The position numbers were made by a program, and so were the translations under genes. A stretch of DNA of 64,000 nucleotides from an uncultured Isosphaeraceae bacterium (GTDB lineage Bacteria > Planctomycetota > Planctomycetia > Isosphaerales > Isosphaeraceae). The notes under the pieces were generated by a model. That model was not told the DNA's origin, did not search any database, and worked only from the letters and a program-made list of their open reading frames with translations. Location of the stretch: positions 434,001 to 498,000 of the forward strand of contig CAMFLR010000001.1 in assembly GCA_945957605.1 (NCBI GenBank), in the 5' to 3' direction. Numbering within the stretch: the first letter of the stretch is position 1; the number at the start of each line of letters is the position of its first letter. Of the stretch, positions 1 through 64,000 are shown in pieces.

Positions 1-1525
1 GCGCCGCCGCTTTGGGCGAGTCGCTTTTCCGTAGTTCGGCCTGAATTTCCGTGATGACAAAGTTACCGTGCGGAGTTCGTCCCGGACCGGATTTCCCCTT
101 CGCATCGGCCACGGTTTCAAGCCGAATTGCGTCGAATGCACCAGCGGGCAACTCGAATTCGAGGTCGTAAACATCCTTGGCCGCAACGGCTCCGCTCGCG
201 ACGATCACCCCATCTTTTTCGGCCGTGAGCGACGTCTTCGACTCTGCGTGAATTGTCTTGGGCACGAGTGCCGTCACACGATCACGAGGATCCTCAATCG
301 GAAAATGATCGGCGCGAGCGAGTTCGAGTTTTCTGGCCTCGGCTTCGACGGTTGCAGCTTTTGCCTCGATTTCTTGCGTCGGCAGCGGCAGGTCGATTTC
401 GTCGCAGTTGTTCAGCAGAGCGAAGAAGCGGTAATAATCGCGCTGGGAGATGGGATCATACTTGTGCGAATGGCACTGGGCGCACTGCAGCGAAAGGCCG
501 AGCCATACGGTTCCCGTCGTGGAAACGCGATCGACGATCGACGCGAAGCGGAATTCTTCGACGTCGATTCCACCTTCTTCGTTAATCATCGTGTTGCGAT
601 GAAATCCCGTCGCCACGCGCTGCGAAGGTGTGGCGTTTGGCAAAAGATCGCCAGCGATTTGTTCGATCGTGAACTGGTCGAACGGCATGTCGCGATTGAG
701 TGCGTTAATCACCCAGTCACGATACGGCCAAATGGAACGTTCGCGGTCTTTTTCATATCCATTCGTGTCGGCATATCGAGCACGATCAAGCCAGCGCCGC
801 GCCCAGCGCTCGCCGTAATGCGGCGATGCCAGCAAGCGATCGACTTGCTTTTCATAAGCATTCGGACTTTTATCCGCCAGGAAAGCGTCGATCTCCGCGA
901 TCGTCGGCAGCAAGCCAATCAAGTCAAGGCTCAATCGCCTGAGCAATGTTTCACGCGTTGCCTCGGGCGCGGGTTTCGTTCCCTGACGTTCGAGACTGGA
1001 AAGCACGAACGAATCGATCGGGTTGCGAACCCACCCCGGCGTTTTCGTGGTGGGAATATTGTGTTGTTTGATCGGTTGAAATGCCCAGTGGTTCGAGGTG
1101 AACTTTGCCTTGCCGGCGAGTGCATCTGGCCAGGTAGCCCCTTGGTCGATCCACGCGCGAAGCAAGCCGACTTCCTTGGCGGAAAGCGCCTCGCCCACGC
1201 CAGTCGGCGGCATAACGAGGTTGTCATCAAGGCCGGAAACGGCGGTGATTAGCTTACTTTCCGCACTCTTGCCGCGCTGAATGATCGGCCCATCATCGCC
1301 TCCCTTGAAGGCGAGGTCGCGCACATTGAGCACGAGGCCACCCTTCTGGGCACGGTCGCCGTGGCACTTCACGCACGAGCGTTCGAGCAGCGGGCGAATT
1401 TCGGTCGCGTAATCAACTTTATGACTTGCAGGCGGCGGCAAATCATCGGCCAGAGTGATTGATGTCACGCTGCCGATGACCAAAACCAGCGAGATACGAA
1501 TGGAAATCAGAGAACTACGCGACAT
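1..1525 (-). CDS. PSCyt1/DUF1549-type planctomycete cytochrome-like protein, 3' end outside window
   Basis: Partial gene, about 508 codons, continuing past the left edge. The ATG at 1525 opens a signal-peptide-like N-terminus (residues 1-26, hydrophobic core LVLVIG). Next comes a c-type haem-like motif CVKCH (residues 51-55) inside EIRPLLERSC, the hallmark of the planctomycete cytochrome C domain (PSCyt1). The DUF1549 part follows, with LLASPHYGERWARRW and a second motif CAQCHSHKYDP near residue 350. These proteins are usually exported and their biochemical role is not established. They usually sit next to a DUF1501 gene; here the partner would lie to the left of the window. The reading frame stays open to base 1. 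The DUF1553 domain expected at the C-terminus is not in view. Family assignment is secure; function is unknown. Confidence 0.9.
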   Translation of the reverse strand, partial: MSRSSLISIRISLVLVIGSVTSITLADDLPPPASHKVDYATEIRPLLERSCVKCHGDRAQKGGLVLNVRDLAFKGGDDGPIIQRGKSAESKLITAVSGLDDNLVMPPTGVGEALSAKEVGLLRAWIDQGATWPDALAGKAKFTSNHWAFQPIKQHNIPTTKTPGWVRNPIDSFVLSSLERQGTKPAPEATRETLLRRLSLDLIGLLPTIAEIDAFLADKSPNAYEKQVDRLLASPHYGERWARRWLDRARYADTNGYEKDRERSIWPYRDWVINALNRDMPFDQFTIEQIAGDLLPNATPSQRVATGFHRNTMINEEGGIDVEEFRFASIVDRVSTTGTVWLGLSLQCAQCHSHKYDPISQRDYYRFFALLNNCDEIDLPLPTQEIEAKAATVEAEARKLELARADHFPIEDPRDRVTALVPKTIHAESKTSLTAEKDGVIVASGAVAAKDVYDLEFELPAGAFDAIRLETVADAKGKSGPGRTPHGNFVITEIQAELRKSDSPKAAA

Positions 1526-1569
1526 GTGTTCGTCGCCTTCCAAGGAGAGCGTGGCGGGACTTTCATGCC

Positions 1570-1585
1570 TCAAGCGGGAGCTTGA
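1570..1585. repeat. Small inverted repeat between minus-strand genes
   Basis: TCAAGC-GGGA-GCTTGA, perfect 6-bp arms with a 4-nt loop, between the 3' end of the acyl-CoA ligase gene and the start of the partial PSCyt1 gene. It lies 34 nt after the ligase stop in its direction of transcription. It could be a weak 3' hairpin, but no T-run follows it. Confidence 0.35.
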
Positions 1586-1618
1586 TTCTATACAAATCGC
1601 CACGAATTTGCGAGGGCA

Positions 1619-3325
1619 TCACTCGCTGCAAGCGTTGAACTTCGCGGTATCGGACTTTTCATACAGGGCCTTGAGCGCGTTTTCAAACTTGGAGATGACA
1701 TGCCGCCGCCGCACCTTGTGCGTCGCAGTCAACTCGTCATCAGACGCCTGAAGCGCCCGGCCAAGGATGAGAATCTCCTTCACTCGCTCGGGCTTACTGA
1801 CCTGTTCCATGAGTTTCGCAACGCGATCGCCCAAAAACTGGCGAATCGCCTGCGATTGAATCAAATCGTTCTCGGCATCCAGCGTCGTTCCTAATTCGCG
1901 AGCCTTTTCAGCGAGCAATCCCAGATTCGGCACAATCAGCGCCGATACGAACGGCCGCCCGTCTCCATAAACGACTGCCTGGTCAATGAACGGGTCGCTC
2001 GTGAGCAGCCGTTCCAGTTCGCTCGGCGCAATATTCTTTCCGCCCGAGGTGATGATCAAATCCTTCTTGCGATCAGTGATCGACAGATAGCCGTCTTCAT
2101 CGATTGTTCCGACGTCGCCCGTATGCAACCAGCCGTCGACAAGGACCGCGTGTGTCGCTTCGGGATCTTTCCAGTACCCCTGCATGACGTGCGGACCACG
2201 CGTGAGGATTTCGCCGTCGTCCGCGATCTTGATCTCGACGTGATCGAGGGCCTTGCCGACGGTTCCCATCTTGCAGGCATCGAACGAATTGAAGCTGATG
2301 ACGGGTGAGCTTTCCGTGAGACCATATCCTTCGAGCAGGATCAGGCCCGATTGTTCGAATCCCTTGCCCACATGCTTCGGCAGTGGAGCGCCGCCGGATG
2401 AGAACCTTCGCATGCGCGTGCCGAACATCGCCTTCAAATGTGCTGTGCGAACTTCGGGTGGCAACGGCTCAACGGCCGACCAAACCTTTTCGTAGAACCG
2501 TGGAACCGATGTGAGATCAGTCGGTTGAGTTTCCGCGATGTTGAGGAGCAACGTGTCAACTGAATCGGCCAGGCAAACAGTTGCGCCACTAAAAATGGTC
2601 ACGTAATGATCGCATGTGCGTGCATAAATGTGGCTATAAGGAAGCCAGCTTAGAAGAATGTCACTCGATTTCGAGTTTCCCATGTGTGCGGTCGAAGTGG
2701 CATTGGACAGCAAATTGCCGTGCGAAAGCATCACGCCCTTGGGACGTCCTGTCGTGCCGCTGGTGTAGATGATGGTCGCCAGATCGGCAGATGTTGTCGC
2801 GGCTTCGCGCGCGTGAATTTCCGGTTCAAGCTTGGCAAGCTCTTGCTGTCCGCGCTGAAGGAGTCCGGCCCATGTGTAAACTGGCGGTGCACCTTCACGC
2901 GGAGTGGTCTTGTCGAACGTGACGATCCATTCGAGATCGGGCAGCTCGCCAAGTGCATCGAGGACGCGATCGAGATGCGCCTGGCCGCTCACGAATACAC
3001 CACGCGCACCGCTATGATGCAACTGATAGGCGGCCTGGGGCGAAGTGAGCGGCGCGTGTAGCGGCACATCGGCGGCGCCGGCGGAGAGCACTCCGATATC
3101 GGCGATGAGCCATTCGTAGCGATTTTCGGCAAAGATGCCGACTCTATCGCCCGGCCGAATCCCAAGTGAAATCAGGCCTGCCGCCGCCTGGTCGGCGGCG
3201 CGACGATAGTCATGCCAGGAAAGATCACCATATAAGCCGTTGCGTTTGTAACGAAGAGCGACTCGCGGACCGAGCCGCGTTGCCGCGGCCCGGTGCATTA
3301 CTGCAAGGTTTGAGTAGTCGTTCAA
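1619..3325 (-). CDS. Long-chain acyl-CoA synthetase (AMP-forming, FadD-like)
   Basis: 568 residues, normal for long-chain fatty acyl-CoA ligases, which activate fatty acids with ATP and CoA before beta-oxidation. ANL-superfamily landmarks are in order: P-loop YTSGTTGRPKG (187-197), GYGLTES (333-339), HTGDVG (401-406), and the hinge/C-domain region DRKKDLIITSGGKNIAPSELE ending near 438. The chosen start is TTG 3325, because the residues after it (NDYSNLAVM) look like the conserved family N-terminus. The first ATG is at 3298 and has no ribosome-binding site. It is the last gene of the minus-strand beta-oxidation operon, 54 nt after the thiolase. Overall it resembles the FAA1/FadD15 type more than short-chain ligases; substrate chain length is inferred. 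Confidence 0.92.
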   Translation of the reverse strand: MNDYSNLAVMHRAAATRLGPRVALRYKRNGLYGDLSWHDYRRAADQAAAGLISLGIRPGDRVGIFAENRYEWLIADIGVLSAGAADVPLHAPLTSPQAAYQLHHSGARGVFVSGQAHLDRVLDALGELPDLEWIVTFDKTTPREGAPPVYTWAGLLQRGQQELAKLEPEIHAREAATTSADLATIIYTSGTTGRPKGVMLSHGNLLSNATSTAHMGNSKSSDILLSWLPYSHIYARTCDHYVTIFSGATVCLADSVDTLLLNIAETQPTDLTSVPRFYEKVWSAVEPLPPEVRTAHLKAMFGTRMRRFSSGGAPLPKHVGKGFEQSGLILLEGYGLTESSPVISFNSFDACKMGTVGKALDHVEIKIADDGEILTRGPHVMQGYWKDPEATHAVLVDGWLHTGDVGTIDEDGYLSITDRKKDLIITSGGKNIAPSELERLLTSDPFIDQAVVYGDGRPFVSALIVPNLGLLAEKARELGTTLDAENDLIQSQAIRQFLGDRVAKLMEQVSKPERVKEILILGRALQASDDELTATHKVRRRHVISKFENALKALYEKSDTAKFNACSE

Positions 3326-3379
3326 CGGCGTATCCCGGCAGCGTGGTGCGCAAGAAGGGGGTTTTCAGCGGATTTCAGG

Positions 3380-4537
3380 CTAGCACGCCTCGAATACCGT
3401 CGCCACCCCCTGCCCCTGTCCTACGCACATCGAGGCCAGGCCGTATTTCGCTTTTTCCGCCTTCATGCGATGCAGCAGCGTCGTCACAATTCGAGCGCCG
3501 CTCGCTCCCAACGGGTGACCAATCGCGACCGCACCGCCTCGCAGGTTCACGCGTTTGTCATCAAGGCCAAGTACCTTCATGACAGAAAGGACCTGCACGG
3601 AAAATGCCTCATTCAGCTCGAACGAATCGATCTGATCGAGCGTCAGCCCGGCACGCTTGAGCACCTTGTGGATGGCGGGAACCGGGCCGATGCCCATCTC
3701 GCACGGCTCAACGCCCGCGACGGCCATCGCTTTGATTCGCGCCATTGGTTTCATACCGAGTTCTGACGCTTTTTCCTCGGACATGATTAGAAGCGCCGCA
3801 GCACCGACGTTGATCGGCGAGCTGTTACCCGCCGTTACCGATCCGCCCGCCGGATTGAAGGCCGGAGGAAGTGCCGAGAGCGCTTCGATCGACGTATCAC
3901 GACGAATGCATTGGTCCCCGGTCAGTTGCACTTTCTCGCCCGCCTCGTTGCGGCCCCACGTCGGCACGATTTCGTTCGCGAACGCGCCACTATCCGTCGC
4001 CTTCGCGGCGAGTGTGTGGCTGCGCAGCGCAAATTCATCCTGCTTGGCGCGAGAGATTCGATACTTCGCGGCCAGATACTCGGCCGTCAGACCCATGTTC
4101 ATGATCGCTTCGCTGTAGTGGCGAAACAACGAGGGCGGTGGGTTGTAATCCTTGCTCATCGGCACGTGTTCCATGTGCTCGACGCCGCCCGCGATTTGAA
4201 TGTCTTCGCAATTCGCGGCGATATTCATCGCGCAATCGTTGATCGCCTGAAGGCTCGATGCGCAGTTGCGATTGATCGTCACTCCACCCATTTCGATGGG
4301 TAAGCCGGCAACGAGAGTGGCAATACGCGCCACATCAAATCCCTGCTCACCCTGTTGCTGCACGCAGCCCCAGCGCACGTCGTCGATGAGATGTGGCGAG
4401 ATGCCGGTGCGCGCGACGAGTGAGTTCATCACGAACGCGGAAAGATCTTCCGATCGAACGTCGCGAAAATATCCCGCATCCGCCGATGCACGGGCCACCG
4501 GCGTACGAATGGCATCAATAACGACTGCAGAACGCAT
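3380..4537 (-). CDS. fadA: Acetyl-CoA acyltransferase (3-ketoacyl-CoA thiolase)
   Basis: 385 residues, typical thiolase length. It catalyses the last step of beta-oxidation, thiolytic cleavage of 3-ketoacyl-CoA to acetyl-CoA and a shortened acyl-CoA. Catalytic residues are visible: nucleophile Cys92 in NRNCASSLQAI, His341 in GHPLGASGARI, and Cys371 in CVGQGQG. The ATG at 4537 is preceded by a strong AAGGAG. It lies 33 nt downstream of the FadJ-type gene, so the two probably form the alpha and beta subunits of a trifunctional complex. Thiolases can also run biosynthetically, but the operon context points to degradation. Confidence 0.93.
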   Translation of the reverse strand: MRSAVVIDAIRTPVARASADAGYFRDVRSEDLSAFVMNSLVARTGISPHLIDDVRWGCVQQQGEQGFDVARIATLVAGLPIEMGGVTINRNCASSLQAINDCAMNIAANCEDIQIAGGVEHMEHVPMSKDYNPPPSLFRHYSEAIMNMGLTAEYLAAKYRISRAKQDEFALRSHTLAAKATDSGAFANEIVPTWGRNEAGEKVQLTGDQCIRRDTSIEALSALPPAFNPAGGSVTAGNSSPINVGAAALLIMSEEKASELGMKPMARIKAMAVAGVEPCEMGIGPVPAIHKVLKRAGLTLDQIDSFELNEAFSVQVLSVMKVLGLDDKRVNLRGGAVAIGHPLGASGARIVTTLLHRMKAEKAKYGLASMCVGQGQGVATVFEAC

Positions 4538-4570
4538 CTGTTTGCTCCTTCCTCGGAACTGGGAGAGTCG

Positions 4571-6727
4571 TTACGCGTTGACGGCCAGTTTCGGCCGAGG
4601 ATAGAACGTTTCACCCGAAGTTTGGAGCTTGAGCAGAGACTCGGTCGGCTCGAACCGCTTACCCAACTCGCGATAGCTGTCGAGCAGTTTCACGATCCGG
4701 TCGAGGCCGACCGAATCGGCCCACCGCAAGATGCCGCCACGGAACGGCGGGAAGCCGATGCCCAGAATGAGCCCCATGTCGACGTCGGCCGGCTCGCGCA
4801 CGATGTGTTCTTCGAGGACGCGCGTCGCTTCCAGGAGCATCGGCAAGAACAGCCGGTCGGTGATCTCTTCAACCGACTTGTGGATGACCGGATGATCCTT
4901 GCCCAAGAACGCCTCGAACGCGGGATCTGGCGCCGGCTTGCCGCTCTTACCGGTGTACTTACGGAATCCCGAACCCGTTTTCTTGCCCAAGCGGCCGGCC
5001 TTCACGAGCTCGGCCAGCACTCGGCTCGAAACACTGCGATCGGAGAATGCTTTTGAGAGCACGTTTCCGGCGTAAAGCGATGTGTCGAGTCCTACCATAT
5101 CTTGCAAGGCGATGGGACCGACCGGCATGCCGAACTTCGTCGCGGCGTTGTCGATCTCGTCCATCGGCACGCCCTCTTCGAGCAGCACCAACGCCTCGTT
5201 CATGTATGGGAACAGAACGCGGTTCACAAGGAAGCCGGGGCAATCGTTCACGACGATCGGCGTTTTGCGGATCTTCTTCGACAACGCGACAATCGTGGCG
5301 ATCGTTTCGTCGTCAGTCTTCGCACCGCGAATCACCTCGACGAGCGGCATGCGATCGACTGGGTGGAAGAAGTGCATCCCGACGAAACGCTCGGGATGAG
5401 GCGCGGCTTCGGCCATCCGGGTGATCGAGATCGTCGACGTGTTGCTGGCCAGAATCGCGTCGTCGCGCATCACTTGCGCGAGCTGGCGGTACATCTCGGT
5501 TTTGACCTTTTCATCTTCGGTTACAGCTTCGACGACGAGGTCGCAATCGGCGAAGATCTTGGTTGTGGTTGAAGTGCTGAGCATCGCCAGCATTTTGCCC
5601 ATATCTTCGGGCGTCGCGTGGCCGATTTTGATCCGGCTCATCACGACTTCGCTTGCGCGCTTCAAACCGTCCTGCAGCCGCTCTTCGGAAACGTCGACCA
5701 TCGCGGTTGGAATGCCCGAGCGGGCGTGCGCCGTCGCGATTCCTGCACCCATCAGACCTGAACCAAGCACGCCAACTCGTTTGATCGCTCGAAGCTGGAC
5801 GTTCGCATCGCCGACGCCTGTGTCGCGCGAGAGGCGGTTTTGCATGAAGAAGACGCCGATCAGGTTCGCCGAGATCGGCGAGCCGACGAGTTCGAGCGCG
5901 GCTTCTTGCTCGACCTTGAGCCCTTCAGCAAGCGTTTTGTTGCAGCCGTCTTTGATCGCTTTGAGAGCAACCAGAGGCGCGGGGTATTGGCCTTTGGTCT
6001 TTCCGCGAATTGCACCTTCAGAAACGGCGAAGGTGAAATTCACCTCGTCTTCGCTCATGCCGACGGGTTGCGAACGCTTGAGGCGATTCGTCTTCCATTC
6101 GGCCGATTCCTGGAGGTAGGCGATGCGCCGCACGCCTTCTTCGATCAATTTTTCGGGCGGAACGGCGTCGAAAGCCAAACCGATCGCGACGGCCTTCTTT
6201 GGATTGACTGCTTCGCCCGAAGCGATGAACTCGATCGCAGGCGGAATACCGATGAGCCGCGGCAAGCGCTGCGTGCCGCCCCAGCCGGGAAGCAGGCCGA
6301 TTTTGGTTTCAGGAAGGGCGACCGACGTGTGCGACGCATTCGACACGAGCCGATCGTCCATCGACAACGCGAGCTCGGTTCCACCGCCCATGCAGTTGCC
6401 GTCGATGAGTGCGACGGTGGGGAACGGCAGCGCGGCAACAGCGCTGAACAGCTTGTGGCCGAACGCGACGCCTACGCCGACCTGATCTTTGGTTGCGAAC
6501 GCTAACGCCGCAAGCTCATTGAGATCGGCGCCGGCGATGAACTGGCCGGGTTTACCGCTTCGAAGCAAGAGCCCGCGAAGAGAGGTGTCCTTCGCAAGTT
6601 TGCCGACGATCTCGGCCAGTTCGGCGAGCACTGCCTGACCGAGCGTGTTGACCTTCTTATCAGGGATGTCGAATGTCAGCACGCCGATCTTGTCGGGCCG
6701 GACTTCCCACTGAAATGCGCCGGACAT
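4571..6727 (-). CDS. fadJ: Fatty-acid oxidation multienzyme: enoyl-CoA hydratase + 3-hydroxyacyl-CoA dehydrogenase (FadJ/FadB type)
   Basis: 718 residues, matching FadB/FadJ (about 715-730). The N-terminal crotonase domain has the oxyanion-hole and catalytic region GGGTELAL (114-121, Glu118) and LPETKIGLLPGWGGTQ (Glu140). The 3-hydroxyacyl-CoA dehydrogenase half begins at the NAD-binding GVLGSGLMGAG (319-329) and carries the catalytic His in HFFHP (452-456). A second dehydrogenase C-terminal domain (FPPFRGG near 665) ends the protein. It performs hydration and NAD-dependent oxidation of enoyl-CoA and should pair with the thiolase encoded next to it. The ATG at 6727 has AGAGGA upstream. I cannot separate the FadB and FadJ classes without a tree. 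Confidence 0.94.
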   Translation of the reverse strand: MSGAFQWEVRPDKIGVLTFDIPDKKVNTLGQAVLAELAEIVGKLAKDTSLRGLLLRSGKPGQFIAGADLNELAALAFATKDQVGVGVAFGHKLFSAVAALPFPTVALIDGNCMGGGTELALSMDDRLVSNASHTSVALPETKIGLLPGWGGTQRLPRLIGIPPAIEFIASGEAVNPKKAVAIGLAFDAVPPEKLIEEGVRRIAYLQESAEWKTNRLKRSQPVGMSEDEVNFTFAVSEGAIRGKTKGQYPAPLVALKAIKDGCNKTLAEGLKVEQEAALELVGSPISANLIGVFFMQNRLSRDTGVGDANVQLRAIKRVGVLGSGLMGAGIATAHARSGIPTAMVDVSEERLQDGLKRASEVVMSRIKIGHATPEDMGKMLAMLSTSTTTKIFADCDLVVEAVTEDEKVKTEMYRQLAQVMRDDAILASNTSTISITRMAEAAPHPERFVGMHFFHPVDRMPLVEVIRGAKTDDETIATIVALSKKIRKTPIVVNDCPGFLVNRVLFPYMNEALVLLEEGVPMDEIDNAATKFGMPVGPIALQDMVGLDTSLYAGNVLSKAFSDRSVSSRVLAELVKAGRLGKKTGSGFRKYTGKSGKPAPDPAFEAFLGKDHPVIHKSVEEITDRLFLPMLLEATRVLEEHIVREPADVDMGLILGIGFPPFRGGILRWADSVGLDRIVKLLDSYRELGKRFEPTESLLKLQTSGETFYPRPKLAVNA

Positions 6728-6786
6728 TGGTGAAGTTCCTCTATGTCGTGTACGGGAGAGTGAATTCCGCTTCGTGCGTTGTTCGA

Positions 6787-8715
6787 TCAGCCCGCGCTGC
6801 TTGTGGGATCGGGAGCGTAGCTCATCATGATCGGATCGGCGCCGATGCCGGCGATCTCCTGGAAGCCCCCCTGCTCGATCGCTTCGCCGAGCTTCGTGAC
6901 GGCGCGGAAATACGAATCGGTCGGGCGCTTGCCGGTGAGTTTACGCGTCAGATCCTGGCACAAAATATCGGCGGCGTCACGCATCAGCGGATGTTCGTGC
7001 TTGGCACCAAAAAGGCTTGTCGCCAGAATCACCACCATGTCTTGCAGACGTTGCGAAAGCTCAGACATCCGGCACTGGCGATCGGCAAGCTTGAGTTGAT
7101 GCTTCGCCATCGTTTTGCTGATTTCAATCCGCGACGCCGCAAGCGCTGCATCGGCGAATTCGGCATGCGCCCGGAATTTCTCGGGCATATTCGGCCAGTT
7201 CGTGTGCCGCTTGCCAGCGAACGTTTGCGCGATCCGCCACTTTGCGTACGGCAGCGCTGCGTCTTTGAGTGCCCAGGCGTGCGCGGGGTTCATCGGGTTC
7301 GGCTTCTTGATACCCGCTTTCACGAGAGCTTGACCAATCGGCTCGAAGAACGCCTTGCCGTGTTCCTTGACAAGCGATTTGAAGAAGCCCATCCCCAGGA
7401 TTTCGCCCTCGCCCTCATAAATGCAAGGAGCGAGATATTCGTGAACGTTATCGCCGAACATGTGGCCATGCAGGAAGGCGCGGCCGCCGTGCGTCTTCAT
7501 GAACAGTTCGATCGACGCTTCTTTTTGCGCTTCCGAGCCAAAAATCTTGGCGATCACGCATTCCATTTCGCCGCGATAGCCCAGGTCGAGCAACGACGAG
7601 CACCAGGCGACGAGAGCATCGCAACCGGCGATCAGTGCGGCCATTCGGCCAATCCGGCGCTGAACGAGTTCGCGCGAGCCGATCTTGGCACCGTATGTCC
7701 GGCGGAAGTCGGACCACGGCAGCAAGTTCGCGAGCATCGATCGCATCGTGCCTGCGGCGTTGGCGCACAGGGCCACGCGTCCAAGGTTCAAACCGTGGTA
7801 GGCGATCGTCAAACCATCGCCACGGCCGGGAACGAGCAGGTTCTCGCGAGGAACGCGGAATCCGTTGAACTTCAAGCCGTTGTTGTACGAGTGCTTGAGT
7901 GCGTAAAGCCCATACTTGACGATCTGAAACTGCTCATTCTCATGATCGGGCAAATCGGCGATCAAGACGGCTGGTTTGCCGTCGATCAAGCAAACGAGGC
8001 CAACAGTTCGGCCGGGAATCGCGTTGGTGATGAACAGCTTCTCGCCATCGACAACATAGTCGTCGCCATCGAGCCGCGCGGTAGTGCGCAGGGCTGTTAA
8101 GTCGGAGCCAGCGGCCGGTTCGGTGAGTGCAAAGGCTGAGAGTCGTTCACCGTTCGCCAGCTTCGGCAGGTAACGCTCTTTTTGCTCTGTCGATCCGAAG
8201 GTGCGCAGGGGATCTACTGCACCAATGCAACCGTGGACCGATGCCAGACCAGCGATGGTCGCATCGACAGTCGCCATCTTTGTGAGGAACTTCGCGAAGG
8301 CCGAGAACGGACACTGCTGGCCGCCGAATTCCTGGTCGACGAGCAGGCCCCAATATCCGGCGCCGGCGAGATCGTTGAGCACGTGCGCGGCGATTTTGCG
8401 GTTCTCGTCGAAGAGCGTACCAGCAGCGATGTGTCGCTTGACGACAGCGATCGAGTCGTCCATCACCTTTTGACAGGCGGGTGGCACGGAAGTCGATTCG
8501 GCCTGGAAAAGTTCGACGGGCAGCGTGCTGTCCCACACAGCGCGGTGGATGGGGCTGTTCGCCGTTTGATAGCGTTTGGCGAACATCTCCTCGACTTGTT
8601 CGTCGGCGCGGTCGAGTTTGCCTGTCTTGCGACTCTCTTCCTCGCTCTTGCCGCCAAGTGTCAGCGCGACTTCGACGAACGTCTTCGCTTCCGGTTCTTG
8701 AAGATCCTGGCTCAT
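6787..8715 (-). CDS. Acyl-CoA dehydrogenase, long form with C-terminal extension
   Basis: 642 residues from the chosen ATG at 8715 (MSQDLQEPEAKT), which has a strong GGAGGAG a few bases upstream. An in-frame ATG 10 codons earlier (8745) lacks this. The enzyme is FAD-dependent and makes the first oxidation in beta-oxidation. Motifs: FALTEPAAGSDL (about 195-206) and YEGEGEIL (about 433-440), which includes the region of the catalytic glutamate. Ordinary bacterial acyl-CoA dehydrogenases are about 380 residues. This one has a long N-terminal segment and about 180 residues after the catalytic region, so its architecture resembles the VLCAD/ACAD9 group. It is the second gene of the operon. Confidence 0.9.
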   Translation of the reverse strand: MSQDLQEPEAKTFVEVALTLGGKSEEESRKTGKLDRADEQVEEMFAKRYQTANSPIHRAVWDSTLPVELFQAESTSVPPACQKVMDDSIAVVKRHIAAGTLFDENRKIAAHVLNDLAGAGYWGLLVDQEFGGQQCPFSAFAKFLTKMATVDATIAGLASVHGCIGAVDPLRTFGSTEQKERYLPKLANGERLSAFALTEPAAGSDLTALRTTARLDGDDYVVDGEKLFITNAIPGRTVGLVCLIDGKPAVLIADLPDHENEQFQIVKYGLYALKHSYNNGLKFNGFRVPRENLLVPGRGDGLTIAYHGLNLGRVALCANAAGTMRSMLANLLPWSDFRRTYGAKIGSRELVQRRIGRMAALIAGCDALVAWCSSLLDLGYRGEMECVIAKIFGSEAQKEASIELFMKTHGGRAFLHGHMFGDNVHEYLAPCIYEGEGEILGMGFFKSLVKEHGKAFFEPIGQALVKAGIKKPNPMNPAHAWALKDAALPYAKWRIAQTFAGKRHTNWPNMPEKFRAHAEFADAALAASRIEISKTMAKHQLKLADRQCRMSELSQRLQDMVVILATSLFGAKHEHPLMRDAADILCQDLTRKLTGKRPTDSYFRAVTKLGEAIEQGGFQEIAGIGADPIMMSYAPDPTSSAG

Positions 8716-8748
8716 GAGCTCCTCCGCTCGCGGTAAAGAGAGCAACGC

Positions 8749-10020
8749 TCAGACGACCGGCTGCGCCAGCAGCCAATCCTCGAGAATGATGTTTTCCACA
8801 AACGGAACCCGCAGCAACGACGCCTTCGCCGGCAGTACGTGAGCAAGCCAGGCATGGCGATTCATCGTTGTGACAACATCATGACCAATTTTCTGCAGGC
8901 GTTTATTGTGAATATGCTTTGTCACGTTGTTGCTTAGCCGGGAGAATGTCGCGGGGATCAGGTTCGGCGACGGTCCGACGTGAAGAACCGTCTGCACTCC
9001 CGCGCTGAGAATCGTATCAATTGCGTCCCAGAGGCGCTGGGGATGATCGGTCCAGCGAATCATCAGGTCGCGACTGTTCTCGTGATCGTAGCTGGCTTCG
9101 CCCGTCACGCAAGAGACTATCGCCGGCGTTGGGAGCGTATTTCCCCCTTTCAGGGCGTACATCATCATCGCCGCACGATTCGGAACGTTCTTGCGCCACA
9201 CAATCGGCGAGTGCAGCGGCGGCCAGCGATTCTCATTGCGCTTGAGTACGACGCGCCCCGGAAAATGTTCGGGTAACAGTTCCTGCAAGCGGTCGATCGA
9301 CTTCCCTTCCGCCAGAATCAGCGCTGTGTTCGGCGACAGAAAAGCCGACGGGCCGATCAGCCCGTGCCCCTCTGCACTGATCAGTCGACAAACCCGCACG
9401 ACCTCCTGCTCGTCGAGCACAGGCTCGCGAGTGAACAGCACACCCATCGTCGTGTTTTCGGCGAGCTTGGCACAATCAGGCGCGAGCTCGAGCGGCACCG
9501 GCAGCAATTGTTCAAGCGTGTAAACGCCGCCCAGAATCATCGCCGTAAGTTCGCCAATGCTGTAACCCAGCGAAAATCGCGCGTGATGTGGATCGATTCC
9601 AAAATGCTCGCGAAGGATTTTCAGCTGCGCGAGTTCCATACCGACGATCAGAGCGACGTCGTCGGGAAACGATTCGAGTGTCGACGGTGCTTCAGATTCT
9701 ATGCGTGCCACCAAATCAACGGGGCGACTCAGCGTATGCGCGGCGACTTCCCCTACTTCATGGAGAGTGCTCGCCACGGTCGAGTGGTAGCGAGGATGTT
9801 TGAGCAGTTCGTCGCTCCGGCCCAGGTTTGCGACGTCGTAGCCGCGAAACGCGAGCGTGGTATTCGACATACGATCTGCGAGCGGAGTGTCGCGTGGGGG
9901 AACGACCTCGGGGGTGGTTGTTCCCGACTGGTGCGACGGCTCCTCAGCAAGACGGACGCCGTGGCCCAGTCTTGGGGCCGACCAGAATCGACGGTGCCAG
10001 CGTCCTGGGCTCTCTTTCAT
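8749..10020 (-). CDS. FabD-like acyltransferase heading the beta-oxidation operon
   Basis: 423 residues. The acyltransferase-domain nucleophile elbow is GYSIGELTA (Ser154), and WPPLHSPI (His270) fits the catalytic His seen in malonyl-CoA:ACP transacylases. The segment NTTLAFRGYDVANLGR (residues 53-68) resembles the family N-terminus. About 50 extra residues precede it. The ATG at 10020 has GGAAAGGA 7 nt upstream, which supports the long start. In fatty-acid synthesis such enzymes load malonyl groups on ACP, but this gene is first in a degradative operon, so acyl transfer to or from CoA or a carrier is an inference. A polyketide-type AT role is less likely, because no PKS modules are nearby. 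Confidence 0.78.
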   Translation of the reverse strand: MKESPGRWHRRFWSAPRLGHGVRLAEEPSHQSGTTTPEVVPPRDTPLADRMSNTTLAFRGYDVANLGRSDELLKHPRYHSTVASTLHEVGEVAAHTLSRPVDLVARIESEAPSTLESFPDDVALIVGMELAQLKILREHFGIDPHHARFSLGYSIGELTAMILGGVYTLEQLLPVPLELAPDCAKLAENTTMGVLFTREPVLDEQEVVRVCRLISAEGHGLIGPSAFLSPNTALILAEGKSIDRLQELLPEHFPGRVVLKRNENRWPPLHSPIVWRKNVPNRAAMMMYALKGGNTLPTPAIVSCVTGEASYDHENSRDLMIRWTDHPQRLWDAIDTILSAGVQTVLHVGPSPNLIPATFSRLSNNVTKHIHNKRLQKIGHDVVTTMNRHAWLAHVLPAKASLLRVPFVENIILEDWLLAQPVV

Positions 10021-10089
10021 GGTCCGATCCTTTCCAACGTGAAACGAGCCGTTGGAGTCTCGGGACGGTTGAATTGCCTCTCCCCCTCA

Positions 10090-10116
10090 AAAGCGGAGTA
10101 CGCACGTACTCGCTTT
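10090..10116. promoter_or_regulatory. 27-bp imperfect palindrome in the leader of the beta-oxidation operon
   Basis: Read on the plus strand: AAAGCG, one extra G, AGTACG, a 2-nt centre CA, CGTACT, CGCTTT. That gives 12 paired bases per arm with a single bulge. It begins about 12 nt downstream of the predicted transcription start of the minus-strand operon and ends 69 nt before its first codon. Position and symmetry suit a repressor operator (TetR- or GntR-type fatty-acid regulators are known on such operons). It could also fold as a leader-RNA hairpin. The regulator is not identified here. Confidence 0.55.
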
Positions 10117-10134
10117 CTGTGTGCGACCTTGGGA

Positions 10135-10162
10135 ATTATAGGTCTGCGACCCGTTCTGAGAA
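10135..10162 (-). promoter_or_regulatory. Sigma70-type promoter of the beta-oxidation operon
   Basis: On the minus strand the -10 is TATAAT (10135-10140, perfect) and the -35 is TTCTCA (10157-10162, 4 of 6), separated by 16 bp. Initiation would fall near 10128, giving a leader of about 108 nt before the ATG at 10020. No intrinsic terminator lies between the five genes, so this promoter could serve them all. Confidence 0.55.
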
Positions 10163-10263
10163 GCGCACGCCCCCTGTTGTTCGATATCGGTTGTAGCAAT
10201 TAGGCGACTTGATCCGCTTTACCACACGCCGTGGTGAGCTTACACTTCATCGCGTGAATCCCA

Positions 10264-10767
10264 TTGCCCCGTCCCAGGTTGAGAAAATCGAACGTGAGCG
10301 ATTCCGCCAATCCTGCACATCCGCTTTCGCGTTACCCTGTTGTGATTACGGTGCCGGTTCAGTGGGGTGACCAGGATGCGTTCGCACATGTCAACAACAC
10401 CGTTTTTTTGCGGTGGTTCGAGATCGGCCGTATTGCGTATTTTCAACGCCTCGGCATCTCGCACACGGGGCCACACGCCAAGCGAGCGCCGATTCTGGCG
10501 GCGGTGTCCTGTTCGTTCGAGCGCCAGGTGACGTTTCCCGACACGGTGCAAATCGCCACCCGAATCGCCCGGATCGGCAACAAGAGCATGGTTGTCGACC
10601 ACGTCATTTATAGCGAACGGCATGCCTGCCAGGTGGCAAAAGGCACGTCGACGATCGTCTATTTCGACTACGCTGCAAACGAGTCCACGCCGCTTACCGA
10701 CGAAATTCGCGCGGCGATACAGTCGTTGGAAGCAACCGTGACACAAAAAGGCCAAGACCGGTCTTGA
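10264..10767 (+). CDS. Acyl-CoA thioesterase of the 4HBT hotdog family
   Basis: 167 residues, the usual size for 4-hydroxybenzoyl-CoA thioesterase-like hotdog proteins. WGDQDAFAHVNNTVFLRWFE near residues 35-54 matches the family signature, with Asp and HVNN around the active site. It hydrolyses acyl-CoA thioesters in the cytoplasm; the substrate is unknown. The start is uncertain: ATG 10264 or GTG 10294, neither with a strong ribosome-binding site. It diverges from the beta-oxidation operon across about 240 bp, and its stop is 16 nt before the next gene, so it is probably co-transcribed with the peptidase. Recycling CoA during fatty-acid turnover is a reasonable inference from context. Confidence 0.85.
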   Translation: MPRPRLRKSNVSDSANPAHPLSRYPVVITVPVQWGDQDAFAHVNNTVFLRWFEIGRIAYFQRLGISHTGPHAKRAPILAAVSCSFERQVTFPDTVQIATRIARIGNKSMVVDHVIYSERHACQVAKGTSTIVYFDYAANESTPLTDEIRAAIQSLEATVTQKGQDRS

Positions 10768-10783
10768 AGGAGATCATTATCCG

Positions 10784-11965
10784 ATGTTCGACCTTGATGC
10801 GATCCAGCGGGCGCTTCGCGAGTTCGGTCTCGATGCCTGGCTTTTCTACGACTTTCGCGGCTCGAATGTTCTCACAAGACGAGTGCTCGACCTGGAAGGC
10901 AAAACGCCGACCTCGCGCCGCTTTCTCTACCTCGTCCCCGCGCACGGCAAGCCAAAAAAACTTGTTCACCGAATCGAAACCGGCGTGCTCGACCATTTGC
11001 CCGGCGACGCCGAAGTCTATCTTCGCTGGCAGGATTTCGAGGCAGGCGTCGGGCGCTTGGTTAGCAACCACAAGCGCATCGCCATGGAATTCGCCCCACG
11101 CAACAATAATCCCTACATCTCACGCGTCGACGGCGGCACGATCGAGCTGGTGCGCAGCTTTGATGTCGACATCATTCCTTCAGGCGATCTCATACAGCGC
11201 TTCGAGGCATCGTGGGACGACGACCAGTGGCAGATGCACCTCGAAGCGAATCGTCACACATGCAAGGCGTATGAAGTCGCCTGGGCCTTGATTGGAACGT
11301 TGACTCGCGCGGGTAAATCGGTACGCGAGACCGAAGTGCAAGGCGTGATCATGGATCATTTTCATGCGAACGGCATGACCACGTATCACCCGCCGATTGT
11401 AGGAGTCGGCCCCCACAGCGGTGACCCGCACTATGAACCGCACGTTGGTTCCGACGGCGAGATTCGCGCGGGCGATTTCGTGCTCATCGACCTTTGGGCC
11501 AAGATGAACCGTCCTCGTGCGGTTTATAGCGATTTGACGCGTGTCGGATTCGTGGGTACCGAAGTTCCCGAGAAGTACACGAAGATTTTTAACATCGTCG
11601 CGGCCGCGCGCGACGCCGCGATTGCCTGCGTGCGCGAAGCGTTCGCGCAGGGACGGCCGCTACATGGGTTTGAAGTCGATCGCGCTGCGCGCAATGTGAT
11701 CGACGAAGCTGGTTACGGCGAATACTTCATCCACCGGACCGGCCACAACATCGGCCAGGAAACACATGGCAACGGCGCGAACATGGACGACCTGGAAACT
11801 CACGACGAACGTCTCGTGCTCCCGCGCACCTGCTTCTCAATCGAGCCGGGGATTTACCTGCCCGAGTTTGGCGTGCGTAGCGAGGTGAACGTGTTCATCG
11901 GCCCCGATGGAACCGTACACGTGACGGGTGACCCCCAAACGGCGGTTCATCCCGTCTGGGCTTGA
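10784..11965 (+). CDS. M24 family Xaa-Pro aminopeptidase/prolidase-like metallopeptidase
   Basis: 393 residues with the creatinase-like N-domain followed by a pita-bread catalytic domain. All five metal ligands expected for the family can be placed: Asp236 (LIDLWAK), Asp250 (YSDLTR), His321 (GHNIGQETHG), Glu354 (FSIEPG) and Glu367 (RSEVN). It should be an active dinuclear metalloenzyme cleaving N-terminal residues before proline, or X-Pro dipeptides, in the cytoplasm. The ATG at 10784 has AAGGAG at a suitable distance. It follows the thioesterase by 16 nt, with no obvious functional link. The family also contains creatinase-like members, so substrate is not certain. Confidence 0.92.
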   Translation: MFDLDAIQRALREFGLDAWLFYDFRGSNVLTRRVLDLEGKTPTSRRFLYLVPAHGKPKKLVHRIETGVLDHLPGDAEVYLRWQDFEAGVGRLVSNHKRIAMEFAPRNNNPYISRVDGGTIELVRSFDVDIIPSGDLIQRFEASWDDDQWQMHLEANRHTCKAYEVAWALIGTLTRAGKSVRETEVQGVIMDHFHANGMTTYHPPIVGVGPHSGDPHYEPHVGSDGEIRAGDFVLIDLWAKMNRPRAVYSDLTRVGFVGTEVPEKYTKIFNIVAAARDAAIACVREAFAQGRPLHGFEVDRAARNVIDEAGYGEYFIHRTGHNIGQETHGNGANMDDLETHDERLVLPRTCFSIEPGIYLPEFGVRSEVNVFIGPDGTVHVTGDPQTAVHPVWA

Positions 11966-12000
11966 AGTCTGGTGATTTATCACGCCTGAGTCTTGGGTTC

Positions 12001-12070
12001 GGGTGGCTGGTGGCTGGACTGAGCGAAGCGAAGGAAGCCCCAGAGCTTCCTACTTTGACCCCAGGCACCC
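12001..12070. repeat. Short palindromic element with GGGTG...CACCC ends (copy 1)
   Basis: 70-bp intergenic element between the peptidase and epimerase genes. The ends GGGTGGCTGG and CCAGGCACCC are inverted repeats matching at 9 of 10 positions, and an inner hairpin GGAAGC-CCCAGA-GCTTCC lies between them. It shares its GGGTG/CACCCGAT boundaries with the element at 20442-20566. It looks like a dispersed REP/MITE-type repeat. No coding capacity. Confidence 0.5.
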
Positions 12071-12110
12071 GATGATTGAGCGTTGACAGAGCACGAGTGA
12101 GGCACAACCG

Positions 12111-13019
12111 ATGCGTGTTGCGATCACAGGTGGAACCGGATTCCTCGGCCGATACATCATCAACCACCTGGCGCAAACCGGCCATCATTGCATCGCCTGG
12201 TATCGTCCCCAGGCGGTCCTCTCAGGTTTCGACGCCCCGCGCGGCTCTCTCACCTGGGTTCCCGGCACGCTCGGCGACGACTCCGCTATGCGGAACCTCC
12301 TCGACGGTGCCGACGCCGTCGTCCACGCCGCACTCGATCATCCTGGCGGCGGCTTCCGCGGCGGCGAAGGCGACCTCGTCACCTTCCTGGAAAAAAACGT
12401 CTTCGGGACGATCCGGCTGATCGAAGAAGCGCGCAAGCTCAAGGTCGGACGGTTCGTTTTTATCTCGACCTGCGCTGTTCATGAAGTAATCTTGAACGAC
12501 CGCCCGCTCGACGAAACGCACCCACTCTGGCCCAAGTCGCACTACGGAGCTCACAAGGCTGCGATTGAGGCGTTCGTTTCAAGCTACGGTCACGGCCAGG
12601 GGTACGACATTTGCGCATTGAGGCCGACCGGCATCTACGGACTGGCAAAGCCGGCGCAGTCGAGCAAGTGGTACAACCTGATCGCCAAAATCGCTCGAAA
12701 TGAGCCGGTGGAATGCAAAGGCGGCGGCAAGGAAGTGCACGCACGAGACGTCGCCCGAGCCGTTGAAATCCTTCTGCAGGCGCCGAGTATCGCCGGCCAG
12801 GCCTATGCCTGTTACGACCGCTACATTGCCGAACGCGAAGTCGCAGAGATCGCCCAGCGATTGGGCCGTAGTCGTTCGGTCATCAACGGCGAAATGACCG
12901 CGCCTAAGAACGAGATCGACACAACCAAGATTCGCTCACTCGGCATGACCTTCGGCGGCACCGCTCAACTCGAAACGACGATCGGCCAGATCCTCGCCGC
13001 CATCACGCCCTCCGCATAG
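12111..13019 (+). CDS. NAD(P)-dependent epimerase/dehydratase (extended SDR)
   Basis: 302 residues, single-domain extended short-chain dehydrogenase. Cofactor-binding motif TGGTGFLG (6-13) sits at the N-terminus. A catalytic Ser/Thr (FISTCA, 117-122) and the YxxxK pair Tyr145/Lys149 (HYGAHKAA) are all present, followed by RPTGIYG near 202. Such enzymes act on nucleotide sugars or related carbonyl compounds; the substrate cannot be told from sequence. It stands alone on the plus strand, and its 3' end is overlapped by 84 nt by the convergent VanZ-like gene. Confidence 0.88.
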   Translation: MRVAITGGTGFLGRYIINHLAQTGHHCIAWYRPQAVLSGFDAPRGSLTWVPGTLGDDSAMRNLLDGADAVVHAALDHPGGGFRGGEGDLVTFLEKNVFGTIRLIEEARKLKVGRFVFISTCAVHEVILNDRPLDETHPLWPKSHYGAHKAAIEAFVSSYGHGQGYDICALRPTGIYGLAKPAQSSKWYNLIAKIARNEPVECKGGGKEVHARDVARAVEILLQAPSIAGQAYACYDRYIAEREVAEIAQRLGRSRSVINGEMTAPKNEIDTTKIRSLGMTFGGTAQLETTIGQILAAITPSA

Positions 13020-13388
13020 AATTCTTGCCAACCATTTCCGCCAAACTAGAAGTCCGAGAATCACACCAAAACTATCGGCAAGTCCATCGCCCCAGTCGCC
13101 GTCGCGACCGACAATTGAGGTCATCTGCCCCAATTCGGTGATCACAGCCAGAACGATTCCGAGCGAAGCGAGCAATAGCGGTGAGGCTGTCGGCCGAGCC
13201 CAATTCCATGTGACAGCGAAACCGAAAAACATCGTGATGTGCACAATTTTGTCGATATGAATTTTATGGAACCACGAAGGCCCAGTCTCCGGCGCAGGCA
13301 TACGATTGGGCGGCATCCAGCAAAGCACCAGGATAAGTAGCGTCCAGCCGATCGCCGCTAATGTGGCCTGTTTTTTCGATATCGTCAT
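12936..13388 (-). CDS. VanZ-like small membrane protein
   Basis: 150 residues from ATG 13388 (MTISKK); a longer reading from 13445 adds 19 charged residues and is less likely. There are about four hydrophobic segments (ATLAAIGWTLLILVLCWM, IVHITMFFGFAVTW, LLLASLGIVLAVITEL, FGVILGLLVW). Polar motifs typical of VanZ-like proteins are present: DKIVH, TELGQ and GRDGDWGDGLADSFGV. The family is named after a teicoplanin-resistance accessory protein, but most members are of unknown function. The last 28 codons overlap the 3' end of the convergent epimerase gene, which is unusually long for a convergent overlap. The C-terminal tail in this overlap is charged and probably cytoplasmic. Confidence 0.8.
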   Translation of the reverse strand: MTISKKQATLAAIGWTLLILVLCWMPPNRMPAPETGPSWFHKIHIDKIVHITMFFGFAVTWNWARPTASPLLLASLGIVLAVITELGQMTSIVGRDGDWGDGLADSFGVILGLLVWRKWLARILCGGRDGGEDLADRRFELSGAAEGHAE

Positions 13389-13639
13389 GAAGAGTCGCTC
13401 GCGTGCCCTTTCGTGAGATTTGCGGACTTGCGGTTTTCCGCGCAAATCTCGACGTCGCTCTTTAGACTACGCGAAACCAAGTGTTTTGCCGACGCTGATC
13501 GGACAGAGAGGCACGTTCACGATCTTGCATGAGCCATCGATCAAATATCTGATTCTGCTGATTTCCCATGGGAGATATCACGTACTATCGAATAACGGCA
13601 CGCCGAAAATTCTTCGCCGCGATCCGCAGGACGCAAGCG

Positions 13640-14062
13640 ATGGTGCATCCAAAAAACCTCCGCAAATGGTCTATTGCTTTCGTTGTGGCTCTGGCTGCGA
13701 TCGCCACGCTCGCAGGTCTTCAATACACGCTGCCGACTCCCATCACGGCAAAGGTAACCCCAACGCCTTTGTTGCCCGGAACTTGGATCTGCCGTGGCAC
13801 GATCATCAACATCGCGATGAACGACATGATTTTGCAAGACAAACCCAGACACCACAATCGCTGGTACATCGTTACGGTCCGCACCGCACCGCCGACGGCC
13901 GACGACCCCGCGTCTGGCCTTAAGCAATTCACCGTGCATAGCCCTTCATCGAGCGGATTCAGGCAAGTTGGCGACTGTGTCGACGTCTACGAAGGCTTTC
14001 CCGAGGGAATCCATGCCGAGCCATGTACCTCGGTAAACGGGCCCGGAGCCAAAGCGGACTAA
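13640..14062 (+). CDS. Small membrane-anchored or secreted protein of unknown function
   Basis: 140 residues from ATG 13640, chosen because AGGA lies 8-9 nt upstream and a clean signal anchor follows (KWSIAFVVALAAIATLAGL). A start at 13568 would add 24 basic residues. After the anchor come GTWICRGTIINIAMNDMILQ, an acid-poor stretch and two further cysteines (GDCVDVYEG and EPCTS), so three cysteines would face the periplasm or outside. The fold may be a small beta-barrel (OB-like) given the short alternating segments, but I do not recognise a family. It sits alone before the PSCyt1 gene pair. Confidence 0.6.
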   Translation: MVHPKNLRKWSIAFVVALAAIATLAGLQYTLPTPITAKVTPTPLLPGTWICRGTIINIAMNDMILQDKPRHHNRWYIVTVRTAPPTADDPASGLKQFTVHSPSSSGFRQVGDCVDVYEGFPEGIHAEPCTSVNGPGAKAD

Positions 14063-14177
14063 CCGACTTCGCGATGTGTTCACAATCGTTGCGAGCCGTC
14101 CCCACTTGAGTTAATATTCAACTAATGTTTGCCGTGAACTTCGGCTGAACGACCCGATTTCCGATGGGGCCGACGGC

Positions 14178-16805
14178 ATGACAGCCCACCTGTTTTCCGT
14201 TGTACTTTGCCTGTGCACTGCCGAACCGGCAAACGACGCTCGCCCTGTTGATTACATCCGTGAGATCAAGCCGATCTTCGCTAAGCGATGCATCGCCTGC
14301 CACGGCACGCTCATGCAAAAGGCGAAGCTGCGGGTTGATACCGCCGTCGGCTTGAAACGAGGCGGACTTTCTGGCGCTGCGATCGAGCCTGGCCACGCCG
14401 ACGAAAGTCTCTTGCTCGATCGGTTGACGGCCGCCGAAGGCTATCGGATGCCGCCGGAAGGCGAGCCGCTTTCGTCCGATGAATTGAGCGTAATCGAGCG
14501 CTGGATTACTCAGGGCGCGACCGCTCCTGCGGAGGCTCCGCCGCCTTCGCCCTTCGATCACTGGTCGTTCAAGCCACCTATTCGCTCGCCTGTGCCTGTT
14601 CCGCGTGACATCGCTGAACGAGCGAATCCGATCGATGCGTTTCTTGCAGTCCGACATGAGCAGCAAGGGATCATCGCGACCGAACCTGCCTCGAAGGCGG
14701 TTCTGCTTCGCCGAGTTTCGCTTGACCTCACCGGACTCGCTCCCACGCGTGCTGAGCAGCAAGCGTTTCTTGCGGATAAGTTGCCGCGAGCCTATGAAGA
14801 ATTGGTGGAACGCTTGCTCAAGAGCCCGCGCTACGGCGAACGCTGGGGCCGTCACTGGATGGACGTTTGGCGATACTCCGACTGGGCGGGATTCGGCCAG
14901 GAAGTACGCGAGAGTCAGCCGCACATCTGGCGCTGGCGCGATTGGATCATTGAGTCGTTGAATGCTGATGTGGGCTACGATCGCATGATCGTCGCGATGC
15001 TTGCGGCGGACGAGGCGTCGCCGAATGATTCATCGGCGGCGCGGGCGCTCGGCTATCTCGCGCGAAGCTGGTACAAGTTCAATCGCAACGTCTGGATGCA
15101 GGACACGGTCGATCATACGGCGAAGGCGTTTTTGGGATTGAGCCTGTCGTGTGCCCGATGCCACGATCACAAGTATGATCCCATCCGTCAGACCGAGTAC
15201 TACCAGTTCCGCGCGTTTTTCGAAAACGAAGCCGTGCGGGCGGATCCCATTCCCGGTAAGTCCGATTCCGCTAAGGACGCTTTCCTTCGCGTTTACGACG
15301 ATGGAAAACCAACGCCAACATATCTCTTCACGCGCGGAAACGAAGCGGCTCCCGATAAGTCGCAATCTCTCGCGCCTGGCCTGCCGCGATTCTTGCGTGA
15401 ACTGGTGCAGGCGCCGCAGGCAGTGAAACTGCCGTTGTTCGTCCGCTACCCCGCACTTCGACCGGAAATCATTGCCGAAGAAGCGGCAAAAGCACACAAG
15501 CTTGTGGAAACGACGCAGGCAAAGTTAGAGGCCGCAACGAAGTCGCTCATGTCTTCGACTGACATCGCCGAGGCCGAACGTGCGGCGAGAATCGCGATGA
15601 AGGCGTACGTTCAGGCCCGCGCTCTCGAGCAAACCCTGCGGAGTCGAACGGCTGCGGAGATGGTGCGTTACACGTCGGGTCTGGGAATGGACCTGCTTGC
15701 GGCCCAGGCGATTGCTGACGAACGAGCGGCAGATGTGGCAACGGCCGATCTTGCATTGGTGCAGGCGAACGTTGCGTTAGAGAAAGCGACCGCTAAAACG
15801 AAGCCGGAGCAGCAAAAGGCGTTCGATACTGCAAAACAGGCCTACGATAAGGCTATTGCGGCGCGGACGACGTCATTGGCGAGTTATTCGCCATTAGGTC
15901 CGGTCTATCCAGAAACATCTTCCGGCCGTCGGCTCGCGCTCGCACAGGCGATCGCAAATCGACGCAATCCGCTCACGTCGCGCGTGGCGGTCAATCACAT
16001 CTGGACGCGTCATTTCGGCCGACCGCTCGTGCCGACCGTCGCCGATTTCGGTCACAATGGCAAGACTTCGAGCGACCCTGCCCTGCTCGATTTTCTTGCC
16101 GTTGAGTTCATGGAATCGGGTTGGAGTTTCAAGCATCTTCATCGCATGATTGTGACGAGCAACGCCTACAAACGATCATCCGTTGTGAGCGAAACGACGC
16201 GAACCAGCGCCGCGAAAGATCCAGAGAACCAAACGTACTGGCGTGCGAATGCGACGCGGATGGAAGCCGAACTGGTGCGGGATAACGTGCTCCACCTTTC
16301 CGGCGGACTCGACGCGACGACTGGCGGTCCCGAACTGGCCCAGGAATCGGCCGAGGCGACTTATCGACGCAGCGTGTACTACCGCCACGCGGCCGAAAAG
16401 AAGGTGATGTTTCTGCAACTCTTCGACGCCGCCAGCGTTGTCGAGTGCTATCGCCGCTATGAGAGTGTATTGCCTCAGCAGGCACTCGCGCTGGCGAACA
16501 GTCCGCTGGTGCTCTCGCGTGCTCGTGTGCTGGCGCAAAATATTTCAAAGGATGAGAAGGCAGATGATGCCTTTGTGGCCGCGTCTTTCATCCAAATACT
16601 CGGACGTTCGCCCGAAGCCGCAGAGCGCGAGGCGTGTATCAGCTTCTTGAAGTCGCAAGCTGCGCGACTGAGCGATCCGAAGAAACTCACAGCGAGTGGT
16701 GGTCCCAAACCAGCCGTCGCGCCCGCGGTGCAGGCGGCCGATCGTGCCCGCGAGGACCTCGTTCTGGTGCTGTTCAATCATAACGATTTCGTCACCATTC
16801 GCTGA
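14178..16805 (+). CDS. PSCyt1-DUF1549-DUF1553 planctomycete protein
   Basis: 875 residues. A short signal peptide (residues 1-21) precedes the PSCyt1 domain with CIACH (38-42). DUF1549 follows with [15 protein letters not shown] and [11 protein letters not shown] (about 324-334). A charged helical stretch with coiled-coil character lies around 435-560 and is rich in [14 protein letters not shown]-like sequence. DUF1553 fills the C-terminal third ([34 protein letters not shown]). The two CxxCH motifs suggest covalent haem, but haem binding in this family is an inference. The DUF1501 gene starts 26 nt downstream, so the two form an operon. Family membership is certain; the molecular function is not established. 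Confidence 0.93.
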
Positions 16806-16831
16806 CGAGACGCGGATTGGAGTCTCTAAAA

Positions 16832-18298
16832 ATGGCCAGATCAGATCGTCCGCAAATCGTCGTTCCTCGCCGGACCTTTCTCGCCGACATGGGCATGGGG
16901 TTCACCGGCCTGGCGCTCGGTGCGATGCTTCAGCGTGATGGCGTGGCGCGGGGTGAGTCTCCGGTTATTGGCAAACCGCATTTCGCTCCTAAAGCGAAAA
17001 GTGTGATCTGGCTGTTCATGATTGGCGGTGCCAGCCAGCTTGAAAGCTTCGATCCCAAGCCCGAGTTGAACAAGCACGCCGGCAAGTCGATTGGCGAAAC
17101 GCCGCACAAAAAGGTGCTTGAATCGCCGTATCTCAAGTCGAATCTGCGCGAGCTAGCGGCGGGCCTGCACAAGGTTCAGCCTAAGCTGTTTCCGATGCAA
17201 ATCGGTCACAAACCGCGCGGGAAGAGTGGAATCGAGATTTCTGATTGGTGGCCGAGCGTCGCGGAAAGTGTCGACGATATCGCGTTCATACGTTCGATGT
17301 GGACGACCGACAACGACCACGGTGCACAGCTCCAATTTCACACCGGACGGCACGTACTCGAAGGGGCGTTTCCCACAATCGGCTCGTGGGTCCATTACGG
17401 CCTAGGATCGCTCAGCGACGACCTACCGCAATTCATCGTGCTGGGCACACCGATCGCCGATTGTTGCGGCGGCATGCGCGGCCACGGCGGGAGTTATCTC
17501 GGTCCCGAGCATGACGGTGTGCCCCTGACCGTCGATCCCAAGAACCCGCTGCCGTACGCCCAGGCAGCGGGTGACACGTTTGTCGAAGAGCAGCGCGGCG
17601 AGATGGAACTGCTAGCCAAGCTGCACAAAACCGCCGCGCTCAGTTATCCCGACGACCCGGCGATGCGTGCGCGGATCAAGTCGTACGAACTGGCGTTCCG
17701 CATGCAAACCGCCGTGCCCGACCTGATGCGATTGAACGATGAGAAGCCGGAAATTCAGTCGCTCTATGGGATCGATCGCGCGGAATCAAAGACCTTTGGG
17801 CAGCAATGTCTCGCCGCGCGGCGGATGGTTGAAAAGGGTGTGCGATTCGTGCAGATTTTCCACGGCGGCAACGGAGGCGCCGGCGCGTGGGATGCCCACT
17901 CGAACCTCAAAGCAGGCCACGCGGCGACATGCTTGCAAGTTGATAAGCCGATTGGTGGATTGCTCAAGGATCTCAAGCGGCGCGGTTTGCTTGACGAAAC
18001 ACTCGTCGTCTGGGCAACTGAGTTCGGCCGCACTCCGGGCGCCGAAGGCGGAAACGGCCGCGACCACCATCCTTACGGATTCACCGTCTGGATGGCGGGC
18101 GGCGGCATCAAGGGAGGCGTGACGCATGGCAAAACTGACGAGATCGGCTTCCACGCCGTCGAGGATCGCCACTACGTCACCGACATTCACGCAACGGTGC
18201 TACACCAAATGGGGCTCGACTCGCGCAAGCTCGAAATCCCCGGCCAGAAGCGTCTCGAAATCGATTACGGCAAACCGATCCGCCAGATCATCGCGTAG
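16832..18298 (+). CDS. DUF1501 protein, Tat-exported, sulfatase/phosphatase-fold relative
   Basis: 488 residues from ATG 16832, which has GGAG 9 nt upstream; an in-frame TTG at 16817 is rejected. The twin-arginine signal is [17 protein letters not shown]1501 landmarks: [67 protein letters not shown]. The last carries the Asp-His pair that resembles metal ligands of the alkaline phosphatase/sulfatase superfamily, which suggests a hydrolase. It is the second gene of a pair with the upstream PSCyt1 protein. Its stop codon lies 11 nt inside the 3' end of the convergent dehydratase gene. Confidence 0.92.
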
Positions 18299-20300
18299 CC
18301 TTCGCGGCCAGACCAGCGTTCAGCGTTTCGATGATCAGGTCGGTGTCATACACGCACCCGCCCCACGCACCGCCGCCGATTGCCTGAAGAGCGGCCCAGA
18401 GGCGCGTGTCGTCGGCGATTTCGGGATCGCGGGAAAGACCAGGATGCGGCGCACGTTCAGCAAGAGTCGCCGTACCCCACTCAACGCCTTTCTCGACGCC
18501 GCCCTCACCCACGAGATCAATTGACCCTTCGAGCTTGATGCGATCGACGACGATCCGCACAAGATCGCCATCGCGAAGACGGCCGATCGGTCCACCAGCC
18601 AATGCCTCGGGACCGACGTGGCCGATGCACGCGCCTGTGGAAACGCCTGAGAACCGCGCGTCGGTCACCACGGCAATGTGCTTGCCGAACGAAAGATGCT
18701 TGAGCGCCGACGTGATTTGGTAGATCTCCTCCATCCCTGCACCAATCGGTCCACGGCCGATTAGCACCAGCACATCACCCGGCTTCATCGGGTTTGGCCC
18801 GGTTCCCTTGATCGCTGCGATCGCATCCTTTTCACGGGTGAAAACCCGCGCGGGGCCGGTCTTGCGATAGACGTCGTCGGCATCAACAACCGACGGGTCG
18901 ATCGCCGTACTTTTGATGACCGAACCTTGAGGGGCGATGTTTCCCGTCGGGAACGTAACCGTGCTCGTGAGTCCGCGTTCGCTTGCGCGTTTGGGATTCA
19001 TGATCACATCATCGGGATTCACACTATCTTCAGTCTGCAGGCGTTCACGCAAAACGCGGCGTCGTTCCGACTTCTCCCAGGCGTCGAGTACGTCGCCAAC
19101 CTGTACGCCCGAAACGGTTAAGGCATCAAGATTCAAGAGATTGAGTGCGCGGAGATGGAGCATCACTTCGGGAACGCCGCCCGCGAGGAAAGCACGAACG
19201 GTCGGATGATAGTCGGGACCATTGGGCAAAACGCTGACGAGCCGCGGCACCTTGACGTTGATCGCGTGCCAGTCGCTCACAGTGGGACGCGGCAGACCGG
19301 CCGCGAAGGCAATCGCAGGGATGTGGAGCAGCAAGTTCGTCGAGCCGCCAAATGCCGCGTGCACGGCCATGGCGTTTTGAATCGATGCGGGCGTGAGGAT
19401 GTCTCGAATTGTCAGGCCGCGTTTCGATAGATCAACGAGCGCTCGAGCCGAACGATTTGCCAGATCAGTCCAAATTGGCTGCCCCGATGGCGCGAGCGCG
19501 GCATGCGGGACAGTAAGTCCCAGAGCTTCGGCCACAACTTGCGATGTTGCCGCGGTGCCGAGAAATTGGCAACCGCCGCCGGGGCTGGCACAGGCTCGAC
19601 AGCCGAGATCGGCAGCTTCCTGGAGCGTCAGTTCGCCATGAGTGTAGCGGGCGCCCATTGACTGAATCTTGCCCGCATCTTCGCCATCGGCGGGCGGAAG
19701 AGTCACGCCCCCGGGAACGATGACACCAGGCAGGCCGTGCGTGCCTGCGATCGCGAGCATCATCGCGGGCAGCCCCTTGTCGCAGGTCGCGATTCCCAGC
19801 ACGCCTTTGCGACGCGGGAGCGAACGAATCAGGCGACGAAAAACCACCGCCGCATCGTTGCGATACGGCAGGCTGTCCATCATGCCCGCGGTGCCTTGTG
19901 TACGGCCGTCACACGGATCTGACACCATTCCCGCGAACGGCGCGACCCCGAGTTTCTTCAACTCGATGGCAGCTTCCTTGACCAGCAGGCCGATTTCCCA
20001 GTGACCGGTGTGGAAGCCGAGTGCGATTGGTGAGCCGTCCTCGGCGCGCAGACCACCTTGCGTGCTGAGAATGAGGAATGGATCGCGATCGACTTCGCTC
20101 GGCGTCCAGCCCATACCGGCGTTTTGCGAAAGACCGAACAGATCGCCCGAAGGCCAGTCGCGCAGCATTTCGTCGGTGAGCGGGAGCGAGCCAACTGGAC
20201 CCGCTGCCTTGGTGGCGACGTTCAGAATGTTGGGATCGGCGGGAATGAGCGACTGGGCCACGGTCGACGGGCGGGCGGTAGACGAAGCGGCGTCGGACAT
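18288..20300 (-). CDS. yjhG: YjhG/YagF-type sugar-acid dehydratase (IlvD/Edd family)
   Basis: 670 residues, close to the YjhG/YagF subfamily (about 655), longer than IlvD. The subfamily N-terminus is recognisable ([15 protein letters not shown]). Three cysteines in Fe-S cluster positions are present: Cys130 ([11 protein letters not shown]), Cys173 (ATCDKGLPA, where Lys175 would be the modified metal-binding lysine) and Cys244 ([10 protein letters not shown]). [20 protein letters not shown] lies in the C-terminal domain. E. coli YjhG and YagF dehydrate D-xylonate to 2-keto-3-deoxy-D-xylonate, so a pentonate or related sugar acid is the likely substrate here. ATG 20300 follows AGGAAGAG. It is flanked by two PSCyt1/DUF1501 pairs, suggesting a sugar-degradation neighbourhood. 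Confidence 0.88.
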
Positions 20301-20608
20301 CGGGTCGGTTCTCTTCCTGGGGCATGCAAATCGCGCGGGAAAGGCGACGGACTCTGCCCAGATCAGACCAACTCACGACATCCGACGCAAGGCCGTCGCC
20401 CTCGAAGGGCGAGGCTTCACGTCTCGGAATTGAGCTAAATTGGGTGGCCCGGGTTCTTGAACCCGGACGGCGCAGCCGCAAGAGCCTCTGGCTCAAAGGT
20501 CAACCGATGTCGCCGAGACGTTTCTCTTGCCGCTGCGCGGCCCCGGATCAAGATCCGGGGGCACCCGATTGTTATTGTTGTGAATGTGATTAATTCTGAA
20601 TCCAGTCG
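20301..20608. other. Intergenic region between DUF1501 and dehydratase genes
   Basis: 308 bp without a gene. It serves as the 5' region of the dehydratase gene (minus strand) and the 3' region of the DUF1501 gene. It holds the palindromic element at 20442-20566 and a small GCCCT-CGA-AGGGC hairpin near 20398. I see no convincing promoter hexamers. Confidence 0.6.
20442..20566. repeat. Intergenic inverted-repeat element with GGGTG...CACCC ends (copy 2)
   Basis: 125-bp element. The left arm (20442-20484) and right arm (20524-20566), both 43 nt, are near inverted copies of each other, about 36 of 43 matching by eye. Each arm contains its own tight hairpin: CCGGGTTC-TT-GAACCCGG on the left and CCCCGGATC-AA-GATCCGGGG on the right. 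Arms end in GCAAGAG/CTCTTGC. The centre is 39 nt. It is a palindrome of palindromes, the form of BIME/MITE-type repeats. It lies 43 nt past the DUF1501 stop in transcript direction, so it may also protect or terminate that mRNA. Confidence 0.65.
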
Positions 20609-21949
20609 TTAGATCCGAACCAACTCCTTCACAGCCCTGCCGCCATCGACGAGGCGGATCGGCCGGCCATCGGGGGTCTCAAACTGATAGTTCGGGTCGA
20701 TGCCGATGGCCGAGTAGAGGGTCGCGGCGAGGTCGGCGGGGGTAATCGGGCGGTCAATCGGCGAGTCGCCCTTGGGATCGGTCCGGCCGATCACTGCGCC
20801 GGCCGGCATTCCCGCACCGGCGAGCAAGGCGAAATTCGCGCGGCCGTGGTGGTCGCGTCCCGCATTTGCGTTGATCTTGGGAGTGCGGCCGAACTCGCCC
20901 ATCATGATGATCAGCGTGTCGTTCAACTTGCCACGCTCGGCGAGGTCGGTAATCAGGGCCGACAGCCCCTGGTCGAGCGAGGGCACCAGCGTGTTCTTCA
21001 GCGTCGGGAAGTTTTGCGCGTGCGTGTCCCAGCCGAGTTGACCCTGGCCACGATCGTTCACCGTGACGAACGAAACGCCCGCGTCAACGAGCCGACGCGC
21101 GAGTAGCAGCGTCTGTCCCACCGCGTTTCGGCCGTATTTTTCGCGAAGAGCGGCTGGCTCGTCAGTCATCTTGAACGCCTGCTGAGCAGCGCTCGAGGTG
21201 AGCAGGTCGTACGCTTTATCGGTGAACTGATCGCGTGTTGACGTGAGAGGCGTGGGGGCGACGTCATGCGCGAAACCGTCGAGCGTGCGGACCATCTCGC
21301 GGCGACGCTTGAGGCGTGCCAGGGTGAGCGAGTCGGGAGGAGTGAGGTCGCGCACTCGGAAACCCTCGGCGTTAGGGTCGCCGCCGACGGTGAAAGGGTC
21401 GAACGCAGGGGTGAGGTATCCGCTCGATGAGGCGAAGGGAGCTTCAGGGGCCGAGACGTAAGGAGGCATCGCGCCACGGCTCGCTTCAAGCAACTTGGCG
21501 ACGACGCTGCCGTAGTCGGGGTAGAGAATGGCCGGGGTGGGGCGGTAGCCGGTCATCAGGTGCTGGGCGGCACGCTGGTGTTCGGCCTCGGGCGAGGTGA
21601 CGCTTCGAATCAGCGTTACCTTGTCCATCACCTTCGCCATCTTGGGGAAGAGCTCGCTGATTTTCAGCCCCGGTACCGACGTGTCGATCGGCTTGAATTC
21701 GCCGCGAATGTCGGGCGTGGCATCCGGCTTGGGGTCGAACGTGTCGATGTGCGACGGTCCGCCCGCCAGCCAGATCATGATGCAGCTTTTCACCTTCGCC
21801 GGCTTCACGCCACCAGCGCCGGCGGCGTAAGCTCGCAGGCGAAACAGGTCTGCCAGACCGAGCCCGACCGAGCTGGTAAGGCCCAGTTGCAGCAAAGCCC
21901 GCCGGTTGGTGCGAAAATCGGTGCCGACGGAGAGATTCGAGCGTGTCAT
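20609..21949 (-). CDS. DUF1501 protein, Tat-exported
   Basis: 446 residues from ATG 21949, with GGAG 7 nt upstream; an upstream in-frame extension to 22108 would have an atypical basic sequence and is rejected. Tat-like signal TNRRALLQLGLTSSVGLGLA. DUF1501 motifs: IMIWLAGGPSHIDTFDPKPD, LIRSVTSPEAEHQRA, SFVTVNDRGQGQLGWDTH, GEFGRTPKINANAGRDHHGR. It is probably a periplasmic hydrolase-like protein related to sulfatases; activity is not proven for the family. It is the second gene of a pair with the PSCyt-type gene 43 nt upstream. The domain order (metal-site-like Asp/His in GRDHH) is the same as in the other three DUF1501 proteins here. Confidence 0.92.
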   Translation of the reverse strand: MTRSNLSVGTDFRTNRRALLQLGLTSSVGLGLADLFRLRAYAAGAGGVKPAKVKSCIMIWLAGGPSHIDTFDPKPDATPDIRGEFKPIDTSVPGLKISELFPKMAKVMDKVTLIRSVTSPEAEHQRAAQHLMTGYRPTPAILYPDYGSVVAKLLEASRGAMPPYVSAPEAPFASSSGYLTPAFDPFTVGGDPNAEGFRVRDLTPPDSLTLARLKRRREMVRTLDGFAHDVAPTPLTSTRDQFTDKAYDLLTSSAAQQAFKMTDEPAALREKYGRNAVGQTLLLARRLVDAGVSFVTVNDRGQGQLGWDTHAQNFPTLKNTLVPSLDQGLSALITDLAERGKLNDTLIIMMGEFGRTPKINANAGRDHHGRANFALLAGAGMPAGAVIGRTDPKGDSPIDRPITPADLAATLYSAIGIDPNYQFETPDGRPIRLVDGGRAVKELVRI

Positions 21950-21992
21950 CGCGGTTCTCCGATCGTGGACGTGAAGGTGAAGGGAAAAAATA

Positions 21993-24512
21993 TCAATGAT
22001 TGAACGCAAACTCACGCGAGTTGAGCAAGGCCCAGAACAGGTCTTCCGCGACCTCGCGTAGTTGCGGAGCATCCTTGAGTTCGCTCGTCCAGCGCGAGAG
22101 TTCTTCACTCGTCGGCGGGCGGCAGAGCGTGCGGAAATACAGGTTTTCGACGATCTCTTCGGGCGAAGGTGCGGGCTTCTGGTCGATCAGATTGGCAAGG
22201 TAGCCGTTCAGGTTAGCCACCTTATCCTCAACGACGTTGCCGCCAATGACGAGCAGGGCCTGCCGGAGGCTGAGCGAAGGTGTTTGCACGGTCGCACAAC
22301 CGTTTTGTCGCGAGCAGCGTCCGAAGGCTTCGAGAATCGTGTTGGGCGTCGCGGGATCGGTGATTTCAATCGCACGGGTGCCCGGGGGACGATCGCGGAA
22401 GCGATTGACGACATCAGTCACCTGCGCGAGCGCATCGGCCATTTGATGCGCCGTCAAGGGGCGAGGAATCTGGTGCGAGAAGAAACGTTGGTCGCTCGCG
22501 TTTTCAGGAACTGTCGATGACGACAATCCGTACGCTTCGGACAGCACGATCGTCTTGATCAGCTTCCGTAAATCAAATTTGTTGTCGACAAACGACTTCG
22601 CAAGCGCGTCGAGAAGTTCGGGGTGAACCGGCGGATTCGAGGCAGAGAGATCATCGGCAGGTTCGACGATCCCCTTGCCGAAGAACTGCGCCCAGACCCA
22701 GTTGCTCATGGCGCGGGCAAAGTACGGGTTTTTCGACGAGGTGATCCAATCGGCCAGCGGCTTGCGCGGATCTTCGTTGTCCGCTACCTTGATCGGCTGG
22801 TGGGTCAGCAGCTTTGGCTCAGCCGGCTTATGCGTACGCATATGTTCGAGCGATCCCTTGGGATTCACGCTCACACGTGCCCGCATCATCATCGCGTTGC
22901 CGGGACCGGGTTCGCCCCTGCCAACTTTTGCAAACGCGGCGGCCAGGCCGAAGTAATCGTCCTGCGTCCAGACGTCGAACGGGTGATCGTGGCATTGTGC
23001 ACAACGCATCCGGAGACCGAGGAACCGCTGCGCCGTTTTTTCGGCTTGAATCTTGGGATCGATGCCGTCGAGTGCATAATTCGCGGCGGCATCTTCCTTA
23101 CGGCTGGGATCGCCGAGCGATGTCAGGAGGGTGTAGACGACCTTGTCCCACGGCGTGTTTTCCGTGAGCCTCGCCGCGACCCAGCTTTGATAGAGTGGCG
23201 CAGAACCAGTGAACTCGGGCCGGGCTGACGTGATCTCGAGCATATCGCCAAACTTGATCTGCCAGAACCGAACGAAGTCGCGCTCCTTGAGCAGTTGGTC
23301 GATCAGCTTCGCGCGCTTCTCAGGATCTTTATCGCCGAGGAACGCACGCACGTTTTCAGGGCTCGGCTGCTGGCCGGTGAGGTCGAGCGTCACTCGGCGA
23401 ATGAAACCCGCATCTGACACTGGCGGGCTGGGAGGAATTTTCAGCGAGGCGAGTCGTTTGAACAACTCATCATCGATGAAATTCGCCCGCTTTCGTGACG
23501 CGAAGTCGTACTTCAGGTCGGGATTGATCGGCGTGCCGATGCGCCTCGCGATAACATGCGACCCATACCGCACGACCACATCAGTCTCGGCGCGACGGAG
23601 TAAAACTGCCTTCCCTTGGCCCGAAATCGACACGGCAGAGTCGTCGTTCACCTTGTAAATCGCTTGTCGCGTGACGTCGCGTTCGGAGCCGTTTTCAAAC
23701 TTCGCGAGCACGCGAAGCTGCACTGGGCCAGGTTCGCGAAGTGTCGCGTCGGCCGGTTCGACACGCAGCCCAACCATCGAGCCGAGGGCTTTGCCACGCA
23801 ATTCCGGAGCACCAGCACGAATCCAGGTGATCAGGTTTTCGTATTCGGGTGATCCAACGAGAATCCGCTGGCCGCCAGCGTGCGGGACGCGGCCTGTCGC
23901 TTTTTGAATCAGCAGGCTTGCGTCGGGGTTGAAGCGATCGAGCCGGCGGCCTCCGTCGGCCCGTGTGATTGCGCCATAATCGCTTGCCGGATCATATCCA
24001 AAGAGCGAGAGGTGAAAACCATTTTGCCCATCGGCTCGTCCGTGGCAGCCGCCGGTGTTGCAGCCGGCGCGGGTGAGAAGCGGGACGATGTCGTCGGCCA
24101 CGTTCCAGGGACGTTCGCGCGTTTCAGGGACCGTTACCGCGACTTCAGTTGTGGAACCGCCAAGCGTTGCCTTGATCGATGCCTTGCCGGTGCTCACCGG
24201 CCGGATGTATCCGCCATCGACCGTGACGATTCCCTTGGGCTCAACGCTCCAGGCGATCTTCGACGTCACGTCGGGACCAGTTTTTTCTTCGGGCTTGTGA
24301 CTGACGCCGATCAGTTGCGTACCGAAATCGCCGGGAACGAACGCCACTTCGGCCGGCGACACCGTCAGTACTTCCTGAACGACCGGCGGAGACGCCTTGA
24401 CCGACTCAACCGCCGGTGGCGGCACGCTTAGAGGCTCGGCCTGCTTGCCGCAGCCGACGAATCCGCAGCATAGGGCAACCCAGACGCAGCCGTCTCGAAG
24501 ACGATACGACAT
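21993..24512 (-). CDS. DUF1549/DUF1553 protein with bacterial Ig-like (BIG2) domain, probable lipoprotein
   Basis: 839 residues. The N-terminus has a lipobox-like GFVGCGKQ at Cys21, so a lipoprotein is likely, unlike its paralogues in the window. Residues about 45-130 form a BIG2-like Ig domain (VSPAEVAFVPGDFGTQ ... VDGGYIRPVSTGKASIKA). A haem-like motif CNTGGCH follows near 153, differing from the C-x-x-C-H spacing by one residue. After a further Ig-like segment (GPVQLRVLAKFENGSERDVT) come DUF1549 (CAQCHDHPFDVWTQDDYF) and DUF1553 (SNWVWAQFFGKGIVEP, SEAYGLSS). ATG 24512 has AAGGGGG upstream. It is paired with the DUF1501 gene downstream. Confidence 0.92.
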   Translation of the reverse strand: MSYRLRDGCVWVALCCGFVGCGKQAEPLSVPPPAVESVKASPPVVQEVLTVSPAEVAFVPGDFGTQLIGVSHKPEEKTGPDVTSKIAWSVEPKGIVTVDGGYIRPVSTGKASIKATLGGSTTEVAVTVPETRERPWNVADDIVPLLTRAGCNTGGCHGRADGQNGFHLSLFGYDPASDYGAITRADGGRRLDRFNPDASLLIQKATGRVPHAGGQRILVGSPEYENLITWIRAGAPELRGKALGSMVGLRVEPADATLREPGPVQLRVLAKFENGSERDVTRQAIYKVNDDSAVSISGQGKAVLLRRAETDVVVRYGSHVIARRIGTPINPDLKYDFASRKRANFIDDELFKRLASLKIPPSPPVSDAGFIRRVTLDLTGQQPSPENVRAFLGDKDPEKRAKLIDQLLKERDFVRFWQIKFGDMLEITSARPEFTGSAPLYQSWVAARLTENTPWDKVVYTLLTSLGDPSRKEDAAANYALDGIDPKIQAEKTAQRFLGLRMRCAQCHDHPFDVWTQDDYFGLAAAFAKVGRGEPGPGNAMMMRARVSVNPKGSLEHMRTHKPAEPKLLTHQPIKVADNEDPRKPLADWITSSKNPYFARAMSNWVWAQFFGKGIVEPADDLSASNPPVHPELLDALAKSFVDNKFDLRKLIKTIVLSEAYGLSSSTVPENASDQRFFSHQIPRPLTAHQMADALAQVTDVVNRFRDRPPGTRAIEITDPATPNTILEAFGRCSRQNGCATVQTPSLSLRQALLVIGGNVVEDKVANLNGYLANLIDQKPAPSPEEIVENLYFRTLCRPPTSEELSRWTSELKDAPQLREVAEDLFWALLNSREFAFNH

Positions 24513-24652
24513 GTGCGGAACCCCCTTCGACGTGGGCGCGTGAAATGACGAATGTCATTGGGTTCAATCCTAAATTACTCGGAGATGATTGGCAAGAGGC
24601 TGAATCCGCATTTTTTCAAGTTTATCTTCGGCTCAATTCCAAGACCGATTTC

Positions 24653-24681
24653 TTGACAGCCGCCGCCGTCTGGGATTTAAT
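24653..24681 (+). promoter_or_regulatory. Strong sigma70-type promoter of the GbsR/MarR-like regulator
   Basis: -35 TTGACA (24653-24658, perfect), 17-bp spacer, -10 TTTAAT (24676-24681, 5 of 6). Initiation near 24688 gives a leader of about 34 nt before the GTG at 24722. It is the best promoter in the window and lies inside what would otherwise be read as an N-terminal coding extension. Confidence 0.72.
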
Positions 24682-24698
24682 TTCTGTTAGGACAGAAA
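24681..24698. promoter_or_regulatory. 18-bp palindromic operator overlapping the regulator promoter
   Basis: TTTCTGT-TAGG-ACAGAAA, perfect 7-bp arms with a 4-nt centre. It runs from the last base of the -10 hexamer across the predicted start site, a position where a bound protein would block initiation. Autorepression by the encoded winged-helix regulator is the simple reading. I found no second full copy of the palindrome in the intergenic regions of this window. Confidence 0.65.
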
Positions 24699-24721
24699 GA
24701 ACCGATAGGGCGGTCTTAACT

Positions 24722-25306
24722 GTGATTCTTACTCCGGCAGCGAAAAAATTCGTTCTTCATTGGGGTGAGATGGGCCAGGCGTGGGGTATCAACCGCACGA
24801 TGGCGCAGGTTCACGCGCTTCTGTTCGTCACGCCCGACGCGCTTGATGCCGAAGAGATTAGCCAGTTACTCGACGTGAGCCGGTCGAACGTGTCGACGAG
24901 TTTGCGCGAGCTGATCACCTGGGGCGTGGTGCGACGGGTTCATATTATTGGCGACCGTCGCGATCGATTCGAAGCGCTCAAGGATGTGATGGAAACGTTC
25001 CGCGTGATCATGGCGGAGCGGAAACGCAGAGAGATGGACCCGACAATCGCGCTACTTGAACATTGCGTGGTCGAGGCGAAATCAGGCGGGCCGGCCGAGC
25101 AGTACACGCGCGAGCAGCTTGAAAAGATGCTCGAATTCGTGCGCATGGTGACGCTTTGGTATGGGCATATTGATCAGCTTTCGACTCCTGCGCTCGAACG
25201 TTTGTTCCGCAATGGCTCGCGGCTGGTGAAGCTTTTCGGCTGGGGCAAGGCTCTTGCCGAGCGAGAAGGCGAGAACAAGGACGAAGCCGAGACGACGGCC
25301 AAGTGA
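24722..25306 (+). CDS. GbsR/MarR-family transcriptional regulator
   Basis: 194 residues from GTG 24722. This start is chosen because a near-consensus promoter lies at 24653-24681, AGGG lies 11 nt upstream, and the protein then begins where GbsR-type proteins do, just before FVLHWGEMGQAWGINRTMAQ. A longer frame from ATG 24545 would include the promoter as codons. The winged helix-turn-helix is seen in LDAEEISQLLDVSRSNVSTSLREL and GVVRRVHIIGDRRDRF. The C-terminal half is helical with coiled-coil character and would dimerise. GbsR relatives repress osmolyte or metabolic genes; targets here are unknown. It is convergent with the five-gene operon (36 bp apart) and divergent from the DUF1549 gene. 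Confidence 0.85.
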   Translation: MILTPAAKKFVLHWGEMGQAWGINRTMAQVHALLFVTPDALDAEEISQLLDVSRSNVSTSLRELITWGVVRRVHIIGDRRDRFEALKDVMETFRVIMAERKRREMDPTIALLEHCVVEAKSGGPAEQYTREQLEKMLEFVRMVTLWYGHIDQLSTPALERLFRNGSRLVKLFGWGKALAEREGENKDEAETTAK

Positions 25307-25342
25307 TCGCGGGTTCGTAAGCGATAGCCTTTCGTCCATCAC

Positions 25343-26938
25343 TTAGAACGGAGTCGCGGGCGCTTCCGTTGTTGCAGCGGGCTGCGCTGGTTCGGGTGCG
25401 GGAGCCGCTGGTTTGGCGGCGGGGGCTGCTTTTTTGGCGGCGGCTTTTGCCTTCTTGGCGGCTGCTGCTGCATTTGCCGCGTCGCGTTCCTTGGCTCGTT
25501 CGACCGCATCCTTGTAGGCGTGGAAGATTTCGTCATCCATGTATCGGGTGATCATCGACTTCGTGTCGGCGATTTGAGAACGCACGTTTTTGGTCAACAC
25601 GATTGTTTTCAGCTTCGCTTCCTGAGCCGTGGCGCCGCCCTCGATCGCTTCCAGGCGCTTGATATAAACGTCGCGCGGGGTGAGCTTGTTGAACTCAGCA
25701 AGCACCTCGGCAACGCCGTTCCAGTCGTCGCCCTGCTCGCGCGCTTTCATCCGACGTTCCAGCCGCGAGCGAATGGCAACGATGTCGAGTATCGCGTCCC
25801 GAAGCGCATCGAGCTGCGCGTGTACGGTAATTGCGTGCGGCTTCGGCTCGAAGGGGACAACCAACTCTTCGTCAAGCTCGCCGGGCATAACAGGTAAGTC
25901 GAACATCGGTTCGGCCTTGCCCGCGGTCAGGCGGAATATCACCAGTCCGTCGGCGAATCCAGGCGGAAGGTTCACGCGTCCTTCGCGGTCGGTTGTCGCA
26001 AGCTCGCGAAACACGCCGTCGGGAATCTGGCGATACGAGAGAACATAGCCAGCGGCGGGCGTTTTATCGGGAAGTTTGGTGAATCGGAAGCGTGTGGGCA
26101 TCGGAGCCGGTTTAACGCCGAGCGCGATGAGCTTGTTCTTGCGTGCAATGCGTTTTGTGAGCGGGTCGCGAACGCCGCGAATGAGCGAAGTTTCGACGAT
26201 GTCTCCCTCGTGCTTCGTGACGCGAAGATACGAGTAGAGAATCTTCTCGATGCTCAGCCGCGACCCGTCTTCGTTCAGAAACACGCGGATCGGCCGGAAA
26301 ATGGTGCCCGGCGGTGCGAGCGGATCGGTCCCCTGCCCTGACACAAACGAAGCGCCTTGCACGCGCAAGGGAACGATGTCGCCTTTTGGCTCGCCAATCT
26401 CGGCAGACGGAGCGAAAATCTGATTTGTCAAACGAAAGAGCTCACGCGCCAGATCGGCGCGATACGCGACCAATCGCTCGTGGTGCGAACCGAGCCAACC
26501 GGTTTCGACGTCGAGTTCGCGGGCGTGAAGTTCGATCGCCGAGCCGGCTGCGCGGCCCTGAATGATCCAGACCTTGTCGACGTCATTACCCAGCACGCGA
26601 AGGTCATCGGCTGAGAGATCTTCGAGTCGCGAGGCCGAAGCTGGGCCATCGCTATCGGCGATTTTGACATCCCAGACCGGGCCAATCATTCGCGCGGCGA
26701 GCATGCGCCACTCGTCAATAAGCTGTTCACGCGAGCGAGCGTCGATTCGTGCGGCGGGCTCGAACGAAACGAACGCACGAATCACGTACGGCTTCGACTC
26801 GATTGGAATCTGAGGCTTGGTCGCAACTTTTGGCTCCTCCGCGGGGCGCGCGGCTTTCTTGGCCTCCTGCGCGGAGACTGAGGTGAGCACGACGAGCAGT
26901 GCACAGGCCAGCGTTACCAGGGATCGTTGGGGAACCAC
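25343..26938 (-). CDS. Secreted protein of unknown function, last gene of the five-gene envelope operon
   Basis: 531 residues from GTG 26938, which has GGGAGG 7 nt upstream and opens directly on a signal peptide (LVTLACALLVVLTSVSA). A GTG at 26953 is also in frame. The mature part begins with charged linker KKAARPAEEPKVATKPQ, continues with a globular domain that I do not recognise, includes a short beta-rich segment (AGYVLSYRQIPDGVFRELATTDREGRVNLPPG, carboxypeptidase-regulatory-like in style), then helical sequence. It ends in a low-complexity Ala/Lys/Pro tail of about 55 residues. The gene overlaps the 3' end of the upstream gene by 25 nt, indicating translational coupling in the operon 35464-25343. 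Confidence 0.8.
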   Translation of the reverse strand: MVPQRSLVTLACALLVVLTSVSAQEAKKAARPAEEPKVATKPQIPIESKPYVIRAFVSFEPAARIDARSREQLIDEWRMLAARMIGPVWDVKIADSDGPASASRLEDLSADDLRVLGNDVDKVWIIQGRAAGSAIELHARELDVETGWLGSHHERLVAYRADLARELFRLTNQIFAPSAEIGEPKGDIVPLRVQGASFVSGQGTDPLAPPGTIFRPIRVFLNEDGSRLSIEKILYSYLRVTKHEGDIVETSLIRGVRDPLTKRIARKNKLIALGVKPAPMPTRFRFTKLPDKTPAAGYVLSYRQIPDGVFRELATTDREGRVNLPPGFADGLVIFRLTAGKAEPMFDLPVMPGELDEELVVPFEPKPHAITVHAQLDALRDAILDIVAIRSRLERRMKAREQGDDWNGVAEVLAEFNKLTPRDVYIKRLEAIEGGATAQEAKLKTIVLTKNVRSQIADTKSMITRYMDDEIFHAYKDAVERAKERDAANAAAAAKKAKAAAKKAAPAAKPAAPAPEPAQPAATTEAPATPF

Positions 26939-29382
26939 GGTTCCACCTCCCACGACTCGATGCCTTGATAGAGGTGGCTGCGCGTGTCATTCATCCCTTT
27001 GACCCGCGTCCGATAGCCGTAATAGTCTTCAACCTGCCAGAGCGGAAGGATTGGCAGCTCGTCACGTGTTTCGCGATCAATTTGAAGCACAAGTGTATGC
27101 GACTGCGTCGTCTCTGGTGCGCGATCGAGCTCCATGAGCAATTGCAAAATGCGTGGGCTGGCCAGCGAAGCGAGGGGGTCAGACCCAGGCGCAGCATCGT
27201 AGGCGGGACAAATCGTGGGGCCAGCGTCGATCGCCGGTTCTCCGGGGCGGCTCGCGCAATAGGCGAGATCGAATCGGCCGCCCGAGCGCAGCTTCGCCTC
27301 GAGTTGGCCCTCAGGAACTTCACGCAGAACGATTTCGAGGCCAACGAGCGTCCACGCCTCCGCCAGCTTGGGGCAAACGGCTCGCGCAGCCGGCGTGGGT
27401 GGATACTCGAGGGTAAGCTTGATGGCGGTGCCGCTCAGTTCCTTTCGCGCCGCCGCAACGAGCATTTTCGAGAGCAGCGGGTCGTAAGTGAGTGGTAGAA
27501 CGTCGGGGACGTCCGCGTACGAACCTTTGAGGAACGGGCCGTCGCTCACCGTGTTTTTCTGGTCGCTCGGACGCCGCAGTACTGATTCTTCAAGCAAGGT
27601 TTTCCGGTCGATTGCCAACGACAGTGCGCGGCGAAGCGAGCGATTGCGGAGCGTTATGGTTCGGCCGTCGAGGGCGATTCGGTGCAGGCTCGGCGCTGCA
27701 TATTTGCCGACCTTGACGAGCGGCCGCGCGGAAATCTCCGGAACGCGGTCGGCCGGCAGCGATTCGATGACGCTTACATCGCCACGGATGAATGCGGCGA
27801 GCGCGGCAGCGTGCGAGTCGTAGCGGATCTCGCGGACGCGCTGGATGCGGTTCGACCCGGGCGAGGCGTCAGCCGCAACAGAAACATATTGATGAATCGC
27901 CTTGTTGGTCGAAGGAGCCCAGCGGAAGGGGCCATCGCCGACGGGCTGCCGCCCCTGATCGGGCGTGGCGACCCAACCATCGCCGGCTGCGTGCGCAGGA
28001 CCAACCGGCGCGACGAGCCATTGCTCGGGGCGCAAACTCGCCCGGCCCAGCCGGACTTCAATTTGCTCGTCCTCGGTCACTTCGACTCGTTCAACGAGGT
28101 CGGCCCAACGCGCATTATAGCCGGGAAGCGTGGGCACGGCGCGATCCGCGAGCGAACGTGCGACATCGATCACGCTCACGGGACGCGAACCATCGTTCCA
28201 GACGAATCCTGGCTTGAGCCTGATACGCATGCCGCGCGCGAGGTCGAATGTCTCAACACGACTTGCAAGCTGATTCGGCGGATTTCCCTTGAGAGCGTCT
28301 TCGGTTGCGGCTGCGAGAATGGGCCGATAGAGGAGCGAAACGGTTCGAGCATATGCCGACGAGCGATTCCACGGCCCGACGGGCGTGGGCAACTCACTTA
28401 CGGCGACGTCAACGGTTGGCGCGGCGGCGAATGCTTCGCGGTATGTCGCGTCGAGTCCCTGATATTTCGGCCAAATCTCGGCCGCAGAAACGAGCATGTC
28501 GACCTTCGCAAACTTGTCGAGTCCAGTCGCGCGGTTTACGAGGTCTCTCGTTCTAGCTTCAAACTTGGCTCGCGAGTTTTTGACGACGAGATGATCGGGA
28601 GCGAAACTTTCGAGCTCGTGCAGAACCTGCCGCCCTTTTGCATAAGCTCCCAGGTCGAACGCGCTATTGATTCGCGTGGCGAACGAAGGAGCAAATTTGT
28701 CGGCGAGGCCAGGGTAATTCGGTTTTCGCGTGTATAGCTCGGTGAGCAGTCGCAAGCCGCGTTCGTGCTCGTTGTCGTTCATGCTCTGGCTTCCCTCTTC
28801 AAAGAGAAGCCGGTCGACCGTGTCTTCGATCCCTGGCCATTTTGGGTTGCGTGCCCGTGCGAGCAGGAGGTATTCAAACGCTTTGCGATACTGGCCGGCC
28901 GAGATTTGCTTGTTTGCCTCTGCTACGAGCAAATCCTCGAAGTAGAGAACCTTCTTGATATGTTCGCGCTTGACGTAGAAGTCGCGGAGGTCGCCTTCGA
29001 GCGTGTGAATTGTGATCTGCTCGGCTTCCTGTTCCTTCGACTTCGCCTTGGGCATCTCGAAGGTCGACTTCTCGCCTGGGAGGCCGATGTTCCCCTCGCG
29101 CGGGACGAGCTCGTCGGCCGCTTTGGGCCGCGGTTTCTTCTTGGGATCGTAAGGCGGCAGCGGCCGCGGGGCGAGCGGCTCGATCTCCCATTGCGTGTCG
29201 TCGATGAGGATGATTTTGTCGTAAGGCGCCCGCGCGATGAGCTCGCGGTCTTTTGAATTGGGGTCGAGCGGATTCTGTGCTGATGAATTGAACGCAGCCA
29301 GAAGCACGAATGTGGTCGCGATCAACAGCGCACTGGCGCGAACGAGGGGAGCACGACTGTGAGATGAGATTTGCCGCGTCAC
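26914..29382 (-). CDS. TPR-like protein fused to a family-5 extracellular solute-binding (peptide-type) domain
   Basis: 822 residues. Signal peptide (ASALLIATTFVLLAAFNSSA) to about residue 36. Then a proline/lysine-rich linker and a helical repeat region of about 120-310 with TPR-like pattern (AGQYRKAFEYLLLARARNPKWP, NEHERGLRLLTELYTRKPNYP). From about 325 to the end it matches SBP_bac_5: TVSLLYRPIL, GMRIRLKPGFVWNDGSRPVSV, DGPFRW, LRRALSLAIDRKTLL, ELPILPLWQVEDYYGYR. Ordinary members are 500-600 residues and serve ABC importers of peptides or nickel. No permease or ATPase gene is nearby, so a transport role is doubtful. Its start overlaps the preceding stop by 4 nt (ATGA). Confidence 0.85.
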   Translation of the reverse strand: MTRQISSHSRAPLVRASALLIATTFVLLAAFNSSAQNPLDPNSKDRELIARAPYDKIILIDDTQWEIEPLAPRPLPPYDPKKKPRPKAADELVPREGNIGLPGEKSTFEMPKAKSKEQEAEQITIHTLEGDLRDFYVKREHIKKVLYFEDLLVAEANKQISAGQYRKAFEYLLLARARNPKWPGIEDTVDRLLFEEGSQSMNDNEHERGLRLLTELYTRKPNYPGLADKFAPSFATRINSAFDLGAYAKGRQVLHELESFAPDHLVVKNSRAKFEARTRDLVNRATGLDKFAKVDMLVSAAEIWPKYQGLDATYREAFAAAPTVDVAVSELPTPVGPWNRSSAYARTVSLLYRPILAAATEDALKGNPPNQLASRVETFDLARGMRIRLKPGFVWNDGSRPVSVIDVARSLADRAVPTLPGYNARWADLVERVEVTEDEQIEVRLGRASLRPEQWLVAPVGPAHAAGDGWVATPDQGRQPVGDGPFRWAPSTNKAIHQYVSVAADASPGSNRIQRVREIRYDSHAAALAAFIRGDVSVIESLPADRVPEISARPLVKVGKYAAPSLHRIALDGRTITLRNRSLRRALSLAIDRKTLLEESVLRRPSDQKNTVSDGPFLKGSYADVPDVLPLTYDPLLSKMLVAAARKELSGTAIKLTLEYPPTPAARAVCPKLAEAWTLVGLEIVLREVPEGQLEAKLRSGGRFDLAYCASRPGEPAIDAGPTICPAYDAAPGSDPLASLASPRILQLLMELDRAPETTQSHTLVLQIDRETRDELPILPLWQVEDYYGYRTRVKGMNDTRSHLYQGIESWEVEPWFPNDPW

Positions 29383-32300
29383 GGTGCAGCCTTCCCTTCC
29401 GGCCGAATTGCCGCCACGGGACGCATCGAGCCAAGTCCTGCAGGAATTACGAGCAGGTTGCCGGCCGGTTGTGGAGGCCCGGCTGGTAGAACGCCAAGCA
29501 TCAGTCGTTCTGCGGGTAAACCATCACTCATCTTCCGCGATTCGATCGCGCCGGCACGCGTCAGGAACCATGCAGCGCCGTTGTGAATCGCGGGCGCATC
29601 CGTCATCGGCGATCGCAACGTTGATTGCCAGATTCTGCGACCATCTTTACCGAACGCGGCGACACCTCCGGCCGAGTCGCCGCAGAAAACAAATTCACCC
29701 ACGGCGATTGGTCCCACACTCCGCAGGCCGGTCAGATCGACCGAGCCAACAGGACTGAGGTCACGCGTCGCGAGGGTACGGAGTTTGTTGTCTGACGTGG
29801 CAATCACAATGCTCGCGCCGGTGGTCGCGATTTCACCGGAGATTGGCTTGCCGAGCCGGCTCTCGCCCGTGACGCTGAGCTTGGGGCGTGGCTTATCGGT
29901 TTTGACCAGCCGGCGAATGAGGCCATCGCGCTCGGCAAGAATCACCGAGTCACCGTCGACCAGCACAGGACTCAGCCATTGAGACGGTCGCGACTTGTCA
30001 AAGCGCGGGACGAACGGATCGGCCGCGAATTCACCCGTTGCAGGATCGATCAAATAGATGCGTCCGTCGGATCCTGGGATGAGCACGTCTTTGCCCCAGG
30101 CGATTGGCGATGCGCCGAGTGGGGCGGGCAGTTCGAATCGCTTGTACGCCGCATCTCCCTTTCGCGCGAGGATGTGATTCGCCCGCGGCTCGGGGATCAT
30201 CACAGTGGTCTCGCCACAGCGTAGCCAGCTTGCGCCTTGTGAGGGGACGCGGAAGGTGCCAGGCTTGCTCAGCGGTTGTTCTATGAATCCGCCCTTGGCG
30301 AGCGTGTCGGCGGCGATGGTCAATTTCGAACCGGTGAATCCGAGGGTTTCGATCGCGCCGTTTCCCACCGCAGTAAACTCGACCGGCCAGGGCGCACCGA
30401 GCGTGGTGCGCCAGGCGATTACTCCTGACTGCGGATCGACGCCGGTGAGCGCGACGCCAGGGCTGTCGACGGACTGCTGGGTGAAGATCGCCAGCTTATC
30501 GACGACCTGCAAAGGTGCCAGCGCCGGGCCAATTTGTGAAAGACCCCAAACGCGCCCGAGCTTGCCGGTTTCGGAATTGAGGTCGAACCGCGCGGGGCGA
30601 GAGGAGGTCAACCAAAGCTCACGCTCTGACCGGGCAATCGCGAAGGCTGGGCCGCTCGCGGTGTTATCGGCGGGGATGACGGCAATGGGACGCAGTGGTT
30701 GATCCGACTCGTAGAGACCGATGGACTGCGCGACGATTTCGCCGCGGTCGCTGACAGACCAGAAAACCGAGCCGGAAGTGGCGGGTGATTGCCAGATCCA
30801 TCCCGCAACGGGAATCGTCTGCCTGAGCGACAGCTTGACGCCTGCTTCATCGAGCACAAATACTTGCCAGCGGCCGTCGGTCAGCGAAATGTTTTCGGGC
30901 ACGACAAAGAATCGGCCAACCCGCGTCGGGCTCGCCGGAATTGATCCAGGCGCGTGGCCGAGGTATTCGACGCCGACGCAGGAAATTGGGTCGCGATTGA
31001 TGACGAAGAGGCAATCCTGGTTGGCCAGCACGTAGAGATGCGCGCCAACTTCATCGCTCACAGGCGTGCGGTTGATGGGGCGGCCGAGATTCAGCGAGCC
31101 GCGCACACCGCCGTTATTCAAGTCGATGAATAAGAGTTTGCCCGACGGTAATGCATAAATGATTTCATTACCAATTACGAGCGGAGGGTCGACGGCTCGT
31201 TCGCCCAGTTCTTGGCGCCAGAGGAGCTTGCCGGTGCGCTGGTCGAGTCGCACAAGTTCATCGTAACGCGCGTCGATGAGCAGTACTGTCGGATCGCCGC
31301 CGGCAACGGGAACTGGCGGGAACGGGCACGAGAGGCCGACGGGCACCTGCCAGAGCGGAGCGCCTGTCGCGGCATCAAGTCCGAAGGCGAGGCCATCGGC
31401 AATCGCGTGGGCGATCCCCCCAGAATTTGCGGGTGGAGCTCCTGGGTTCAATCGCAGCACCAGCGTAGTTGGCTCGCCGAGGGGATCGGCATGCGGCTGC
31501 GACTCACCGGGGCGCTGTGATGGATCGAATTGCACCGCTTTGCGAACGAGCTCATTTGCTTTGATCAAGTTCGCCAGGATGTCGCGATCGTTCGCGAGGT
31601 CGGGATACTTGAAAACCAGGCCATCGCGCGCTTCATAGGCCTTGGCGGCAGCATTCGAGTCGATCGCCTTGGTCATCGCCGCGAGGGCGCGTTTTCGCGT
31701 TTCTGCTTTCACGATCGCGGCACGGGCGGCTGCGAGTTTCTCGTTAATTCGCGACTTGCCAACAAGACTACTCGCCGCGTTCCCCGCGACCTGGCCGAGA
31801 AGCCTCAGCGACGCTTCTGCCTCGTTTAGCGGTTCCTGTTGTGCGATGGCTCGAGCGCGGTCGGCCAGCCCTTCCGTGGTTTTCACGAGCTGTTCGGCAA
31901 GTTCGGTCGATGCGTCGCGATACTCGTCGAGACCGCTGACGTCGGTAACCATCGATTGCGCCGCTTGGAGGGCGTTTTCCCACGAAGCACCGGTCAGGCT
32001 GGTGAACTGACGCACCTTTGCGAGTGAGCGATATACCCGCGCCTTGTTCGAGCGATTGTCTTCGGGAAATCGCGTGATGAAGTCGTCAAGCTGTTTGATG
32101 GCGTTGCGATAATCACCGTTGTCGAGGCTCTCGAACGCGCGAAGGAATTGCTTCTGCGACGTCGCCTTGACGATCGTATGCCAGAGGCCGAAGCTCGAGA
32201 GCACAAGAATGACAAATGTGATGATAAGTCCAACGACGAACGGTGAACTGATCACCCGCTCCTGGCCGGGCGCATCGTTTTGGGGCAAGATGCGCGACTT

Positions 32301-32855
32301 GAGCCACTGCCAGAACGAGACCTTGGGTTTTTGCCTCGCGCGGCTCGAACCATAAACTGGTTCAAGATCCTCGCCGTCTTCGAGAATGTCAACCTCATCG
32401 AGATCGAGCGCTTCGAAGAGATTAGGCTTGGAAGGCTTTTCCTTTCGCTTACTTTTCTCTTCGTTTCGGCTCTTGGGAGTGCTTGAACGGCCAGTTGGGA
32501 CGTAGACTTTGGGAGCGGGTTGAATGCGTGTTTTGTCGTCGGCCGGAATCGCGACGCGCGACTCTTCGGTGCTGATGACGAAAACGCGCGTGGTGCCGAT
32601 CCGAATTTCGTCGCCCTGGTAAAGCGTCGATTTCTTGAGGCGTTTGCCGTTTACCTCGATCGCATCGACATCGGCGCCCGCGTCGATCTTGTACCGCCGT
32701 TTTTGCCAGAGAATTCGGCCATGAATCGGCGCGACGGCGGGGTCGTTGATCACGATCGTGCAGGTTGGGTTCGAGCCGATGATGCACGGCTCGTCACGCG
32801 CGATTTCAACGCGTTCTACCCGTCCTTTGCCATCGTGAATTTCGAGAATCGCCAT
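29379..32855 (-). CDS. FHA domain - transmembrane - TPR - PQQ-like beta-propeller protein
   Basis: 1158 residues. A FHA domain occupies residues 1-100 (CIIGSNPTCTIVINDP, then GKRLKKSTLYQGDEIRIG). A disordered charged linker follows (110-180), then a single membrane span at 206-228 (VVGLIITFVILVLSSFGLW). Helical TPR-like repeats cover about 235-430 (FESLDNGDYRNAIKQLDDFI). From about 450 to the end are PQQ/quinoprotein-type propeller blades (LDQRTGKLLWRQELGE, LYVLANQDCLFVINRDP, RDGLIRRLV). The FHA part would be cytoplasmic and the propeller outside. The usual FHA Gly-Arg and Ser-x-x-His residues appear as Gly-Ser and Ala-x-x-His, so phosphothreonine binding is doubtful. Centre gene of the five-gene operon. 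Confidence 0.87.
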   Translation of the reverse strand: MAILEIHDGKGRVERVEIARDEPCIIGSNPTCTIVINDPAVAPIHGRILWQKRRYKIDAGADVDAIEVNGKRLKKSTLYQGDEIRIGTTRVFVISTEESRVAIPADDKTRIQPAPKVYVPTGRSSTPKSRNEEKSKRKEKPSKPNLFEALDLDEVDILEDGEDLEPVYGSSRARQKPKVSFWQWLKSRILPQNDAPGQERVISSPFVVGLIITFVILVLSSFGLWHTIVKATSQKQFLRAFESLDNGDYRNAIKQLDDFITRFPEDNRSNKARVYRSLAKVRQFTSLTGASWENALQAAQSMVTDVSGLDEYRDASTELAEQLVKTTEGLADRARAIAQQEPLNEAEASLRLLGQVAGNAASSLVGKSRINEKLAAARAAIVKAETRKRALAAMTKAIDSNAAAKAYEARDGLVFKYPDLANDRDILANLIKANELVRKAVQFDPSQRPGESQPHADPLGEPTTLVLRLNPGAPPANSGGIAHAIADGLAFGLDAATGAPLWQVPVGLSCPFPPVPVAGGDPTVLLIDARYDELVRLDQRTGKLLWRQELGERAVDPPLVIGNEIIYALPSGKLLFIDLNNGGVRGSLNLGRPINRTPVSDEVGAHLYVLANQDCLFVINRDPISCVGVEYLGHAPGSIPASPTRVGRFFVVPENISLTDGRWQVFVLDEAGVKLSLRQTIPVAGWIWQSPATSGSVFWSVSDRGEIVAQSIGLYESDQPLRPIAVIPADNTASGPAFAIARSERELWLTSSRPARFDLNSETGKLGRVWGLSQIGPALAPLQVVDKLAIFTQQSVDSPGVALTGVDPQSGVIAWRTTLGAPWPVEFTAVGNGAIETLGFTGSKLTIAADTLAKGGFIEQPLSKPGTFRVPSQGASWLRCGETTVMIPEPRANHILARKGDAAYKRFELPAPLGASPIAWGKDVLIPGSDGRIYLIDPATGEFAADPFVPRFDKSRPSQWLSPVLVDGDSVILAERDGLIRRLVKTDKPRPKLSVTGESRLGKPISGEIATTGASIVIATSDNKLRTLATRDLSPVGSVDLTGLRSVGPIAVGEFVFCGDSAGGVAAFGKDGRRIWQSTLRSPMTDAPAIHNGAAWFLTRAGAIESRKMSDGLPAERLMLGVLPAGPPQPAGNLLVIPAGLGSMRPVAAIRPEGKAAP

Positions 32856-32879
32856 GGATCGACGGCTGCCCCCTGGAGC

Positions 32880-33827
32880 TTAGCGCAGCGTCTCCTGCGA
32901 CGCGACCTCAAAATCGTAACTGTCGCTCGTCGGCACAACGCGGAACTGCGTGCGGCGGATTTCCGACGGCTGCCGTCCTTTGAATTTCACTTCAAGCTGC
33001 GAGAGATTTGCTTCCGCGCCTGCGGGGTAGAACTGGAAAATTACCCCCTCACCCACCTCCACACCCGCCTTGCGCAGAAGCGCGAGATCTTGCGCTTTTC
33101 GGCCTTGTCCGCGCCAGATGAAATAGAGCCGATTATCCCCCTGCCCTGTTCCCACTCGCTTGGAAGGCTCGTCCTGCGAAAACTTCGATACATAAAGCAT
33201 CTGGTTATTCGAGACGATCGCCAGTTCGACGCCTAGCGCGTCAAGCTGTCTGGCGTATTCTTCGGCGGTCTGGCCGGGGTTGAACACGATGCTCCAGCGA
33301 TCTTCTCGCTTCACACCACCGTCGCCCGGCCCGAAGCCGTAACCAACGACGCCATTGCCGATTTTCGACGAACGCGCGCCAGACGCGACGCGGCCGCCTG
33401 ACGGCATGACCGCGCCGATGTCGACCTCGGCCATTTGCTTGCCGGCCTCGGCGACGGTATCGAGCATTGCGGCCGGAGTTGCTTCGGCGGTGACTTCCTC
33501 GAACGCGCTCGCTTCTTCCTCGTTGTTCGACGCCCGTTCGCCCGCCGCACCGCCGGGAACCTGGATCGTCTCGACGCCGCCGACCTGGCCATCGGGACTT
33601 CCACCGCCTCCGCCCGAAACCTCAATGATTTCGAGTGGGGCCGTCACGCGCTTCTGATAGGCCAGATTCGTCGCAAAGACGAGCATGAGCCAGCCGAAAA
33701 TCAGTGCCGCTCCCATGATGATGGCGAGCAGTGCGGACGTAACGCGGTCGAAATCCGACTCACCTCGGACGCGTGGCCCGGCGGCTTCGGTCCTCGGAGC
33801 ACCTGGAGTCAGAGCGCCGACGCTCAT
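32880..33827 (-). CDS. Single-pass membrane protein of unknown family in the envelope operon
   Basis: 315 residues. A cytoplasmic N-terminus of about 30 residues precedes one membrane helix (ALLAIIMGAALIFGWLMLVFA). A Gly/Pro-rich periplasmic linker follows (VSGGGGGSPDGQVGG) with an acidic stretch NNEEEASAFEE. The C-terminal 150 residues form a globular domain (WSIVFNPGQTAEEYARQLDALG, RLYFIWRGQGRKAQDLALLRKAG) that I do not recognise. The topology resembles TonB/ExbD-like periplasmic adaptors, but no sequence signature of either is visible, so that comparison is only structural. Its ATG overlaps the stop of the upstream gene by 4 nt, and the FHA gene starts 24 nt after its stop. Confidence 0.8.
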   Translation of the reverse strand: MSVGALTPGAPRTEAAGPRVRGESDFDRVTSALLAIIMGAALIFGWLMLVFATNLAYQKRVTAPLEIIEVSGGGGGSPDGQVGGVETIQVPGGAAGERASNNEEEASAFEEVTAEATPAAMLDTVAEAGKQMAEVDIGAVMPSGGRVASGARSSKIGNGVVGYGFGPGDGGVKREDRWSIVFNPGQTAEEYARQLDALGVELAIVSNNQMLYVSKFSQDEPSKRVGTGQGDNRLYFIWRGQGRKAQDLALLRKAGVEVGEGVIFQFYPAGAEANLSQLEVKFKGRQPSEIRRTQFRVVPTSDSYDFEVASQETLR

Positions 33828-35464
33828 TTGGGCGTCCCCCCTGCCCCAGAATTGCCGGTTGTCGCCGGAGGAATAAATGCCTTGTTGGGATCGCTGTCAT
33901 CAACACCAAGCGGCCGGACCGATTCATACCAGGCACGCCAGGCCTTGGCAGCGGCTTCTCGCTGTTCGGGTGTGGAGGGATTGGGCGGACCAAAGCCTTC
34001 GATCTTGCGGCTCAAAAGCTGCAAGCCAATCCGCACTTCGTTGACGACCTGTTCATCGGGGTCGGTCAGCGATCCGATCAAAATTGGCATAAGTGAAAGC
34101 TCGCCCATGCGTGCGATTCCCCAGGCGGCAACTCGGCGAACGCCGGGATCACGGTCGGTGAGCAACTTCTGGAAGCGGTCGCGATAGGGCAAAATCGCCT
34201 TGGGACCGTCTTTACGATAGCGTTCGAGCAAGCCGGCGAGTGCGGAATCTGCATTTTCGGATCGGGGATCTTCAAGGACGGAAAGCATCCCTTCGATCGC
34301 GCCGTCCATCGGCCTCGCGACGATGCGGCCGCCTGCTTCGGAGATGGCGGAGAGGTCTTTGGGAAGTCCCTTGCCGCCGTACAATTCCCCTGCGCCGAGG
34401 CGTTTCACGCGGATGCGGTCGATCGATTTCGCGGTTGATTTGGTCAGGAAAAGCACGGCCCAGGCGGTGTTGGGAACTTCGCCGTGTGCCGCGTTGAATG
34501 AGCCGTCGCCCTGCTGTTTGCTTGTAATGAATTGAGCGCCAACTTCGAACCAGTTGGAGCGGCCGAGATTCTCGCGACCGGCAAACGCTCCGACGCGTTC
34601 GATGCCGTAAAGGCCGTAAAATGGGCTCTGGCCGATGACGGTGGGATTGATGGTTGTGAAGTTTGTCGTGAGCCAACCAATCCCGGAATTGATGGCCTGC
34701 GTGAGCTTGGCGGTCGGGGTTTGGGCCGTGTACCGAACGCGCTGGGCTTCGGTCATGACGGGCGTGAGATACGGATTCTGCGCCGAAACGGCTCGACGAT
34801 GGGCTGCGAGTTGCCGCTGGCAGATTAGCAAACTGCCGACGCCCGCCGCGGTCATCGATATGGTGTCGCCGCCGTTTTCATCGCGATGGTAGCACCAACC
34901 GCCGGCCGCATCTTGAGCCTTCATGAAGAACCCGGCGGCGTTGTCCCAAACGCTGGGGTGGATAGTGATTCCTGCGTTATCGGCTTCCCAGAGGCCGAGC
35001 ACTGCATACTGGGAAATCGAGGTGTCGCCATAAGTTCGGCCGTCGTAATCCCACCCGCCCGACGCCTTTTGACGGGACATGATGTATTCGGCCAGGCTTT
35101 TGATCTGCGATTTGCGGCCGTTGGCGTCGAGGTTTGAGTACGCCATGATCATCACGGCGGCCTCGTAAATCTCTGGCCCGCCCCGGCGCTCGGGACTGTA
35201 CAACGAACCTGAGAAGAGCGAGTCGAGCTTGCGAATCGCGGTGGAGAGTGCGGGGTCGCCCTCCGGCACCTCGGCCTTGATCATCGCTAACGCAGCGAGC
35301 GCGGCTTCGCCGGCCTGCGCGCCATTGACGGCGCGTCGAAGGTAGTCGATTCCGCGAGTCACCGCCGCCACCTGTTCTGCTTGCGCCGGTGGTGCGAAAC
35401 AGGTTAGCCAAAGGCCAACCGCCAGGGTGATCGCTACGCGCTGTGCGGACCGCGGATCCGACAT
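33824..35464 (-). CDS. Secreted prenyltransferase/squalene-cyclase-like alpha-barrel protein with HEAT-like C-terminus
   Basis: 546 residues. Signal peptide to AQA near residue 29. Residues about 35-350 contain several alpha/alpha-barrel repeats of the prenyltransferase/squalene oxidase type: SRQKASGGWDYDGRTYGDTS, QDAAGGWCYHRDENGGDT, QQGDGSFNAAHGEVPNTAWA. The DXDD motif of true cyclases is not seen, so catalysis is unlikely and a binding or scaffolding role is more plausible. Residues about 395-500 carry HEAT-like repeats (DRDPGVRRVAAWGIARMG, DPDEQVVNEVRIGLQLL). First gene of the five-gene operon. A TACAAT-like -10 lies at 35508-35513 on the minus strand, without a good -35. Confidence 0.85.
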   Translation of the reverse strand: MSDPRSAQRVAITLAVGLWLTCFAPPAQAEQVAAVTRGIDYLRRAVNGAQAGEAALAALAMIKAEVPEGDPALSTAIRKLDSLFSGSLYSPERRGGPEIYEAAVMIMAYSNLDANGRKSQIKSLAEYIMSRQKASGGWDYDGRTYGDTSISQYAVLGLWEADNAGITIHPSVWDNAAGFFMKAQDAAGGWCYHRDENGGDTISMTAAGVGSLLICQRQLAAHRRAVSAQNPYLTPVMTEAQRVRYTAQTPTAKLTQAINSGIGWLTTNFTTINPTVIGQSPFYGLYGIERVGAFAGRENLGRSNWFEVGAQFITSKQQGDGSFNAAHGEVPNTAWAVLFLTKSTAKSIDRIRVKRLGAGELYGGKGLPKDLSAISEAGGRIVARPMDGAIEGMLSVLEDPRSENADSALAGLLERYRKDGPKAILPYRDRFQKLLTDRDPGVRRVAAWGIARMGELSLMPILIGSLTDPDEQVVNEVRIGLQLLSRKIEGFGPPNPSTPEQREAAAKAWRAWYESVRPLGVDDSDPNKAFIPPATTGNSGAGGTPK

Positions 35465-35590
35465 TCCAGCCTCACGCTTCGTACGGATATGGTACGTGCA
35501 TCAATTCATTGTACTATACCTGTCACCGACGAAAAGATACTGCTGGCGCTTTCCATCAAAGCTCAAGATTTTGTGTTTAACAATTCTGTG

Positions 35591-36409
35591 TTATTTGATG
35601 AGCGGACGGATCTCGATCTTGCGGAAGAAAAGCTCTGCTCCTTCGGATTGGAACTGCAACTTTCCTTCAGTCAGGCTCGATTGCGTCCCCACGTTCACCA
35701 CGTAACCATTCACGATATTCGTGATCGTGGAGCCGTCGCAAATCACTTCGATGGTGTTCCATTCACCGGTTGGCTTCTCGACATCGCGCGCGCCTCGGAT
35801 TCCGAGGACGTCTTTCCAGGATGGGTCTCGGCCCCACCAGTTATAGCGGCCACCATCGCGCGTGACGGAGTTTCCGCCCTTTTCATAGTAAAGCTGCTTG
35901 TCGGGGCCGACGCGCGTTTCGCACGTCAGCTTCGGCTTGCCGCGACCGCCAACCATGAGCAGATCGCCGCAGCCCCCCTCGATGATCTGGCACTCGATCG
36001 ACTCCATCCAGTGCCCGCCGACGGCACCATCAGGGCCGACGCAATGCAACAAAATCCCTGAGTCACGACTGGCCTTGGCCCGCGAACCCCAGGTCTTTTC
36101 GCCCCACTTGAATTCGACGATCAGGTGGTAATTGGAAAAGTTGCCGCAGGTTGCCAGGCCGCCAAAGTCTTCCCCCGAGACGTGAATCATTCCGTCGTGC
36201 ACGGTGAAGACTTTTTCGGGGTCGTAGTAACCGTGCTTGTGCGTGTAGGGATAGAAGCCGGTCGTATCCTTGCCGTTGAACGCGAAAATCGGCGGCCCTG
36301 TCTTGATTTGCGGCAACTCGCGGGCGAATGCGGGAACAGTCGAGTCGTCTTTCGCCGCTCCGGGGAGCATCAGAGCGGCGATCGCGAGCGCAAGACAGGC
36401 GGGCTTCAT
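35591..36409 (-). CDS. DUF1080 (3-keto-disaccharide hydrolase-like) secreted protein
   Basis: 272 residues. ATG 36409 with AGGAG about 9 nt upstream; signal peptide KPACLALAIAALMLPGAA. The mature part is a single DUF1080 domain of concanavalin-like beta-sandwich type: FAFNGKDTTGFYPYT, MIHVSGEDFGGLATCGNFSNYHLIVEFKWGEK split around the cysteine, SGILLHCVGPDG, MESIECQIIEGGCGD, GEWNTIEVICDGSTITNIVNG, and the terminal EGAELFFRKIEIRPL. Such proteins act on or bind oligosaccharides in the periplasm; one group hydrolyses 3-keto-glycosides. Highly abundant in planctomycetes. Single gene between the five-gene operon and a small unknown gene. Confidence 0.92.
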   Translation of the reverse strand: MKPACLALAIAALMLPGAAKDDSTVPAFARELPQIKTGPPIFAFNGKDTTGFYPYTHKHGYYDPEKVFTVHDGMIHVSGEDFGGLATCGNFSNYHLIVEFKWGEKTWGSRAKASRDSGILLHCVGPDGAVGGHWMESIECQIIEGGCGDLLMVGGRGKPKLTCETRVGPDKQLYYEKGGNSVTRDGGRYNWWGRDPSWKDVLGIRGARDVEKPTGEWNTIEVICDGSTITNIVNGYVVNVGTQSSLTEGKLQFQSEGAELFFRKIEIRPLIK

Positions 36410-36494
36410 CGCGCAGGGCTCCTATCTTTTTCTGCGGCAATCACTTGCGCAGTGCATGATCGGCGGGATTCCGAGTCTTGGCGGGCAGAACCGG

Positions 36495-36773
36495 TCAACG
36501 ACGCTGGCGGTGAACTTCCGCGCCGTGGGAGCGGCAGAGCTTCTCGACCGTGGTGACCATGGCTTCGTTCGGGCACGGGATCGACAGGAGCATGCCCTGG
36601 TTGGTTTCGATCCGCTCGGGCGGGGTAACGCCGAGCTGGTCGCTCCGAATTCCAAGCGCCATAAGGAGTTGGATCACCGAATTCCCGTGGGCGGTGTTAT
36701 AGAAGAAGGCAACCACGCGCGACGTGGGTTCGCTTTCGTGGACAACGCCCGGCCGGATCTGCGGAAGTTCCAT
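36495..36773 (-). CDS. Small protein of unknown function
   Basis: 92 residues, no signal peptide or membrane segment. The sequence shows alternating strand-helix pattern (SRVVAFFYNTAHGNSVIQLLMALG; RIETNQGMLLSIPCPNEAM; VTTVEKLCRSHGAEVHRQR), which would fit a small ferredoxin-like alpha/beta fold such as ACT-like or P-II-like domains, but no family signature is clear. Upstream CAGG is a weak ribosome-binding site. Base composition fits coding use, and no better frame is available on this stretch. Treat as a probable gene. Confidence 0.55.
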   Translation of the reverse strand: MELPQIRPGVVHESEPTSRVVAFFYNTAHGNSVIQLLMALGIRSDQLGVTPPERIETNQGMLLSIPCPNEAMVTTVEKLCRSHGAEVHRQRR

Positions 36774-37103
36774 TGAAGAATCGACCTGAGTGAAAAAGAA
36801 AACGCCAGAGGCATCCCTTATCTGTGAGCGTGCTGAGCGATCAGCCCGCCAATCTTGTCACAGAGTTTGACGGGCGACCGACCATTCCGCAAGTGTTGTC
36901 CACCGGGTTGGAGGTTTGAAGGTCGGTTGAGCTTGGTAAATCCAGGTGGTTGGACGTTTTGCGAACCTGCGCACGGCGGGAATAAATGCTGTCGCCATTC
37001 ACGATTGGTCAGCCGCCAATTGCTTGTGAGCACGGGGCGGCCCGCAGCTTTGAGATACGTATTTGATAATAAGTGGACCTAATCAATCGCTGCATTGAAG
37101 TAT
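36774..37103. other. Intergenic region, no gene recognised
   Basis: About 330 bp upstream of the small minus-strand gene and before the terminator of the PPOX gene. It contains a 71-codon open frame on the minus strand (36818-37033) of unconvincing composition. I see no promoter, repeat or RNA structure that I would defend. Confidence 0.5.
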
Positions 37104-37137
37104 AGAAAAAGGACGCCAGCATGCGCCCCGGCGTCCC
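37104..37137 (-). terminator. Intrinsic terminator of the PPOX-family gene
   Basis: On the minus strand, GGACGCC (37136-37130) pairs with GGCGTCC (37117-37111), followed directly by TTTTT (37110-37106). It starts 34 nt beyond the stop codon of the gene at 37170-37661. It is a classical rho-independent terminator and the clearest in the window. Confidence 0.85.
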
Positions 37138-37169
37138 TTCAGAAAGCGCTAATTGAGCAGTCTTTGGAA

Positions 37170-37661
37170 TCAAAGCGTAACCTTGCCGTGAATCTTTGGA
37201 TCCTGGGCAACGTCAGGCCGCGTGCCTGTCAGCAGTGCTTTTCCGGCTTCAAACAGGTATTTCACCCCGCTGGCGCCGCTGTTGTCCCAGTATTCGGCTT
37301 CCTCACCATTCATGCGCAAGAAGATCAAATTCGGGTCGTCTTTTCCGCCGGGAAACCAGACCTTCCATTCCAATTTCCAGAGGCGATGGACGCGCGCCCG
37401 ATCGTCGACCGACTCGGCCTTTCCGCTGAGCGAAATGAACTTCGTCGACGACTGCATTGTCACGAGTGCGTCACCATCTTGCGCGAGTTCAGCAACCTTT
37501 CCTGAGTGACGATCGGTCAGGAACCAGAGCGTCCCATCGTCGTCCACCTCTGCAAGCGCCATCGGGCGGGCTCGGAGGCGTCCTTCGTCGGCGTGAGTGA
37601 CGAGCATCGCAACGCCGAAATCGGCGAGAAGATCGTGGAGTTTGTGTTCTGGGGTCGTCAT
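37170..37661 (-). CDS. Pyridoxamine 5'-phosphate oxidase-like (general stress 26 type) flavin-binding protein
   Basis: 163 residues, the usual length for the general-stress-protein-26 branch of the FMN-binding split-barrel family. Landmarks: GVAMLVTHADEGRLRARPMA, GTLWFLTDRHSGKVAEL, TKFISLSGKAESVDD, LEWKVWFPGGKDDPN, and the C-terminal EAEYWDNSG typical of this branch. It probably binds FMN or a related deazaflavin in the cytoplasm; reaction unknown. ATG 37661 has GAGAGG 9 nt upstream, and an intrinsic terminator follows, so it is a monocistronic unit. Confidence 0.88.
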   Translation of the reverse strand: MTTPEHKLHDLLADFGVAMLVTHADEGRLRARPMALAEVDDDGTLWFLTDRHSGKVAELAQDGDALVTMQSSTKFISLSGKAESVDDRARVHRLWKLEWKVWFPGGKDDPNLIFLRMNGEEAEYWDNSGASGVKYLFEAGKALLTGTRPDVAQDPKIHGKVTL

Positions 37662-37760
37662 CGTCGTGACCTCTCAAGTGTGTGACTTGCGCATCCAAGG
37701 CGGACCGATCGATGCGCGTTTCAAGCTGATTGAATACGCAAATCCGAGACCGCCTACGCA

Positions 37761-38567
37761 TCAGAGTGACGACGTGTTGACCCTCGGCTGGCCTCCCGAA
37801 ACTTCGGGAGACTGCGTCTCGAGACGACCGAGAAGATCGAGCGCATTTGCGGTCGCGGCGCCTTCGGCGGTGTTATCGAAGATGCACCAGACCTCGGCTG
37901 CCTTCGAAGCGGTTACCAGCGTTTGGGAGAGCGAGTCGAGATATTCGTTCGAGTAGGCCGAGTAGTACATCGTTGGAGCGCCGTGGAGGCGGTAATAGAC
38001 GAGACGATTCCAGCCGCCGGGGCGAGCGGCTTCGGGAACCACGGCGGGATCGGCGGCGATGCGTGCGATCCGGAATTCGACGAGCATTCGATCGACGTCG
38101 CTGCTGAACCAGGTCGTATGCCGGGGTTCGAAAACCACATTTCCGTCAAACCGAGATCGAATCGTCTGGAAGAAATTCGAGGCGATTTGACGCGTGAATC
38201 GCAGACTTGGGGGAAGTTGAATCAGGATCGGCCCGAGCTTCTCACCAAGCTGAGTTGCCTCTGCGAAGAAGCGGTCGAGCACGTCATCGACGTCCACGAG
38301 CTTTCGCGTGTGCGTCGCGAGTTTTGGCATTTTCACGGCGAACCGAAAGGAATCGGGAACGCTTGCGGCCCAGCGAGCGTAGGTCGCGGGTTGGTGCGGG
38401 CGGTAAAACGATGAGTTGATCTCAACGGCCGGAAATCGGCCGGCATATCGCTCTAGATGGGAGCCTTCGCTGGGAAAGTGCTCCACAAACTCAGAGCGGA
38501 GCGACCAGCCTGCACAGCCGATGTAAATGGATTGATGGTGGGAGGAGTCGAACACGGCAAATCTCAC
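37761..38567 (-). CDS. DUF72 (YecE-like) TIM-barrel protein
   Basis: 268 residues. DUF72 landmarks: IYIGCAGWSLRSEF, RFPAVEINSSFYRPHQPATYARW (shown in two parts, ending in the conserved Tyr-x-x-Trp), FRFAVKMPK, LGPILIQLPPSLRF, VVFEPRHTTWFS, YYRLHGAPTMYYSAYS, WCIFDNTAEGAATANAL. The family forms a TIM barrel of unknown enzymatic role, often with a conserved Glu and His at the barrel mouth, both seen here (FEPRH). The start is GTG 38567; no clear ribosome-binding site. Function unknown, family assignment firm. Confidence 0.9.
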   Translation of the reverse strand: MRFAVFDSSHHQSIYIGCAGWSLRSEFVEHFPSEGSHLERYAGRFPAVEINSSFYRPHQPATYARWAASVPDSFRFAVKMPKLATHTRKLVDVDDVLDRFFAEATQLGEKLGPILIQLPPSLRFTRQIASNFFQTIRSRFDGNVVFEPRHTTWFSSDVDRMLVEFRIARIAADPAVVPEAARPGGWNRLVYYRLHGAPTMYYSAYSNEYLDSLSQTLVTASKAAEVWCIFDNTAEGAATANALDLLGRLETQSPEVSGGQPRVNTSSL

Positions 38568-38756
38568 TCAGCAGGAGGCAAGAAGCATCATTGACCAGAC
38601 GAATGAAGCAAGTTCAGGGCCACAAGAATCGTTGCAAGAAGACGATTGCCATTTTGACTGGTCCGATCTGGCGATTTTTTTGGTACACTTTCCCCTGACC
38701 TGCCGCTCGCTATCTTGCGGGCTCAATCTCCGCACGTTTGCCTCGACCGGTGCCCG

Positions 38757-41243
38757 ATGTCCCACATCCGTACTACCCTCGTGGCTGTTCTTGCGTTCGG
38801 TGCCATCGTGCGCCTTGCAGGCGCGGCTGATGGTGGTGTCGAGTTCTTCGAGTCGAGAATACGCCCTGTGCTCGTCGAGAAGTGCAACCGTTGCCACTCG
38901 GCCGGCGAGAAGTCGCCCAAGGGTGGGCTGCGGCTCGATAGCGTTTCCGGCCTTCGCAAAGGGGGCGACTCGGGCGCAGCGATCGTTCCGGGTAAGGTGG
39001 ACGAGAGCCTGCTCGTCGACGCGATCGCGCACGAAGGTGGTGTCGCCGAGATGCCGCCCGACTCAAAACTGCCGGATCGCGTGATTGAAGACTTCCGCCA
39101 CTGGGTGCAAATCGGCGCCCCCCTGCCCGACGAAAAGTCGCAAGCTTCGGCAGCGGCTGGGCCCAAGATCGACCTTGTCGCTGCCCGCCAGTTCTGGTCA
39201 CTCAAGCCCGCGTTGCAGCCGTCGCTTCCGGCGGTATCCGATCCCAAATGGGTGCGAAATCGCATCGACTCGTTCGTGCTCAAGGGGCTCGATGATCACA
39301 AAATGCGACCTTCTCTCGAGGCAGATCGTCGCACGCTGATTCGCCGCGTGACATTCGACCTGATTGGCCTGGCACCGACATGGGATGAGGTTCAGGCGTT
39401 CGTGCAGGATCAGTCGGCCGACGCTTATGAGAAGGTGGTCAATCGCCTGCTTGCTTCGCCACGCTATGGTGAGCGCTGGGGACGGCATTGGCTCGATGTC
39501 GCGCGATACGCCGAGGATAACCCGACCGGCGAGGCGACGAATCGACCACCCAAGAATCCGCACGTCTATCGCGACTGGGTGATCAACGCACTCAACGCTG
39601 ACATCCCTTACGATGAATTCGTGCGCCGGCAGCTTGCGGCCGATTTGATGCCGAACCTGCCGCCATCCGAACATGCAGCGCTTGGTTTTCTGGGCCTCGC
39701 GCCGGTCTATCACAAAGAGCCGCGGCTTTCGGCCGATGTGATTGGTGCGATTGTCGCTGACGAGTGGGACGAACGCATCGACACGATCACCCGCGGCTTT
39801 CTGGGGCTCACCGTCGCCTGCGCCCGCTGTCACGATCACAAGTTTGATCCGATTTCCACAGCCGATTACTACGCGCTCGCTGGAGTGATGGCGAGCACGC
39901 AGCAGGTTGATAGGGCACTCGTGCCGATTTCCGCCGAGAAGGAAGAGAAGCTCGCAACCCGGCGCGTCGCGCTGGTGGATGCTCAACTTCGCGTTGGCAC
40001 TGCGAATGAGATGAAGGCGACGTTTCGGAAAGACAAGGAAGCACGAGCGAAGTTTGATAAGAAGATCGCCGAGTTCCAGGCACGGCTCGACACGCTCCGC
40101 CGTGAGCCTGATTTCGACGGACCAACCGCCCCCGCCGTTCGCGATGCCGCACTCTGGGTGAATGGTTCAGACCCATCGTGGACCTGGCTCGAATTCAAGC
40201 GCGGCGCCAGTCGTGACCTTCCCGTTTTCATTCGCGGAAATGTCGCCAATCACGGGGCGATCGTGCCTCGTCGCCTGCCGAGCGTGCTCTATCCCGCGGC
40301 TCCAAAGTCGTTCGGGCAAGGCAGTGGGCGCAAGGAACTCGCGGATGGGATTGTTAACGAAGGCGCGTCGCTTGCGGGGCGGGTGATCGTCAATCGCGTC
40401 TGGGGCTGGCACTTCGGTCGACCGCTCGTGACGACGCCGAGCAATTTCGGCAAACTCGGCGATGCTCCGAGTCACCCCGAACTCCTCGATGACCTTACCG
40501 CGCGATTCATCGCCGGTGGCTGGTCGCTCAAGAATTTGCATCGAGAGATCGTGACCTCGGCGACGTATCGTCAGGCCAGCACCGGCACTCGTGAATTCAT
40601 CACCAGCGATCCCGAAAACAAATGGCTCAGCCGGGCCAATCGCAATCGGCTTGATGTCGAAGCCTGGCGCGATGGCGTTTTGCAAGCGGCTGGTGCGCTC
40701 AATGATTCGATGGGCGGTCCCTCAAGCAATGTCGAAGATCCATCGTTCCGTCGCAGGACGGTTTATGGACGCGTCGCCCGTCAGCGAGTGCCCGACATTT
40801 TCCGCTGGTTCGATTTTCCTGACGCCAACCGGCACGGCGAAGCACGCGACGCAACCACGACGCCGCTCCAGCAGCTTTATTTCCTGAACAGTCCGCTTCT
40901 CCTGACGAATGCGAATCGACTCGCTCGGGTGATTCTGACTCAGCCGCTCTCGCGGGACGAGTATTTACGTCTCGCGTTGACCGGCCGCGCGAATGGCCGA
41001 AAGCTTTCGTCTCAGGAATATGCCGAAGCGATTCTGACGCGCACGACGGGCGATCGCCGCGATGCGCCAGAGGCTGTTATCACTCGGCTCTACCGTCGCG
41101 TACTGCTTCGTCCGCCGACGACTGCCGAATCGGCTCGTGCACTGAAGTTGGTCGAATCTGAAGGCGGAGTTGATGCGCGTGAGGCATGGGCTGTGCTTGC
41201 GCAAGCTGTGCTGATTAGTAACGAGTTCCTGTTTGTTGACTGA
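38757..41243 (+). CDS. PSCyt1-DUF1549-DUF1553 planctomycete protein
   Basis: 828 residues from ATG 38757. An in-frame TTG at 38715 is rejected because the ATG begins a clean signal peptide (TTLVAVLAFGAIVRLAGAA). PSCyt1 motif CNRCHSAGEKSPKGGLRLD lies near residues 45-63. DUF1549 follows with [20 protein letters not shown] and [16 protein letters not shown]1553 covers the last third (NRVWGWHFGRPLVTTPSNFG, SATYRQAS, QQLYFLNSPLLL). It is shorter than the 875-residue paralogue because the central coiled-coil insert is reduced. DUF1501 starts 20 nt downstream. Confidence 0.93.
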   Translation: MSHIRTTLVAVLAFGAIVRLAGAADGGVEFFESRIRPVLVEKCNRCHSAGEKSPKGGLRLDSVSGLRKGGDSGAAIVPGKVDESLLVDAIAHEGGVAEMPPDSKLPDRVIEDFRHWVQIGAPLPDEKSQASAAAGPKIDLVAARQFWSLKPALQPSLPAVSDPKWVRNRIDSFVLKGLDDHKMRPSLEADRRTLIRRVTFDLIGLAPTWDEVQAFVQDQSADAYEKVVNRLLASPRYGERWGRHWLDVARYAEDNPTGEATNRPPKNPHVYRDWVINALNADIPYDEFVRRQLAADLMPNLPPSEHAALGFLGLAPVYHKEPRLSADVIGAIVADEWDERIDTITRGFLGLTVACARCHDHKFDPISTADYYALAGVMASTQQVDRALVPISAEKEEKLATRRVALVDAQLRVGTANEMKATFRKDKEARAKFDKKIAEFQARLDTLRREPDFDGPTAPAVRDAALWVNGSDPSWTWLEFKRGASRDLPVFIRGNVANHGAIVPRRLPSVLYPAAPKSFGQGSGRKELADGIVNEGASLAGRVIVNRVWGWHFGRPLVTTPSNFGKLGDAPSHPELLDDLTARFIAGGWSLKNLHREIVTSATYRQASTGTREFITSDPENKWLSRANRNRLDVEAWRDGVLQAAGALNDSMGGPSSNVEDPSFRRRTVYGRVARQRVPDIFRWFDFPDANRHGEARDATTTPLQQLYFLNSPLLLTNANRLARVILTQPLSRDEYLRLALTGRANGRKLSSQEYAEAILTRTTGDRRDAPEAVITRLYRRVLLRPPTTAESARALKLVESEGGVDAREAWAVLAQAVLISNEFLFVD

Positions 41244-41263
41244 CGCGAGATGAGGGTGTAGGC

Positions 41264-42628
41264 ATGATCCCGAACGAGATCGGTTTCGATTCTCCCTCGA
41301 GGCGTCGGTTCCTCCAGTCGCTCGCTTCAGGCGTCGGCGGATTAGGGCTCGCGAGCTTCCTTTGCTCCGAAGGCGTCTTCGGCGCAGAGCTGGCAAAGCC
41401 GCATTTTCCCGCTCGTGCAAAGCGAGTGATCTTCCTGCTGATGGCAGGCGGGCCGTCGCATATCGACATGCTCGACCCCAAGCCTGCGATCAAGGAACAC
41501 GCCGGCAAACGGCCAGGGAATGTCGACCTGCGCACCGAACGCGTCACCGGCGGTTTGCTCCCCTCGCCGTTCGCGTTCGAGAAATGCGGCAAAAGTGGCA
41601 TCGACGTCAGCGACTTGTTGCCCAGTCTTAAAAGCTGTGTCGACGATCTTTGTGTGGTTCGTTCGGTGTACGGCTCGAATCCAAACCACGGTCCCGCGAC
41701 GAACTTCATGATCTCGGGGCGGATCGACCAGACGCATCCTAGCCTCGGTGCGTGGGTTTCCTACGGTTTGGGAACCGAGAATCGTAGTCTTCCCGGATTC
41801 GTTTCGCTCGGCAACACGTTCACGTCGTCTGCCCGCAGTGGCTATTTGCCGGGCGAGCATCAGGGGACGTCGATCGATGTCGACCAGCGCAATCCTGGCC
41901 AGATGATTCGGCATCTAAGCAACCCGAAGCTTTCGCGCGAGCGCCAGGAACGGCAACTCGAATTCTTGCGTGATGCAAATGCCGCTCACTTCGCCGAACG
42001 GTCGACGGATCCGATGCTCGAAGCGCGCATCCGCGCGATGGAAACTGCATTCCGCATGCAGACTGCTGCTCCCGAAGTTTTTGACCTTCGCAAGGAGTCG
42101 GCCGCCACGCGCAAGCTTTACGGCGAGGGGAAATTCGCCGACACCTGTTTGCTCGCCCGGCGGCTGGTTGAGAATGGCGTGCGTATGGTGCAAGTCGTTA
42201 ACGGCGGCTGGGATCATCATGCGAACATTAGTTCGGAGATTCGCAAGAAGAGCCGCGAGATCGACAAGCCGATTGCAGGCTTGCTGACCGATCTCAAGCA
42301 GCGCGGATTGCTCGACGACACGCTGGTGATTTGGGGCGGCGAGTTTGGACGCACGCCAGTCTCCGAGAACGCTGATGGCCGCGATCACAACCCTTATGGT
42401 TTTACAATGTGGATGGCAGGCGGTGGCGTGAAGCGTGGGCACATCCATGGCGCGACCGACGAGTTCGGCTTCAAGGCGGTTGAAAACCGAGTTGGCGTGC
42501 ATGATTTGCACGCGACGATCTTGCACCTTCTCGGACTGGATCACGAGAAGCTGACTTACCGCTATTCTGGTCGCGACTTCCGTTTGACGGATGTGTCGGG
42601 AGAAATCATCAAGGGGATCATCGCCTAA
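41264..42628 (+). CDS. DUF1501 protein, Tat-exported
   Basis: 454 residues. Strong twin-arginine signal SPSRRRFLQSLASGVGGLG. Family motifs: VIFLLMAGGPSHIDMLDPKP, VVRSVYGSNPNHGPATNFM, RMVQVVNGGWDHHANI, GEFGRTPVSENADGRDHNPYG, HGATDEFGFKAVENRVGVHD. The His/Asp residues in WDHH and GRDHN are the best metal-ligand candidates by analogy with sulfatase-type enzymes. It is co-transcribed with the PSCyt1 gene, 20 nt upstream. Activity is not established for the family. Confidence 0.93.
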   Translation: MIPNEIGFDSPSRRRFLQSLASGVGGLGLASFLCSEGVFGAELAKPHFPARAKRVIFLLMAGGPSHIDMLDPKPAIKEHAGKRPGNVDLRTERVTGGLLPSPFAFEKCGKSGIDVSDLLPSLKSCVDDLCVVRSVYGSNPNHGPATNFMISGRIDQTHPSLGAWVSYGLGTENRSLPGFVSLGNTFTSSARSGYLPGEHQGTSIDVDQRNPGQMIRHLSNPKLSRERQERQLEFLRDANAAHFAERSTDPMLEARIRAMETAFRMQTAAPEVFDLRKESAATRKLYGEGKFADTCLLARRLVENGVRMVQVVNGGWDHHANISSEIRKKSREIDKPIAGLLTDLKQRGLLDDTLVIWGGEFGRTPVSENADGRDHNPYGFTMWMAGGGVKRGHIHGATDEFGFKAVENRVGVHDLHATILHLLGLDHEKLTYRYSGRDFRLTDVSGEIIKGIIA

Positions 42629-43138
42629 TCAGGTGAAGCGATTCCCTTTCTGTTCTTATGTGCAATCGCTTTAAGGCAACATTTCTTGGACGCGTTCACT
42701 TTTAAGTAGGAATGTGTTTGCTTTTCGCAACGGTTGTCATTGTTTGTTTTCGACATGATTGTCGAAGGCTGGGTTTCTTAGGTAGTTTTTAGCCGACGAC
42801 GGGTGATGCCGAAGCCGTGCATGCCCCAATGATCGTTCGCCCTCAATGACTGAGGCCCCTCGACGATGAAGTTCGAGGTGGGGGTGTTCCATAACCGAAC
42901 GCCCTAGCCTGGACAGATCGCCTCGGTGTGCGATGGATTGAGCAGTCGTTCTGCGTGCTCTTCCGTTTCAACGATAGCTCGTTTTTCGTGATGTGTCCGG
43001 CAGAGACCCAATGATTGGGGTTTCTGGCGACCGGGACTGTGTTCGCTGTTTGTTTTTGAGGGGCGTCGTCGCCTCTTGGACGTGCGGAAGTAATTACCCC
43101 CATAGGAATGGTCTTCATTCTCAACAGGAGTTTCGCGT
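42629..43138. other. Long leader/intergenic region before the giant surface-protein gene
   Basis: 510 bp, more AT-rich than its surroundings at the 5' side. It contains a possible 3' hairpin of the DUF1501 gene (AAGCGATT at 42636-42643 with AATCGCTT at 42664-42671), the palindrome at 42749-42766, and a CCTCGA/TCGAGG hairpin near 42855. AGGAG at 43126-43130 serves the ATG at 43139. No convincing -35/-10 pair and no reading frame was found. Confidence 0.55.
42749..42766. promoter_or_regulatory. 18-bp palindrome upstream of the giant surface-protein gene
   Basis: TTCGACA-TGAT-TGTCGAA, perfect 7-bp arms and a 4-nt centre, about 370 nt upstream of the start codon. The dimensions equal those of the operator at 24681 but the sequence differs. 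It could be a protein-binding site or a small RNA hairpin. Confidence 0.4.
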
Positions 43139-46100
43139 ATGTCTATGATGACCTCTCTGAGTGACCTCGTCGGCCGCGCCAGAACGATGCGGAATCGCCG
43201 GGCCACTTTGATGCGCAAACAACGTAGCCTGACCGTGATGATGGAAAAGCTCGAAGGTCGCGAGCTGTTGGCCGCCAATCCGACAACCAGTGTAGTCTCG
43301 TTGACGACCGGCACGAACCCCGCGGCCCTTGGGACTGCGTTGACTTTTAGCGACGTCGTCAGCGTGGGGTCAGCCAACAATGGCAACCCGGCTGGAAGCG
43401 TTCAATTCAAAGACAATGGCAATAATCTTGGCTCGCCGGTTTCTACTTCGTCTGCCACGTCGAACAAGACAACGACCTACCAGCTCTCAGTGTCTAACCT
43501 TTCCGCCGGCGCGCACACGATCACGGCGGTTTATACCAGTTCCGACACGACTCAGTGGGGAAACAGCACGAGCGCAGGTCTCTCCGAGACCATTAACATG
43601 GGGACCGTGACCGTCACGGCCAATCCGCAGACCAAGGTCTACGGTGCCAGTGTTCCCACCCTCACCTACTCCTACTCGGGCCTGCAGAACGGTGACTCGT
43701 TCACCGGTAGCCTCGCGACGACTGGCACAGCTTCGTCCAACGTCGGCACCTACGCGATTACGCAAGGTACACTTTCGGCCGGCCCCAACTATACGATCAA
43801 CTACACCGGCGCCAATCTGGCAGTGACGACGGCTCCGCTGACCGTGACGGCTGATGCCAAGAGCAAAGTCTACGGCGCCACAGTTCCTAGCCTGACCTAT
43901 GGCTACTCCGGGCTGGTGAATGGCGATACATCTGGGGTGTTTTCTGGTAGTCTTGTGACGACTGGAACCGCTTCGTCCAACGTCGGCAGCTATCCGATCT
44001 CGCAGGGCACACTCTCAGCCGGCTCGAACTATGCGATCAGCTACACCGGCGCCAATTTGACGGTGACGACAGCCCCGTTGACAGTTACCGCCGACGCGAA
44101 GAGCAAAGTTTACGGCGCCACGGTTCCTAGCCTCACTTATGGCTACTCCGGGTTGGTGAATGGCGATACGTCTGGTGTGTTCTCGGGTAGTCTTGCGACG
44201 ACTGGGACAGCGTCGTCGAACGTTGGCAGCTATCCGATCTCGCAGGGCACGCTCTCGGCCGGTTCCAACTACGCGATCAGCTACGCCGGCGCCAATTTGA
44301 CGGTGACGACAGCTCCGTTGACAGTTACCGCCGACGCGAAGAGCAAGGTCTACGGCGCTGCGCTTCCTAGCCTGACTTATGGCTACTCTGGCCTTGTAAA
44401 CGGCGACACATCCGGCGTGTTCTCTGGTAGTCTTGCGACGACTGGAACAGTATCGTCCAACGTCGGCAGTTATCCGATCTCGCAGGGTACGCTCTCCGCC
44501 GGTCCGAACTATGCAATCAGCTATACCGGCGCCAACCTGACGGTGACGACAGCTCCGCTGACGGTTACCGCCGACGCGAAGAGCAAAGTCTACGGCGCTG
44601 CGCTTCCTAGCCTGACTTATGGCTACTCTGGCCTTGTCAACGGCGATACATCTGGTGTGTTCTCAGGTAGTCTTGCGACGACTGGAACAGTATCGTCCAA
44701 CGTCGGCAGCTATCCGATCTCGCAAGGTACGCTCTCAGCTGGCTCGAACTATGCGATCAGCTACACTGGTGCTAATCTGACCGTCACGACGGCTCCCTTG
44801 ACGGTCACTGCTGACGCGAAGAGCAAGGTCTATGGCGATGCAGTTCCGAGCCTGACCTATGGCTACTCTGGTCTCGTGAATGGCGATACCTCAGCCGTGT
44901 TCACTGGGAGTCAGGCAACTACCGCAACGGCGTCGTCGAATGTTGGAACCTACCCGATTTCGCAAGGTACGCTCTCGGCTGGATCGAACTACACGATCAG
45001 CTACACCGGTGCTAATCTGACAGTCACGACGGCTCCCTTGACGGTCACTGCTGACGCGAAGAGCAAGGTCTATGGCGATGCGGTTCCTAGCCTGACCTAT
45101 GGCTTCTCGGGCCTTGTGAACGGCGACACATCTGGTGTGTTCTCTGGTGGCCTTGCGACGACTGGAACAGCTTCGTCCAACGTCGGCAACTACCCAATCA
45201 CACAAGGCACGCTCTCGGCAGGTTCGAACTACACGATCAGCTACACTGGTGCTAATCTGACCGTGACAACAGCTCCGCTAACGGTTACGGCCGATCCGCA
45301 GAGCAAGGTCTATGGAGCCCCACTTCCCAACTTGACCTTTGGCTACTCCGGCCTTGTGAATGGCGATACTTCAGCCGTGTTCACTGGGAGTCAGGCAACC
45401 ACCGCAACGGCGTCGTCGAATGTTGGAACCTACCCGATCTCGCAGGGGACGCTCACAGCCGGATCGAATTACACGATCAGCTATAACGGTGTCAATCTGA
45501 CGGTGACGACTGCGCAGTTGACGGTCACCGCCGACACGCAAAGCAAAGTCTACGGCGATGCAATTCCGAGCCTGACTTTCGGCTACTCTGGTCTGGTGAA
45601 TGGTGACACGTCGGGGATCTTCACGGGAAGTCTCGCGACCACTGGAAGTGCCACGTCAAATGTCGGCATCTATCCGATTTCGCAAGGTACGCTCTCGGCT
45701 GGTGCGAACTATGCGATCAGCTATACCGGTGCTAATCTGACCGTCACCACTGCTCCGCTGACGATCACAGCCGATCCGCTGAGCAAGATCTACGGCGACG
45801 CTCTTCCGAGCCTGACCTACGGCTACTCCGGTCTGGTGAATGGCGACACTTCAACCGTGTTCACCGGTAGTCTGGCAACTACTGCGACGGCTTCGTCGAA
45901 TGTTGGAACCTATCCGATTTCGCAGGGTACGCTCACAGCCGGATCGAACTACTCGATCAGCTACACGGGCGCTAATCTGACAGTGACGACGGCCTCGCTA
46001 ACGGTTACAGGCAATCCGCAGAGCAAGGTCTACGGAGCCTCACTGCCCAGCCTAACCTACAGCTACTCCGGTCTGGTGAATGGCGACACTTCAGCCGTGT

Positions 46101-48448
46101 TCACCGGTGGTCTGGCAACTACTGCAACCGCGTCCTCGAACGTGGGTAGCTACCCGATTTCGCAAGGTACGCTCTCGGCCGGATCGAACTACACGATCAG
46201 TTACACCGGTGCTAATCTGACAGTCACGACAGCCCCGCTGACAGTGACGGCCGATCCGCAGAGCAAGGTCTACGGAGCCGCTCTTCCTAGCCTGACCTAT
46301 GGCTACTCCGGTCTGGTGAATGGCGACACTTCAGCCGTGTTCACCGGTAGCCTGGTAACCACCGCGACGGCGTCCTCGAACGTTGGTAGCTACCCGATTT
46401 CGCAAGGTACGCTCTCGGCCGGATCGAACTACACGATCAGCTATACTGGTGCTAATCTGACAGTCACGACGGCTCCCTTGACGGTCACTGCTGACGCGAA
46501 GAGCAAGGTCTATGGCGATGCAGTTCCGAGCCTGACTTTCGGCTACTCTGGTCTGGTGAATGGTGACACTTCAGCCGTGTTCACCGGTAGTCAGGCAACT
46601 ACCGCAACGGCATCGTCGAATGTTGGCACGTACCCGATCACTCAGGGCACGCTCACAGCCGGATCGAACTACACGATCAGCTTCACCGGCGCCAATCTGA
46701 CCGTGACGACAACTCCGCTAACGGTTACAGGCGATCCGCAGAGCAAGGTCTACGGAGCCTCACTTCCCAGCCTTACCTACGGTTACTCCGGTCTTGTGAA
46801 TGGCGACACTTCAGCAGTGTTCACTGGTAGTCTGGCAACCACCGCGACGGCGTCGTCGAATGTCGGAACTTATCCGATTTCGCAGGGCACGCTCACAGCC
46901 GGATCGAACTATACGATCAGCTACACCGGTGCCAATCTGACAGTGACGACAGCCCCGCTGACAGTGACGGCCGATCCGCAGAGCAAGGTCTATGGAGCCT
47001 CACTTCCCAACCTGACCTTTGGCTACTCCGGCCTTGTGAACGGTGATACTTCAGCCGTGTTCACTGGCAGTCAGGCAACCACCGCGACGGCGTCCTCGAA
47101 CGTTGGTAGCTACCCGATTTCGCAAGGTAATCTCTCGGCCGGATCGAACTACACGATCAGCTACACCGGCGCCAATCTGACCGTGACGACAGTTCCGCTA
47201 ACGGTTACAGCCGATCCGCAGAGCAAGGTTTACGGAGCCTCACTTCCCAGCCTTACCTACGGCTACTCCGGCCTTGTGAATGGCGACACTTCAGCCGTGT
47301 TCACTGGTAGTCTGGCAACCACCGCAACCGCGTCGTCGAATGTTGGAACCTACCCGATTTCGCAGGGTACGCTCTCGGCCGGATCGAACTATACGATCAG
47401 CTATACCGGTGCCAATTTGACCGTCACGACGGCCCCACTCACCGTCACCGCTGACGCGAAGAGCAAGGTCTATGGAGCAGCGGTTCCTGGCCTTATCTAC
47501 GGCTACTCGGGTCTGGTGAATGGTGATAGTTCTACCGTCTTCACTGGTGGTCTAGCAACTACTGCAACGTCTTCGTCCGGCGTTGGTAGTTACCCGATTT
47601 CGCAGGGTACGCTCGCTGCGGGATCGAACTATGCGGTCAACTACACAGGTGCAAGCGTCACGGTTACGCCGGCCACGTTGACCGTGACTGTTGATAATCA
47701 GAACATGGGTCACGGTGATTCCGTCCCGACGTTAACCTACAGCCTGAGTGGATTCGTCCTCGGCGAAAATGCCACAACGGCCGGCGTGACTGGCAGCGCC
47801 TCGCCATCCACGACAGCAACCTCCACGAGTTCGGCCGGTTACTATCCAATCTGGGCGACGGCCGGAACCCTGGCTGCCCCGAACTACACCTTCGCCACGG
47901 TCGGCGGCAGCATGGCTGTTCATCCCAAGATTCTCGCGGTCAACGTCCGCTGGGGCGTTGATTCGCTGAATATCATCGGGGCGAACCGTGACCTGCCGTT
48001 CTTCAACATCACGGCAGTCGACGTGTTGTTCAGCGACGATGTGACGGGTGTTTCGGGCACCTCGGGTATCAGCCTCACCAGCACCAATGGCGGTCCGGTT
48101 TACACGTTCAACAGCGGCAGCTACTCAGGCAACGACGCAGTTCGTGGTCTTCCCACCGCGATCGGCATCGACAAGCTGAGCCTGGCCGTCAGCAACGGTG
48201 TCGCTGCCAATGGTTTCCCGGGACTTACGCTCTTCGGGGCGACGAATTTCGCCTTCAGCGTCCTCCCTGGCGATTTCAACGGTGACGGCAGCGTCAACAT
48301 CGCGGATTCCGCAGGTATCAACAAACTTATTGGTGGTGAAACGACTCAACCGTTCAATGTCTGGGTCTGGGCCGACATGGACGGTGACGGTCACGTCACC
48401 AGCACGGACTATACCCTGTCCAAGTCGAAGACCGGAACCAAGCTTTGA
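43139..48448 (+). CDS. Giant surface protein: LEGRELLA N-terminus, Ig-like domain, about 18 MBG repeats, dockerin C-terminus
   Basis: 1769 residues. The basic N-terminus ends in KLEGRELLAA (37-46), a variant of the LEPR-x-LL motif common at the start of large planctomycete exported proteins; no classical signal peptide is visible. Residues about 47-155 look like an Ig-like Big_3_5 domain (PAGSVQFKDNG, SAGAHTITAVYTSS). Then come about 18 MBG-type repeats of about 80 residues, each with SKVYG, PSLTYGYSGLVNGDT and SNYTISYTGANLTVTT. A divergent beta domain of about 120 residues follows. The C-terminus is a dockerin-like pair of calcium loops (DFNGDGSVNIAD, DMDGDGHVTSTD). Probably a cell-surface or matrix protein. 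ATG 43139 has AGGAG 8 nt upstream. Confidence 0.93.
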   Translation: MSMMTSLSDLVGRARTMRNRRATLMRKQRSLTVMMEKLEGRELLAANPTTSVVSLTTGTNPAALGTALTFSDVVSVGSANNGNPAGSVQFKDNGNNLGSPVSTSSATSNKTTTYQLSVSNLSAGAHTITAVYTSSDTTQWGNSTSAGLSETINMGTVTVTANPQTKVYGASVPTLTYSYSGLQNGDSFTGSLATTGTASSNVGTYAITQGTLSAGPNYTINYTGANLAVTTAPLTVTADAKSKVYGATVPSLTYGYSGLVNGDTSGVFSGSLVTTGTASSNVGSYPISQGTLSAGSNYAISYTGANLTVTTAPLTVTADAKSKVYGATVPSLTYGYSGLVNGDTSGVFSGSLATTGTASSNVGSYPISQGTLSAGSNYAISYAGANLTVTTAPLTVTADAKSKVYGAALPSLTYGYSGLVNGDTSGVFSGSLATTGTVSSNVGSYPISQGTLSAGPNYAISYTGANLTVTTAPLTVTADAKSKVYGAALPSLTYGYSGLVNGDTSGVFSGSLATTGTVSSNVGSYPISQGTLSAGSNYAISYTGANLTVTTAPLTVTADAKSKVYGDAVPSLTYGYSGLVNGDTSAVFTGSQATTATASSNVGTYPISQGTLSAGSNYTISYTGANLTVTTAPLTVTADAKSKVYGDAVPSLTYGFSGLVNGDTSGVFSGGLATTGTASSNVGNYPITQGTLSAGSNYTISYTGANLTVTTAPLTVTADPQSKVYGAPLPNLTFGYSGLVNGDTSAVFTGSQATTATASSNVGTYPISQGTLTAGSNYTISYNGVNLTVTTAQLTVTADTQSKVYGDAIPSLTFGYSGLVNGDTSGIFTGSLATTGSATSNVGIYPISQGTLSAGANYAISYTGANLTVTTAPLTITADPLSKIYGDALPSLTYGYSGLVNGDTSTVFTGSLATTATASSNVGTYPISQGTLTAGSNYSISYTGANLTVTTASLTVTGNPQSKVYGASLPSLTYSYSGLVNGDTSAVFTGGLATTATASSNVGSYPISQGTLSAGSNYTISYTGANLTVTTAPLTVTADPQSKVYGAALPSLTYGYSGLVNGDTSAVFTGSLVTTATASSNVGSYPISQGTLSAGSNYTISYTGANLTVTTAPLTVTADAKSKVYGDAVPSLTFGYSGLVNGDTSAVFTGSQATTATASSNVGTYPITQGTLTAGSNYTISFTGANLTVTTTPLTVTGDPQSKVYGASLPSLTYGYSGLVNGDTSAVFTGSLATTATASSNVGTYPISQGTLTAGSNYTISYTGANLTVTTAPLTVTADPQSKVYGASLPNLTFGYSGLVNGDTSAVFTGSQATTATASSNVGSYPISQGNLSAGSNYTISYTGANLTVTTVPLTVTADPQSKVYGASLPSLTYGYSGLVNGDTSAVFTGSLATTATASSNVGTYPISQGTLSAGSNYTISYTGANLTVTTAPLTVTADAKSKVYGAAVPGLIYGYSGLVNGDSSTVFTGGLATTATSSSGVGSYPISQGTLAAGSNYAVNYTGASVTVTPATLTVTVDNQNMGHGDSVPTLTYSLSGFVLGENATTAGVTGSASPSTTATSTSSAGYYPIWATAGTLAAPNYTFATVGGSMAVHPKILAVNVRWGVDSLNIIGANRDLPFFNITAVDVLFSDDVTGVSGTSGISLTSTNGGPVYTFNSGSYSGNDAVRGLPTAIGIDKLSLAVSNGVAANGFPGLTLFGATNFAFSVLPGDFNGDGSVNIADSAGINKLIGGETTQPFNVWVWADMDGDGHVTSTDYTLSKSKTGTKL
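43861..47700 (+). repeat. 16 tandem 240-bp coding repeats (MBG units)
   Basis: Landmark bases of each unit (GTCTACGG or GTCTATGG) recur at exact 240-bp steps from 43868 through 47468, with no insertion or deletion. The unit before them (from about 43630) is 231 bp, lacking three codons, and the one after (from 47701) is diverged. Units differ by scattered substitutions. Some non-neighbouring units (44821, 45061 and 46501) share long identical stretches across their boundaries, suggesting gene conversion or unequal exchange. Confidence 0.92.
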
Positions 48449-48458
48449 TCTGAGAAAG

Positions 48459-48506
48459 TCTCCAGAAGAGTGGGTTGCCGATCCCAACGGGACCCACTCC
48501 TGGAGA
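48459..48506 (+). terminator. Long hairpin just after the giant gene
   Basis: 10 nt past the stop codon, TCTCCAG-AA-GAGTGGGT (48459-48475) pairs with ACCCACTC-CTGGAGA (48492-48506), 15 base pairs with a 2-nt bulge. No T-run follows, so it may stabilise the 3' end of the long mRNA or act with Rho instead of being an intrinsic terminator. Confidence 0.5.
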
Positions 48507-48684
48507 AACGCTCGGGCCAATGGGCCGGTTCCTCATTGATGCAAGAACGATCGAAAGGCGGAGTGCGAATCTCTGGCCTCATCTTGGAACCCGTAATTCC
48601 TTGTTTTGACTCTCTTCTAACGAATGAGAGTGTGATGATCAAAAAGGCTTATTCAGCGGTTTTTCCCATCGCAAGGAGATTCTC

Positions 48685-49311
48685 GTGAGCATTGTTACTC
48701 GGATCTTCGTAATTGGTGCGGCTCTGCTTTTCGCGATTCCTTCGGTAAGCAAAGCTGGCCTCGTCCTCACTGTTGATTCAACAACTTCGTCCTCGCCAGG
48801 CACCGGTAGCCTCACTGTGAGCGTGTTCAACTCCGGTCCCGCTGTGGTGTTGGGCGGATTTCAGTACGATTTGTCAGTGACCGACGGTGTAAATTTCACC
48901 GCCGCAACAACTGGTTCAGCCAATTACGTCTACGCAACCAACAGCGCTGCTGACACCTACCTTGGCGGATCGATTGACGCGCTTTCACTTCTTCCGGCGT
49001 CTTCGTTCACGGCCAGCGACTCTCCCGCGACCGGCGATGGAACGATCATCGACACGGGGGCAACGTTTACGCTGGGACTGATTTCGTTCAGCGTTCCGTC
49101 GGGCATTCAGGGCGGCACCTCAATCCCCGTTTCGATCGCGAATATTCTGCTATTCGATGGCGAACTGAACGAGATTACGCCCGATGGTTCAAGCGACGGT
49201 TCGATCTCGACGTCACTGTCGACGCCCGAGCCGGGAACATTCGTTCTGGGTGCCTTCGCAGTGTTCGGCACCGTTGCGATGCGAATTCGCAACAGGCGCG
49301 CACGTTCGTGA
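48685..49311 (+). CDS. PEP-CTERM sorting-domain protein
   Basis: 208 residues from GTG 48685 with AAGGAG 6 nt upstream. Signal peptide IFVIGAALLFAIPSVSKA. The mature part is Ser/Thr/Gly-rich beta sequence of a kind common in secreted PEP-CTERM proteins (GLVLTVDSTTSSSPGTGSL). The C-terminus has the tripartite sorting signal: PEPGT, the hydrophobic span FVLGAFAVFGTVAMRI, and the basic tail RNRRARS. It would be processed by an exosortase and released to the surface or matrix; no exosortase gene is in the window. An ACTCTC-TTC/GAA-GAGAGT hairpin at 48609-48631 lies in its upstream region. Confidence 0.92.
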   Translation: MSIVTRIFVIGAALLFAIPSVSKAGLVLTVDSTTSSSPGTGSLTVSVFNSGPAVVLGGFQYDLSVTDGVNFTAATTGSANYVYATNSAADTYLGGSIDALSLLPASSFTASDSPATGDGTIIDTGATFTLGLISFSVPSGIQGGTSIPVSIANILLFDGELNEITPDGSSDGSISTSLSTPEPGTFVLGAFAVFGTVAMRIRNRRARS

Positions 49312-49404
49312 TGAATAGCAGTACGCAGAAGATCGAGAAGGTTGATATGGACCGGCCAAACTGACTTGGTTCGGCTGGAAACAGAGAGACCGCGATTCAA
49401 AACG

Positions 49405-49445
49405 GAGCATCCGCCGGCTTTATGCTGACGGATGCTCATTTCATT
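49405..49445 (+). terminator. Probable intrinsic terminator of the PEP-CTERM gene
   Basis: GAGCATCCG (49405-49413) pairs with CGGATGCTC (49429-49437), 9 perfect base pairs with a 15-nt loop, followed by ATTTCATTT. It lies 94 nt after the stop codon. The T-tract is interrupted, so strength is moderate. It also separates the gene from the convergent one at 49495. Confidence 0.65.
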
Positions 49446-49494
49446 TACAATCACGCAAAATTAGATACAGATCCGAACCGAGCTCGAACAATTA

Positions 49495-50247
49495 TTACGC
49501 CGACTGCAGCCGCCGCGGCGCTGATTCGGTCGACACTTGTTTCAGCAATAGGGCGATCGAGATAAGGACGCTGAGATAGAGCGCTTCGACATCGCCCTGA
49601 TCTGCGTTGAGCTTCACCGACGTTTCGCCCGAGTCATCGGCCGCCAGACTCGGTGGATCAAGCTGTGCCGAGGCGTAGTGCACTTGTCCGTAAGCGCGGG
49701 GACGTGGTGTCAGTCCGCGCATTGCTTCGGCGGAGTGCTTGCGAACGTCGCCGGAAATTGATGTAGCGACGGTCGGCGAGGCCAGCTCTTCGATCATCGC
49801 CAGCAGTTCGGGCTCGGCGGGCAGGAACGCGCCGGTCATTGCTTCGAGCTTCAGGAGCATCCAGCGCATCCGCGTGAGCGGGTACTGAAGCTCGAGCTTT
49901 TTGATCGCGTGAATGACCCGAGGGTCGGCAAGGGCCTGCGAAACTGCGGCGTGTGCGCCGAAAAAATGGCTGGGATGGTTGCTGACCAGGCGGTCGCGGC
50001 ACCGGGCGGTCCACGGCTCGTCCGCTCCTGCTTGCGCAATCGATAGTGTCAGCATCACGTCGCGCATCGAGGCGTTGCCGTGCTGTTGCGCGTGCCAGGC
50101 GGCTCTCACATACTCCATCCAGGCCACGGTGAGACTCCGTTCCCACGGCCAACCGATTTCCGCTGATTGATCGGCGAGTCGAATAACAGTGTTTGTGAAG
50201 GCGTCGGCAGGATTCCGTTCCAGGCCGTAGCGCGCCTCCCTATTCAT
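49495..50247 (-). CDS. Protein of unknown function, mostly helical
   Basis: 250 residues from ATG 50247 (MNREARYGLERNP); the frame is open back to a TTG at 50346, which would add 33 residues, and neither start has a good ribosome-binding site. The sequence is soluble and helical, with a tryptophan-rich stretch (WPWERSLTVAWMEYVRAAW) and an Ala/Leu-rich middle (AAVSQALADPRVIHAIKKLEL). The C-terminus LYLSVLISIALLLKQ is hydrophobic and may associate with the membrane or pack as an amphipathic helix. No family recognised. It diverges from the FkbM methyltransferase gene. Confidence 0.65.
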   Translation of the reverse strand: MNREARYGLERNPADAFTNTVIRLADQSAEIGWPWERSLTVAWMEYVRAAWHAQQHGNASMRDVMLTLSIAQAGADEPWTARCRDRLVSNHPSHFFGAHAAVSQALADPRVIHAIKKLELQYPLTRMRWMLLKLEAMTGAFLPAEPELLAMIEELASPTVATSISGDVRKHSAEAMRGLTPRPRAYGQVHYASAQLDPPSLAADDSGETSVKLNADQGDVEALYLSVLISIALLLKQVSTESAPRRLQSA

Positions 50248-50427
50248 AAAGTCGTCAGAATGCCTGCTGATTCTTGGCCGAAATTGGAATTCCTGGGAAA
50301 CCGGGCAGTCTGCGTTGTTGTAAGTCGGGAATCTCCGCTTGCTCAAATCGCCGTAAAAGACTAGTAAACGACGGCTTAAAGGAATGACTCCGGACCTCGG
50401 ACAAACTTCTCAGTTGGGTGGCGATTC

Positions 50428-51498
50428 ATGGACGAGTCCCTCATCACGACGTCGACGAATCTGGTGCCAATTCCGGAACAGACCGCGCTTCATCGCGGGA
50501 TCGAGGTCAGGCCGGGCGTGAAGTTCGATATCCGAACCGAGTCTCCCGCCGACGAACCTCTGGCGCAGTCGCACGCGAAGGGAATCTTTCCTCCACTTTG
50601 CACACCGCTCGTCGAACTGGTCGACCGACTCGTACCGCAAGGCGGACGCGTTCTCGATCTCGGCGCGCACATCGGCACATTCGCGCTCGCCGCGGCCGCC
50701 ATGGGCCGAAAGGTGCTGGCGGTCGAAGCCTCGCCACGCAACTTCGCGCTTTTGAACAGCAGTCGCGTCGAGAACGGGTTCAAGAACCTCAGCCTCGTGC
50801 ACGCGGCGATCAGCGATCGGCCGGGTGTGCTCAGTTTCTACGCGTGCGGACCATATGGACACGTCGCGAACGGATCCGACCAGTCCGGTTGCGTAAATGT
50901 GCCGGCCGTGACCGTCGAGACGCTGCTGGCGAAGGCGGGCTGGGATCGCGTCGATTTCATCAAGATGGACATCGAAGGGTCTGAAATCGCCGGTCTCACC
51001 GGGATGTCGAAACTGTTGCAGCGTCATGACGCTCCGCCGATTCACATCGAGTCGAACGGCCACACCCTCAATTTCTTCGGCGAGAGCCCCTCAACGCTCA
51101 AGGCCGCGCTCGTGGCTTACGGTTACAAGCTCTTCCAGGTCGAAGATCGCCGCTTGATTCCTATCGAGCTCGACGACTTTCAGGGCACAACGGTTGTCGA
51201 CTACCTCGCAGTCAAGGCGACGCCTCCGCTCGCCAAAACCTGGCGCTACGACCGACCGATGTCGTACAAGGAACAGGTCCGCCGCATGCGGCAATCCTGC
51301 CTCCACGGCGGCGAGGCCGAACGTGCTTACATGGCCCGCAGCCTGCGATCGGTCCCCGCCGACTACCAGGCCGACTGGCGGATCGCCAAGGCGGTCGAAG
51401 TGATGAAGCAAGACACCTGCACCGAGGTGCGCGAGGCCGTTGGCGACCTTACCTTTGTGCCGGCCCAGCAACCCTGGTACGCCTTCTGGCGCAAGTGA
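50428..51498 (+). CDS. FkbM-family methyltransferase
   Basis: 356 residues. SAM-binding motif I RVLDLGAHIGTFALAAA lies near residues 74-90, followed by VLAVEASPRNFALL (acidic motif II) and the FkbM-typical VDFIKMDIEGSE near 176-187 plus IHIESNG. FkbM-type enzymes O-methylate sugars and other hydroxyl groups, often on surface polysaccharides or secondary metabolites. After the catalytic domain an extra C-terminal region of about 90 residues (YKEQVRRMRQSCLHGGEAERAYM onward) is helical and ends in QQPWYAFWRK. ATG 50428. The SGNH-like gene downstream suggests a joint role in polysaccharide modification, which is inference. Confidence 0.9.
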   Translation: MDESLITTSTNLVPIPEQTALHRGIEVRPGVKFDIRTESPADEPLAQSHAKGIFPPLCTPLVELVDRLVPQGGRVLDLGAHIGTFALAAAAMGRKVLAVEASPRNFALLNSSRVENGFKNLSLVHAAISDRPGVLSFYACGPYGHVANGSDQSGCVNVPAVTVETLLAKAGWDRVDFIKMDIEGSEIAGLTGMSKLLQRHDAPPIHIESNGHTLNFFGESPSTLKAALVAYGYKLFQVEDRRLIPIELDDFQGTTVVDYLAVKATPPLAKTWRYDRPMSYKEQVRRMRQSCLHGGEAERAYMARSLRSVPADYQADWRIAKAVEVMKQDTCTEVREAVGDLTFVPAQQPWYAFWRK

Positions 51499-51664
51499 CA
51501 ATCGGCATCGCCCCACTGCTTCTCGCATGATTTCCGGTCACTCTCGTTCCGGCGACTGAGCGAGACTGGCCGGCGATCAAATTGGAGCGACGCCGACACT
51601 CCAGGCAAATGCGTGAGCCCCAGGTCTTCCGTATTGCGATGTCATCAGACTCGCGGCAGAGATA

Positions 51665-51693
51665 TTGACGAACTCGTCATTGTTACTTATCTG
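51665..51693 (+). promoter_or_regulatory. Possible promoter of the SGNH-like gene
   Basis: -35 TTGACG (51665-51670, 5 of 6), 17-bp spacer, -10 TATCTG (51688-51693, 3 of 6). Initiation near 51700 would place GGAGG at 51717 and the start codon at 51731 in good register. The -10 match is weak. Confidence 0.35.
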
Positions 51694-51730
51694 ATGTCGT
51701 CTTGATGAACTAGCATGGAGGCCTTTGGTG

Positions 51731-52885
51731 ATGGATGAAGTTAATGCGAGTCGGCAAAAACTGGCACTGAACAAACTGCCGATCGCGCTGATTGGTTCGC
51801 TCGCGATAATTGTTTTGATCGAAGGTCATATCGCGCGCACAGCTCATTCGTTTGCCTCCGACCGGCTTCTGGAATGGTCGGCTTTTCGGGAGATTTCGAC
51901 CAAAAAGGCCAGCGAATCGCAGATCCTTTGCTTTGGCGATAGTCATATCAAGGTCGGTGTGCTGCCGAAGATCATCGAGTCGCGCACGGGACTTTCCGCC
52001 TATAATTTCGCTCTTGGGTATGGTCAAGCGCCAAGTAGCTATTACATGTTGAAAAACGCCATCGCCGATGGCGCAAAGCCCCAATTTGCCCTCGTTGACT
52101 TCAAATGGACCTCGCTGAAGTATCCGCCGCAGATGAATCAGTCGTTCTATCCCGCTCTTCTTTCTTATCCGGACACGGTTGAGCTTGGCCTCAAGGCGCA
52201 AGATTCCGAGTTTCTTGGGCAAATGTTCCTCGGCAAAATCTTGCCGTCTTTTCGTGCACGGAACGATCTTCGTAAGCAAGTTGTTTCGTCGCTCAACGGA
52301 AACGGTAACGATCGCCGCCGGGAAAACTACGCCTGGCGCGCAACCTGGGAGACGAACAACGGCACATGCCTGGCGCCTGTGAATCCGTTTTACAAGAACA
52401 CAATCAACATGAACCACGCTGAATTCTTTGTGAAGGATTGGGCGTGTGCTCCATTAAATCATGAATACGTGACGAAGTTTTTTGAGCTAGCGAACGAGCA
52501 TGACATCACGGTGTTCTGGGTTTTGACACCCATCAATTCTCAAGCACAGGCTGAGCTTGCACGAATCGGCGTCGACGATAAGTACATGACCTGGGTGCGT
52601 GAAATGCACGCCAGGTTTCCGCGAGTTGTCATCATCGACGCGCGGCAGTCGAATTATCCCGAAGATCAATTTGTCGACATGACGCATCTGAATCGCAACG
52701 GCGCAGAGACGTTTTCTGCCGGGCTCGGTGACATTATTCGCAAGCATATGGCGAACAACAACGAGACGCCGGAACGATACGCAACGCTGCCACGCTATCG
52801 CCGATTCGAGTCGGGGATGGCGATCAGAGATGTCACCCAGTTCCGCGATATCATGAAAACGGCGAACGATACCCGGCGACGATAG
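51731..52885 (+). CDS. Membrane-anchored SGNH/GDSL-like protein (DUF1574 type)
   Basis: 384 residues from ATG 51731; a GTG at 51728 is equally compatible with GGAGG at 51717. One N-terminal membrane anchor (LPIALIGSLAIIVLIEGHI). Then an SGNH-hydrolase-like domain: block I ILCFGDSHIKVGVLP (Ser in GDS), an Asn/Gly block near NFALGYGQAPSSYY, and the C-terminal DMTHLNRNGAETF with Asp and His of the catalytic dyad. Planctomycete proteins of this kind resemble DUF1574 and AlgX/AlgJ-like acetyltransferases. De-acetylation or acetyl transfer on exopolysaccharide is plausible. Next to an FkbM methyltransferase. Confidence 0.82.
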   Translation: MDEVNASRQKLALNKLPIALIGSLAIIVLIEGHIARTAHSFASDRLLEWSAFREISTKKASESQILCFGDSHIKVGVLPKIIESRTGLSAYNFALGYGQAPSSYYMLKNAIADGAKPQFALVDFKWTSLKYPPQMNQSFYPALLSYPDTVELGLKAQDSEFLGQMFLGKILPSFRARNDLRKQVVSSLNGNGNDRRRENYAWRATWETNNGTCLAPVNPFYKNTINMNHAEFFVKDWACAPLNHEYVTKFFELANEHDITVFWVLTPINSQAQAELARIGVDDKYMTWVREMHARFPRVVIIDARQSNYPEDQFVDMTHLNRNGAETFSAGLGDIIRKHMANNNETPERYATLPRYRRFESGMAIRDVTQFRDIMKTANDTRRR

Positions 52886-52974
52886 GCAGAGTGCGGTCTC
52901 GCGTTTGTGCGAGACTGGCAACCGTGGTACGCTTTCTCCTGGAATAGCTCCGCGAGATTGTCGAGGAAACCACG

Positions 52975-53796
52975 GTGCGTATCGTCTTGCCGTTCGTCTG
53001 CCTCTTTGCCGTTTTCGCTCCCGCGAAAGAAACGCGGCTGACTGAAATCGGCTCGCTGTCGAAACGTGACATTGCCGAAACGTCGGGCATGGTTCAGAGC
53101 CGAAAGCATCCTGGCGTTTTCTGGATCCAGAGCGACTCGAACAACCCCGCGAACATTCACGCGATTCGCGCGAATGGCAAAGTTGTGGCGACGTTTCCAA
53201 TCGCCGTACCCAATGTCGATTGGGAAGAAATCTCTGCCGATGACGACGGGCGCCTGTATATTTCCGACACAGGAAATAACGGCCTGAAGCTGCCGATCCG
53301 TGTCATCCATCGAGTGAAGGAACCGGACCCAGGTTCTCCGTCGAGCACACCTCTGCCGGTTGAGAAATCGTATTTCTATCAATTCAAATCGAAGGATGAT
53401 CGCTTTGATTGTGAAGCGATCTTTCTGACGAAGCATCATATCTATTTGATCGAAAAACTCCGCAATGATAAAGAGCCGCGCCTTTATCGCCTGAGTCTCG
53501 ATGAACCCGGCACGCTTTTGAAGCCGGCGATTCCGGAGCGGTTGGGAAAGCTCGATGAGTTTACCGAGCCAGTAACAGGGGCGTCGCGGTCGTTTGATGG
53601 TAAGCGGGTTGCCGTGGTTTCGACTTCGGCCACGCGGATTTACGACTGGCAGGACGGCGGTCGCTTGACGCTCCGCGCAACGGTTCGCTACAAGGAAAGA
53701 CACATCGAAGCGATTGCGTGGGATGGGGACGATCTCATTCTCGCGACGGAAAGCGGTGAGTTGTTTCGCCTCGCAGCGACAGATTGGCGAAATTGA
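52975..53796 (+). CDS. Secreted protein with propeller-like sequence, unknown function
   Basis: 273 residues from GTG 52975, with GAGGAA upstream. Signal peptide RIVLPFVCLFAVFAPA. The mature sequence shows repeated short blades, each with strand-turn pattern: SGMVQSRKHPGVFWIQSDSN, DWEEISADDDGRLYISDTGNN, FDCEAIFLTKHHIYLIEK, SRSFDGKRVAVVSTSATRIY, HIEAIAWDGDDLILATES. This fits a six-bladed beta-propeller of SMP-30/NHL-like type. No active-site signature is recognisable. ThiO-like gene starts 51 nt downstream. Confidence 0.72.
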   Translation: MRIVLPFVCLFAVFAPAKETRLTEIGSLSKRDIAETSGMVQSRKHPGVFWIQSDSNNPANIHAIRANGKVVATFPIAVPNVDWEEISADDDGRLYISDTGNNGLKLPIRVIHRVKEPDPGSPSSTPLPVEKSYFYQFKSKDDRFDCEAIFLTKHHIYLIEKLRNDKEPRLYRLSLDEPGTLLKPAIPERLGKLDEFTEPVTGASRSFDGKRVAVVSTSATRIYDWQDGGRLTLRATVRYKERHIEAIAWDGDDLILATESGELFRLAATDWRN

Positions 53797-53847
53797 ACGA
53801 CGGAACACGAAGCGGAACAGGTCGATTCCGCCGGCGTTGAGCGTGGC

Positions 53848-54987
53848 ATGAAATCGACGGACGTGGTGGTGGTTGGCGGCGGGGTGATAGGCCTCTCGAT
53901 CGCCTACGCACTCGCCAAACGCGGCGTGCTCGCAACCGTGATCGATCGCGACGCGTTCGGCAAAGGTGCCTCATGGGCGGGCGCGGGAATGCTGCCGCCA
54001 TTCGTGGTGCGAACCACTTCGAGCCCGATGGTCGAGCTGCGCTCCTGGAGCGCGGTGCTCTATCGCGAATGGTCCGCCGAACTGCGAGAACGCGTCGGTG
54101 TTGATAATGGCTATCGGGTGACGGGCGGGATCGACGTCGCGCTCGAGCCGGGAGAACTGGGTGATCTCAAAACCGCAGCAGGACGTTGGCGCGTCGAAGG
54201 GATTCGTTTCGAGCAGCTTCAACCCAGCGATTTCACGCGGGTTGAGCCTGAGTTGAACCCGAAGGCCTTGTACGCCTTTTACCTGCCCGACCGCGCCCAG
54301 ATACGTAACCCCTGGCATTTGCGAGCACTCGAAGCCGCCGCACAAAACTTCGGCGTCAAGTTGATGCCGCACACGTCAGTCCGGCGACTGAAGACTGTTG
54401 ATAATCGCATCACGGCGATTGAAACCGACGGGGGTGATATCTCTTGCGGACAGGTCGTGATAGCCGCCGGTGCGTGGTCGGGCGGATTGCTCGCCGAGGC
54501 GCAAGTCGCTTTGCCGACACCGCCGCTCAAGGGCCAAATCGTCCTGTTTCGTGCCGAGGCGACGTTTCTCCGGCACATCATTGAACGCGGCAAGCTTTAT
54601 CTCGTCCCGCGCGAGGACGGCCGCATTCTTATGGGCGCGACCGAGGAGAATGCCGGCTTCGATTCCCGGCCCACGGCGGAGGCTGTTCACGAACTCACAC
54701 AACAAGCCTATGCGCTTTGCCCTGCCTTGGCTCGCGCCGAAATCGAGAAATACTGGGCGGGACTGCGACCGGGAAGTATTGATACTCGCCCGTATCTCGG
54801 ATTTGCGCAGGAATATGAAAACTTAATTATCGCCACAGGCCACAAGCGGGCCGGACTTCAACTCGCGCCCGCAACAGGCGAATTGATTGCCAACCTGGCG
54901 ACAGGCGCCGTGCCCGGCATCGACCTTTCGAACTTCCGTCCCGATCGCGCGCCTGGACCTGCCGAGGATGTTGCGTTTCGTTCGTAA
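53848..54987 (+). CDS. thiO: FAD-dependent glycine oxidase ThiO-like
   Basis: 379 residues, typical DAO-family length. Dinucleotide-binding VVVVGGGVIGLSIAYALAKRG lies at the N-terminus (split after residue 20), then the acidic end of strand 2 (TVIDRD) and GASWAGAGMLPP, characteristic of the ThiO subgroup. The C-terminus has YWAGLRPGSIDTRPYLG and GHKRAGLQLAPATGELIAN. ThiO oxidises glycine to dehydroglycine for the thiazole moiety of thiamine. Other DAO-family oxidases (sarcosine or D-amino acid) share the fold, and no other thiamine gene is nearby. It ends 6 nt before the convergent DtxR-family gene. Confidence 0.82.
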   Translation: MKSTDVVVVGGGVIGLSIAYALAKRGVLATVIDRDAFGKGASWAGAGMLPPFVVRTTSSPMVELRSWSAVLYREWSAELRERVGVDNGYRVTGGIDVALEPGELGDLKTAAGRWRVEGIRFEQLQPSDFTRVEPELNPKALYAFYLPDRAQIRNPWHLRALEAAAQNFGVKLMPHTSVRRLKTVDNRITAIETDGGDISCGQVVIAAGAWSGGLLAEAQVALPTPPLKGQIVLFRAEATFLRHIIERGKLYLVPREDGRILMGATEENAGFDSRPTAEAVHELTQQAYALCPALARAEIEKYWAGLRPGSIDTRPYLGFAQEYENLIIATGHKRAGLQLAPATGELIANLATGAVPGIDLSNFRPDRAPGPAEDVAFRS

Positions 54988-54993
54988 CGGCGC

Positions 54994-55665
54994 TCAATCA
55001 GTAAGCTCGGGAACGACGAGCACCTTCGCCCCTGCTTCGTGCCCGAGCGCGAGCATGCGCCCGCGGATCGACAAGATCATCGCTCCGGCTTCCGGCCGGT
55101 TCTCGACGATTTCTCCATCTGCACCGAGGTCGAGGCCCGACTCGCTGAGATACCGCAAAAATGCCGAGTCCTGATCGACCACCCGCACCACGCGAAACCG
55201 CGAGTTGCGCGGGAACGTTGTGAGAGGCTTTCCTTCAGGCTCGGTGAAAGTGCCGTCGGCGCGAGGGATTGGGTCGCCGTGAGGGTCGACACTGGGGAAT
55301 CCCAGGTGGACCTCGATACGATCGACGAGCCGCTCTGAGACCGCATGTTCGAGATGTTCGGCCTCTTCGTGAACCTCGTCCCAAGGCATTTTGAGCGTGT
55401 GCGCGAGGAACAATTCGACGAGCCGATGACGTCGCAACACCTTTAGCGCCAGTCGCTGACCTGCCTGCGTGAGCTTGGCCCCTTCGTAGGGGGCATAGGT
55501 CGCTAGATTTGCTTCCGACAGAGTTTTGAGCATGCCCGTAACAGTGCCGGGCGAAACGCTCAGGCTCTGGGCAAGTGCGCCCGTGGTGACTGCGCTGCCG
55601 GTGGCCTCACGGGTCGCGATGAGATAGATCGTTTTGACGTAATTCTCAACCGTAAGGCTGGCCAC
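54994..55665 (-). CDS. DtxR/MntR-family metal-dependent transcriptional regulator
   Basis: 223 residues from GTG 55665. An N-terminal winged helix-turn-helix (VENYVKTIYLI, VTTGALAQSLSVSPGTVTGMLKTL) is followed by a dimerisation/metal domain with LVELFLAHTLKMPWDEVHEEAEHLEHAVS, shown here to mark the His/Glu ligands (WDEVHEEAEHLEH). A C-terminal FeoA/SH3-like domain follows (RFRVVRVVDQDSAFLRYLSE). Such regulators sense Fe(II) or Mn(II) and repress uptake genes. No metal-transport gene is beside it, so it may act in trans. A 14-bp palindrome lies 40-53 nt upstream of the start codon. Confidence 0.9.
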   Translation of the reverse strand: MASLTVENYVKTIYLIATREATGSAVTTGALAQSLSVSPGTVTGMLKTLSEANLATYAPYEGAKLTQAGQRLALKVLRRHRLVELFLAHTLKMPWDEVHEEAEHLEHAVSERLVDRIEVHLGFPSVDPHGDPIPRADGTFTEPEGKPLTTFPRNSRFRVVRVVDQDSAFLRYLSESGLDLGADGEIVENRPEAGAMILSIRGRMLALGHEAGAKVLVVPELTD

Positions 55666-55704
55666 GATGCATTCGTCCCGAGAGTTCGAGGGAGAGTCGA
55701 AACA

Positions 55705-55718
55705 GCATCGTACGATGC
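55705..55718. promoter_or_regulatory. 14-bp perfect palindrome upstream of the DtxR-family gene
   Basis: GCATCGTACGATGC, no mismatch and no spacer, 40 nt upstream of the GTG start of the regulator. Its position suits an autoregulatory operator. It is not like the known DtxR (TTAGGTTAG-type) or MntR boxes, so ownership is uncertain. Confidence 0.45.
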
Positions 55719-55764
55719 AAAGCGGGGGCGGGTCAAATGCGAAGCGCTTACAGAGGCGACTGAC

Positions 55765-57126
55765 TCAAACGAACAGTTCATGAATCGGCGAGCCGTTTTC
55801 AATGAGATAAGTCGGCCGCCCTGTTTTATCCTCAAACGCGGTACTGCGCCCGTCGATGCCAAGGTGATGATAAATCGTCGATACAACATCTTGTGGCGAA
55901 GTCGGGCGATCCAGCACGTGCTCGCCGCGAGCGCTGCTACGGCCAATCACCTGCCCCATCTTCATCCCGCCGCAGCCCATCAGCACGCTGAACGCGTTGC
56001 CCCAGTGATCGCGGCCGGCGTCTTTGTTCATTCGCGGCGTCCGGCCGAATTCACCCATTGCGACTACTAACGTTGACTCGTAAAGCCCGCGGTCGATCAG
56101 ATCGTCGATGAGTGCAGCGAGAGCGACGTCGAACGGCGGAATCAGCTTCTTCGCGCCTTCCTCGGTTTTCATTTGCGGAGGCGTGCCGTGATGATCCCAG
56201 GGGACACAGTTCACCGTTACGAACGGCGTGCCTGCCTCAATGATTCGTCGCGCAAGCAATGCACTTTGGCCGAACGTGTGACGACCGTATTTATCGCGAA
56301 GCGAGGCTGGTTCAGCGTTAATATCGAACGCCGCGGCGACTTGCTTGCCGGTGAGCATGTCGAACGCACGCTGCTGATAGGCATCCAGGTCGTGCAGGTG
56401 GCGGTCGCCGTGGGCGCGAAGTGCGTCCATTGCTTGAAGTGCCTGGCGGCGATCTTCAAGCCGTCGCAACGAGAGACCGTTGGGCAGCTTGAGGTTGCGG
56501 GTTTGGTACTCCTTGGCGTTCGGGTCGGAATCGACGACGAACGGGTTGGAAAATCCACCGAGATAGGCGGCGTAGTGGAAGAGGTTATCAGTTCCACCGC
56601 GGAGATTTGGGACCGCCACATAAGGCGGCATGCCCGGCTTGCTCGCGCCACGAATTCGGGCGACGGCCGAGCCCATTGCGGGTCTGCGTTGAACCGTGTT
56701 ATCGGGGGCGTTGAAAGCCGGGCCTTCGAAGCCCGTGAGCATCCAGTGATTGCCCTTGGTGTGATCGCCCGAACCGTGATTCACGCTCAGGATGATCGAC
56801 AGCTTATCCATCCGTTTGGCTTGTTCGGGGAGCAATTCGCCGAACTGGACGCCAGGCACGCTCGTCGGAATCGCACCGAAAGGGCCGCGAAATTCTCGCT
56901 GCGCAGCCGGTTTAGGATCCCAGGTCTCCATGTGCCCTGGTCCGCCGCTCAGCCAGAAAAGGATGACCTTGCGGTCGTTCACGCGTGGAGCGGTGCCCGC
57001 CAGAGCGCTCTGACGGAGATAATCGCCGAGCGCTAGACCGCCGACGCCTAGCACCCCGGCCTGGAGAAAACTCCGCCGCGTCACACGGTCGCAATCAGTC
57101 GCTCCGCCGCCGAAAATCTTCAGCAT
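55765..57126 (-). CDS. DUF1501 protein, Tat-exported, without a PSCyt1 partner
   Basis: 453 residues. Tat signal CDRVTRRSFLQAGVLGVGG. Family motifs: VILFWLSGGPGHMETWDPKP, IILSVNHGSGDHTKGNHWM, TPFVTVNCVPWDHHGTP, GEFGRTPRMNKDAGRDHWGN, YHHLGIDGRSTAF. All four DUF1501 proteins in the window share the GRDH block near the end. Unlike the other three, no PSCyt1/DUF1549 gene is adjacent: on its 5' side lies a 380-bp gap and on its 3' side the DtxR-family gene. The partner may be elsewhere in the genome. Confidence 0.92.
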   Translation of the reverse strand: MLKIFGGGATDCDRVTRRSFLQAGVLGVGGLALGDYLRQSALAGTAPRVNDRKVILFWLSGGPGHMETWDPKPAAQREFRGPFGAIPTSVPGVQFGELLPEQAKRMDKLSIILSVNHGSGDHTKGNHWMLTGFEGPAFNAPDNTVQRRPAMGSAVARIRGASKPGMPPYVAVPNLRGGTDNLFHYAAYLGGFSNPFVVDSDPNAKEYQTRNLKLPNGLSLRRLEDRRQALQAMDALRAHGDRHLHDLDAYQQRAFDMLTGKQVAAAFDINAEPASLRDKYGRHTFGQSALLARRIIEAGTPFVTVNCVPWDHHGTPPQMKTEEGAKKLIPPFDVALAALIDDLIDRGLYESTLVVAMGEFGRTPRMNKDAGRDHWGNAFSVLMGCGGMKMGQVIGRSSARGEHVLDRPTSPQDVVSTIYHHLGIDGRSTAFEDKTGRPTYLIENGSPIHELFV

Positions 57127-57506
57127 GTCACGCTCGCTCCAGCGTGGGACTGTATTCGGAATCGCGGAGAGATGCGTCCGTGTTTTTCAAATGTAACACA
57201 ATTTCAACGCGAGGGTGTCGGCTGGTCAAGGCGGTATTCGGGACGATTCATCTCTTTTCCCGTCATGATTTCGTCTGGGTTCCGTAAATGTGAGAGATTC
57301 GATTCGTTGCGATTCGGACGGTAGCAGGATTAGAAGCAGTACGTGGAATTTTGTCCAGATATTTCTTGCAGACATTGCCGCTTTATGAGATACATTTGGA
57401 AGTATCTCGAAGCATTGGTGTCGGAGGATGTTCTCGCGCCGCCGATTTGCTGGCGAGGCCTGCCAAATCAACGAAGGCAGCGGTTATTCTGGAAAGGTTG
57501 ATGCGC
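57127..57506. other. Divergent intergenic region between DUF1501 and a small secreted-protein gene
   Basis: About 380 bp, AT-richer than neighbours. It holds an inverted repeat GAGATAC-(8 nt)-GTATCTC at 57387-57408, about 100 nt upstream of the plus-strand gene. A TTGCAG near 57365 could be part of a -35, but no matching -10 is clear. The frame of the downstream gene is open through part of this region, but its sequence is not signal-like. Confidence 0.5.
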
Positions 57507-58055
57507 ATGCGTGGCAGATTTATTGCGTTTGGAACGCTTTTCTTGGCGTCGAGTTTTGCGCAGATTTCGGGGGGGCAGACCCCGCCCCCTCCGCCGACGC
57601 CTGTGACGCAGCCGGCGACTGTTACCAAGTCTGACAGCTCGGCGAAGACGGAAAAACCCACCAAGCCTGACGCGACTGCCAACGCTTCCTCTGAATCGGC
57701 GAAACAGTCACTGCCACCGGGTGCGACAGGCGTTGATAGCCGCGGACGTTTTGTGTTTCCGAAGACGCTTGCCGGTCGACGCGCAGAAAAGCGGTATAAC
57801 TTCCAGGCCGATCAGGCTCGTGCGCGGGCGGAAGCCGCGGCGTGGGAGGCGTATGCCGCCAAGATGGGGCCGATCGTCGCCGCGCAGCAGCGCGAGCAGT
57901 GGATGCGGCAGTATCAGCTAAATCAGCTTCAAATCGAAGCTGCGAAGGCCAATGCAATGCAGCGCCAGGCTTCTGCTATCGAGAAGGATGCCGAGATCAA
58001 TCGGCAGCGGTTGCAACTCGAAGCATATGAACTTTTCCAGAGCCAGAATCGCTAA
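57507..58055 (+). CDS. Small secreted protein of unknown function
   Basis: 182 residues from ATG 57507; ATG 57501 is two codons earlier and equally possible, with AAAGG just upstream of both. Signal peptide RFIAFGTLFLASSFAQ. The mature protein begins with a low-complexity Pro/Thr/Lys/Ser linker (PPPPPTPVTQPATVTK), then a conserved-looking patch GATGVDSRGRFVFPKTLAGR. The last 90 residues form one long Ala/Gln/Glu-rich helix, probably a coiled coil (QADQARARAEAAAWEAYAAK). Likely a periplasmic or cell-wall structural protein; no family recognised. Confidence 0.7.
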   Translation: MRGRFIAFGTLFLASSFAQISGGQTPPPPPTPVTQPATVTKSDSSAKTEKPTKPDATANASSESAKQSLPPGATGVDSRGRFVFPKTLAGRRAEKRYNFQADQARARAEAAAWEAYAAKMGPIVAAQQREQWMRQYQLNQLQIEAAKANAMQRQASAIEKDAEINRQRLQLEAYELFQSQNR

Positions 58056-58065
58056 ACACTGTAAA

Positions 58066-58096
58066 GCCGGCGGCGGATGCCAACTCCGCCGCCGGC
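58066..58096. terminator. Bidirectional GC-rich hairpin between convergent genes
   Basis: GCCGGCGGCGGA (58066-58077) pairs perfectly with TCCGCCGCCGGC (58085-58096), 12 bp with a 7-nt loop. It begins 11 nt after the stop of the plus-strand gene and lies 41 nt beyond the stop of the convergent methyltransferase gene. A TCTTTTT tract occurs only about 20 nt later, so it is not a textbook intrinsic terminator, but its position fits a 3'-end structure serving both genes. Confidence 0.6.
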
Positions 58097-58136
58097 GTGT
58101 GTAACGAGGCGTTTGACCTCTTTTTGCGACGACCGG

Positions 58137-59450
58137 TTACTCCTCGTCGTCACCCTGCTCTTCACGTGGAATGAGTTCGTCCGACTCGCTGGCCGGAGTC
58201 GTCCGCTCGTTGACGCGAAGCCAAACCGCCTTCAAGTAAGCACCTTCAAGCGCTTCCAGGCCGACCGGGTGGTCACTCGCCGCGCCAGTCGTCGCGAGCA
58301 CCTGAACCGACCGGCCTGCTCTGCGAGCGGCCGCGCGCAAGAGAATCACGAACTCTTCGGGCGGGAGCAGCCCCGAGCACGAGCAGGTAAGGAGCAATCC
58401 GCCCGGTTCGACGACGTTGAGCGCAAGCACGTTCATATCGAAGTACTTGCGTTTGCCCGAGGCGATGTCGAGTCGACCGGGAATGAGCTTCGGCGGATCG
58501 AGAACCACCACGCCGAATTCCTTGCCGTTGACTCCCATTTGGCGCAGATAGCCAAAGGCGTCGGAATGCACAAGGTTCGCGCGGACCTGATTGGCGTTCG
58601 CATTGTCCCGCGCGGTGGCGATTGCTTTTTCATCTAGGTCAACACAGGTGACCTCGCGTGCCTCGCCGCGCTTGAGGGCGTAAACCCCGAATCCGCCGGT
58701 GTAGCAGCAGACGTCGAGTACGCTTTTTCCTGGTGTGAACTCGCTGACTCGCTTACGGTTCTCGCGCTGGTCGCAAAAGAAGCCGGTTTTGTGACTGCCT
58801 TCGAATTGCACGCGAAATCGCACGCCATTTTCTTCGATGGTCACGCGTGGCGGAAGTTTCGGGCTGGCGACTGGTCGTCCCGGAAAGTCTTCTGCCATCG
58901 CGATCCGCTCGTCGACGTGCACGCGAAAATGCTTCGTGCCCGTCATCTCGAGCAGGAGATTCAAAATCGGTCCGATTCGCTGGTACATCCCCAGGCTGAA
59001 GATTTCGACCGAAAGCACGTCGTCGAATTTGTCGACAATCAGGCCCGAGAGTCCATCCGCCTCGGCGTGAATCAGACGATACGCGTTTGTGATTGCTGGG
59101 AGTCCGAGCATGTCGTGCCGAAGGGCGATGGCCCGCGCGATTCGCGATCGCCAGAACTCCTCGCCCGGCGGTTCGATTCCAGGAGCCAGCATGCGCACGT
59201 TGATTTGCGACCGCGCGTTCCAGAGACCGAAGCCGAGCGGCAGGCCGTCGCGGTCGACGACGCGAACGAGGTCGCCGTCGCGCGGCCGAGCGCGGCCGGT
59301 CGGGCCGATCGTCATCTTGCGATAGACGAACGGATGCAAGCCGTTCGAGCGGATTGCCACGATCGGCAGGTCGCTCTCGGCTTCGAGCGAGCGATTAGGA
59401 ACATCGTCGGGTTGCGGCGGACGAGACTCAAAACGGGGCGGACGGGCCAT
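58137..59450 (-). CDS. rlmI: RlmI/RlmK-type class I SAM-dependent 23S rRNA methyltransferase
   Basis: 437 residues. A PUA-like RNA-binding domain lies at the N-terminus (SNGLHPFVYRKMTIG, GDLVRVVDRDGLPLGFG, NARSQINVRML). The EEHEE-like linker domain follows (LIHAEADGLSGLIVDKFDD), then the Rossmann methyltransferase: SVLDVCCYTGGFGVYALKRG (motif I), VDLDEKAIATARDNA, VVLDPPKLIPGR (catalytic DPP). E. coli RlmI forms m5C1962 in 23S rRNA. Several paralogues (RlmI/RlmL/RlmK) share this fold, so the exact target base is inferred. The N-terminus has a proline-rich extension of about 30 residues. A small gene starts upstream in the same direction. Confidence 0.88.
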   Translation of the reverse strand: MARPPRFESRPPQPDDVPNRSLEAESDLPIVAIRSNGLHPFVYRKMTIGPTGRARPRDGDLVRVVDRDGLPLGFGLWNARSQINVRMLAPGIEPPGEEFWRSRIARAIALRHDMLGLPAITNAYRLIHAEADGLSGLIVDKFDDVLSVEIFSLGMYQRIGPILNLLLEMTGTKHFRVHVDERIAMAEDFPGRPVASPKLPPRVTIEENGVRFRVQFEGSHKTGFFCDQRENRKRVSEFTPGKSVLDVCCYTGGFGVYALKRGEAREVTCVDLDEKAIATARDNANANQVRANLVHSDAFGYLRQMGVNGKEFGVVVLDPPKLIPGRLDIASGKRKYFDMNVLALNVVEPGGLLLTCSCSGLLPPEEFVILLRAAARRAGRSVQVLATTGAASDHPVGLEALEGAYLKAVWLRVNERTTPASESDELIPREEQGDDEE

Positions 59451-59521
59451 GGCGCTCTCTTCGCTTCAAATCAGACGGTCTCTGTCTGCGTTTTAAGGGT
59501 TTTTGCGAGTCCAAACGTGGG

Positions 59522-59854
59522 TCAGATTTCGTCATCAAGGTCGTCATCGCCGCCTTCGAGGGCGCCGGGTTCATTGCGCGCGATTCGCCGCAGGCGAACG
59601 AGCAAGGCGGTCGCATAGCGCTGGACGGCGAGTTGCTTGGTCATGACCGGCTCGGTGGCGGCGTCGAGCGGGATTTCCGCGAGCAGGCGTTGGGCGTGAA
59701 CCAGGCTATCCCAGCCAATTTTAAGGACGCGCGTCGCCGTATTGGCGTCGGCACCGCTCTCGCGGGCCATGCGAATCGCCTGCCGGGCCTTTTTCATGCC
59801 GGCCTGGGCCTGTTGCAAATTCCGAAGCGCCGTGCCGGGACTCATCGTGGACAT
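59522..59854 (-). CDS. Small helical protein of unknown function
   Basis: 110 residues from ATG 59854 (MSTMSPGTALRNL). The frame extends to 59968, but the added part has no ribosome-binding site and overlaps the leader of the divergent clpS gene. The protein is all helix with an Ala/Arg pattern (LQQAQAGMKKARQAIRMARES, shown without its end; WDSLVHAQRLLAEIPL), finishing in an acidic tail GGDDDLDDEI. It ends 71 nt before the rRNA methyltransferase and is probably co-transcribed with it. No family recognised. Confidence 0.65.
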   Translation of the reverse strand: MSTMSPGTALRNLQQAQAGMKKARQAIRMARESGADANTATRVLKIGWDSLVHAQRLLAEIPLDAATEPVMTKQLAVQRYATALLVRLRRIARNEPGALEGGDDDLDDEI

Positions 59855-59986
59855 GGGGACGATGCTACCAATCTCAAACAAAGGAAGACATTCAATCAAA
59901 ACTGTCCCTTCCCCGTTGGGGGCGAGACTCTCTATCATAACGATTGAGACGACGTGTGGTCCAACCACGATTTAGGGCGGTTTGCA

Positions 59987-60364
59987 ATGAGCGAGTTGTT
60001 CGACGATTCCGAAACCAAAAGCTCGGAGCCGATTGTTGTTACGAAGTCCGCGCCTCGCGAAGCGGTGAAGAACGAAGAGAAGCCCAAAACCGAACGCCAG
60101 CCACCATATAACGTGATTCTGTTCAACGACGAGGAACACTCATTTGAGTATGTGATCGAGCTGTTGATCAAACTATTCAAGTACGCCAAGCCCAAGGCCG
60201 AAGAGCTTACGCTTCGCATCCATCTTACCGGCCGCGCAATCGTGATGACCACGCACCGTGAGCTGGCGGAACTGAAGCGCGAGCAGGTGCTTTCGTACGG
60301 CCCCGACCCGTACATGAGCATCAGTAAAGGGCCGCTCGCGTGCGCAATTGAGGCGGCGATCTAA
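59987..60364 (+). CDS. clpS: ATP-dependent Clp protease adaptor ClpS
   Basis: 125 residues from ATG 59987 with AGGGCGG upstream; ClpS is usually 85-110 residues and the extra length is a disordered acidic/basic N-terminus of about 40 residues. The core matches the family: PPYNVILFNDEEHSFEYVIE (Asn-Asp-Glu N-degron site), LIKLFKYAKPKAEEL, GRAIVMTTHRELAELKREQV (ClpA-binding face with the degron-contacting His). It delivers substrates with destabilising N-terminal residues to ClpAP. Bicistronic clpA is not nearby. Divergent from the small helical gene. Confidence 0.9.
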   Translation: MSELFDDSETKSSEPIVVTKSAPREAVKNEEKPKTERQPPYNVILFNDEEHSFEYVIELLIKLFKYAKPKAEELTLRIHLTGRAIVMTTHRELAELKREQVLSYGPDPYMSISKGPLACAIEAAI

Positions 60365-60404
60365 CTTCGGGCCAATTGTCCCGTTTGGACGTTGCGCTTG
60401 CGTG

Positions 60405-61214
60405 CTATCTACGAATGATGCTCGGTGAATTTGAGACTTGTTTGGGCATCGTCGCGCTTGCCGGCGTCACCTTTTCATCTTTGGCACGGGTGACAGCGAC
60501 CGGCGTTCGCGGCGTGGACATTGCAGTAAGCATCGTTCTGAGCTGTGCCAATTCAGGCGTTTCAGCGACACGTTCAGTCGTAACGAGCGGCGGTTTGGCG
60601 GCCGGCTCTGGATTTGTCTTCTCGGTTGCCGGTGCGATCGGTGCGGAATCGAGACTGCGAGGGTAGCGTTTGAACTCACTGTAGAAAGTTGCACCGATGC
60701 TGAACCCACGCGTCCGGTGAAACGTACGCTTTTTTGGGGATGTTCCTGTTGCTGGTTCGGTTGTTTTGAATCGGCTTTCTCGGCCGTAGGAATGAGCACC
60801 AAACTGGACGCCAGATTCGAGTGAGATCCCGTAATAATACTTCTCAAGTTTTTGTGTAAAATCGATTTCGACCGTGTCAGTTATCGTGTATTTCACTTTC
60901 GGACCGGCTGACACGCCTGATTTTCGAACGATCTCCGGATTTACCCATTTGCCGGCGTCGTCACGTGAGAAACAGACGCCAGTCTCGACTCTCCGGCCTA
61001 GCCCAAGCTCCAAGTCGTGAGCGCCTGGAATGATGAGTATTCTCTTGGCCTTTTGAAGGTCTTCAACGCGAAATCCGGATTCAGGGTCGGCGGAGATCTC
61101 TTCAAGAACTTTTGCCGCCGCCTTGATGACGCGTTGATCGCTAGCCATCCCCCGCGTGTGGGCTAACCAAACGACAGCGACCGAGATCAACCCCAGGAAG
61201 TGGCGACGAGTCAT
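60405..61214 (-). CDS. SYLF (Ysc84) lipid-binding domain protein
   Basis: 269 residues from ATG 61214 (MTRRHFLGL), with GGGAG 9 nt upstream; the frame continues to 61256. The N-terminus has a Tat-like signal TRRHFLGLISVAVVW. Next is a SYLF-type domain: VLEEISADPESGFRVEDLQK, RILIIPGAHDLELGLGRRVE, TGVCFSRDDAGKWVNPEIVR, then a segment in the usual core position (FTQKLEKYYYGISLESGVQF). The C-terminal 110 residues are a Pro/Thr/Ala-rich disordered tail. SYLF proteins bind membranes or lipids and many are secreted in bacteria. An intrinsic-terminator-like hairpin precedes this gene on the same strand. Confidence 0.78.
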   Translation of the reverse strand: MTRRHFLGLISVAVVWLAHTRGMASDQRVIKAAAKVLEEISADPESGFRVEDLQKAKRILIIPGAHDLELGLGRRVETGVCFSRDDAGKWVNPEIVRKSGVSAGPKVKYTITDTVEIDFTQKLEKYYYGISLESGVQFGAHSYGRESRFKTTEPATGTSPKKRTFHRTRGFSIGATFYSEFKRYPRSLDSAPIAPATEKTNPEPAAKPPLVTTERVAETPELAQLRTMLTAMSTPRTPVAVTRAKDEKVTPASATMPKQVSNSPSIIRR

Positions 61215-61274
61215 TTTGAACGCTCCCATCGAATCGTCTCGACGCGCGCACGACATTCACCGCGGAGACAGCCC

Positions 61275-61302
61275 GCACAAAAACGCCGAGACAATACTCG
61301 GC
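61275..61302 (-). terminator. Terminator-like hairpin upstream of the SYLF gene
   Basis: On the minus strand GCCGAG (61302-61297) pairs with CTCGGC (61290-61285) across a 6-nt loop, followed by GTTTTTGT. It lies about 60 nt before the SYLF start codon on the coding strand. It may end antisense or leader transcripts, and would make the SYLF mRNA subject to attenuation if its promoter lies upstream. Confidence 0.5.
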
Positions 61303-61401
61303 ATCGACGAAAACGAATAGGTCAAATTTGTTGTGATTCCGGTTTTGCGCGGGCGTAGACTGAACGAATCGCGAAGGATTTGAAAACTTGGAAAATGCCG
61401 C

Positions 61402-62604
61402 ATGCGACGTTTTGGAGTGACGATTGGTGACCTTTGCACGCTTATCGGTCTGTGCGCACTCGGGTTCACGGTACTTTTGCAGGCAGGATCTTCCTGGCTC
61501 TGGTTCGTGTCTCCAATTGGTTGGACGCTTGCGATTGTCGCAGGAATAGGAGCGGTCTACGCGCCCAATGAGCGTCGCGTTTCATGGCTCGTATTTGCGG
61601 CGGTTAACATATTCTTTTTGGTATTTCGTCGTTATGGACTCGAAGGATACGCTTATGATTGGCAAAGAGTCACGTTTTTATGGTTTGCGATGATCACGGC
61701 TGGAATCGTCGCCTTGGTCGCAAAGATACGATCGCGGCGACAAACGCTTAATGTGAATCCGTCAACCGAGTTGACGCCTCCAGGCCGCAGATTCTTCCAA
61801 GACACACCGAGCGTGCTCGCTCGACTAGCGGTTTATGGCGTGTGGATTTATGCGTTGCTCTGGTTGGCGTGCTGGTCACCTCTTGGCGGCGTAACGTTGG
61901 CGCTCTATTCGGCGTGGGCGATCATGATCCTGCTTCTTATCGCCGTGGTCCTCTCTCGAGGGCGGACCCAGGCGGTTTGCGTAACGGCATTGCTTCTCGG
62001 TGGCATCTATCTCTCGTTGCAGACGGTCGACGTTGATCGCAATTGGTTTGACTCCGGCCTGAACGCAACGGCGCCGTTAGCAAAGGTCCGACGTTGGATG
62101 CCCCCGGTTTTTCCCGAATTCCCGCCATATAGCGAAGGAATTCGCAAAATGAATCGTCGAGTCGAAATGCTTTTAAGCGAGCACGCATCGGTCGATTGCC
62201 CGCCAGGTACGTCGCTCGAACAGTTTCTCGAGAAAATACATCGGCTCAACTTTCCCAAGTATCCGTCAGACCGAATCAAGACACAGATTATCGAACCAAT
62301 CGACAAAGATCCGGATGCGCGGCCGATCACCGTTTTGATGTCGATGCACGACGTACCTGTTCGTCAGATTCTTGACGAAGCGATGAAGCAAACAAACCAT
62401 AGTTACTGGCTGGTTGAAGGGGAGCTTATTGTCGCGAGAAACGTCTGGGACAATACCGAAGATTTTGCTGAGTCTCTCCAGCTTTTGAATCACGAACCAA
62501 GTCGAGATCCTTACTTTTGTATTGGCGAATGTTTTGTCGCGATCCTTGCCGCAGGAATTGGTGCGATTCTCGGGGGAACTATCTACGATCGCGCAACGCA
62601 GTAA
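61402..62604 (+). CDS. Polytopic membrane protein of unknown family (paralogue 1)
   Basis: 400 residues, about seven to eight hydrophobic helices (LCTLIGLCALGFTVLLQAG, SPIGWTLAIVAGIGAVYA, FLWFAMITAGIVALVAKI, AVYGVWIYALLWLACW and others). After the seventh helix comes a soluble domain of about 150 residues (230-370) with PPGTSLEQFLEKIHRLN and MHDVPVRQILDEAMKQTNHS, resembling the small STN/secretin N0-like fold found at the start of secretins. A final membrane helix follows (CFVAILAAGIGAILGGTIYDR). No family name is recognised. A closely related gene is 50 nt downstream, and both share PNERR/PKERR, the RGR motif and the YDR ending. ATG 61402 with GGAAAA upstream. Confidence 0.78.
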   Translation: MRRFGVTIGDLCTLIGLCALGFTVLLQAGSSWLWFVSPIGWTLAIVAGIGAVYAPNERRVSWLVFAAVNIFFLVFRRYGLEGYAYDWQRVTFLWFAMITAGIVALVAKIRSRRQTLNVNPSTELTPPGRRFFQDTPSVLARLAVYGVWIYALLWLACWSPLGGVTLALYSAWAIMILLLIAVVLSRGRTQAVCVTALLLGGIYLSLQTVDVDRNWFDSGLNATAPLAKVRRWMPPVFPEFPPYSEGIRKMNRRVEMLLSEHASVDCPPGTSLEQFLEKIHRLNFPKYPSDRIKTQIIEPIDKDPDARPITVLMSMHDVPVRQILDEAMKQTNHSYWLVEGELIVARNVWDNTEDFAESLQLLNHEPSRDPYFCIGECFVAILAAGIGAILGGTIYDRATQ

Positions 62605-62653
62605 CGTAAGGCATGAGTCGGAGAGCACGCTCATCTTCCACGAGGACTCCGCA

Positions 62654-63928
62654 ATGAAAGCGTCCCCGCATTACCGAGTCACGATTGGAGGCATTGGTTT
62701 AGTCGTGCTCGTATGTTCGCTTCTTCTCGCTGGACTCGTGCAGCATTCAGACACCTGGGCCTCAATCATTCATTTGCTTTATGGGACGTTATTGGCACTT
62801 TCCCTGGTTGGTGCGATTTGTGTTCCTAAGGAGAGACGCGCTCCTTGGCTCGGCTTCGCGGCTTTTGGAATTGCACACTCCGTGTTTACGGTGAGACCAT
62901 TTCCGGAAAAGTATCTTTCCGACTGGGTGACTTATCTCATACACGTGTCGACTGGAATGGCTCGCGTGGAGATGCCGTCCTTATTTGCCGGCGATCGTGA
63001 GATCTCGGAGATCGTGTCGTATTCTTGCGGCCTGATCTTTGCATCAGTCGGCGCGGTCGTTTCGCAGTTTGTATTCAGCGGTTTTCGTGGCGAGCCAATC
63101 ACTCAATCGGCGAATGTTCATCCGGCGCGTCGAGCATGGACCGCGCGGCGCATTCTGGGAGCACTCGCAGAGTATCTAGCCTTTGCCTATGTCGCGTTGC
63201 TGGCAACTCGATGGTGGCCGAGCCCAGCATCGACGCTTGTAATCTACACGACTTGGGGAGTGTTATTACTAATCGCTATCGCCGCGGCGTTTGGTCGAGG
63301 CCGTCCGCGTGCTTTGTATCTTGGCGCCATGTTATTCGGCACTGTCTATCTCATGTCAGTAACTCTGCACCTCCCATCATATTGGCAAGGCTGGCCGCGG
63401 CCAGCGACGCATTTGATGTTGAACGCGATTCGGCCGTGGATCCCTGGAGCGACTCCCCCGAGTTATCCGGCTCCGTCCAGCGAAACGGTCGCGGCTCATG
63501 AGCGCATACGCTCGATTTTGAACCGGCCCGTCACCATTGCATTCGACAATCCGATCACACTTCAAGAATTCTTCAAGCAAGTCGACAAAGTTTTCATCGA
63601 AGTCGACGGCAAGGATGCGGGAATTCAAATTGAGCCTGTTGCACTGCAGGAAGCCGAGGCCACGTTAGAGTCGCCCATAAGGGTATCCTGCGTTGATCGC
63701 GAACTCAGGCAGGTTTTGAGGTCAGTCCTGCGTCAGTTGGGTATGGTTTATCATATTGAAGGTGGCGCGATTGTTGTCGAGGCGGCGTCCTCGGACCATC
63801 GCATACTTGAGCCCCTTGATAGTCTGGTCGCCCCGTATTTTCAGATTGGTCAATGTTTCCTGGCAATTTGCGCTGCCGTGATCGGGGCGTTTCTGGGACC
63901 AATGGTTTACGACCGCGTTGCGGAGTGA
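62654..63928 (+). CDS. Polytopic membrane protein of unknown family (paralogue 2)
   Basis: 424 residues from ATG 62654 with GAGGA 7 nt upstream; a longer frame (to 62522) overlaps the previous gene and is rejected. Same architecture as the upstream gene: N-terminal helix pair (GGIGLVVLVCSLLLAGLV), PKERRAPWLGFAAFG after the second, VIYTTWGVLLLIAIAAAFGR and FGRGRPRALYLG in the middle, then a soluble domain with VTIAFDNPITLQEFFKQVDK and VDRELRQVLRSVLRQLGMVY, and the final helix CFLAICAAVIGAFLGPMVYDR. The two proteins plainly arose by tandem duplication. Function is unknown; the secretin-N-like domain suggests a protein-protein docking role. Confidence 0.78.
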   Translation: MKASPHYRVTIGGIGLVVLVCSLLLAGLVQHSDTWASIIHLLYGTLLALSLVGAICVPKERRAPWLGFAAFGIAHSVFTVRPFPEKYLSDWVTYLIHVSTGMARVEMPSLFAGDREISEIVSYSCGLIFASVGAVVSQFVFSGFRGEPITQSANVHPARRAWTARRILGALAEYLAFAYVALLATRWWPSPASTLVIYTTWGVLLLIAIAAAFGRGRPRALYLGAMLFGTVYLMSVTLHLPSYWQGWPRPATHLMLNAIRPWIPGATPPSYPAPSSETVAAHERIRSILNRPVTIAFDNPITLQEFFKQVDKVFIEVDGKDAGIQIEPVALQEAEATLESPIRVSCVDRELRQVLRSVLRQLGMVYHIEGGAIVVEAASSDHRILEPLDSLVAPYFQIGQCFLAICAAVIGAFLGPMVYDRVAE

Positions 63929-64000
63929 TGCGAGTCCGCTTCATCGTTAGTGAAGGGCTCATTTGAGCGGCGAACTTTTGGTCGCCACCGGCGTGCCGCG

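Follow-up and report, generated by a model that had tools for sequence, protein, structure and literature searches.

Planctomycetes multiply by budding, lack a number of the usual division genes and import large molecules in an energy-dependent way. Among the described systems that come closest to the locus considered here, Tol-Pal (TolQ-TolR-TolA-TolB-Pal-CpoB) and Ton (ExbB-ExbD-TonB) share a motor superfamily. TonB was found in only four planctomycetes in an earlier count (PMC3422733). In the PVC group, force transducers of the vWA type have been reported together with a TPR gene, a tolQ-like gene and two tolR-like genes (PMC12204202, Mol Biol Evol 2025). In sodium-driven flagella, the FlgT ring is required for assembling PomAB, which belongs to the same motor superfamily, around the rotor (PMC4960245). 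ABC peptide importers of the DppA type complete the comparison. A search of titles and abstract openings among open-licence papers returned no description of the present gene set, PMC12204202 being the nearest, and ExbB, TolQ, TonB, FHA and squalene are not named in the available main text of the P. limnophila essential-gene paper (PMC10632474).

The locus consists of five genes, P1 to P5, and resembles Tol-Pal in parts (motor, transducer, TolB-like fold, propeller and TPRs) and not by descent of the whole. Features in common are motor genes of the TolQ/TolR superfamily, a single-pass protein with a TM-linker-domain layout, a propeller, TPRs and, in P5, a predicted TolB-N-like fold. Unlike Tol-Pal, the operon contains no TolB_N or TonB_C sequence match, is associated with two different ExbD/TolR proteins, carries its propeller on a membrane-anchored FHA protein, and includes SBP and toroid proteins. 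We put the probability at roughly 70% that P1-P5 are the periplasm-facing part of a PMF-driven trans-envelope machine that is conserved in Planctomycetia, most likely with a Tol-Pal-like job.

A five-gene operon of envelope proteins

The window is the 64,000-nucleotide stretch of DNA from an uncultured Isosphaeraceae bacterium that was analysed. As described in an earlier note made from the sequence alone, it holds five collinear, nearly contiguous ORFs at positions 25343-35464 of the minus strand (Table 1). P1 and P2 overlap by 4 nt, P2 and P3 are separated by 24 nt, and P3 and P4 again overlap by 4 nt, all as previously given; the overlap of P4 and P5 is 40 nt if P5 starts at the first GTG (26953), and the 25 nt of the earlier note holds for the GTG at 26938. 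Downstream of the operon lies a convergent gene on the plus strand (24416-25306), and upstream, at a distance of 126 nt, a gene on the same strand (35591-36409). No sigma-70-like sites above chance were found inside the operon on the coding strand; two were found against 2.2 expected, both on the opposite strand. Hydrophobic signal or anchor segments are clear in P2, P3, P4 and P5, in agreement with the four proteins counted previously. As the P1 N-terminus is also signal-like, if more weakly and as judged by eye, all five proteins probably carry such a segment.

Table 1. Genes of the operon in the window and features of the encoded proteins
Gene	Position	Strand	Product and features
P1	35464-33824	minus	546 aa; signal-like N-terminus, squalene-cyclase-like alpha/alpha toroid, HEAT repeats
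P2	33827-32880	minus	315 aa; TM helix 25-58, disordered linker ~63-170, C-terminal alpha/beta domain 174-313; proposed force transducer
P3	32855-29379	minus	1158 aa; cytoplasmic FHA-type domain, TM ~201-220, TPR, PQQ/BamB-type propeller
P4	29382-26914	minus	822 aa; signal peptide, TPR-like region, SBP_bac_5 (dipeptide-binding-type) domain
P5	26953-25343 (or start 26938)	minus	536 aa; signal peptide, TolB-N/FlgT-like fold ~52-280 (model), CnaB/TTR-like domain 283-370, helical C-terminus

P1 matched HEAT_2 in Pfam (2.4e-6). Its identification as a squalene(-hopene) cyclase was rejected, as its weak match to the curated SQHop_cyclase family (17 bits) fell under the cut-off of 26.1; a true cyclase-like gene (490 bits) is present elsewhere in the source genome. 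P4 contains an SBP_bac_5 domain (Pfam, 9.3e-27; DppA match, 4.5e-10), as do ABC peptide importers. Unlike in these, the domain is fused to a TPR region, and no ABC permease or ATPase was found among P1-P5 (Pfam) or among the neighbours common across families, as the earlier note had claimed for the run itself. An ABC importer was therefore rejected. The Pfam scan of P1-P5 also gave no OmpA match, and no outer-membrane barrel was found in the conserved block by Pfam or among the shared-neighbour clusters.

P3 gave Pfam matches to FHA/YscD_cpl and to PQQ_2, a propeller of the BamB type; an assignment as PQQ dehydrogenase was rejected, since the BamB-type propeller matches better. The FHA contact residues, Gly-Arg, Ser and Asn in Rad53 FHA1, are replaced in the window protein by GS, APIH and A. 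At the position contacting pThr (the Arg after Gly), 11 of 82 P3 sequences have a gap, and among the 71 with a residue there, Arg was found in seven and another residue in 64. Because the contact Arg occurs in just 7/71, a role for this domain as a phospho-threonine reader appears doubtful. The proposal that FHA reads a cytoplasmic signal while the propeller lies outside stands as far as the layout of P3 goes, with a module of signalling type on the cytoplasmic side and the propeller on the periplasmic side, and is in doubt as to what the FHA domain reads. In two relatives of P3 (L225 and L232), the place of the FHA domain at the N-terminus is taken by a Ser/Thr kinase domain (Pfam, 5.2e-48 and 2.2e-48). 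Such kinases would suit a signal-transduction device in which P3 is a receptor kinase-type sensor of the wall or envelope state, P4 and P5 are ligand-binding co-receptors and the motor provides mechanical input. The kinase was found, however, in just two of the five P3 proteins scanned with Pfam, both of them preselected for their kinase-like look, and the FHA domains mostly lack the contact Arg; we consider a signalling device quite unlikely.

P2 as a candidate force transducer

The AF2 model of P2 shows one TM helix, about 100 residues of disorder and a folded C-terminal alpha/beta domain (pLDDT ~90). This combination of TM segment, long flexible linker and folded periplasmic domain is, as modelled, the topology of TolA and TonB. 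No Pfam family was matched by P2 (window protein; 32 P2 proteins scanned), and neither TonB_C in the C-domain nor vWA was found in any of the 32. A TM histidine of the SHLS type is absent from 112 of 115 non-f3 P2 sequences; a His lies within the predicted TM in the other three, where some of the segments are doubtful, and is present in four P2 proteins of the f3 type (L108, L109, L158 and L160). The system is therefore like Ton in its motor superfamily and in the TonB-like topology predicted for P2, and unlike it in that P2 is without a TonB_C match and mostly without the TM His, and that the block is without a TonB-dependent receptor. With the vWA system of PMC12204202 it has in common a heterologous tolR-like pair, a TPR gene and a proposed transducer distinct from TolA and TonB, whereas it differs in the absence of vWA from P2, in the partners P1 and P3-P5 and, mostly, in the absence of the SHLS-type His. 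We rate P2 and its partners as different from the vWA class, the nearest published idea, and the system as one of the PMF-driven Tol/Ton kind.

In structural searches against the PDB with the whole P2 model as query, the best Foldseek E value was 0.058 and the best VIA Z 3.2, to unrelated chains, from which nothing firm follows on the novelty of the fold; the P2 profile gave weak unrelated matches only among PDB sequences. The general lack of the TM His and the want of a good PDB match for the P2 C-domain both count against our preferred reading, as does the want of sequence backing for the P5 fold.

A fold-level lead for P5

The earlier note had called P5 an unknown secreted protein. It is secreted and has no Pfam family, and a lead now exists at the level of the fold. 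The predicted model (pLDDT 87) resembles FlgT over residues 53-280, with Foldseek E values of 1.6e-8 (3w1e) and 9.6e-9 (8z5n) and VIA Z scores of 8.4 and 9.2 (187 and 198 residues aligned, rmsd 8.6-8.9). Residues ~52-183 resemble the TolB N-domain, with Z 7.8-8.1 for 112-118 aligned residues at 3.1-3.5 Å (4pwz: Z 8.1, 117 aligned, 3.2 Å). The P5 profile gave 17 weak matches to PDB sequences, with neither TolB nor FlgT among them. As Z scores of this size can reflect a common arrangement, and as sequence-level support is absent, the putative TolB-N/FlgT-like fold is treated as a lead. The likeness to the H-ring protein is at fold level, and the block is without flagellar genes.

Conservation across Planctomycetia

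Matches at E<=0.001 were sought in 59 genomes, comprising the source genome, 36 further genomes of Isosphaeraceae and 22 of the same class. P1 was matched in 59, P2 in 55, P3 in 57, P4 in 54 and P5 in 49, the counts for P1 and P3 being inflated by paralogous domains; an initial scan of genome contigs with P4 as the sole query had given no match. With coordinates read by hand, P2-P3-P4-P5 were found together in 25 of the 37 Isosphaeraceae genomes. In the others, the run was cut by contig ends, was absent from incomplete genomes, or had P4-P5 displaced, by about 20 kb in G009, G026 and G034 and to another contig in G003 and G018. A phylum-wide search with the P2 profile, in which five candidates were scored per genome, matched 40 of 392 genomes, every one of them from the class of the source genome.

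The same genes recur in the same order across families at 20-35% identity. No specific neighbour family is common across families, and the recurrence of the operon exceeds chance. Neighbours shared across families stop at P1 and P5, the other protein clusters listed being confined to Isosphaeraceae, with the exception of two small cross-family clusters (seven and five members) that by eye resemble spurious or generic genes. Directly upstream of P2, a P1 orthologue was found in 52 of the named GTDB loci (best 80 of 109). The orthologues are thus usually together across Planctomycetia rather than scattered, and the envelope gene set without a named pathway that the earlier note had picked out is both conserved and co-located.

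A motor trio linked to the operon

Outside Isosphaeraceae, P2 and P3 are separated in other families by three genes, which encode one MotA/TolQ/ExbB protein and two ExbD/TolR proteins (~203-275, 142-221 and 203-341 aa, a few longer), the second of which, ExbD2, has a zinc-ribbon-like N-terminus. MotA_ExbB and ExbD were confirmed by Pfam at superfamily level; the nearest NCBIfam models, tolQ (57 bits against a cut-off of 221) and tolR (52 against 127), did not reach equivalog level. The TM Asp motif was found in all of the ExbD1 (29/29) and ExbD2 (29/29) proteins examined, and the linked trio thus has the components of a 5:2 PMF motor: a pore protein of the ExbB/TolQ family, and ExbD/TolR subunits that carry the TM Asp.

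The operon P1-P2-ExbB-ExbD1-ExbD2-P3-P4-P5, or most of it, was found in loci of families f2, f5, f6 and f7. In f4, P2-ExbB-ExbD1-ExbD2 and P3-P4-P5 are split apart, while in G368 and G330 P2 stands alone and ExbB-ExbD1-ExbD2-P3-P4-P5 are together; in G368, P2 is at ~1132.8 kb and the unit of six genes at ~2201.6-2211.5 kb. Among the best 80 of 109 named GTDB loci, where counts are lower bounds because 14 are cut off within 4 kb and show no P3, both ExbB and P3 were found downstream of P2 in at least 36, ExbB without P3 in at least 9, P3 without ExbB in 19 and neither on that strand in 16; ExbB is in the opposite orientation in L181 and L219. Of the 50 named loci with at least 9.5 kb downstream of P2, eight have neither gene on the same strand as P2 and 15 have P3 without ExbB, 11 of these being Isosphaeraceae.

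The operon of Isosphaeraceae is without ExbB, the trio having been relocated as a unit. In the source genome, the trio is intact at G000:C10:282426-284673 (L141 8427-10674), outside the window. One ExbB at 193-232 bits was found in 20 of the 25 Isosphaeraceae genomes searched, the next best scoring at most 113, and ExbB-ExbD1-ExbD2 stand in a row in all 15 loci fetched from those 20. In a tree of 53 ExbB proteins, the 16 from operons and 15 from Isosphaeraceae are separated from 20 paralogues and two others with branch support of 100/100; the operon and Isosphaeraceae trio ExbBs have a single-family ancestry. The position of the trio outside the operon in the source genome and its family counts against the preferred reading.

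Family f3, by our guess Gemmataceae, has a full-length P4 in 6/6 genomes and P1-like and P2-like genes that are dispersed, and P5 was found in none of the six by single-sequence search. Its best ExbB, in the four genomes tested, scored 81-86 bits, which is paralogue level, and the two of these four placed in the tree fall on the paralogue side. This dispersal, the missing P5 and the paralogue-level ExbB likewise count against the preferred reading, as do the named loci with long downstream sequence in which P2 is followed by P3 without ExbB or by neither.

The earlier note had favoured a periplasm-spanning scaffold. A passive envelope scaffold or sensor, in which P1-P5 would make up a structural assembly that just happens to lie next to the ExbB/ExbD genes, would account for the Isosphaeraceae and some other loci that have P1-P5 without an adjacent ExbB-ExbD-ExbD, and for the retention of P1, P2 and P4 in f3 without an operon-type ExbB. 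One ExbB family, however, goes with the block in no fewer than five other families and persists at a separate site in Isosphaeraceae, and while breakpoints differ among lineages the parts remain together, so that we hold a passive scaffold to be decidedly improbable. Because the trio lies within the operon of other families and is kept elsewhere in Isosphaeraceae, the system very probably draws on PMF energy. The best reading of the linkage is therefore a PMF-driven machine of the 5:2 type, like TolQR or ExbBD, which probably moves as it connects the inner and outer membranes in the manner of Tol or Ton.

Discussion

In the PMF-driven machine that we propose, a TolQ/ExbB-like pentamer and a pair of TolR/ExbD-like subunits (ExbD1 and ExbD2) would form the motor, and ion flow through it would move P2. 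P2 would reach across the periplasm and engage P5, through its TolB-N/FlgT-like fold, as well as P4 and P1. P3, with its anchor in the inner membrane, may organise the periplasmic parts through its TPR-propeller region and tie them to the cytoplasmic FHA/kinase module. We infer the cellular job of the machine, which would likeliest be Tol-Pal-like, holding the outer membrane and the wall to the inner membrane as cells grow and bud. This role is favoured because TolB_N (PF04052) was matched in none of the 59 genomes (3 of 14 controls matched, including E. coli) and TonB_C (PF03544) in five, with none in the source genome and with matching controls.

A TonB-like job, powering uptake, is our second choice. 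Here the motor and P2 would drive macromolecules inward through a structure in the outer membrane, and P4 and P1 would take over the cargo in the periplasm. P4 retains the SBP_bac_5 fold in an operon without permease or ATPase, and TonB is rare both in these genomes and in the earlier count (PMC3422733). GFP and dextran enter the planctomycete periplasm, and this is abolished by CCCP (PMC5394234). The conserved block, however, is without an outer-membrane barrel. Uptake is ranked second because the organism in which dextran uptake was demonstrated is Gemmata obscuriglobus, while f3 genomes, probably Gemmataceae, are without the operon and, in the four tested, its ExbB. We therefore regard TonB-like uptake as unlikely.

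A bolder version of the PMF-driven reading is tentative, with the odds somewhat against it. It holds that an undescribed class of PMF machine, specific to Planctomycetia, replaces Tol-Pal/Ton. In it, a motor built of a TolQ-like protein and two distinct TolR-like subunits would drive a new type of transducer, P2, with its own C-terminal fold, on a TolB-N/FlgT-like protein. Under kinase/FHA control, this would power the reshaping of the outer membrane during budding, or else the CCCP-sensitive import of macromolecules.

For the biology of the class, the operon would add a type of transducer beyond TolA, TonB and the vWA proteins. It is very probably present in a genetically tractable species for which a transposon library has been published, and the motor-linked, conserved operon would be a concrete genetic target for the study of outer-membrane energisation in planctomycetes.

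Genes flanking P1-P5

The gene immediately upstream of P1, on the same strand, encodes what looks like a secreted DUF1080-type protein, which by eye seems to be a member of an eight-protein own-family (Isosphaeraceae) cluster. Located after the convergent regulator gene are two typical planctomycete genes; judged by eye, one product is a large protein of cytochrome/DUF1553-like type and the other is DUF1501-like.

Coordinates of features in the window and in loci of relatives
Locus	Position	Feature
window	35591-36409	gene upstream of P1
window	20609-24512	two typical planctomycete genes
L225	8359-12906	P3 homologue, kinase type
L232	12970-17463	P3 homologue, kinase type
L091	6736-7452	f2 ExbD2
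L141	9649-10674	own-family ExbD2
L141	7316-8224	response regulator
L142	5137-6039	response regulator
L147	5199-6119	response regulator
L156	1117-4083	second P2-ExbB-ExbD1-ExbD2 cluster

Variation in P3 and the motor genes

In two P3 homologues, the FHA domain was found to be replaced by a full Ser/Thr protein kinase domain, and the P3 proteins of L092, L098 and L101 retain only a short stretch resembling the leader N-terminal to the kinase. The N-terminus of own-family ExbD2 differs from the zinc-ribbon-like one of f2, another family of the class, and appears GYF-like by eye. In each of the three own-family loci for which the neighbours of the relocated ExbB-ExbD1-ExbD2 trio were listed, a response-regulator gene is oriented divergently from the trio. 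One genome (G041, contig C22) carries, in addition to its main operon, a diverged second cluster.

In f3-type P2 (L108, L109, L158 and L160), encoded apart from the other operon genes, the TM helix carries a TonB/TolA-like histidine that is absent from operon-type P2. A different motor may be used by these f3-type proteins.
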